A stretch of 32,855 nt of DNA, from the NCBI GenBank assembly GCA_015232395.1, contig JADFZT010000058.1, positions 1 to 32,855 of the forward strand, given 5' to 3'. Under the pieces are notes generated by a model, which was not told the DNA's origin, searched no databases, and saw only the letters and a program-made list of their open reading frames with translations. Positions 1-32,855 of this stretch are shown piece after piece. The translations under genes were made by a program, and so were the position numbers. Within the stretch, counting starts at the first letter, position 1. Each line of letters opens with the position of its first letter. The DNA comes from Magnetococcales bacterium. GTDB taxonomy: Bacteria; Pseudomonadota; Magnetococcia; Magnetococcales; JADFZT01.

Positions 1-1
1 G

Positions 2-600
2 GTGAGATTTTCACATCAAGCAGTCAACTGGCCTGGGAATGCTATCAAGCTTGAACGGACTTTTTTCGGGGGACTCATGAAAGAGCTCGGAGAGAGTCGG
101 CATTAGATGTTCTGAAAGTTTTCCACCAAGCAGTATGCGAAATTAAATCGCCCCTAAAAGACATCGTAGAGCTAGTCAAATGCTTTAACGGAAAACAGAA
201 AGAAAATTTTTTCTCAAAAGACGATATATTGCTTGATGAAACAGAAAGACATCGCATTGACAAAATACTAAAAAACCTTAACTTAGAAGGAATCAAAGAA
301 TCTGATGAAGACAAAGAAAATGGCAAATTTGTCCTCAAAGGAAACAACTTGGGAGAGACAAGAAAACAACTAATAATATGGCTAAATGCTTTAGAGATAG
401 CTGCAACAGCTTGGAATCACCATATAGGAGACAGGGAGATTATTGAGGTCGAACTGAGGAATTTCATTTCGAGCGGAGAATCATTTTATTTGGGAGAGAT
501 TGTTTTAAGCCTCAGATACCCATTCTACCCTTCATTAAAAGAGATGGTGATTGATGTTAACAACAGAAACCGGTCTACAGGAAAAGAACAGATCGACTGA
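2..600 (+). pseudogene. AT-rich unrecognised gene, 5' truncated by the window and apparently frameshifted
   Basis: Frame 2 is open from the window edge to a TAG at 104-106, and frame 1 is open from 55 to the TGA at 598-600. Neither frame has a convincing ATG start for the long part; only a TTG at 229 is available. Joining the two frames near the GA-rich run at 88-98 gives one continuous charged protein, so a single indel (real or an assembly error) is the simplest reading. The C-terminal part is rich in Lys, Glu and Asn and contains a helical stretch (WLNALEIAATAWNHH) but no motif I can name; a membrane-proximal DUF4760-like protein is only a vague possibility. GC is very low (18 of 60 bases in 241-300), unlike the GC-rich genes downstream, so the segment is probably acquired DNA. 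The function is unknown. Confidence 0.45.
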
Positions 601-1055
601 TTGACGACCTAAACACACTTTTACCTCTACAACTCCACACTATATCCCCATGTTAACCTCCTTGAGCTGTATACTCTAGACTGCCTTAGGATCTCTTAAT
701 CTTATTGACAGCAGATAAACTGACCGGTTCCCTTGTTCAACACCAGAAAGGACAGGGTAGCAAAAAACACACCAACAATCAATGAAAACATGGCATGGAG
801 CCGTCACAGCCATACTTGCTCAAAGCATTATTGCACACAAAATTTCTGGCGCTCAAGGAAACATCGGACACACCCTACCTCCTGGCAAACCTCAGTCACC
901 CTTCACCCACTCCTACCGGGGGGGCCTCTCCCGATGAACCGGACCTCCATTTGTTAAGCGCCTTGCGGACATATCCCAGCTGATGCCTGAAAGAGCTATT
1001 GACGCGCCACACCGGATGAGCTGGCACCACCATGCAGAGAGGAACAACAAACAAA
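601..1055. other. Intergenic stretch without a supportable gene
   Basis: This stretch lies between the AT-rich remnant and the 3' end of sspB. Short open frames here have no recognisable motif, no good ribosome-binding site and Pro/His/Ser/Thr-rich noise-like translations. Composition shifts gradually from AT-rich to GC-rich, as expected at the edge of an acquired segment. I see no tRNA, attachment site or insertion-sequence terminus. Confidence 0.4.
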
Positions 1056-1637
1056 TTAACAGGCAACTATTTCACCAGCTTGAGGCGGGGGGGGGAGCGG
1101 TCGGGCGGGGGGGGGGGTGTCGCCATTATCCGGAGACTTGCCCTCACCATCGATCACCTGAAACACCGGCTTGGCGGCTTTGGGCGTGGCTTTGGCCGAA
1201 GCGCCAGCGGGCTTAGCCTGGGGCATGGGCTCGCCGGATTCCTGGGAGGCGGCCCGGTCGGGACGATCAGCACCGTGCTGGGCTTGCAGAGAGCGGGAAA
1301 ATTCGTAATTTCGGCGGATGGGCTCGGGCATGGAGTCGGGCCAATACATGCCGTGGCCGGTGTCGGGATTGAGAGCCCCCCAGAGGGCGGAATAGGGAAT
1401 AATGCAGTAGTGGGGAACGCCCCCAAAACGCAACTCAGACTCCACCCCCGTTGCGGTAACGTGGATGGGATGGGGCATTTTACGGTTTAAAATCAAACGC
1501 AAGCCCTGATCATTCATCAGCCGCCGAGGCACTTCCACCCCAGAGCGTGTGGCGTTCAGATAGAGCATCACCCGCCCTTCATTTTCCAGGAGCAGGCGAA
1601 CCACGTCAGCCTTACTGTATGATTTCATGTTTTCCAT
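1056..1637 (-). CDS. sspB: ClpXP adaptor / stringent starvation protein B (SspB)
   Basis: SspB delivers ssrA-tagged and other substrates to the ClpXP protease in the cytoplasm. The N-terminal 110 residues match the SspB fold by motif: a helix (ADVVRLLLENEGRVMLYL), the segment EVPRRLMNDQGLRLILNR and the substrate-groove strands around ESELRFGGVPHYCIIPYSALWGA (residues 67-88). A low-complexity Ala/Pro/Lys linker follows. A short stretch at 156-163 (KPVFQVID) resembles the C-terminal ClpX-binding (XB) motif RPxLRVVK. About 30 extra residues after it are encoded over two long C-tracts, which is unusual because the XB motif normally ends the protein. The start could be residue 1 or Met4. It is divergent from the reductase gene at 1733. 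Identity is fairly sure from the core motifs. Confidence 0.85.
   Translation of the reverse strand: MENMKSYSKADVVRLLLENEGRVMLYLNATRSGVEVPRRLMNDQGLRLILNRKMPHPIHVTATGVESELRFGGVPHYCIIPYSALWGALNPDTGHGMYWPDSMPEPIRRNYEFSRSLQAQHGADRPDRAASQESGEPMPQAKPAGASAKATPKAAKPVFQVIDGEGKSPDNGDTPPPARPLPPPPQAGEIVAC
1087..1117. repeat. Two mononucleotide G tracts (9 and 11 bases) inside the 3' end of sspB
   Basis: Positions 1087-1095 are nine consecutive G and 1107-1117 are eleven consecutive G on the plus strand. Both are read as proline-coding C tracts at the very end of sspB. Tracts of this length are prone to slippage, so the last 20 or so residues of SspB may vary between cells, or may be mis-assembled. Confidence 0.9.
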
Positions 1638-1732
1638 GATACCATTCTATCCTATCCGTACCCTTGAACGATACCTCCCATCGGCGGCAAGCTTCACCGT
1701 GCCGACCAGAACCAAATCAGGAGATTTTCATC

Positions 1733-2569
1733 ATGGCCGATGCCCCTCACGAAAGCAGCCACTATAACGCCACCGTCATTAAGCGGATCGACATTACCCC
1801 CCAACTCGCCATCTTTCAGGTGCGCCCCGATGATAACAATCTCGCTTTCATCCCGGGCCAGTTTACCGTGCTGGGACTCACCCGGGAGGCCCCCCGGGTA
1901 CCCGAAGCGGGCCCCGGGGATCCCTATCCACCGGAAAAAGCCGGACGCTTGATCCGACGGGCCTACTCCATCAGCTCCGGCAGCGAGGAGAAGGCCTTTT
2001 TGGAGTTTTATGTCTCCATGGTCACCAGCGGTGAACTCACCCCCCGCATTTTTGCTCTCCAGGAGGGAAGCCGCCTCTTCGTCGGCAAAAAAGCCTCCGG
2101 GGTGTTCACCCTGGACAGCGTGCCCCAGGATAAAAACATTCTTCTGGTGGGCACCGGTACCGGGCTTGCGCCCTACATCTCCATGGTGCGCACCCTGGCG
2201 CTGGGCATCGGCTGCCCCATCCGCCCTCTGGCCGTTCTCCACGGGGCCAGCTATTCCTGGGATCTGGGCTATCGGGGAGAGCTGGAAGGCCTGAGCCGAC
2301 AGTGTCCCAAATTTGGCTATATTCCGGTCATCTCCCGTCCCCAGGAAGATGGCGACTGGAATGGCCGTACCGGGCGTCTCAACGACTGGATCACCCATCC
2401 AGAACTTCCCGACGCCTGCGGTTTTGACCTAAGCCCCGAGCAGACCCACGTCTTTCTCTGTGGTAACCCCGGCATGGTGGAAAATGCCGCAGCCCAGCTC
2501 CAGGAAAAAGGTTTTGATCCCGGCAGCCGTAAAGAGCCCGGCAACCTTCATCTGGAAAAATATTGGTAG
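1733..2569 (+). CDS. fpr: Ferredoxin/flavodoxin-NADP+ reductase (FNR family)
   Basis: This FAD enzyme moves electrons between NADPH and ferredoxin or flavodoxin in the cytosol. The FAD-binding beta-barrel carries RAYSISS (residues 76-82) and the preceding PGQF. The NADP domain shows GTGTGLAPYIS (140-150), CGNPGM near 246 and a C-terminal aromatic ending EKYW, as in bacterial Fpr enzymes. At 278 residues it is near the usual length of about 260. I chose ATG 1733 because AGGAG at 1719-1723 sits 9 bases upstream; an earlier ATG at 1664 would add 23 residues without family support. A good intrinsic terminator follows. It is divergently arranged with sspB, and no ferredoxin gene is adjacent. Confidence 0.9.
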   Translation: MADAPHESSHYNATVIKRIDITPQLAIFQVRPDDNNLAFIPGQFTVLGLTREAPRVPEAGPGDPYPPEKAGRLIRRAYSISSGSEEKAFLEFYVSMVTSGELTPRIFALQEGSRLFVGKKASGVFTLDSVPQDKNILLVGTGTGLAPYISMVRTLALGIGCPIRPLAVLHGASYSWDLGYRGELEGLSRQCPKFGYIPVISRPQEDGDWNGRTGRLNDWITHPELPDACGFDLSPEQTHVFLCGNPGMVENAAAQLQEKGFDPGSRKEPGNLHLEKYW

Positions 2570-2580
2570 GCGTCCACCAG

Positions 2581-2617
2581 CCCCGCCTCCCCTCCAGGGG
2601 GCAGGCGGGGTCGTTTT
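2581..2617 (+). terminator. Intrinsic terminator after fpr
   Basis: The stem CCCCGCCT (2581-2588) pairs with AGGCGGGG (2603-2610), with further CCCC/GGGG pairing inside, and is followed by TCGTTTTT. It sits 11 bases after the reductase stop codon and upstream of the converging exonuclease gene. Confidence 0.8.
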
Positions 2618-2656
2618 TCTCTCTTGCCTGCCACACCCTGATGGATCAAACCAAAA

Positions 2657-3505
2657 TCAAGAGGTCGCCTTCTGCAGCCGGTCCCACTCGGTGAGATAAT
2701 CCAGCAGGTGATTTTTGCCGTTCTTTTCCGCTTCGCTTTTCAGCAGCTCCCGCACCAACTCCTGTTCGGATTCATATTGAGAGGTGGAGAGATGGCCACC
2801 AAAATGGGCCATGCGCAGCCACACCAGAAAGGTGGTCACCGCATCGGTTTCGTTATAGGCGATGATCCGATCCAGGCGTCCTTCAAGCCACATGGGGGGC
2901 ACCGATTCGCCATCCATCTCCATCTTGCCGGGAATCCCCGAAAGAGTCGCCATTTCGTTCAAAGAGGGGGATCCCTGGCCCCAACCCGGGGTGGCGACAT
3001 CTTTGAGGTCGATGTTGAAATCGCTCCCCTTGGCAAAATAGTCCACGCCCTCCCAGGGTTTGTTGGGACGACGACAAAAAGCGGGCATGGAAAGACCGTG
3101 GATGATGCCCCGCTGCACCAGAATGCGCATGTCGGCGGCGATGGAGTTGTAGCCTACCATCTGGGGCTGACGCTCCCCCATCGCTTTTAAAAATTTTCCC
3201 ACAATGGTCTTTTCTTCGGTCTCAGGCCCAGTGGTTTCACGGGGCATGGAGAGCAGCCGCAGAGAGGGCCAGCCATCCTTGTTGACCTGACGCTGGATGG
3301 CGGCGATGGAGACCAGGCGACACATGACGGTCTTGAGATAGGGCTGGGGATTGTTTTCGTCCGCCCCGCCCTCCTGCCACATCCGCTCCATCACCTGGGC
3401 ATCCGGGGTCTCCTCGTCAAGCTTGTAGAGCAGCCGCCCGGCTTTGGGATCCGGCACCCATTCCGCATCATAAGCCCAGACCAATTTTTTGATATTCTTG
3501 AACAT
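2657..3505 (-). CDS. Predicted 3'-5' exonuclease, PolB-like exo family (DnaQ-like fold)
   Basis: The protein looks like a stand-alone proofreading-type 3'-5' exonuclease of the 'PolB exonuclease 2' family (DNA_pol_B_exo2). The three metal-binding Exo motifs are visible: ExoI AYDAEW (D13, E15), ExoII MVGYNSIAADMRIL (N120, D125) and ExoIII AYNETDAVTTFL (Y217, D221). It is 282 residues long with no polymerase domain. A strong Shine-Dalgarno (AGGGGG) precedes the ATG. It lies downstream of the unknown exported protein gene on the same strand, about 77 bases away, with an 18-bp perfect palindrome between them. The substrate and physiological role of this family are not established; DNA repair is the usual guess. 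Confidence 0.8.
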   Translation of the reverse strand: MFKNIKKLVWAYDAEWVPDPKAGRLLYKLDEETPDAQVMERMWQEGGADENNPQPYLKTVMCRLVSIAAIQRQVNKDGWPSLRLLSMPRETTGPETEEKTIVGKFLKAMGERQPQMVGYNSIAADMRILVQRGIIHGLSMPAFCRRPNKPWEGVDYFAKGSDFNIDLKDVATPGWGQGSPSLNEMATLSGIPGKMEMDGESVPPMWLEGRLDRIIAYNETDAVTTFLVWLRMAHFGGHLSTSQYESEQELVRELLKSEAEKNGKNHLLDYLTEWDRLQKATS

Positions 3506-3532
3506 TCAAGCCCCCTTTGGGGATCGTTACGG

Positions 3533-3550
3533 AGCCTGTTGCAACAGGCT
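3533..3550. promoter_or_regulatory. 18-bp perfect palindrome upstream of the exonuclease gene
   Basis: AGCCTGTTGCAACAGGCT is a perfect dyad located 27 bases upstream of the exonuclease start. There is no T-tract on either side, so it is not a standard terminator. It may be an operator or an RNA hairpin in the leader. Confidence 0.4.
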
Positions 3551-3582
3551 CTACGGGTTGGTTCCAAGCCCCCGGAAGGGAT

Positions 3583-4404
3583 TTATTTGGTGGAAAAAAG
3601 CCGGGCCAGCCAACCACCGGCCTGTTCGGTCACGGAAGGCTTGGGGGCATCGGGTACTGGGCTGTCGGGGGGGCTCAACTCCTCGATGGGATATTGCGCC
3701 AGGAAGAGAATCTGGCGTACGGCGAGTTCGGTCATATATTCCAAAGAGCGGCCCGCTTCCGGAGGGTTGGGGGTGCGGGCAGCCAGAGCTGTGGCCAAAA
3801 GACCCGCCGCACCCACCGGTGAAGCCGACGCCACACCGGAGGCCACAACCCCCCCAGCGGTCATGGCACCGATCTCCACGGCATCCGGCTTACGATAGGG
3901 GGTGGATTCCACCTGCAACCGCAAGGTGCGTATCACCCGCCCCTGGAGGCCATCGATAAAATAGACATCCCAATCCACCATCCCCGGACTCATGGCACTT
4001 GAATTGCGGAGCACCCGGGGGGAGATATACATGACGGTGGACCAGTTGTTCCGGCGGCTCAGGTTGATCGCCTCGCCCAGATGACGGGCCGGGGTGGACT
4101 CCTGGATCACCACCCGGGCAAAATTACCCGGCATAAGCTGCCGCTGGATTCCCAGGGTATAGTTGACCAACACCTCATCCAAGCCCGCCCGCTGCTGGGT
4201 CACCGGCAGGAGATGCACCTCGGCAAAGGGACCAAAAGCGCTCCCCTCCTCGGCAGAAGCCTCCCAACACACCTGCAACCCTTCGGCAGGATATTCACAC
4301 CCCCGGCGATAGAGGGAAGCGCCCTCAGCCAGGTTGATGCCAATCATTCCTGCCACAAGCAGGAGAGAAGCCAGTCGTTTGCCAAACCATCCGTTGATCT
4401 TCAA
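3583..4404 (-). CDS. Exported or membrane-anchored protein of unknown function
   Basis: I do not recognise this family. With the TTG start at 4404 (GGAG seven bases upstream, at 4415-4412) the protein has 273 residues and begins with a classic signal sequence: basic KINGWFGKR, then LASLLLVAGMIGINLAEGA. The open frame extends upstream to a TTG at 4485, but no ATG precedes the signal. A periplasmic alpha/beta-looking domain follows, with the strand pattern WSTVMYISPRVL...DWDVYFIDGLQGRVIRTLRLQ. This vaguely recalls DUF4823/DUF4410-type lipoproteins, though no lipobox is visible. A glycine/alanine-rich hydrophobic segment (GAMTAGGVVASGVASASPVG) could be a second membrane-active region. It starts downstream of lhgO on the same strand and is probably co-transcribed with it. 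Confidence 0.6.
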   Translation of the reverse strand: MKINGWFGKRLASLLLVAGMIGINLAEGASLYRRGCEYPAEGLQVCWEASAEEGSAFGPFAEVHLLPVTQQRAGLDEVLVNYTLGIQRQLMPGNFARVVIQESTPARHLGEAINLSRRNNWSTVMYISPRVLRNSSAMSPGMVDWDVYFIDGLQGRVIRTLRLQVESTPYRKPDAVEIGAMTAGGVVASGVASASPVGAAGLLATALAARTPNPPEAGRSLEYMTELAVRQILFLAQYPIEELSPPDSPVPDAPKPSVTEQAGGWLARLFSTK

Positions 4405-4488
4405 GGGAAGACTCCACCACCATAAGACGTAGAAACCCAAGCCCCTCCCCAAGGGAAGAGACCGGCCATGGGGGCAATGATGCAAATT

Positions 4489-5718
4489 TCAAGCCATCAG
4501 ACTCTCAATCCGATCCATCAAAAAACGACCCAGAGGCAAAGCGCAGGTGAAGGCGGGAGAAACGGCATTGAGCAGGTGAAAGGAGTGGGCGTCTCCCTGA
4601 TAGATAAAATCCATCTCCAGGCGACGACTGGGTAGATGAAGCAGTTGGGCACGGATACCCGGACGGCCCCAACGTCGATAGTGCGCCGGGTCCACATCCC
4701 CCACCAGCTCACCAGCCAGCCGGGCCAGGCGGCTTTTGCGATATTTGCCCAACTCCTGGAAGGCCAAACGACGGAAGTTAAAGTGGTTACCCCAAAAAAG
4801 CCCCGCCTCCCGAGACAAAATTTCCCCCATCTCCTTCAGACGAAACCCTTCAAACCCCTGATAATGCTCCCGCCAAAAGGCCGGTATCGCCGTGGGGCCG
4901 ATTTTGATACCACCCCCCACCCCCACGGTAAAGTGCACCCCCAGAAAGGGATTATCGAGGTTGGGTACGGGATAGATGTGGGTCTTCAGGCTTTCGGGGG
5001 GCTCATCCGAATAGAGATACAGGCCTTTGAAGGGGAGGATGGCATATTCCCTGGCGAAACCGAACCCATGGGCTACCCGGTCGGCATGGAGACCGGCGGC
5101 ATTGATCAGATAGCCCGCCGCCATCGCCCCACCACTGGTTTCAATCTCCACAGCCCCATCACTCTCCCCCCTCTGAATCCGCTTGCCCCCCAAAAAGCGC
5201 CGTTGCGTCAGGATTTCCACACCTGCCTGACGGGCATCTTGAACCAAAGCCGCCATCACTTCCACAGGATCCACCGAAGCGGTGGTGGGGGCGAAGAGGG
5301 CTTTCTCCACAGTGCGCGCCCGGGGTTCGATCTCAAGAGCCTCTCTGGCAGTCAGCTCCTCCAGGGCCACACCATTGACCCGCCCCCGACGCAACAGCTC
5401 CGCCAAACCGGGTAGATCTGCGTGGGATCGGGCCACCACCAGCTTGCCACACCGACGAATGGAGAGCTTGCGGCTCAGGCAATATTCTGTCAGCTCCCGA
5501 TTGCCCTCCCGGCAAAAACGGGCCTTGAGGGAGTCGGCGGTATAGTAAAATCCGGCATGGAGCACGCCACTGTTGCGGCCACTGGCGTGGGTGCCGGGTT
5601 GGCGTTCCTTTTCCAACACCACCACCCGCATCCCTGGATGACGCTTCCTGACCTCCAAAGCGAGGGTAAGCCCCAGCACCCCACCGCCAATGATGAGAAA
5701 ATCGGTGGTTTCGGTCAT
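4489..5718 (-). CDS. lhgO: L-2-hydroxyglutarate oxidase/dehydrogenase (LhgO)
   Basis: This FAD-dependent oxidoreductase of the DAO family oxidises L-2-hydroxyglutarate to 2-oxoglutarate, usually feeding electrons to quinones at the membrane. The N-terminal dinucleotide-binding motif is FLIIGGGVLGLTLA (residues 7-20), followed by GRNSGVLHAGFYY (47-59), a hallmark of the LhgO/L2HGDH branch. The segment near 235-260 (PVPNLDNPFLGVHFT) is also typical of this enzyme. The length of 409 residues is normal for the family. The unknown exported protein follows closely on the same strand. No glutarate-catabolism genes (csiD, gabD) are adjacent, so it probably acts in metabolite repair. Confidence 0.9.
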   Translation of the reverse strand: MTETTDFLIIGGGVLGLTLALEVRKRHPGMRVVVLEKERQPGTHASGRNSGVLHAGFYYTADSLKARFCREGNRELTEYCLSRKLSIRRCGKLVVARSHADLPGLAELLRRGRVNGVALEELTAREALEIEPRARTVEKALFAPTTASVDPVEVMAALVQDARQAGVEILTQRRFLGGKRIQRGESDGAVEIETSGGAMAAGYLINAAGLHADRVAHGFGFAREYAILPFKGLYLYSDEPPESLKTHIYPVPNLDNPFLGVHFTVGVGGGIKIGPTAIPAFWREHYQGFEGFRLKEMGEILSREAGLFWGNHFNFRRLAFQELGKYRKSRLARLAGELVGDVDPAHYRRWGRPGIRAQLLHLPSRRLEMDFIYQGDAHSFHLLNAVSPAFTCALPLGRFLMDRIESLMA

Positions 5719-5850
5719 GAAGCGTTGATTTCCGTCATGAGTGGCTGGATTCGACCGGGAGGGCCGACCAAGTCCCTGAAATGGAGTGAAGCATGACTGA
5801 CTGGAGCTGATCAGCTGGAGCCCCCAAACAGCGTTTTCCCCTACGCCACC

Positions 5851-7962
5851 CTATTCACTGCCATAGCCGAATCGATCAATAAAGGGCGCGATGGTTTTCT
5901 TCAGCTCTTGCAAATGGGATTCATAACGTCTCCAGCGATAGCGCGAGGTGTCGTAGATGGGTCTCGCCACCTGCTGATAACTGGGAGTGTAGACGCCGAT
6001 TACTTCCTTCTTGGCGTGCTCGTGGAAACCGTACACTGCCGGATCCCATTCCACCTGAAGAAATGCCAGAAGCTTGCTGGTCTCCCCCTTGAAATCGGCC
6101 ACAAGATCCTCATAGCGGACACTGTGCCAATGAAATTCAAACTGCTCGACATACCCTTCCCAGAGCCCCATCACCCGGCTGTAGAAGTGGCCGGTATCGG
6201 CCAGGGTATAAAAATTGGCCATGGCATTATTGAAACCAAAACGTTGCATGAAACAGCTGAGACAAACATCTAAAGGATGACGCAAGGCAAATACCATCTT
6301 GGCATTTGGGAATAGACGTAATATCAGAGGAATGTGAACGGTGTTCAGGGGGTTTTTGTCCACAATGCGGCCCCCTTCCCGAGGCACCACATATCTGGCT
6401 GCCTTGTTGAAATATAATTTCCTGAGCCTCTCAACCTCCTCATCATCCAATTCAGCCAATTGTCCCGGATAGGGACGGCTGGTTTCATTCAAATTTTCCC
6501 GTACGGCCTGGAGAAGTGGTTTTTCCTCCAGAACCTGAAAACGGGGATGGCACTCCAAGATTCGATCTAGCAAGGTGGTGCCGGAACGGGGAAAACCAAA
6601 CAAAAAAACAGGATCATTGCCACCATCCTTCCTGGAGACCGGGGGGGACCAACCACCTAGAATTTTTGTTTTATAAAACGCTTCCAGCCTCGAAAGCTGA
6701 CCCAGATAATTTTCCTTGTCGATTCCCCTCTGTCCCGCCCGTCGCTCCTCGATCCGGTTGAAATCAGTAAAGCAGGTCATGGCCTGATCGATCTGCCCCA
6801 CATTGTCGCAAAGCAAACCCAACTCATGGAGCAGCTCAGATCGGCGGATGAGGGGAAACTGCTTTTCGGACAACAGCAAAGCCATACGTCCGATAACCGC
6901 CTGCTGGCCCTCCCCTGTCCGCCGGGCCAGAGTTCCGGAAAGCTTGGTCAAGAGTGGGTCCGCCGGTTCCAAGGCCAATCCCTTCGCCACCATTCTGACG
7001 GCCTCTTCCAAACGGGACACACTTTCATAAATAACAGCCAGACTGGTTATGGCTTTTACGTTTTGCGGATTCTGAGTGATGATGGCATGAAAATAAGCAA
7101 TCATCTCCTCAACGTGGCCATATTTATGTGGAATGGCACTCAAAATATTCTGAACATCAGCGCGGCCTGGACTCAACGCCACGGCTTTTTGAAACTGCTG
7201 TTCCGCTGCTGCCGGTTGATCCAGCTTCACATGGGCCAAGCTCAGATTGAAGCGCGCCTCCAAAAAATCGGGTTTCAGCCTGATCGCCGTCTGTAGCGGT
7301 TGAACGGCCTCCTGGAAACGCCCCAAATGTACCAGTAACCAACCCAAATTATTGTAAGCCTCGACAAGTTGGGGATCGAAGGTCAGGGCTGCCTTATATT
7401 GTTCGACTGCCTCATCAAATCGCTCCAGCTTTTGCATGGCATATCCCAGATTGCATATCACCCTGGCAAAATCGGGTTTGAGCCTGAGGCACTCCTGAAA
7501 CTTGGCGATAGCTTGGTCATCCCGCCCCAACGCCAGGAGAGCCGCGCCCATGTTGTTGAGCGCTTCCACATGATGGGGCTCAAGCGCAATGACCTTCTGA
7601 CAGCAGCCAAGCACCTCTTCATACCTTTTCCCGGCCAACAGGACGTTGCTTAAATGATAGTGATAGAAAGCGTTGTCGGGATTTTTTCGCACTGCCCGCT
7701 TGATCAGGGTTTCAGCCACATCCAGCTTGCCTGCCGCCAGTGCGATCAAGCCCAGGAGCTGGTTGGCATCGCCATTATCCGGCTGGTGTTGCAGAACCTG
7801 CCGGTAAAGCTGCTCCGCTTGGTGCAGACGCCCTGCCTGATGGTGTCCCCAAGCCGCCTGCAGTAACCCTCGAATGTCCACCACACCTGGTTGCGCTTTC
7901 CCTGATCGCCTACCCATTGGTGCGCCAACATTCCTGCTGCGTTTTCCACCCCGTTTTTTCAT
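5851..7962 (-). CDS. TPR-repeat protein fused to a PAPS-dependent sulfotransferase domain
   Basis: The 703-residue protein has a basic N-terminus, then tandem tetratricopeptide repeats from about residue 33 to 345 (recurring A..L...G....A...Y..AL...P patterns), and a C-terminal sulfotransferase domain. The 5'-phosphosulfate-binding loop is GFPRSGTTLLD (456-466). The 3'-phosphate site is in VFALRHPLDVCLSCFMQ (557-573). The C-terminal YTPSYQQVARPIYDTSRYRWRRY is typical of bacterial TPR-sulfotransferases. Such enzymes transfer sulfate from PAPS to carbohydrate, peptide or small-molecule acceptors; the acceptor here is unknown. No signal peptide is seen. No other sulfation or polysaccharide genes are next to it. 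There is no promoter I can defend upstream. Confidence 0.88.
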   Translation of the reverse strand: MKKRGGKRSRNVGAPMGRRSGKAQPGVVDIRGLLQAAWGHHQAGRLHQAEQLYRQVLQHQPDNGDANQLLGLIALAAGKLDVAETLIKRAVRKNPDNAFYHYHLSNVLLAGKRYEEVLGCCQKVIALEPHHVEALNNMGAALLALGRDDQAIAKFQECLRLKPDFARVICNLGYAMQKLERFDEAVEQYKAALTFDPQLVEAYNNLGWLLVHLGRFQEAVQPLQTAIRLKPDFLEARFNLSLAHVKLDQPAAAEQQFQKAVALSPGRADVQNILSAIPHKYGHVEEMIAYFHAIITQNPQNVKAITSLAVIYESVSRLEEAVRMVAKGLALEPADPLLTKLSGTLARRTGEGQQAVIGRMALLLSEKQFPLIRRSELLHELGLLCDNVGQIDQAMTCFTDFNRIEERRAGQRGIDKENYLGQLSRLEAFYKTKILGGWSPPVSRKDGGNDPVFLFGFPRSGTTLLDRILECHPRFQVLEEKPLLQAVRENLNETSRPYPGQLAELDDEEVERLRKLYFNKAARYVVPREGGRIVDKNPLNTVHIPLILRLFPNAKMVFALRHPLDVCLSCFMQRFGFNNAMANFYTLADTGHFYSRVMGLWEGYVEQFEFHWHSVRYEDLVADFKGETSKLLAFLQVEWDPAVYGFHEHAKKEVIGVYTPSYQQVARPIYDTSRYRWRRYESHLQELKKTIAPFIDRFGYGSE

Positions 7963-8038
7963 GTGCCTCTTTCCACGATCAGACTGATTGCAAACTTGGT
8001 TTCACTTGATTTCAGGAGTGTTCCATCAAAAAAAGGGG

Positions 8039-8956
8039 TCACCCCAATTGATCGAGCCCTTCCCGCACCTGGGCCATGGCCTCTTCGAGTTCCTGAGCGA
8101 GAGCTGGAAAGACCGCCTCACTGCCATCGCGGATGGCCCCCTCCAACGCCTGAATCACCATGACCAACCGGCTGGCGGAAAGATTTCCCGCCACCCCCCG
8201 CAGAGAGTGGAGCAGATTGGCCGCACGGGCCAGGTTGCCGCTGTTCAGGTGGGTGACAATTTCATCAACGATTTCGACTCTTTCCGCCCGGAAACCCAGC
8301 AAAATCCTCCGAAACAACTCCCGGTCCCCATCCAGTCTTTCCAAAGCGGTGGGGATATCGATGCCCGGCAGCCGATCCGGCAACTCTCCGCTCGTGGCCG
8401 ACTTTTTAGGGGCTCCAGCTGCTTTTTCCTGAGTCATGACGCTCTCCTTGCGTCCACGAGGTACGATCCATCGCTCCAATAGTCCCAACAATCGTCTGAT
8501 ATCCAACGGTTTACTCAGATAATCATCCATCCCCGCAGCCAGACACTTTTCCCGTTCCCCAGCCATGGCGTGGGCGGTCATGGCAATGATGGGCAGCTTG
8601 CGATACCGGAAGCGGCTCCGAATCGCCCGAGCGGTCTCATAGCCATCCATCTCAGGCATCTGCATATCGGTAATCACCACGTCAAAATCGGCCCCGGGGC
8701 TATCCAATGCTGTCAGTGCTTCCAGGCCATTGCCAGCCGATGTCACCACCAACCCCCGGCGGGTCAAAAGGGAACGGACCACCTCTCGGGAAGGCTCATG
8801 ATCCTCAACCAACAATACCCGAGCCCCCTTGATAGCCGAAAGATATCCTTCATCCTTCCCCCTCTCAGGCGTTGGCACCTCGGAGGCCTCTCCCCGCTCA
8901 AAATGCAACTCGAAGGAAAAGCGTATTCCATATCTTATACAACGCTTTCCAGCCAT
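8039..8956 (-). CDS. Response regulator receiver + Hpt phosphotransfer protein, likely remnant of a hybrid histidine kinase
   Basis: A receiver domain spans residues 46-163, with acidic pocket E51/D52, phospho-acceptor D97 in VVITDMQMPEMDG, T127 and K149 in LSKP. An Hpt domain follows at about 200-300, with the phosphorylatable H250 in LLHSLRGVAGN. Residues 8-22 (RYGIRFSFELHFERG) look like the last strand of a histidine-kinase ATPase domain (usual form GSTFWFTxHFERG), and the frame has a TGA immediately before the ATG. The gene therefore looks like the tail (REC-Hpt) of a hybrid sensor kinase whose sensor, HisKA and most of the ATPase region have been lost. It may still work as a phosphorelay intermediate. 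No partner kinase is in the window. Confidence 0.8.
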   Translation of the reverse strand: MAGKRCIRYGIRFSFELHFERGEASEVPTPERGKDEGYLSAIKGARVLLVEDHEPSREVVRSLLTRRGLVVTSAGNGLEALTALDSPGADFDVVITDMQMPEMDGYETARAIRSRFRYRKLPIIAMTAHAMAGEREKCLAAGMDDYLSKPLDIRRLLGLLERWIVPRGRKESVMTQEKAAGAPKKSATSGELPDRLPGIDIPTALERLDGDRELFRRILLGFRAERVEIVDEIVTHLNSGNLARAANLLHSLRGVAGNLSASRLVMVIQALEGAIRDGSEAVFPALAQELEEAMAQVREGLDQLG

Positions 8957-9286
8957 TCACCTCTCAAACTGTTGAATCATTCTCTCAGTCGATTCAAATC
9001 CCTCTTTCCTGGAATTTTTTCATCTCTCCCTGGTCCAATGATCGGTCTACCCCCTACTTGAAAACAGGATGGCCGATGGCTATATCAAAATAACAGCAGG
9101 CCCAACAACGACCATACCGGTATGTTGGCTGAAGAGCCAAGCGTCCAGATCAATAGACAACGAAAAATCGGTACGGTTTTGGGCTCCATCGCTTGGCAAT
9201 CCCCCTTGGATGATCCAAAATGGGCTGACTGCTGTTAAATTCCGGCAAACTCTCCTCCCCATTTTTCAACGATGAGGTGGCAACTG
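8957..9286. other. Intergenic region between the decapitated kinase remnant and htpX
   Basis: This 330-base divergent region has no supportable gene and no kinase-coding remnant that I can read in frame. A perfect 12-bp dyad CATACCGGTATG lies at 9113-9124, about 160 bases upstream of htpX, and could be an operator. I see no convincing heat-shock or sigma70 promoter. Confidence 0.4.
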
Positions 9287-10138
9287 ATGAACACCATGCG
9301 GACGACGATTCTTCTGGCAGGCCTGACCGCCCTTTTTTTGGTGGCCGGGCAAGCCCTGGGTGGCCGATCCGGAATGATGATTGCCCTGGTTTTGGCGGTA
9401 GGGCTCAACTTTTGGGCCTACTGGTTTTCCGACCAGGCGGTGCTCTCCATGTATGGTGCCCGGCAGGTGGGTCCCCAGGAGGCTCCGGAGCTTTACAGCA
9501 TTGTCGAAGAGCTTTCCCGGCGGGCCAACACCCCCATGCCACGGGTTTTTCTCATCGATGACCCCACCCCCAACGCCTTTGCCACGGGGCGGGATCCCGA
9601 ACACGCAGCGGTGGCTGCCACCAGCGGCATTCTGCGCATCCTCAACCGGGAGGAGCTGGCCGGGGTGATGGCCCACGAGATGGCCCATGTCATCAACCGG
9701 GACATTCTCATCGGCACCATCTCCGCCACCCTGGCCGGAGCCATTACCACCATGGCCAACATGGCCCAGTGGGCGATGATTTTTGGCGGACGCCAGGATG
9801 AAGAAGGGGGCGGTGCCGGGGGATTTTTAATGATGTTTCTGGCCCCCATCGCCGCCATGCTGATACAAATGGCGGTCTCCCGCTCACGGGAATATCTGGC
9901 GGATGCCGAAGGGGCGCGACTGTGCGGCAATCCCTTGTGGCTGGCCAGCGCTTTAAACAAACTGGACGCTGGCAACCGCCGAACCCACCTCCGGGAGGCT
10001 GAAAGCCATCCAGCCACAGCACACCTTTTTATCGTCAACCCCTTAAGCGGTGGCACGCTGGGGTCTCTTTTTTCCACCCATCCACCCATGGATGAGCGGG
10101 TCAACCGTCTACAACGCATGGCTAAAGGCCGATCCTGA
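9287..10138 (+). CDS. htpX: Membrane zinc metalloprotease HtpX
   Basis: HtpX is an inner-membrane M48B protease for quality control of membrane proteins, classically heat- or envelope-stress inducible. Two N-terminal membrane segments (about residues 7-26 and 28-48) are followed by the zinc site HEMAH (130-134) and the third ligand Glu202 in SREYLAD. Two more hydrophobic segments flank the catalytic region (about 141-160 and 178-198). ATG 9287 is chosen because GAGG at 9274-9277 is well placed and the sequence [18 protein letters not shown] matches typical HtpX starts; the upstream ATG at 9272 is less likely. The stop TGA overlaps the rpe start (TGATG). Confidence 0.95.
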
Positions 10139-10803
10139 TGATCAAAATTGCACCATCCATTCTATCCGCCGACTTTGCCCGCCTGGGAGAAGAGATCCAA
10201 GCTGTGGAGGCCGCCGGGGCTGATTATATTCACGTCGATGTCATGGACGGCCACTTCGTCCCCAATCTCACCATCGGCCCTCCGGTGGTCAAAGCGGTCG
10301 GTCGGATCGCCACCAAGCCCCTGGATGTCCACCTGATGATCACCCCGGTGGATCCCTACATCGAAGCCTTTGCCAAAGCCGGGGCGGAGGTGATTACAGT
10401 CCATGCCGAAGCGGTGGTGCATCTGGATCGCACCTTGAATCTCATTCGGGAGTTGGGCTGCCGTCCGGGTCTCGCCTTGAACCCCGCCACCCCGGCCTGC
10501 AACCTGGGCAACGTGATGCACCTGCTGGACATGGTGGTGCTGATGAGTGTCAATCCCGGTTTTGGTGGCCAATCCTTCATCCCCAACACCCTCAAGCGTA
10601 TCCGCCGGGTGCGCAAGATGATCGAGGATTCGGGCCGCGCCATTGAGCTGGAAGTGGATGGGGGCATCAAACCCAACAACATTGCCGAAGCCGCCCAAGC
10701 GGGAGCGGATGTCTTTGTGGCGGGGTCGGCGGTCTTCAACCAACCCGATTATGCCAAAGAGATTACCGCTCTTCGGAGCAACGCCCAGGCGGCAATCCGT
10801 TAG
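10138..10803 (+). CDS. rpe: Ribulose-phosphate 3-epimerase
   Basis: This TIM-barrel enzyme interconverts ribulose-5-phosphate and xylulose-5-phosphate in the pentose phosphate and Calvin pathways. Diagnostic motifs are [12 protein letters not shown] near the N-terminus, [12 protein letters not shown] (residues 32-43, metal ligands and catalytic Asp), [18 protein letters not shown] and EVDGGI with the second catalytic Asp. The length of 221 residues is standard. Its ATG overlaps the htpX stop by one base and its TAG overlaps the rsmB GTG by one base, so the three genes are translationally coupled. Confidence 0.97.
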
Positions 10804-12737
10804 TGCCTACCGATAAGCCAACCGGCACCAAACGTAAAACCCTGTCGATCAAGCCCACGGGCGGCGTCACAAAAATCGTCGTCAAAAAACGTCCCGGCGC
10901 CCGTCGCAAGGCCTCTGCAAAAAAACGTCCGGGCACGTCCGAAAGATCCCCTTCGTTCAAACCCGGAGGAGAGACCCGGGGAGCCTCCTCGGCCAGTCGG
11001 GAGCGGGGAGAGTCCCAAGGCACCCCCTTTGGGGAAAAACCCCGGGAAAACCAAAAAACATCCCGCCCGATTCAATACCGGGGCATGCCGGGCAAATCCC
11101 CCTCGGAATATCGCAAGGAAAGAGCCCAAACGCCTCTGCCACAGGAGCCTCTGGAAAAGCCGGACGCGCCGCCCCCTATGGCCAAGCGCCCGGACCAGCA
11201 GGAGGATACCTTCAGGGAAAAACGCCCGGAGAGACCGGATACGGATAGCCCCTCTGGGGAAAAGCGTTCCGGCAGACTCTGGACAAAAACAGCCCCCACC
11301 AAAATGCGTCGTGACCGGCAAGAAAAATCCGGAGCGGTTCGTCTCTGGTTTCCAAAGGGCCACGACTCCCGCACCGCTGCCATTCGGGTGGTGCTGGGGG
11401 TACTTCGGGATGGAGAAGCCCTGGATAGCGCTCTCGATTATCACCTGGAGCGGGTGCAGGGGCTATCCGGTCGGGATCGGGGCTTGGCGGTGGAGATTGC
11501 CACCGGCACCATCCGCCACTTGAGCCTTCTGGATCATCTCCTGGGTTGCGCCATGACCCGGGGGATGCCTCCCAAGGATCACTTTCTCTGGGCTGTGTTG
11601 CGAACGGCCAGCTACCAGATCCACTTCATGCGCATTCCCGCCCGGGCTGCCGTTCATGAAGCGGTCGCTCTGGTTAAAAAATCCCCGGATCTGCCCCGGG
11701 CCGGATTCATCAACGCCGTGCTGCGCAGGGTGACCGATCAGGACCGGGAAAAACTCCTGTCCACCCTCACCAACCCCACCAGCCGCCGGGCCATCACCTG
11801 GTCCCACCCACCGTGGCTGGTGGCCCTCTGGGAGTCGCAACTGGATGGCCCCCTCCTGGAACAACGCCTGGCTGCCAACAATATCCCCGGCCCCCTCACC
11901 CTGCGGGTCAACACCCTGGTAACCAACCGTCAGGAAGCTCTGGCCGCCTGGGGAGAGAGAGCCCGACCCACCGATTTTTCCCCGGAAGGGGTCGTGATCA
12001 CGGGGGGTGGTCCCATCTGGGAGCTGCCGGGGTTCAAGGAGGGGTGGTTTGCGGTGCAGGATGAAGCGGCGCAACTGGTCTCCCGGCTGTTGGATCCCCG
12101 GCCCGAAGAAAAAATTCTCGACGCCTGTGCCGCGCCAGGAGGAAAAACCGCCCATCTGGCAGCCCTGGCCAACAATCAGGCCCACATCACAGCCCTCGAC
12201 AGCAATCCCAAACGCCTGGAAAGGGTGCGGGAAAATCTGGAGCGTCTTCAGGTCCAGGGGGTGGAAGTGATGGCGGCAGATGCGGGCGATTTCAGCGTGG
12301 GAGATCCTTCATCAACGGAAGAAAATCCCCTCCAAACCGCCCCCCCCCTCTTCGACAAGGCCCTGGTGGATGCCCCCTGTCTTGGTACCGGGGTCATCCG
12401 TCGCCATCCGGATATCAAATGGCGTCGGAAGCGGGACTCCCTGGAGCGGATTATCCAAGAGCAAGCCCGGATTTTAAATCAGGTCGCCGCCCAGGTACGC
12501 CCGGGGGGGGTGCTGGTCTATGCCACCTGCTCCCTGGAAACCGGGGAAAATGAACAACAGATCAGCCACTTTCTCGAAACCCACCCCGAGTGGCAACCAA
12601 GCCCCCTGGATTCAGAGCGGGAGGGACTACCCGAAGCGAGCATCACTCCCCGTGGCGAGTTCCGCTCGGAGCCGGGGTTGGAAGGGATGGATGGTTTTTT
12701 TGCAGCGCGGTTGGTAAAAAATATTGAATCCCCTTAA
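10803..12737 (+). CDS. rsmB: 16S rRNA (cytosine-967-C5)-methyltransferase RsmB with long basic N-terminal extension
   Basis: RsmB methylates C967 of 16S rRNA. The core begins near residue 178: a NusB-like RNA-binding domain (TAAIRVVLGVLRDGEALDSAL to about 310), then the Rossmann methyltransferase with SAM motif LDACAAPGGKTAH (439-451). The two conserved cysteines are C526 in VDAPCLGTGVIRRHPD and the catalytic-type C576 in VYATCSLETGENE. RsmB is normally about 430-450 residues; here 644 because of a Lys/Arg/Pro/Glu-rich, low-complexity N-terminal tail of about 175 residues, starting KRKTLSIKPTGGVTKIVVKKR. The GTG start at 10803 overlaps the rpe stop. An internal start nearer the core cannot be excluded, but the coupling favours the long form. 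Confidence 0.9.
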   Translation: MPTDKPTGTKRKTLSIKPTGGVTKIVVKKRPGARRKASAKKRPGTSERSPSFKPGGETRGASSASRERGESQGTPFGEKPRENQKTSRPIQYRGMPGKSPSEYRKERAQTPLPQEPLEKPDAPPPMAKRPDQQEDTFREKRPERPDTDSPSGEKRSGRLWTKTAPTKMRRDRQEKSGAVRLWFPKGHDSRTAAIRVVLGVLRDGEALDSALDYHLERVQGLSGRDRGLAVEIATGTIRHLSLLDHLLGCAMTRGMPPKDHFLWAVLRTASYQIHFMRIPARAAVHEAVALVKKSPDLPRAGFINAVLRRVTDQDREKLLSTLTNPTSRRAITWSHPPWLVALWESQLDGPLLEQRLAANNIPGPLTLRVNTLVTNRQEALAAWGERARPTDFSPEGVVITGGGPIWELPGFKEGWFAVQDEAAQLVSRLLDPRPEEKILDACAAPGGKTAHLAALANNQAHITALDSNPKRLERVRENLERLQVQGVEVMAADAGDFSVGDPSSTEENPLQTAPPLFDKALVDAPCLGTGVIRRHPDIKWRRKRDSLERIIQEQARILNQVAAQVRPGGVLVYATCSLETGENEQQISHFLETHPEWQPSPLDSEREGLPEASITPRGEFRSEPGLEGMDGFFAARLVKNIESP

Positions 12738-13119
12738 ACAGGGTATTAATGGTTGCCTTTTTACACTCTTTTCCATAGTGTTACCCAGAGGTGTTATCGG
12801 GTGCTTTCCGCCCTGCCTGCCAATCTCAACCAAATAGAGTGAAATAACCCCAAAAGACTCAATCGGTCGCTCTCTATCGTTGAGGCAATTCAACATGCTG
12901 TCTGATGCCTAAACCTTGGATTCACCACGACTTTCATCTCACCAACACCGGCTGTTTGACGGTCGCTTTCCCATGGAGAAACCAACCTCCAACACCCTCA
13001 AGCAACCTCCTGATCCAACGCTGCAAACGACTGGACCACCCCCGGCAACATATCCCATCGAGCCCCCAGAGAGGCCCGTTATTTTCTTCTGACCTCAAAA
13101 CCAAGAAACTATCGAGACT
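12738..13119. other. Intergenic region before the SulP transporter gene
   Basis: These 380 bases between rsmB and the transporter carry no gene I can support. ACACT...AGTGT at about 12761-12779 is a weak inverted repeat, and no clear intrinsic terminator or promoter is visible. Confidence 0.35.
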
Positions 13120-14847
13120 ATGAACCTAGCCAAACGTTTTCTGCCCTTTCTGAACTGGTTCCCCATGAGTGGCGGAACCATCCGCGCCGACCTGATCGCC
13201 GGCATCACCGTCGCCCTGGTTTTGATTCCCCAATCCATGGCCTATGCCCAGCTGGCGGGACTCCCCCCCTACTATGGGCTCTATGCCGCCTTCATGCCCG
13301 GCGCCATCGCCGCCCTCTTCGGCTCCTCCAAGCAGCTGGCAACCGGCCCGGTGGCAGTGGTTTCGCTACTGACCGCCTCCGCCCTGCTCCCCTTTGCCGC
13401 AGCGGGCTCCGATCCCTACATCGGCCTCGCCATCATGATGACTTTGATGGTGGGTATGTTTCAGCTCGCCTTGGGTCTCAGCCGCCTGGGAGTGGTGATC
13501 AGCTTTCTCTCCCATCCGGTAATCATCGGCTTTACCAACGCCGCCGCCCTGGTGATTGGCCTCTCCCAGCTCTCCAAAATTTTCGGGGTCAAGATGGGCC
13601 GGAGCGAAAGCTTCATGAACGACATCTGGCAAGTGGTGCTTCAGGTGGGGGATCTTCACTTTGTCACCCTGCTCTTTGGGGTGGCCGCCTTTACCATCAT
13701 GGTCGTTTTGAAAAAGAAAAAACCAAAATACCCCAACGTGTTGATCGCCGTCAGTGTCACCACCATCATCAGCTGGATGATCGGCTTCGAAAACATGGGC
13801 GGCAAGGTGGTCGGCACCATTCCCGAGGGGCTGCCGAAATTTGCCTTCCCGGAGCTGGATTTGGCCACCATGGCCCAGCTTTTCACCAGCGCCATGGTGA
13901 TCTCCCTGGTAGGCTTCATGGAGGCGATCTCCATCGCCAAGGCGATGGCCGCCAAAACCAAGGACCGCATCGATCCCAACCAGGAGCTGATCGGTCAGGG
14001 GCTGGCCAATATCGTCGGTAGTATCGCCCAATCCTATCCCACCTCCGGCTCCTTCTCCCGCTCGGCGGTTAACTTGAGCGCAGGCGCCAGAACCGGGCTC
14101 TCCTCTCTCTTCACCGCCCTGGTGGTGCTCATCACCCTGCTCTTTTTGACTCCCCTCCTCTATCATCTCCCCCAGGCGGTGCTGGCAGCGGTGATCATGA
14201 TGGCGGTGATTGGGCTGATCAACTTCAAGGCCGTAAGCCACGCCTGGCACGCCAACAAGCACGACGGCATCGCCGCTGTGGTCACCTTCGTCGCCACCCT
14301 GGGCTTCGCCCCCCATCTCGACAAGGGGATCATGATCGGTGCAGGGCTCGCCATCTTTTTCTTCCTCTTCCGGGTAATGCGCCCCCGGGTGGCCATCCTC
14401 GGACGTTACAAGGACGGCACCCTCCGGGATCTCCAGGTCCACCCCACCCTGCCCACCGATGACCGCATCATCCTCATCCGCTTCGACGGGCAACTCTTCT
14501 TTGCCAACATCACCTATTTTGAGGACTCCATCCTGGGTGCTCTTGCCGATAAGCCGGACGCCAAATATATCCTGGTGGTGGGCGACGGCATCAACCAGCT
14601 GGATGCCTCCGGCGAGGAAGTGATCCACCACTTGGTGGAACGGATGGCAGAAAACAACATCACGATGGTCTTTTCAGGACTGAAAAAACAGGTGCTGGAT
14701 GTCATGCGCCGCACCAATCTGTTCGATGCCATCGGCGGGGATAACAATATCTTCGCAACGGAAAGCCAGGCCATCGCCGACATGTACCGACGACTGGAGG
14801 GTGATCACAAACCGTTGATGCCGGAAGAGAGATTGGCTGAAACTTGA
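13120..14847 (+). CDS. SulP-family inorganic anion transporter with C-terminal STAS domain
   Basis: This 575-residue inner-membrane protein has the SulP signature near the N-terminus: RADLIAGITVALVLIPQSMAYAQLAGLPPYYGLYAA. About a dozen hydrophobic segments extend to around residue 425, including the conserved SYPTSGSFSRSAVNLSAGARTGLSS. A cytoplasmic STAS domain occupies roughly 445-560 (DRIILIRFDGQLFFANITYFED...YILVVGDGINQLDASG). Members move sulfate, bicarbonate or other anions in exchange for H+ or Na+; the substrate cannot be told from sequence, and no sulfur-assimilation or carbonic anhydrase gene is next to it. No strong Shine-Dalgarno precedes the ATG. It appears to be a single-gene unit. 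Confidence 0.92.
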   Translation: MNLAKRFLPFLNWFPMSGGTIRADLIAGITVALVLIPQSMAYAQLAGLPPYYGLYAAFMPGAIAALFGSSKQLATGPVAVVSLLTASALLPFAAAGSDPYIGLAIMMTLMVGMFQLALGLSRLGVVISFLSHPVIIGFTNAAALVIGLSQLSKIFGVKMGRSESFMNDIWQVVLQVGDLHFVTLLFGVAAFTIMVVLKKKKPKYPNVLIAVSVTTIISWMIGFENMGGKVVGTIPEGLPKFAFPELDLATMAQLFTSAMVISLVGFMEAISIAKAMAAKTKDRIDPNQELIGQGLANIVGSIAQSYPTSGSFSRSAVNLSAGARTGLSSLFTALVVLITLLFLTPLLYHLPQAVLAAVIMMAVIGLINFKAVSHAWHANKHDGIAAVVTFVATLGFAPHLDKGIMIGAGLAIFFFLFRVMRPRVAILGRYKDGTLRDLQVHPTLPTDDRIILIRFDGQLFFANITYFEDSILGALADKPDAKYILVVGDGINQLDASGEEVIHHLVERMAENNITMVFSGLKKQVLDVMRRTNLFDAIGGDNNIFATESQAIADMYRRLEGDHKPLMPEERLAET

Positions 14848-14978
14848 TCGTTTAATCCGGGGATGATCTGTTCGGGATCATGGTCTATGAAGAGTCCAGG
14901 TCAAGATCAGAAGAGATATAACCATTCGAATCAAGAATTGGGCATATGTCGTTGCTCTTTTGCCGTTGCTCTTTTGCC

Positions 14979-15133
14979 GTCATTCCCGCGAAAGCGGGAA
15001 TCCAGGGAGGCTGGCACGAACCTTTTCCAAATCTTGCCTCACTTTCAGCAAAACACCGGCCTTACTTGAAGATTTGGTTTTTCCTTGAGGGCAATCATCA
15101 GCTCCCTGGATCCCCGCCTTCGCGGGGATGACG
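14979..15133. repeat. 155-bp inverted-repeat element with hairpin termini (dRS3/MITE-like)
   Basis: The ends are about 31 bp long and inverted with three mismatches: 14979-15009 against the reverse complement of 15103-15133. Each end is itself a hairpin, ATTCCCGC-GAAA-GCGGGAAT (14982-15001) and ATCCCCGC-CTTC-GCGGGGAT (15110-15129). The ATTCCC-N8-GGGAAT core is the pattern of the Neisseria dRS3 repeat and of similar dispersed repeats in many proteobacteria. The interior has no gene. It is probably a non-autonomous mobile repeat or a recombination target. Confidence 0.75.
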
Positions 15134-15206
15134 AGTCAGGTTCCCGGGGATGACGAGTCAGGTTCCCGGGGATGACGAGTCAGGTTCCCGGGGATGACGA
15201 GTCAGG
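15124..15206. repeat. 22-bp tandem repeat, about 3.8 copies
   Basis: Units begin at 15124, 15146, 15168 and 15190 (the last is 17 bases long). Each starts GGGGATGACGAGTCAGG and ends TTCCC, with no mismatch between copies. The first unit overlaps the right end of the 155-bp inverted-repeat element, so the array looks like an expansion of that terminus. Confidence 0.9.
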
Positions 15207-15288
15207 GAAGAGTGTCCAATTTTGAGATAGAACTGCTACAGATCAAAATCAAAAGAGATAGATCAAGATCAAAGGAAAAAGAAAAACC

Positions 15289-15323
15289 GTGGGGGCTTCG
15301 CCCCCACACCCCCGGGGGGGTGT
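15289..15323 (+). other. Overlapping GC hairpins in the rsmA upstream region
   Basis: GTGGGGGCTTCGCCCCCAC (15289-15307) is a perfect 8-bp stem with a three-base loop. ACACCCCC (15306-15313) can also pair with GGGGGTGT (15316-15323). The two stems share two bases and compete. They are preceded by an A-rich GATCAAGATCAAAGG segment, as in the 75-bp repeat downstream. No T-tract follows directly. Confidence 0.6.
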
Positions 15324-15348
15324 AAAGCAAAATCAAAAGAAACAGATC

Positions 15349-15423
15349 AAAATCAAGATCAAAGGAAAGACCTTGGGGGGAAGGAATCCCCCCCAATCCC
15401 CCCCCTCTTTTTTTTTAATAGTT
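15349..15423 (+). repeat. 75-bp dispersed terminator-like repeat, copy 1 (upstream of rsmA)
   Basis: It begins AAAATCAAGATCAAAGG and contains TTGGGGGG (15373-15380), which can pair with CCCCCCAA (15389-15396) or with a second C-tract (15398-15405). It ends with nine T (15408-15416) and AATAGTT. The copy at 32534-32608 has the same length with about four mismatches. Structurally it is an intrinsic terminator in the plus direction, yet here it lies only 16 bases upstream of the rsmA start. Confidence 0.85.
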
Positions 15424-15439
15424 TAAAGTCAAAAGATTT

Positions 15440-16294
15440 ATGCCTCCTTCCATCCGGCAACTCCTCCGCTCCCACGGGATCTTTCCCAAAAAAGGGCTCA
15501 GCCAAAACTTCCTCACCGATCCCACCATCTCCAACCAAATCGTCAACCTGGCCAACGTCCACCCAGGCGACAGAGTCGTGGAAATCGGCCCAGGCATCGG
15601 CAGCCTCACCCAACCACTCCTCAAACAATGCGAAGTCGTCCACGCCATCGAAATGGATGACCAACTCATCCCCATCCTGAAAGAAACCACACAAAATAAA
15701 GGCACCCTCCACATCATCCAGGGAGACGCCCTCAAAATCAATTACACCACCCTCGCCAACCAACTGGGCGGCCCCATTCATATCGTCGCCAACCTCCCCT
15801 ACCGTATCTCCTCACCCCTCCTCTTCCACCTCCTGGAACAACGCCACACCATCGCCTCCATGACCCTCATGTTCCAAAAAGAGGTCGCCCAACGACTCAC
15901 CGCCCCACCCAACTGCAAAGACTACGGAGCGCTCACCGTCCAATGCCAAATGTGGATGGATGTGGAAAAAGTGCTGGATGTGCCACCAGACGCCTTCCAC
16001 CCAGTGCCAAAAGTCACCTCCGCCGTGGTCCACTTCCTCCCCCGGCAAAAACCCGTAGCCGAAATACCCGACCCGGCCTGGTTCAACCAAGTGGTGCGCA
16101 CCGCCTTCGGTCAACGCCGAAAAACCCTGAAAAATGCCCTCAAACCCCTGGATCCAGATTCAGGAGAGTGGCTCAAAAAAGCCGACATCGACCCCATCCG
16201 CCGGGGAGAAACCCTGACCCTGACAGAATTCGCCCACCTGGCCCGAATCGGCTTAGCTAAAGCCATCCCACCTGAAGACACCATCCAATCCTGA
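15440..16294 (+). CDS. rsmA: 16S rRNA (adenine-1518/1519-N6)-dimethyltransferase RsmA (KsgA)
   Basis: RsmA dimethylates two adjacent adenines in helix 45 of 16S rRNA late in 30S assembly. Features seen are the N-terminal KKGLSQNFLTD (residues 17-27), SAM motif I VVEIGPGIGSLT (46-57), acidic EMDD at 71-74, GDALKI, and the catalytic NLPYRIS (118-124). The C-terminal helical domain includes FGQRRKTLKNAL. The length of 284 residues is normal. The coding strand is strikingly C-rich and G-poor compared with other genes here. There is no pdxA or apaG neighbour, unlike in many proteobacteria. It converges on the DUF262 gene with a 7-base gap. Confidence 0.95.
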   Translation: MPPSIRQLLRSHGIFPKKGLSQNFLTDPTISNQIVNLANVHPGDRVVEIGPGIGSLTQPLLKQCEVVHAIEMDDQLIPILKETTQNKGTLHIIQGDALKINYTTLANQLGGPIHIVANLPYRISSPLLFHLLEQRHTIASMTLMFQKEVAQRLTAPPNCKDYGALTVQCQMWMDVEKVLDVPPDAFHPVPKVTSAVVHFLPRQKPVAEIPDPAWFNQVVRTAFGQRRKTLKNALKPLDPDSGEWLKKADIDPIRRGETLTLTEFAHLARIGLAKAIPPEDTIQS

Positions 16295-16301
16295 ACAACA
16301 G

Positions 16302-17999
16302 TTATTCAGTATCGGTAGGAGAAAATTGAGGCTCTGTTGTAGGAGGGGGAACAACCCTTTCCTCTTTCATAACAACCTGTTCCAGCTCAATCAGATACTC
16401 TTGACGCAACTCTAGAAACCGGTCCCGGTCATTGACCTTCAAAGCCTCCCAGGCAGCGACTGAAATGGCATGACTTAGCAAAATCTCTTCGCGTTTTGGT
16501 GGATCGACTTTTCCCAACGCCAACAGCCACTTCGAGGCCTGAGACCTCTCCTCATCAACCACCTGAAGAATCCGATTGGCTGGCCCTTGTGCCAAATCCC
16601 TATCAATACCGGAAGAAAAAATACGCCCCAAAGCACTGGGGCCTTGGGACAAAATATTCTTCCATGGATCTGCAATGAGGTTACCCTGACTGTCACGGGG
16701 TTTCTGGTTCAGCAGCATCAACAGGATGGTACGGGCTCGGGCACTACGCATGTCAAACCGCTTTGGAAACGCCTGCGCTGGCTCTTCCAAGTTCATGTTT
16801 TTCAAATGTGTGGGATTGTCATTGGCAGCGACCTCATTGCGAAACTCCTTAACCAGGGCACTGATCCGGGATGGATTGCCACTGGCGATCCATCCGGCAA
16901 AAGATGAAACCCAAAACCAGCGCCGCAACAAGCTTTTCTGGTTTTCCGTCGGGTCTGGGCGCTGGGAAAAAAAAGCGCTCAGCACCACCAACTGCATGCC
17001 GTAGGGAAGTAGCCGACTGCAATTCACACCCATATTCATCAGAAAAGACACAGCCCTTAACAGCGACTGATCAGACTCTTCCACCGCCACCTCTGACAAC
17101 TTCCTTCGGATTTCCCCTCTTTTTCCCTTGGCTGTCGCCCTGGTCCAGTCAGTCCGGTAGATCTCTTCATCAATGTTGGCCAGGTGAGCCCGAAGGACAA
17201 ATCGTCGATCAATATCTCCAAAGCCATAACGGTCCAACTGTTCAAGAGAGCGATCAATAATTACATCGAAGCGAAAAGAGGGCTTGCCGGAAGGATCTTC
17301 CATATAGGTCAAGGCAGAGGCCATCTGATCGGCAGTCATGGCCCGACCTCTGGAATTCAAACGGGTAAATGTCTCCACCGCCTGAGTCAGGTTGGAATGT
17401 TGCAGACGGATAAGCGGAAGTTTGTATCCCTGAAAAGTGCGGGCCAAGGTCTGTACACGACTGACATAGCCCAACCCCTCATCTCCCTGTGCTGCGTTGC
17501 GCATACGGTCACACTCAGTGAGCAGATCAATGGTATCGTTCAATTTCCACATGGGAAAATGGAACGCTTCCATGGTTTCTTCCCGTTTGGGATGCTCAAA
17601 TTCATTCGCACGCGCATCAAACCAAATTTTCCACCGATCCGGATCTTCATCGTCCGTATCCTGCTCGTTCGGCTGCAGGAGAGCCCCCACCAAGGTAGTC
17701 AAACGCTGTTGACCATCCAACACATGAGCAATCGTGCTCCCCTCAGGCGCACTGATAACGGTAGTGGTACCGATTCGAGAGGTACTGCTTAGAACAGTAT
17801 TCGTATCCCACACCAACAGGCTGCCAATGGGAAACTGCTGGCGAATACTGTCCAACAGTTCCCGAATCTGCTCCCGGCTCCACACAAACGGGCGCTGAAA
17901 GCGGGGAATGCGGATACGGCCACGTCTGACCTCCTGCAGCAGGTCGGAAATGAAGACAATCTCGGATTTGACTTCTGGAAGGGACTGGTTTTCTTGCAT
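16302..17999 (-). CDS. DUF262 (GmrSD N-terminal/ParB-like) protein, third gene of a putative defence cassette
   Basis: The N-terminal domain is DUF262: IPRFQRPFVWSREQIRELLDSI (residues 31-52), PIGSLLVWD (57-65), the hallmark DGQQRLTTL (95-103) and FTRLNSRGRAMTADQM (211-226). In GmrSD and related enzymes this fold has a ParB/Srx-like nucleotide-binding site around the DGQQR motif. The remaining 330 residues are helical. I see no DUF1524-type HNH motif, so unlike GmrSD it seems to lack its own nuclease. It ends in a Glu/Pro-rich tail. ATG 17999 lies 10 bases after the stop of the TOPRIM gene, indicating one operon. The partner genes suggest a role in sensing or effector control in anti-phage defence (inference). 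Confidence 0.85.
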   Translation of the reverse strand: MQENQSLPEVKSEIVFISDLLQEVRRGRIRIPRFQRPFVWSREQIRELLDSIRQQFPIGSLLVWDTNTVLSSTSRIGTTTVISAPEGSTIAHVLDGQQRLTTLVGALLQPNEQDTDDEDPDRWKIWFDARANEFEHPKREETMEAFHFPMWKLNDTIDLLTECDRMRNAAQGDEGLGYVSRVQTLARTFQGYKLPLIRLQHSNLTQAVETFTRLNSRGRAMTADQMASALTYMEDPSGKPSFRFDVIIDRSLEQLDRYGFGDIDRRFVLRAHLANIDEEIYRTDWTRATAKGKRGEIRRKLSEVAVEESDQSLLRAVSFLMNMGVNCSRLLPYGMQLVVLSAFFSQRPDPTENQKSLLRRWFWVSSFAGWIASGNPSRISALVKEFRNEVAANDNPTHLKNMNLEEPAQAFPKRFDMRSARARTILLMLLNQKPRDSQGNLIADPWKNILSQGPSALGRIFSSGIDRDLAQGPANRILQVVDEERSQASKWLLALGKVDPPKREEILLSHAISVAAWEALKVNDRDRFLELRQEYLIELEQVVMKEERVVPPPTTEPQFSPTDTE

Positions 18000-18009
18000 G
18001 ATCGATTTC

Positions 18010-18933
18010 CTACACCTCTTTGAGAATCAGCTCCACCAACTGATCCAGCTCTTCAGCGCCATCCCGAAGGACCAAATTATCCTTGGTCCATAGATCGGCA
18101 GGCTGCTCCATTATTTTTTTAAAAATTTTTCTCTCAATGGCTGATTTCATATCAACGAAATCTCGCTCTCCAGGCTCCATGTCAAGAACGGTCTCAACTT
18201 TTTCTCGGGACTGATGGTTTGATGGTTGTAAAGCCCACGCCTCCAAGGTCTCATCCGGGATATAATTTTCAATAGCGCGCTTAATCAGTACATGATAGAC
18301 AATTTGGTGCTCTTTACAGCACGCTACGACTTTCCCAACCTGGTTACTCAACCCGCCAGGTTTATCACTGTCCCGATCCGTCAAAACCACCAACCGGAGG
18401 GGAATGCCATCCTCACTGGCCTTCGCCATCTGATCATCGATATGATTGGGTAAATCTGTAACACCGCCACCGGAAATATACGTCAAGCCCTGGTCATCCA
18501 CCTGTTCATACCACTCATTAAAATCATCCCCCCCATAGGCTTTCAAAATTATTTTCAGGAACTTCCCATCTGAAAATTTGTTTTCCACCAAAATTGAAAG
18601 AGGCTTATCCAGGTAACAAGCCGCAGGCTCTGCTGGCAGAAAAGTGGCATTTTCCTCCTCCCGGCCAGGGGCACCATTCTCACCAACGACGATGCAACGG
18701 GAATGGATTTGCCTATTGGCTGGATAAGCCCCCATCTCAGCTGATTTTTCCATCAACAGCTGGATGTAATTACCCTCACGCGCTACCCGTTGGTACCAAC
18801 CACTTGCCTCCATCTGGTCGGGATCGGGAATCTCCCAAATATGCACTCCCCTATCCAAGCGTGTCATGATCCAATCAAGATAGCGTTCAGCTGCCGGATC
18901 CTGAAGCACATCTGTCCCGAAACGAACCCTCAC
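18010..18933 (-). CDS. Stand-alone TOPRIM-like (OLD-type) nuclease candidate, second gene of the putative defence cassette
   Basis: The open frame reaches 19011, but the GTG at 18933 overlaps the ATPase stop as GTGA and is preceded by GAAGGAAAGG, so I take that start (307 residues). The central part has the order of TOPRIM motifs seen in OLD-family nucleases: a glutamate after a hydrophobic strand, SILVENKFSD (E117); GGGV (155-158); LVVLTDRDSD (D186, D188, D190); then LIKRAIENYIP (216-226), like the RREIENYL motif common in OLD and DUF4435 proteins. The N-terminal 100 residues are unassigned. It pairs with the SMC-like ATPase upstream, as AriB with AriA in PARIS or AbiLii with AbiLi. The TOPRIM call rests on eye-matched motifs only. 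Confidence 0.7.
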   Translation of the reverse strand: MRVRFGTDVLQDPAAERYLDWIMTRLDRGVHIWEIPDPDQMEASGWYQRVAREGNYIQLLMEKSAEMGAYPANRQIHSRCIVVGENGAPGREEENATFLPAEPAACYLDKPLSILVENKFSDGKFLKIILKAYGGDDFNEWYEQVDDQGLTYISGGGVTDLPNHIDDQMAKASEDGIPLRLVVLTDRDSDKPGGLSNQVGKVVACCKEHQIVYHVLIKRAIENYIPDETLEAWALQPSNHQSREKVETVLDMEPGERDFVDMKSAIERKIFKKIMEQPADLWTKDNLVLRDGAEELDQLVELILKEV

Positions 18934-20171
18934 GATCCTTTCCTTCGATGCACAGCCCCACGCATGGCCCGCACCTCCTGATACCCTTCGGAAAATACCC
19001 GCTCCGGCCACCAGGCCACCTCCCCATCACTATCGATGGGGATCTGTTTTACCCGACTTCCCCCTTCCGGCAGATCCTCCACCCAGTACAACCCAACATC
19101 GTCAGGATCCATGTTCCCTTCGGCAATACGCCGTCGAATCCGCAACAGCAGGTTTTCGGAGTGTGTTTCCACCACCACCTGCCCCCTACCCGTCTTGGCA
19201 GTCGCCATCAGCAAATCTCCCAATGGGGCGTGGGCAGCTGGGTGCAAATGCATCTCCGGCTCTTCCAGAAGATCCAAAAAACCATCCTGGGTGGAAATCT
19301 GCCGCTCCAACTGCTGGGTCACAACCGGTAGTACATGCTGCATTCCCTCTCCAGCCATGGCCATATTGATACCAACCCCTCCCCGGCTCAAAGAGGGTTC
19401 CGCCACCGCACCGGAAGAGGATAGGGAAAACCGCCAACCTTCCATATGTTTTTCAAACCAGGAGGAAACTCTCTCCTGCAAATCCTGGTCTCCGATAAGA
19501 CGGCTGATAGCACCACTGCCATGAAACCCCAGAGGTTGAACAGTTTGAAAATGGTCGTAAAACCGTTGAATGGGAGCCCGAAGTGGTCCCAGGTGCTCAA
19601 TTTTTTCTTCATAGCGGCCAAATCGCTCACGCCATTCACTGAAAAGTGACCGGTACTCTCCAGCCGCCTCACCATGTTCAGGATCTGGCAACATTCCACG
19701 GAAAGGAACCTGACCAATCGTTTGATATTTCGCAACTTTTCCATGACCAGGCACCCAATTCCAATCAAACCTCTGACCATCCATCAGCAAGTGAAAACGG
19801 GAGACAACCGTATAATCCATATTTTCTTGGAGGCCGAAAGAAGTGCGGCGGATATGCTGGATCTCAACTTTTTTCAAATCCAGCAGGCCCTCTGATGAAA
19901 CAACCGTCATTCCAAATTCAACGTTCCCATCCGGAAAACGGCCATGGATCAAATCAGGGAAGGTCGCCCCATAAGAGTGACCATCCAGCTTCAATGGAAA
20001 CTGATTGGGTGACCTGCCGGAAAGGGTGTGCAGCAGCAAAGGGATCAGGCGCAAAATGGCCGATTTGCCACTGTTGTTACGGCCAAAAAACAGCGTCAAT
20101 GGCCGGATCTCCACTTCAACCGGGTCATTGAATGCTTTGTACCGGGCACAACGGAGGGAACGAATACGCAT
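18930..20171 (-). CDS. SMC/OLD-like AAA ATPase with DUF3696-type C-terminus, first gene of the putative defence cassette
   Basis: This 413-residue ABC-type ATPase carries YKAFNDPVEVEIRPLTLFFGRNNSGKS with Walker A GRNNSGKS (30-37). Other features are the conserved HLGPLRAPIQRFY (193-205), a signature-like AMAGEGMQHVLP (271-282), Walker B/D-loop DLLEEPEMHLHP (300-311) and the H-switch VVVETHSENLLLRIRRR (332-348). The end (ALYYVE-like LYWVED...IDSDGEVAWWPERVF) is the DUF3696 pattern. There is no fused TOPRIM; that function is on the next gene, which starts within its stop codon. ATG 20171 has AAAGGAA five bases upstream. ATPases of this class act as sensors or clamps in OLD, Gabija, PARIS and AbiL systems. 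Confidence 0.88.
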   Translation of the reverse strand: MRIRSLRCARYKAFNDPVEVEIRPLTLFFGRNNSGKSAILRLIPLLLHTLSGRSPNQFPLKLDGHSYGATFPDLIHGRFPDGNVEFGMTVVSSEGLLDLKKVEIQHIRRTSFGLQENMDYTVVSRFHLLMDGQRFDWNWVPGHGKVAKYQTIGQVPFRGMLPDPEHGEAAGEYRSLFSEWRERFGRYEEKIEHLGPLRAPIQRFYDHFQTVQPLGFHGSGAISRLIGDQDLQERVSSWFEKHMEGWRFSLSSSGAVAEPSLSRGGVGINMAMAGEGMQHVLPVVTQQLERQISTQDGFLDLLEEPEMHLHPAAHAPLGDLLMATAKTGRGQVVVETHSENLLLRIRRRIAEGNMDPDDVGLYWVEDLPEGGSRVKQIPIDSDGEVAWWPERVFSEGYQEVRAMRGAVHRRKGS

Positions 20172-20214
20172 TTGGGTTCCTTTCCGGATGAATCAAGATC
20201 ACGCGTGCAACCAA

Positions 20215-20242
20215 ATGATAGAAATATCCAGTATTTTGCCAA
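20215..20242 (-). promoter_or_regulatory. Sigma70-type promoter of the ATPase-TOPRIM-DUF262 operon
   Basis: On the minus strand TTGGCA (20242-20237) and TATCAT (20220-20215) are separated by 16 bases, each matching the consensus at five of six positions. The expected start point lies about 37 bases upstream of the ATPase ATG. Confidence 0.65.
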
Positions 20243-20248
20243 GTTGAT

Positions 20249-20285
20249 CAAAAAACAGCAGGCCCAGGATAAAAGAAAAGCCTGC
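20249..20285 (-). terminator. Intrinsic terminator between plsC and the defence cassette
   Basis: On the minus strand GCAGGC (20285-20280) pairs with GCCTGC (20263-20258), followed by TGTTTTTTG. The loop is long (16 bases). It ends plsC transcription just before the cassette promoter. Confidence 0.6.
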
Positions 20286-20408
20286 CTTCAACTGGATAAG
20301 CCTTGAAGCAATAAACCAACTGCTGAAGCCCTTCCTCTACAACTTTCTCCTGCAAAGATGCCATCCTCCCCAAACAGATGGCCGTTGAGTTGAAGGCTTG
20401 ATCAGAAT

Positions 20409-21161
20409 TTAAGGGAGAGGAGCAGACCCTTCCCTGTCGATCTCACCCATCATCCCTTCAATCACCTCCCGGGTCTCTTTGAGCAGAGCCTTACGATCGG
20501 ATTTGGGACGACCAGCCGTGAGGATGGGTTGGCCGATCCGGACCTGGATTTCTCCGGGATGCTTCAAAAAGGAACGACGCCCCCAAAAGCGACCGGCATT
20601 GTGGGCGATGGGCACAATGGGAAGACCCGAAGAGAGCGCCAGGCTGATACCCCCGGCATTATATTTGCCAACACTGCCAGGGGCAGTCCGGGTGCCTTCG
20701 GGAAAAATCAACACCGACACCCCTTGGTCAAAATGATCCTGGCCAGCCTGCTGCATTTTCCGCATCGCCTCCACCCCCCGACTGCGGTCGATGGCGATCT
20801 GATCGGTGGCTTTCAAGGCCCAGCCAAAAAAAGGAATGTTGAGCAGGCTCTTTTTAAGCACCAAAACCAGGGGGGGGAAAATAGCGGCAAAAATCACCGT
20901 CTCCCAGGCGGACTGGTGCTTGGACAATAGAATAAAAGGCGGTTCAGGGAGATGTTCCAACCCCATCACCCGATCCCCAAGGCCGCAGGTGAGTTCCAAC
21001 AGACGGCGATTGAAACGGGACCAGGAGCGAGCCATCCCCTGGCGTGTGGCCACGGAAGTGACCGGCCACACCACCATAATGGCGGTGGCATAGCTGATAA
21101 TGCCCACCACAAAGAGGAAAAAAAAGAGGCTCGAACGCACCCAGGTCTTGAATTTTTCCAT
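20409..21161 (-). CDS. plsC: 1-acyl-sn-glycerol-3-phosphate acyltransferase (PlsC)
   Basis: PlsC acylates lysophosphatidic acid to phosphatidic acid at the inner membrane in phospholipid synthesis. An N-terminal hydrophobic segment (SSLFFFLFVVGIISYATAIMVVW) is followed by the acyltransferase motif LLSKHQSAWET, the substrate-binding LIFPEGTR and the third block VPIAHNAG. The second acidic residue of the HX4D motif is Glu, a variant seen in many alphaproteobacterial members. I favour ATG 21161 because MEKFKTWVRSSLFF matches family starts; the frame extends to ATG 21221 (270 residues) and no Shine-Dalgarno settles it. It is divergent from rpoH. Confidence 0.88.
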   Translation of the reverse strand: MEKFKTWVRSSLFFFLFVVGIISYATAIMVVWPVTSVATRQGMARSWSRFNRRLLELTCGLGDRVMGLEHLPEPPFILLSKHQSAWETVIFAAIFPPLVLVLKKSLLNIPFFGWALKATDQIAIDRSRGVEAMRKMQQAGQDHFDQGVSVLIFPEGTRTAPGSVGKYNAGGISLALSSGLPIVPIAHNAGRFWGRRSFLKHPGEIQVRIGQPILTAGRPKSDRKALLKETREVIEGMMGEIDREGSAPLP

Positions 21162-21304
21162 GCCAATACCCACATACCCAGTTGAGGAGGAACTTTTGCC
21201 CAGGACGTTCATACTAAACAAAATGATCGGGTAAACCGACCATCAGCGACCAGTCAAAAGCCAAAAAAAGCACGCTAGCACTAAAAAACAGAGAGGCAAG
21301 CAAG

Positions 21305-22171
21305 ATGTCCCAAAATGCACTGATTCCTTACACCGGCAACCAGGAGTTGAGCCACTACATCGCGCAACTCGATCAGGTTCCCCTGCTTGCTCCGGAGGAA
21401 GAGTATGACTTGGCCGTTCGCTACAGGGAAGAGGGAGACTTGGATGCGGCCCATCAACTGGTGGTGAGCTATCTGCGCTATGTGGCCAAAATCGCCAGAG
21501 AATACCAACATTATGGTCTGCGGATGATGGATCTGGTTCAGGAAGGCTCCATTGGATTGATGCAGGCGGTCAAAAAATTCAACCCCTACAAAGGATTCCG
21601 GCTCTCCACCTATGCGGTATGGTGGATTAAAGCGGCGATTCAGGAGTTTATCCTGCGCTCCTGGAGCCTGGTAAAGATTGGCACCACCACCGCCCAGCGC
21701 AAGCTGTTTTTCAACCTGCGCAAATCCAAAAAAACCCTGGAGCGCTTGGATGAGGAAAAAGCCCAGGTGATCGGCGAAGAGTTGGGGGTCTCCACCCGCA
21801 GTGTATTGGAGATGGATGGCCGCCTTTCAGGCCCCGACGACTCCCTCAACCGTGCGTCCCATGAATCCGGAGAAGAAGTTCAAAACCTGCTAGCCGATCC
21901 CCGAACCGATCAGGAAACCCGGCTTTTGGAGTCAGAAGAAAAACAGCTCCGCCAGGAAGCGATAGCCACAGCCCTGGAAACCCTCAATGAGCGGGAACGC
22001 CAGATCATTCAGTGGCGGATAATGACGGAAAAAAAGATCACCCTGGAAGAGATTTCCAAACGCCTGAAGATATCCCGGGAGCGGGTTCGACAACTGGAGA
22101 GCAAGGCCCTCATCAAACTCCGCCGCATCCTTATTCCCGGCCTGGAAGGGATGGCACTGGCGACGAGCTGA
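21305..22171 (+). CDS. rpoH: RNA polymerase heat-shock sigma factor RpoH (sigma-32)
   Basis: RpoH directs RNA polymerase to heat-shock promoters. Region 2 is clear: LVVSYLRYVAKIAREYQHYGL (52-72), DLVQEGSIGLMQAVKKFNPYKGFRLSTYAVWWIKAAIQEFI (76-116). The RpoH box, QRKLFFNLRK (131-140), distinguishes it from RpoD and RpoS. Region 4 with the helix-turn-helix spans about 230-275 (TLEEISKRLKISRERVRQLESKAL). The length of 288 residues is standard. AGAGG at 21291-21295 gives a good ribosome-binding site. I see no extended thermosensor hairpin that I could defend in the short leader. Confidence 0.96.
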   Translation: MSQNALIPYTGNQELSHYIAQLDQVPLLAPEEEYDLAVRYREEGDLDAAHQLVVSYLRYVAKIAREYQHYGLRMMDLVQEGSIGLMQAVKKFNPYKGFRLSTYAVWWIKAAIQEFILRSWSLVKIGTTTAQRKLFFNLRKSKKTLERLDEEKAQVIGEELGVSTRSVLEMDGRLSGPDDSLNRASHESGEEVQNLLADPRTDQETRLLESEEKQLRQEAIATALETLNERERQIIQWRIMTEKKITLEEISKRLKISRERVRQLESKALIKLRRILIPGLEGMALATS

Positions 22172-22216
22172 CTGAAAAAGAGAGGGTGTAAAGAAAGTGC
22201 CCGCCCATCCGCGTAG

Positions 22217-22243
22217 GATGCGGTGAGCAGCGCGAACCGCATC
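22217..22243. repeat. REP-like palindromic unit downstream of rpoH
   Basis: GATGCGGT (22217-22224) pairs with ACCGCATC (22236-22243) around an 11-base loop. The preceding GTAG and the GATGCGGTGAGC core resemble widely dispersed REP-like hairpins found between genes in proteobacteria. No T-tract follows, so it is not a classical terminator. Confidence 0.6.
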
Positions 22244-22701
22244 AATCAAAAAGAGGCGCCATTTTTAATCTGGAACGGCTATATCACCAACGCTGGGGCC
22301 AGAAGTAAAATGGAAGAGAGCCAGAACACGCTAAACCAGGGAGGGGGAAGTGTCGGAGGGTGAACGTTCAGATGAAAACGCCTTTTGACTGAAAGAGCCG
22401 TAGCCGCTGGCACCTCCCCGTCCAGAAGCAACATCTCAGCCATCCGGCCCGGGAGGCCTTGATCTCACCCACGAGGCCAGGCAAGCAGGATCTCAGTCAT
22501 GACCCGGAGGTTGAGAGCCACCGAGCCTGAACCACCACACACCCGCAGGTGCTTAACCCGACACCATCAGGCTGGGAGATTCCACGTACCACCGGATTGG
22601 GAAACCGCTCTTCTCTCCCAACCCTTCCAAGGAACCAACCATTCCAAGATGCCCATCAGCTCTCCCCAACAAGGGGATGATACCGCTGGGCCAGGTACGG
22701 A
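22244..22701. other. Intergenic region between rpoH and ihfA
   Basis: About 450 bases between converging genes contain no open frame with protein-like features. A weak CCCC-AACAA-GGGG inverted repeat at about 22664-22676 lacks a T-tract. I see no RNA gene. Confidence 0.35.
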
Positions 22702-23025
22702 TTATTTCCAGTCCGGATCCAAAACACCTTGGGGGGTGCTGAGGTTGGGTACTGGTTTTTTCTTGGCCAGCATCAAGGGGCTCGGACTGAACGTCACCAC
22801 CCGACGGGCGGAAATTTCCACCTCCCGTCCGGTGCGAGGATTGCGCCCTACCCGAGATTTTTTCCGCCGGGAGGCAAACTTGCCGAAACCGGAGAGTTTG
22901 ACATCCTCTCCTTTTTCCAGCTCCTCCTTAACCACCTCGAACATGGTTTCGACAATTTCCAGGGACTGAGTCCTGGATAAGGGCAAATGTTTGTATACCG
23001 CTGCTGCCAGATCAGCCTTGGTCAT
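22702..23025 (-). CDS. ihfA: Integration host factor subunit alpha
   Basis: IHF-alpha pairs with IHF-beta to bend DNA at specific sites. The 107-residue protein starts MTKADLAAAVYKHLPLS and contains VKLSGFGKFASRRKKSRVGRNPRTG with the intercalating-proline arm GRNPRTG (60-66), then ISARRVVTF. The MTKADLA start and ARRVVTF favour the alpha subunit over HU or IHF-beta. Its C-terminal tail (about 20 residues past the usual end) is slightly long. The partner ihfB is not in the window. It lies 105 bases downstream of mrcA on the same strand. Confidence 0.88.
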   Translation of the reverse strand: MTKADLAAAVYKHLPLSRTQSLEIVETMFEVVKEELEKGEDVKLSGFGKFASRRKKSRVGRNPRTGREVEISARRVVTFSPSPLMLAKKKPVPNLSTPQGVLDPDWK

Positions 23026-23130
23026 ACCCGCCTCCCACGTATCCCGCTAATCACCATCTTATACCTTCTATTTTTTAGTGCCCTGGCTTCAGGAAGTCCA
23101 CCCCATCTGTTCACAAAATCTCCATATGAA

Positions 23131-25587
23131 TCAATAAAGCCCTTCATCAAAGCCCACATCGTTCTCCAAAATGGTGGGGCCTTGGGGGGGGTTGGGCTTT
23201 TCATCCCCTTTAAAAACCTCCAAAACCGATTTTTTGGTCTGGGCGCCTACCGGTCCGCCGGTCAGGGCATCCACCTCCTCCATGTGGATGCCGGGGGGAA
23301 CCGGAAAATCACTCAGAGGCTTATTTTCCAAAGCGGCCCCCATAAAATCAACCCAGATGGGCAGTGCTGCCCGGGAACCGGTCTCCCGGTAGCCCAAAAC
23401 CGAATAATCATCCAACCCCACCCAGACCACTGTCACCAGGGAGGGGCTGTAGCCGATGAACCAGGCATCCCTGAGATCGTTGGTGGTGCCGGTTTTGCCA
23501 GCGAGGGGCCGTTTCAGCTTGCGAGCCCGGCGACCGGTTCCCCGCTCCACCACCCCCTTGAGCAGGCTGGTCACCTGATAGGCGGTTTCCGGAGAGATCA
23601 CCCGGGTACCGAAGAGGGGAGCCTCCTGAAGATGCTCCTGACCGGGTTCCGGCTTGAGCACCCCTTTCACCGGCTCCTGATGGCAGAGCAGGCAGTCTCC
23701 CCCAGGATGGCGATGGATGGTGCGACCAAAGCGATCCTGAACCCGGGCGATGTAGACCGGATCCACCAGCTTGCCGCCGTTGCCGAACACCCCATAGGCC
23801 GAGGCCATCTTGAGAGGGGTAAATCCCACGGACCCCAGGGCCAGGGAAAGATCGTGGCGGGAGGAAGGGATATCCAGGCCAAAGCGGCTGATATAGGGCA
23901 GAGCCGTATCCAATCCCAGGCTTTTCAACAGACGAATGGTCACCAGATTGCGGGAGTGCTCCAGAGCGATCCGCAGGGTGGTGGGGCCATAAAATTTTTG
24001 CTCATAGTTTTCCGCCCGCCAAGTTTTCAACTCTCCGGTGTCAGAATCCCGATAAGTCAGGGGAATGGGGCTGTCGTCGATACGGCTGACCGGGGAATAG
24101 CCGTTGTCGAGACCGGCGGCATAGAGAATGGGCTTGAAGGCTGAACCGGGCTGGCGGCGGCTTTGGGTAGCGCGGTTAAATTCGCTGCGGCCAAAATCAT
24201 ATCCACCCACCAGGGCCAAAATTTGACCGGTATGGGGATCCAGAGCCACCAGAGACCCTTCGGCATCGGGCTCCTGGGCCAGGCGAACAACCCCTTTTTC
24301 ATCCCCTTCCTCAGGCATCTCCACCAGGATGACATCCCCGGCCTGGAGCACTTCAGCGACCTTTTTGCGAGAGGGGCCCAGCCGTTTTTTCTTGCCTTTA
24401 CGCTCTCTGGCCCAGCGCACCCCTTCCAGGGTCAGTTCCACTTTTGTTTCGTCCGCCAGCAGCACCTGGGCGCTGCCGGTGGTTTTTTCACCCACCGAGA
24501 GGACCACCCCTTTAAGATAACCGGCAACAGTAGCGGGCTCCTCGCGGTTTTCATCCAGCCAGATGTCCAGGGCGATATCGTCGGTGGCGGGGAGTTTGGC
24601 CAGAGGGCCGCGATAGCCGTGACGCCGGTCATAGTCGATGAGTCCCCGGCGAATCGCCGCTTGGGCGGCCCGTTGCAGGCGGGGATCCAGGGAGGTGTGG
24701 ATATCCAGCCCCCCTTTATAAAGCTGCCGACTGCCCCATTCGGCATAAATCGTGCGGCGGACATGTTCCAGATAGTGGGGTGCGACCTGTTCCAGGGGTT
24801 TCTGGGGACGGGCCAGCCCCAGAGTGGCTTCCCCGGCGATCCGGGACTCTTCAGCGGTGATGTAGCCTTCCTCTGCCATGCGTTGGAGGACCAGCTTTTG
24901 CCGTCGCTTGGCCGCCTCCGGGTGGCGCCAGGGGCTATACCAGCTGGGAGCCTTGGGCAGCCCCGCCAGCATGGCCATCTGTCCCAGATTAAGATCCGCC
25001 ACGTCTTTATTAAAATAGATCCGGGCCGCCGCCCCTACCCCGTAGGAGCCCGCACCCAGAAAAATCTGGTTGAGATAAAGCTCCAAAATTTCATCTTTGG
25101 TGAAGCGCTGCTCAATACGAATGGCGAGGATGATTTCCCGAATTTTGCGTTCCCAGGTGCGATCCAGGGTGAGCAAAAAGGTCTTGGCCACTTGCTGGGT
25201 AATGGTGGAAGCCCCTTGGACCACTTTTCCCGCCCGAACATTAGCGATCATGGCACGGAAAATGCTTGGTAGATTGATGCCCGGATGGCTGTAAAATTCG
25301 CTATCCTCAATGGCCAGAAAGGCATCAAGCTGGGTGCGGGGAACATCCCGCAGGGGCACAAACTGCCGTCGCTCGACAAAAAATTCCCCGAGCAGCTGGT
25401 AATCCCGGGCATAAACCCGGGTCAGCAGACTGGGGCGATAGTCGGCCAGGGAGTTTAGAGCAGGCAGATCCTTGGAGTAGCGCATATAGACCGCCCAGAC
25501 GGTCAATGCGCCGAGAACCATGGAGAGTAGTGTCAGGAAGAGAAAAAACCTGGACCACCGAAACCGTTTGGGCACGCTGTCATTCAT
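23131..25587 (-). CDS. mrcA: Bifunctional penicillin-binding protein 1A (transglycosylase/transpeptidase)
   Basis: This class A PBP polymerises and cross-links peptidoglycan at the outer face of the inner membrane. A short cytoplasmic tail and a membrane anchor (about 13-35) precede the GT51 transglycosylase with catalytic Glu94 in AIEDSEFYSHPG and GASTITQQVAKTF (125-137). An OB-like insert (about 340-435) is characteristic of PBP1A. The transpeptidase has the SxxK box SAFK (482-485), SRN (545-547) and KTGTT (698-702). The length of 818 residues is typical. A CxxCH motif (632-636) lies in the transpeptidase region. It is divergent from pilM, the usual neighbour arrangement of mrcA with the pil operon in many proteobacteria. 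Confidence 0.95.
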   Translation of the reverse strand: MNDSVPKRFRWSRFFLFLTLLSMVLGALTVWAVYMRYSKDLPALNSLADYRPSLLTRVYARDYQLLGEFFVERRQFVPLRDVPRTQLDAFLAIEDSEFYSHPGINLPSIFRAMIANVRAGKVVQGASTITQQVAKTFLLTLDRTWERKIREIILAIRIEQRFTKDEILELYLNQIFLGAGSYGVGAAARIYFNKDVADLNLGQMAMLAGLPKAPSWYSPWRHPEAAKRRQKLVLQRMAEEGYITAEESRIAGEATLGLARPQKPLEQVAPHYLEHVRRTIYAEWGSRQLYKGGLDIHTSLDPRLQRAAQAAIRRGLIDYDRRHGYRGPLAKLPATDDIALDIWLDENREEPATVAGYLKGVVLSVGEKTTGSAQVLLADETKVELTLEGVRWARERKGKKKRLGPSRKKVAEVLQAGDVILVEMPEEGDEKGVVRLAQEPDAEGSLVALDPHTGQILALVGGYDFGRSEFNRATQSRRQPGSAFKPILYAAGLDNGYSPVSRIDDSPIPLTYRDSDTGELKTWRAENYEQKFYGPTTLRIALEHSRNLVTIRLLKSLGLDTALPYISRFGLDIPSSRHDLSLALGSVGFTPLKMASAYGVFGNGGKLVDPVYIARVQDRFGRTIHRHPGGDCLLCHQEPVKGVLKPEPGQEHLQEAPLFGTRVISPETAYQVTSLLKGVVERGTGRRARKLKRPLAGKTGTTNDLRDAWFIGYSPSLVTVVWVGLDDYSVLGYRETGSRAALPIWVDFMGAALENKPLSDFPVPPGIHMEEVDALTGGPVGAQTKKSVLEVFKGDEKPNPPQGPTILENDVGFDEGLY

Positions 25588-25742
25588 GTTTTGGTGGGAA
25601 TCCGGGGATGAAAAAAATACAAGTCGCAGTGGATATGGGATCGGTTCTAAGTTAAGGTGATTCGATTCAGCTCGACCCTTGAGCCAAGCTTAACCAATCC
25701 AGCGCGCCAAATCATCGGAAAACATTTTTTTAAAGCCAAAGC

Positions 25743-26816
25743 ATGCTTCCTTTTCTATCCAATACCAAGCCCATCGTGGGGCTCGACATCGGCTCCGGCG
25801 CCATCAAGGCAGTCGAGTTAAAGCCTGCCGGCAAGCAGTGGCGCCTCCACCGCTTTGGCATGAAGCCCCTGGCACCCGAGGCCGTTGTCAACGGCCAGAT
25901 CAAAGACATGGAGGGTGTCACCCAGGCGATTCGTGATCTGATGGCGGAAAAAAAGTTTTCCACCAAGCGGGTCGCTACCGCTGTCAGTGGCTCTGCCGTC
26001 ATCGTCAAAAAGATTCAGTTGGGTATCATGCCTGAACTGGAACTCGAAGACCAGATTTCCCTGGAGGCCGAGGAGTATATTCCATTTGACATCGAAGAGG
26101 TCCATCTGGATTTCCAGATCCTGGGCAACGATGGCGAAAACATGGATGTCCTGCTTTCAGCCTGCAAAAAGGATGCGGTCAACAACCGACTGGAAGCGCT
26201 GGAAACAGCCGGACTGCATGCAGCGGTGTGCGATCTGGATCTTTTCTGCATCGCCAACGCCTACGATCAAATTTTAAAACCCCAGGCCCCGGAAGAGGAA
26301 GAGACCGTCGCCCTGGTCAACGTCGGTGCGGCACTCACCAACCTCACCATTTTGCACAACTCCGATCCCCTCTTCACCCGGGATCTGATGTTTGGCAGCG
26401 CCACGCTCACCAAAGAGATCCAACAGCGTTATGGCCTCTCCAGCGAAGAGGCCGAGCGCCTCAAATGCGTCACCGCTGAAAATAGCGCCGACAACCCCAC
26501 CATTCCCAGGGATCTCCAGACCGAAGCGATCACTCCCTTTCTGGAACAGCTGATGCGTCAGGTGGGGCAATCCCTGGATTTTTTCAAAGGCACCAACCCC
26601 CAACAGCCGATCAATGCCCTTCTGCTCTCCGGCGGGGGGGGGATGACCGGGGGTATCGTCAAATTGATGACCGAACACTCCGGCCTGCAGGTACGACTGG
26701 TTGATCCGCTTCTCGGTTTGAAGGCAGGCCGCTCAGCCAGGAAAAGCCTGGAGTTTCAAAAGATGGCCCCCAGCTTCATGGTGGCGGTGGGTCTGGCTCT
26801 CAGGGGAGCGGCATAA
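25743..26816 (+). CDS. pilM: Type IV pilus inner-membrane platform protein PilM
   Basis: PilM is a cytoplasmic actin-like ATP-binding protein that binds the N-terminal tail of PilN and links the pilus motor to the alignment complex. It has the phosphate-1 motif PIVGLDIGSGAIKAVEL (10-26), the second nucleotide motif LVNVGAALTNLTIL, and LLSGGGGMTGGI near residue 295. The 357-residue length is normal. It is the first gene of the pil operon; its TAA overlaps the pilN ATG by one base. No promoter I would defend is seen in the 155-base region shared with mrcA. Confidence 0.95.
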   Translation: MLPFLSNTKPIVGLDIGSGAIKAVELKPAGKQWRLHRFGMKPLAPEAVVNGQIKDMEGVTQAIRDLMAEKKFSTKRVATAVSGSAVIVKKIQLGIMPELELEDQISLEAEEYIPFDIEEVHLDFQILGNDGENMDVLLSACKKDAVNNRLEALETAGLHAAVCDLDLFCIANAYDQILKPQAPEEEETVALVNVGAALTNLTILHNSDPLFTRDLMFGSATLTKEIQQRYGLSSEEAERLKCVTAENSADNPTIPRDLQTEAITPFLEQLMRQVGQSLDFFKGTNPQQPINALLLSGGGGMTGGIVKLMTEHSGLQVRLVDPLLGLKAGRSARKSLEFQKMAPSFMVAVGLALRGAA

Positions 26817-27397
26817 TGATCAAAATCAATCTGCTACCCTACCGCGACGCCCGCCGCCAGAAGGTGATGCAGGGCATCCTGATTTTTTGGTTTCTGATGG
26901 CTGCTGCCGGGGCAGGGGCGGCCTATGGGGTGGATTATACCATCAACCAGGAAATCGACGCCAAAAAGCAGATCCGCAAAAAAAACGACCACCAGATCGA
27001 CAAGCTCAACGAAAAGCTGGGAGAAATCAAAGACATCAAGGCCAAAAAAGAGGCCGTCCAGGCGCTTCTGGATACCATCGAGCGCCTGCAACAGGCCCGT
27101 TTTCTCCAGGTCCACGTTTTGGATGAGCTGAGCCGCGCCATTCCCCCCAAGGTATGGCTGATGCGCCTGACCACCAGAGAACAGCTCCTGGAGTTGACCG
27201 GCAAGGCCCAATCCAACGCCATGGTGGCGGACTTTATGAACAACCTGAACGCCTCACCCTATTTTTCCCAGGTCAAGCTCAGCAAAATTTTGAGTGATAC
27301 GGAAGGGGAGCACAAGGTCAAGCGGTTCATCCTGAAAGCGGAAATCACTCCCCCGGCAGCCGCCAAGGATGCCGACGCCAAGGATGAGGAGAAATAG
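26816..27397 (+). CDS. pilN: Type IV pilus assembly protein PilN
   Basis: PilN is a bitopic inner-membrane protein that heterodimerises with PilO. The N-terminal INLLPYR motif (residues 4-10) is the conserved PilM-docking peptide. A single membrane span follows (about 20-38), then a Lys/Glu-rich coiled coil and the ferredoxin-like periplasmic domain with VWLMRLTTREQLLELTG. An unusual charged Ala/Lys/Asp tail (KDADAKDEEK) ends the protein. The gene overlaps pilM and is two bases from pilO. Confidence 0.93.
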   Translation: MIKINLLPYRDARRQKVMQGILIFWFLMAAAGAGAAYGVDYTINQEIDAKKQIRKKNDHQIDKLNEKLGEIKDIKAKKEAVQALLDTIERLQQARFLQVHVLDELSRAIPPKVWLMRLTTREQLLELTGKAQSNAMVADFMNNLNASPYFSQVKLSKILSDTEGEHKVKRFILKAEITPPAAAKDADAKDEEK

Positions 27398-27399
27398 CC

Positions 27400-28029
27400 G
27401 TGGAACTGGGTTTTGATCCCATCGTCATCCTGCGTCTGAAGCTGATCGAAAAGATCGGTATCGGCATCGGCGTGATTATCGCCATTGCTGCCGGCTACTG
27501 GTATTTCCTCTATCAGGGACATCAGGAAGCTCTGGACAAGCTCAACACGGAGCTTAAGGAGCAGGAGCTTAAAATCAACACCAAAAAACGGATGTTGACC
27601 AAACTCCCGGAGCTGCGCAAAGAGCTGGAAGATCTCAAGGAAAAGGAAATCATCGCCCTTCGGGAGCTGCCCACCACCAACGAAATCCCTGCTCTTCTGA
27701 CCAACATTTCCCACGCTGGTCACGCCCAGGGTCTGGAATTTCAGCTCTTCGCACCCCGCAAGGAGGAAGAGCGGGATTTTTATGCTGAAGTACCGGTGGA
27801 TCTGAAATTTATCGGCTCCTACCACGACTCGGCGCTCTTCATGAATCAAGTCGCGCAGCTGCCTCGCATCGTCAACGTCTCCGATATCTCCATGATACCC
27901 GGTGGGGGCACCGCTTCCAGCAACCTGACCACCGTGGCCAAGGCCACCACCTACCGTTATCTGGAGCCGGAACTGGAGACAGAGGGTGAAAAGGGCAAGG
28001 ACAAGAAGGGCAAGAGGCCAAAGAAATGA
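27400..28029 (+). CDS. pilO: Type IV pilus assembly protein PilO
   Basis: This inner-membrane partner of PilN has a GTG start two bases after the pilN stop, one membrane span (about 19-37), a coiled coil (LDKLNTELKEQELKINTKKRM) and a periplasmic domain with LPTTNEIPALLTNISHAGHAQGLEFQLF, a conserved PilO stretch. It ends in a Lys/Gly-rich tail. Its TGA overlaps the pilP ATG (ATGA). Confidence 0.93.
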   Translation: MELGFDPIVILRLKLIEKIGIGIGVIIAIAAGYWYFLYQGHQEALDKLNTELKEQELKINTKKRMLTKLPELRKELEDLKEKEIIALRELPTTNEIPALLTNISHAGHAQGLEFQLFAPRKEEERDFYAEVPVDLKFIGSYHDSALFMNQVAQLPRIVNVSDISMIPGGGTASSNLTTVAKATTYRYLEPELETEGEKGKDKKGKRPKK

Positions 28030-28772
28030 TCAAGCCCCTTTCCACAGCCGGAACACTCCTTGCCGCCTGTCTGATCACCCCGATGCTGGCTGACACGGCC
28101 CACGCCCAGATCGACATCACGACACCCGTGGTGGAAAATCTGGACGCGGGTAAAAAAGCCGCAGCTCAACTGGCCCAAAAAAATCCCGGCCTGGCAGCCA
28201 CGGATCCCGATCAGGCCCCTGGGGGTTCTCTCGAAGAGATGCCTGCCAGAGAGGCAATGGCTCAAAATCCGACTGCCGACCAAGCCCCCCGGAGAGCCCC
28301 TTCGGCTGAAGGCAGCCAACCGATGATGGAAGCGGCCACTGAACAGGCCGTCGACCCCCTTAGTTTCAGCGTCAAAGTGGCCCCAAAAGAGGTCTTCATC
28401 TATCGCCCGGAAGGCAAGCGGGATCCCTTTGACAATCCTTTCAAGGGGGTGGCGCCCGTCGAGGACGAAACCACCATTAAAATCAACCGGCCCAAGCGGA
28501 TCAAAGAGCCTCTGGAAGCTTTCCAGCTGGACAGTCTGCATCTGGTTGCCATTCTTTTCAATATCGAAGGACAGGAACCCGTTGCCATGATTCAAGACAC
28601 CACCGGCAAGGGCCATTTGGTTAAAACGGGTCACTATCTCGGGGTCAACGAAGGGCGGATCATCACCATTGAAGATGGCGCCGTTCTGATCGTCGAACCA
28701 ACACCCACTCAACTTGACCCCAAAGCAACCCGCACCACCACGTTGCGGTTGCATGGAGAGGAAAACGAATAA
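28026..28772 (+). CDS. pilP: Type IV pilus assembly protein PilP
   Basis: PilP connects the PilNO complex to the PilQ secretin through the periplasm. The N-terminal signal (KPLSTAGTLLAACLITPMLADTAHAQ) is followed by a disordered Ala/Gln/Pro-rich linker of about 90 residues. The C-terminal HR domain has FIYRPEGKRDPFDNPF, PLEAFQLDSLHLVAILF and LVKTGHYLGVNEGRI, which are diagnostic of PilP. PilP is normally a lipoprotein: LAAC at 12-15 could be a lipobox, but the hydrophobic stretch before it is very short, and AHA-Q later looks like a signal peptidase I site. The lipidation state is therefore unclear. The linker is longer than usual. Confidence 0.92.
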   Translation: MIKPLSTAGTLLAACLITPMLADTAHAQIDITTPVVENLDAGKKAAAQLAQKNPGLAATDPDQAPGGSLEEMPAREAMAQNPTADQAPRRAPSAEGSQPMMEAATEQAVDPLSFSVKVAPKEVFIYRPEGKRDPFDNPFKGVAPVEDETTIKINRPKRIKEPLEAFQLDSLHLVAILFNIEGQEPVAMIQDTTGKGHLVKTGHYLGVNEGRIITIEDGAVLIVEPTPTQLDPKATRTTTLRLHGEENE

Positions 28773-31327
28773 TGTCCAAGGGATTATCATTGGCCATTCT
28801 TCTGGCTTGTACCGTAGGGCTTTCCGGCTGTGCCGAATGGCCCAATCCACTGGCTTCCTCCAGCGATCAGGCCCCCGCGGCCAGCGCAGCGGAAACCAAT
28901 GCCGCATCAGAGGCGACCACCACCGAAGCCAGCGCCAAAAAGGCTGCTTCAGCCGCAGCCGATACCGAGATGGATGTCCCGCGCATCTCCCGGATCGAAG
29001 CGGTGGAGAGCGGTCAGGGTTCCCGGATTTCGATTTTTGGGGCCACGCCGGACAAATATCAGGTCTATCAGCTGGACAATCCCCCCCGTCTGCTCCTGAC
29101 CCTGCCGGGCATGGAGATGGATCCCACGGTCCAGCCCCTCACGGTGGATCTGCCCACGGTGGGCGACCTGTTCCCCAGCAATACCGGGGATGAGGGGGCA
29201 CGCCTGGAGATCACCCTCAAGGGGGATACCCAGTATGAAGTACAAGAGCGGGTTGGCGGGCTCGATATTTACATTCTCAGCCTAACCCAGGAAGAGACCA
29301 GCGGTGCCACCCAAATCCAGGATGTGCGCATCAGCGAAAGTGAAACAGGCACCCGCATTCAACTGCTGGGTTCTGGAACCATTGTCAACCCCAAGGCGAT
29401 CCGCCTGAACAACCCCCCCCGTCTGGTGGTGGACATGACCGGACTGTCCGAGCCGGTGGAACCCCGTCACTTCCAGGTACTCTCCGACGAGGTCCGTACC
29501 GTTCGTCTGGGGGGCAGCGCTGGCAAGGCCCGCCTTCTGGTGGAGCTGACCGATGCCCAGGTGATCTTTGAACTGGAAGAGGAGTCCGGATTGCCGGTCA
29601 TTCTCCTGGCCCATCAATCCGCTGACCGTACAGCCACTCAAGCGGCTCTGAAGACCCCTATCGAGGAAGAATCAACCCTGGCAGCAGGCGTGGAGGCGGT
29701 GGACTTTACCCTGGATGGTGAGAATGCCCTGGTTCGCGTTCGTCTCTCCAAAACCGATGTGGTGGTCGACAGCCACCAGGATGGCACCAATCTGATTATC
29801 GATCTGGAGGGAATGGCCATTCCCCAGGAGCTGATTCGTCGCCTGGATGTAAGCGACTTTGGCAGCCCTGTCAACACTGTGGACACCTATCCCCAGGGGG
29901 ACAATGCCCGCCTGGTGGCGGCTTTGCAGGATCCCAGCTCCCGTCATGAAATTTTGCAAAAAGGACAGGAGATCCAGCTCAAGGTGATGCCCGCCAGCCC
30001 TTCCGGCGCCAGCAGCACCATCGGCGGCACCGACGGCACCACCTATACCGGCAAGCGGATATCCATGGATTTCAAGGATATCGACGTTCAAAACGCCTTT
30101 AAGCTGCTGGCTCAGATCAGCAACCTCAACATCATTCTTTCCGACACCGTCACCGGCACTCTCACCATGCGTCTGGTGGAGGTGCCCTGGGATCAAGCCT
30201 TGGATCTGATGCTGGAAGCCAAGGGTCTGGGCCGGGTGCAGCAGGGCAATGTTTTACGCATCGCCCCCCTGTCGGAAATCCAGCAAAACGCCCAGGATCG
30301 ACTTCAGGTACAGGAGAGCAATCAGCAGCTCGATCCCCTGGTCACGGAAATGATTCCGGTCAGCTTTGCTTCCGCTCCCGACATCCGCACCCTGCTGATG
30401 GAGGGGGATCAAACCCAAGGCACCCGGATTCTCTCCACCCGGGGGACGGTCTCCATTGATGCGCGCACCAACACCCTGATCGTCAAGGACAGCGTCACCA
30501 ACCTGGCCAAAATCCGGGAGATGGTCTCCAAGCTCGACAAGCCCATTCCCCAGGTGTTGATCGAGGCTCGCATTGTCGAAATGGATCGCTCCAGCTCCAT
30601 GGCGCTGGGCATCAACTGGGGGTTCAACTATAAAAACACCCTCAACAACAACTTTGCCATCTCCGACTCCGCCGCCAACGCCTACACCACCCATCAGGAT
30701 GCCACCAACACCTATGAACGGCGGGCCAGCATGAGTGGCAACACGGCGCAAAATGTCTCTCTGATGCCATCCACCACGGTGGGGCAGATCGGCCTGCACA
30801 TGGGCTCCATCTCTCCCCTGCTGGATCTCGACATCGAACTGGGTGCCCTGGAGACCCAAGGCTATGCCAAGACCATCTCCAGTCCCCGGGTGCTCACCAC
30901 CAACAATCAGCTGGCCTCCATCAACCAGGGGATCAACCAACCCTATCCCACGGAGTCTGAAAGCGGTGGTGTGACCTACGCCTATATTCAGGCGGATCTG
31001 AGCTTGGAGGTGACCCCCCAGGTCACCCCCAACGGCTATATCACCCTGGCGGTTGCCGCCACCAACAACTCTCTGGGCTCCTCCTCTTCCGTGGGCGCAC
31101 CTCCCCCCATCAACACCAAGGAGGTGAACACCAACGTGCTGGTGAAAAATGGCGAAACCATCGTGCTGGGCGGTATTTTTCAGGACATCGCCACCGATGG
31201 TAACAGCGCGGTGCCCGAACTCCACAAGATTCCCTTTTTGGGCTGGCTCTTCAAAAACAAATCGATCTCCAGCAGCCAGACCGAGCTGTTGATCTTCATC
31301 ACCCCCCGGATCATCAATCCCGAGTGA
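28772..31327 (+). CDS. pilQ: Type IV pilus secretin PilQ
   Basis: PilQ forms the outer-membrane channel for the pilus. The 851-residue protein begins with a lipoprotein-type signal (LSGC, cleavage before Cys20) and an Ala/Glu/Ser-rich linker. Peptidoglycan-binding AMIN domains occupy about 71-170 and 181-282, with a third AMIN-like repeat at about 305-405. A secretin/TonB short N-domain (STN) spans about 428-500 (ISMDFKDIDVQNAFKLLAQISNLNIIL), then the NolW/N1 domain (about 520-590) and the secretin barrel ending SQTELLIFITPRIINPE. It overlaps pilP by one base and aroB by four (GTGA). Confidence 0.95.
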   Translation: MSKGLSLAILLACTVGLSGCAEWPNPLASSSDQAPAASAAETNAASEATTTEASAKKAASAAADTEMDVPRISRIEAVESGQGSRISIFGATPDKYQVYQLDNPPRLLLTLPGMEMDPTVQPLTVDLPTVGDLFPSNTGDEGARLEITLKGDTQYEVQERVGGLDIYILSLTQEETSGATQIQDVRISESETGTRIQLLGSGTIVNPKAIRLNNPPRLVVDMTGLSEPVEPRHFQVLSDEVRTVRLGGSAGKARLLVELTDAQVIFELEEESGLPVILLAHQSADRTATQAALKTPIEEESTLAAGVEAVDFTLDGENALVRVRLSKTDVVVDSHQDGTNLIIDLEGMAIPQELIRRLDVSDFGSPVNTVDTYPQGDNARLVAALQDPSSRHEILQKGQEIQLKVMPASPSGASSTIGGTDGTTYTGKRISMDFKDIDVQNAFKLLAQISNLNIILSDTVTGTLTMRLVEVPWDQALDLMLEAKGLGRVQQGNVLRIAPLSEIQQNAQDRLQVQESNQQLDPLVTEMIPVSFASAPDIRTLLMEGDQTQGTRILSTRGTVSIDARTNTLIVKDSVTNLAKIREMVSKLDKPIPQVLIEARIVEMDRSSSMALGINWGFNYKNTLNNNFAISDSAANAYTTHQDATNTYERRASMSGNTAQNVSLMPSTTVGQIGLHMGSISPLLDLDIELGALETQGYAKTISSPRVLTTNNQLASINQGINQPYPTESESGGVTYAYIQADLSLEVTPQVTPNGYITLAVAATNNSLGSSSSVGAPPPINTKEVNTNVLVKNGETIVLGGIFQDIATDGNSAVPELHKIPFLGWLFKNKSISSSQTELLIFITPRIINPE

Positions 31328-32421
31328 ACGACCACCGCACACTCTCCCTGGATCTCGGTCCCCGCTCCTACGACATTGTCGTGGGTGCGGGGCTTCTGGA
31401 TTCCCTTGGTGCCCGCTTAAGCCCGCTTCTTCCCGGCCCCCAGGTCGCGGTGGTGAGCAACGACACCATCGCCCCGCTCTATATGGAACGGATGGTGGCT
31501 TCTCTCAAAGCCGCCGGGCTCACCCCCCTGGAAATTCTCCTCCCGGATGGGGAAAAGTATAAAGACTGGCACCATTTGCAAACCATATTCGACGCCCTCA
31601 TCGAAAACCGCTTCGAACGCTCCTGCACCCTTTTGGCGCTGGGTGGGGGCGTGGTGGGGGATATGACCGGATATGCAGCAGCTTCGTTTTTGCGAGGAGT
31701 CCACTTTGTACAGGTTCCCACCACCCTGCTCTCCCAGGTGGATGCCTCAGTGGGGGGCAAGACCGGCATCAACCACCCCTTGGGTAAAAATCTGATCGGC
31801 GCTTTTTATCAGCCCAAGCTGGTGGGAATCGATCTCGACACCCTGGCCACCCTCCCCCGCCGGGAGCTTTTGGCGGGTCTGGCAGAGGTGATCAAGTATG
31901 GCATCATCTGGGATGGGGAGCTGTTTGAGCGGATTGAAAAAAATCTCGATGGCCTGCTCGCCCTGGATCCGGCACTGATCGGCAAGATTATTTATGACTG
32001 CTGCGCCATCAAGGCGGAAGTGGTCAACCTGGACGAACGGGAAGCTGGCACCCGGGCGCTACTCAACCTGGGCCACACCTTTGGCCATGCCATCGAATCA
32101 TTGGCCGGTTATGGGGTGCTGCTCCATGGGGAAGGTGTGGCGATTGGTATGGTGATGGCGGCGGATCTTTCCCAGCGGATGGGACTTTGCAGCCAAGGGG
32201 AAACCCAACGGATTCGCACCCTTCTGGAGCGGGCCGGACTGCCGGTCAAAGCGCCCCGATTCCCGGTGGAAAATTATCTGGAGGCGATGACCCGGGATAA
32301 AAAGGTGACCGCCGGGCGCATCCGCTTTGTGGTGGTGGATAAAATTGGCAAGGCCCATGTCACGGCTGATGCGCCTGTTGAGATGGTTTCGGCTGCGATT
32401 CTTGAAAATATGGTGGACTGA
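31324..32421 (+). CDS. aroB: 3-dehydroquinate synthase
   Basis: AroB converts DAHP to 3-dehydroquinate, the second step of the shikimate pathway; it is a cytosolic NAD+- and metal-dependent enzyme. Seen are LPDGEKYK (substrate site), LALGGGVVGDMTGYAAASFLRGV (NAD loop), PTTLLSQVDASVGGKTGINHPLGKNLIGAFYQP, the metal ligand Glu in GLAEVIKYG, and metal-binding LGHTFGHAIE plus LLHGEGVAIGM. The length of 365 residues is normal. The GTG start overlaps the pilQ TGA. The aroK gene often found between pilQ and aroB is missing here. Confidence 0.97.
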   Translation: MNDHRTLSLDLGPRSYDIVVGAGLLDSLGARLSPLLPGPQVAVVSNDTIAPLYMERMVASLKAAGLTPLEILLPDGEKYKDWHHLQTIFDALIENRFERSCTLLALGGGVVGDMTGYAAASFLRGVHFVQVPTTLLSQVDASVGGKTGINHPLGKNLIGAFYQPKLVGIDLDTLATLPRRELLAGLAEVIKYGIIWDGELFERIEKNLDGLLALDPALIGKIIYDCCAIKAEVVNLDEREAGTRALLNLGHTFGHAIESLAGYGVLLHGEGVAIGMVMAADLSQRMGLCSQGETQRIRTLLERAGLPVKAPRFPVENYLEAMTRDKKVTAGRIRFVVVDKIGKAHVTADAPVEMVSAAILENMVD

Positions 32422-32482
32422 ACAGCTTGTCGGATGGGTAAGCTGTGGAAAGCGTACCCAATCAAGAGGGATGTGTTGTTTT

Positions 32483-32499
32483 TGTTGTTTAGAACAACA
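32483..32499 (+). other. Small hairpin after aroB
   Basis: TGTTGTT-TAG-AACAACA is a perfect 7-bp stem about 60 bases after the aroB stop, followed by T-rich DNA (32511-32531). It is AU-rich and therefore weak, and an alternative 8-bp pairing GTGTTGTT/AACAACAC (32473-32480 with 32493-32500) is possible. It may help transcription end before the 75-bp repeat. Confidence 0.4.
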
Positions 32500-32533
32500 C
32501 AACCTTAATATTTGTTTTTTGTTTTTTGTTTAT

Positions 32534-32608
32534 AAAATCAAGATCAAAGGACAGACCTTGGGGGGAAAGAATTCCCCCCAATCCCCCCCATCTTTTTTTT
32601 TAATAGTT
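32534..32608 (+). repeat. 75-bp dispersed terminator-like repeat, copy 2 (after aroB)
   Basis: It has the same length and about 95 percent identity with 15349-15423: AAAATCAAGATCAAAGG, the stem TTGGGGGG (32558-32565) with CCCCCCAA (32574-32581), a second C-tract, nine T (32593-32601) and AATAGTT. Here it lies between the converging aroB and cytochrome genes, where it would act as a terminator for aroB. Confidence 0.85.
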
Positions 32609-32617
32609 AGAACCTTT

Positions 32618-32855
32618 TTATTGCACCCGATAGTTGACGTGACAGCCTGCACAGGCTGAAGTGATGGCTCTTAAGGCTCCGAACACCTTTTCTGGATTCC
32701 CCTCCACCTCGGCATCCTGAACCACCTGCATAAAACGACTGGCCGCCCGATGCATGTCGGTGCCATATTGCTGCATCCCCTCCGGCATGAAACCCGCCAT
32801 ATGGTGCGCCCCATGAAGATCCAAGGCGCTCATACCCAGACGATTTTCCGCAATC
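32618..32855 (-). CDS. Cytochrome c'-like protein, C-terminal part (gene runs off the window)
   Basis: The frame remains open past the last base, so the N-terminus and signal peptide lie outside the window. The visible 79 residues are helical and end with CAGCHVNYRV, a CxxCH haem-attachment motif about ten residues from the C-terminus, as in class II cytochromes c'. The preceding SRFMQVVQDAEVEGNPEKVFGALRAITSAC fits the last two helices of the four-helix bundle. Periplasmic location is expected. Cytochromes c' bind NO and other gases; the exact role cannot be judged from this fragment. Confidence 0.8.
   Translation of the reverse strand, partial: IAENRLGMSALDLHGAHHMAGFMPEGMQQYGTDMHRAASRFMQVVQDAEVEGNPEKVFGALRAITSACAGCHVNYRVQ

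Follow-up and report, generated by a model that had tools for sequence, protein, structure and literature searches.

Does the two-domain gene beside htpX in this Magnetococcales genome encode a protein in its own right, or is it what remains of a hybrid histidine kinase that has lost its head? The window (the whole 32,855-nucleotide contig JADFZT010000058.1) contains a REC-Hpt protein, P0001 (Table 1), which a sequence-only reading had described as a decapitated hybrid kinase retaining only these two domains. Pfam searches bear out the two-domain content. P0001 has the C-terminal REC and Hpt domains that are expected of a hybrid histidine kinase (E = 9.5e-29 and 1.9e-10, respectively), and at E ≤ 1 no further family was found in it, including HisKA/DHp with its phosphorylated His and HATPase_c with its G box. 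The same ORF, free of kinase domains, has the arrangement of a stand-alone REC-Hpt (RRHPt) protein. A TGA stop codon abuts the 5' side of the ATG on the minus strand, as had been noted, and 315 bp separate this ATG from the longest htpX start at 9272; htpX may begin there or slightly later. Kinase sequence had also been reported missing from this interval, and a HATPase profile run over 8957-9300 in all six reading frames, with stop codons treated as X, likewise gave no significant match. At the DNA level, the rest of the genome gave no match to the same stretch among the best 40 of 108 candidates.

Table 1. Features of the P0001 locus, in window coordinates.
Feature	Position	Strand	Remarks
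REC-Hpt protein P0001	8039-8956	minus	305-aa ORF
REC domain	8483-8818	minus	residues 47-158; D97 codon 8666-8668
Hpt domain	8060-8293	minus	residues 222-299; H250 codon 8207-8209
Codons 1-11 (MAGKRCIRYGI)	8924-8956	minus	poor codon usage
Residues 10-20 (GIRFSFELHFE)	8897-8929	minus	likeness to last HATPase_c strand of hybrid kinases
Intergenic stretch to htpX	8957-9271		opens on minus strand with TGA abutting ATG
htpX-like M48 protease, divergent neighbour	9272-10138	plus	
TPR-sulfotransferase gene	5851-7962	minus	76 bp downstream of P0001, same strand

We next consider the state of the protein. REC domains use an acidic pocket, a phospho-accepting Asp, a Thr/Ser and a Lys, and the P0001 residues E51, D52, D97, T127 and K149 all agree with conserved columns. 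In the Hpt domain, H250 and G254 (the Gly at H+4) agree as well, and at H+3 P0001 has R253 in place of the Lys found in 35 of 39 relatives. D97 and H250 do not vary across an alignment of P0001 with 37 of the 39 relatives' segments (L170 and L175 were omitted). Of the 46 columns with conservation of 80% or more among the 39 relatives, P0001 keeps 41, departing at S56, V60, T96, T108 and R253; by leave-one-out, the relatives themselves retain 65-98% of the conserved columns. An AlphaFold2 model built from 38 rows (mean pLDDT 86, pTM 0.81) predicts both REC and Hpt with confidence. Residues 1-3 and 7-23 have pLDDT values under 50, and residues 1-34 contain neither helix nor strand, so that the putative remnant strand described below probably has no structural role. 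Residue conservation and the predicted fold thus point to an intact D97/H250 phosphorelay tail, as the sequence-only reading had proposed.

The N-terminus of P0001 reads MAGKRCI-RYGIRFSFELHFERG and opens with the residues MAGKRCIRYGIRFSFELHFERG. RYGIRF had been placed right after the ATG as part of a last HATPase strand. MAGKRCI precedes the proposed stretch, and it is the strand-like register, at residues 10-20, that stands. In kinases from this genome and from others of the order, the HATPase domain ends in patterns like GSxFxFxAxF ahead of REC. In a position matrix built from 38 kinase blocks, residues 10-20 of P0001 score 10.2 bits, a value equalled by 25 of 20,000 shuffles of the P0001 N-terminus and by 2 of 1369 control stretches of 44 aa taken from the window's other frames. 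The 37 ungapped kinase tails all score above P0001 (16.9-33.9 bits); they are the same tails that built the matrix. A 116-column HATPase profile gave a non-significant -1.8 bits on the P0001 N-terminus, and its weak best alignment covers exactly residues 10-20. With 18 of 38 kinase frames, BLAST gave alignments anchored in the HATPase tail and starting no later than residue 16, a count equalled by 2 of 300 shuffled N-termini. Judged by eye, the register is correct in 16 of these 18 and off in L166 and L174; one of the 16, L232, had been chosen since its match began at residue 10, and L233 was likewise fetched. The NCBIfam TorS model aligns residues 10-303 of P0001 with its positions 673-966 of 967, and the LuxQ alignment also starts at residue 10, both far under the cut-off. 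These tests (matrix, profile, BLAST and NCBIfam) are not mutually independent, and the 40 stretches (L156-L195) behind the matrix, alignment, conservation and spacing were our own choice of strong and weak matches. Matches from a locus scan that had FSFELHFE among its patterns were excluded from the strand evidence. Together, these comparisons suggest, with modest confidence, that residues 10-20 are a trace of the last HATPase strand.

The distance between this putative strand and the REC domain is also informative. F13 lies 34 residues ahead of the REC start (V47) in P0001. The distance from TGLGL to the start of the Hpt-linked REC was measurable in 34 kinase frames. It is 60-80 residues in eight and 194-259 residues in 26, and the 26 long-spacing frames have another REC match in between, weak in a few. 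With the box-to-strand-F distance taken as 26 residues, as in L195 and L178, we count approximately 34-54 residues from strand F to REC in the eight short-spacing frames. The spacing in P0001 matches this group, and P0001 therefore fits a single-REC ancestor. Codon usage changes near the beginning of the gene: the codon index is 0.33 in codons 1-11, versus 0.64 in codons 12-40 and in the rest of P0001. The lowest index among the other 293 11-codon windows of P0001, some of which overlap codons 2-11, is 0.34, and 22 other ORFs of the window, which we chose as likely genes, have values of 0.41 to 0.90 in their first 11 codons. Odd codons can occur at gene starts generally. The low index suggests a junction at about codons 11/12, and codons 1-11 probably derive either from once non-coding DNA or from what is left of the kinase's original start or N-terminus.

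We favor, at a probability of roughly 70%, the interpretation that P0001 represents the C-terminal part of a single-REC hybrid kinase, now headless and perhaps still a shuttle or sink for phosphoryl groups. A HATPase-REC-Hpt hybrid kinase would have been cut just ahead of its last HATPase strand, and at approximately codons 11/12 the tail would have been joined to a short piece of DNA from which the start codon now comes. The product would be soluble, with roughly 34 unstructured residues at its N-terminus ahead of REC and Hpt, and would be incapable of autophosphorylation. If the protein is expressed, a partner kinase would phosphorylate D97, and phosphoryl groups would be exchanged between H250 and other receivers. 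The genome contains 150 HATPase_c matches and 50 Hpt matches (48 of the latter over the cut-off), so that donors and acceptors would be plentiful. If P0001 is expressed at all, it would most likely act as a sink or shuttle. A weak promoter-like match (9/12) lies at 9210-9238 on the strand of P0001, and co-transcription with the TPR-sulfotransferase gene is possible. A scan around P0001 with a limit of 5 pairs called no terminator. The P0001 stop codon lies within the loop of a 4-pair palindrome at 8028-8045 (minus strand GGGGTGACCCC) that is followed by seven T; this element is terminator-like, yet falls under the limit of the scan.

The truncation origin is shared by the strongest rival, namely that P0001 is a decaying kinase remnant that is either not expressed or not functional. 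We consider this a serious possibility with odds somewhat short of even, which overlap with those of the favored interpretation owing to the common origin. Decay would suit an orphan, headless gene with odd first codons, and the genome contains a second truncated kinase-like ORF. This 156-aa ORF in contig C11 (L198:802-1272, plus strand) has an N-terminal part joined to the second half only of HATPase_c (profile positions 55-110), is followed by a REC ORF at 1300-1869, and looks like another kinase with its middle lost. A decaying gene is harder to reconcile with 305 open codons, the retained conserved columns, both phosphorylation residues and an intact predicted fold, an objection that is weak if the event was recent. 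We regard as unlikely the further proposal that loss of the kinase head recently gave rise, in one lineage, to a phosphorelay adaptor that has acquired a new start codon, is still expressed and rewires phosphoryl flow between numerous kinases.

Relatives of P0001 were sought in 48 genomes of the order, a sample that includes its own genome and otherwise none of the same genus or family. With 48 candidates scored per genome, 28 places matched at E ≤ 1e-55; the 27 besides P0001 are 38-46% identical to it, and all are in stop-to-stop frames of at least 455 aa. A sample of 398 genomes from the phylum, with at most five candidates scored per genome, yielded five further matches at E ≤ 1e-58, with 41-45% identity, each from a genome of this order. 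Two candidate short REC-Hpt relatives were rejected: the 455-aa frame of G043:C455 is uninformative because it starts at the contig start within an upstream REC, and the 395-aa frame of G014:C139 runs off its contig end. The upstream REC in G043:C455 (L196) has one in-frame stop at the contig start, reflecting either a broken kinase or a sequencing error. The matches listed for relatives include a 435-aa REC-Hpt frame (G027:C2). Same-length orthologues, which would mark a genuine stand-alone family, were not seen among the 48 order and 398 phylum genomes sampled, nor was any close orthologue.

This absence, together with a register and spacing that agree with those of single-REC kinases, argues against the alternative that P0001 is a genuine stand-alone REC-Hpt response regulator whose likeness to a HATPase strand arose by chance. 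Such proteins do exist, with 312 of the RRHPt architecture in 264 organisms according to the survey PMC4558063, and the strand score was reached by the two control stretches noted above. The same genome also has two kinase-free REC-Hpt frames with no obvious HATPase trace, one of 275 aa in C132 (L174:526-1308) and one of 380 aa in C103 (L175:3090-4229). The Hpt of the C132 frame scored 23.5 bits in one search (cut-off 24.6) and 27.6 in another. We judge this alternative to be improbable.

An intact kinase was sought beside htpX in relatives. htpX is present in 32 of 41 genomes, and rpe is present in 25 of 29 relatives' htpX loci. No P0001 match was found in these 29 loci with flanks of up to 1.5 kb. 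The tail of a divergent kinase would lie further off than this, hence the survey was extended to 31 longer stretches. In at least five of these, a contig end cuts the stretch off within approximately 2 kb of htpX; a P0001 match adjoining htpX was absent from all 31. A divergent HATPase frame lies about 1.1-1.2 kb from htpX in L205 and L208, with no accompanying P0001 match, and in L204 pieces of a kinase occur some 5-6.7 kb from htpX. No intact kinase occupies this locus in the relatives examined, so the locus yields no ancestor for comparison. The sequence-only reading had held that a deletion removed the sensor and kinase. Its proposal of a tail origin is supported by the register, the spacing, codons 1-11 and the absence of same-length orthologues from the genomes sampled. 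Deletion in place is one of two routes that agree equally well with the locus, the other being that a tail which had lost its head beforehand came to lie beside htpX.

The missing part was also looked for elsewhere in the genome, as had been suggested. Among the 150 HATPase_c matches (150 of 157 candidates scored), which include ParE and MutL, no kinase cut just ahead of the last HATPase strand was recognized. Two matches end before profile position 105, and by eye these are ParE (C32) and MutL (C8); a third, the C11 ORF described above, spans the second half of the domain alone. The kinase head is probably lost or within an assembly gap. An assembly artefact, in which a kinase tail was misjoined to the htpX upstream region of this draft assembly of 170 contigs, is very improbable given that no such cut HATPase was seen among the 150 matches and that about 8.9 kb of contig C58 precede the junction. 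A recent duplication of P0001 was rejected: DNA matches elsewhere in the genome are 67-93% identical yet only 30-254 bases long, and are confined to window positions 8340-8817, which correspond to REC and the linker behind it.

Several known systems resemble the headless tail that we favor. A search of the open-licence PMC literature, which was not exhaustive, found no paper on decapitated hybrid kinases. P0001 shares with BarA/TorS/ArcB-type hybrid kinases (HisKA-HATPase-REC-Hpt) the REC-Hpt tail, the conserved Asp and His and a trace of the last HATPase strand, but it lacks the sensor, HisKA and HATPase, and its listed NCBIfam matches all score well below the respective cut-offs. Another parallel is offered by phosphorylation hubs that consist of REC only, MrrA being an example (PMC5964349), in that P0001 would likewise relay phosphoryl groups while being neither a kinase nor a transcription factor; P0001 differs from them in having its own Hpt. 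Receivers that serve as intermediaries are discussed in PMC9981736. The RRHPt proteins surveyed in PMC4558063 likewise consist of one REC followed by one Hpt without a kinase, whereas P0001 differs in its apparent kinase remnant at the N-terminus and in having no close orthologue in our samples. If P0001 is expressed, it would show that stand-alone REC-Hpt proteins can arise through truncation of hybrid kinases, with a scar still visible at the junction. Such an origin would make the derivation of this uncommon architecture testable; at present P0001 is one orphan gene whose role is read from its sequence. The stand-alone REC-Hpt arrangement is itself published and uncommon, and P0001 is likely an example of its formation by truncation of a gene, and not a novel type of system.
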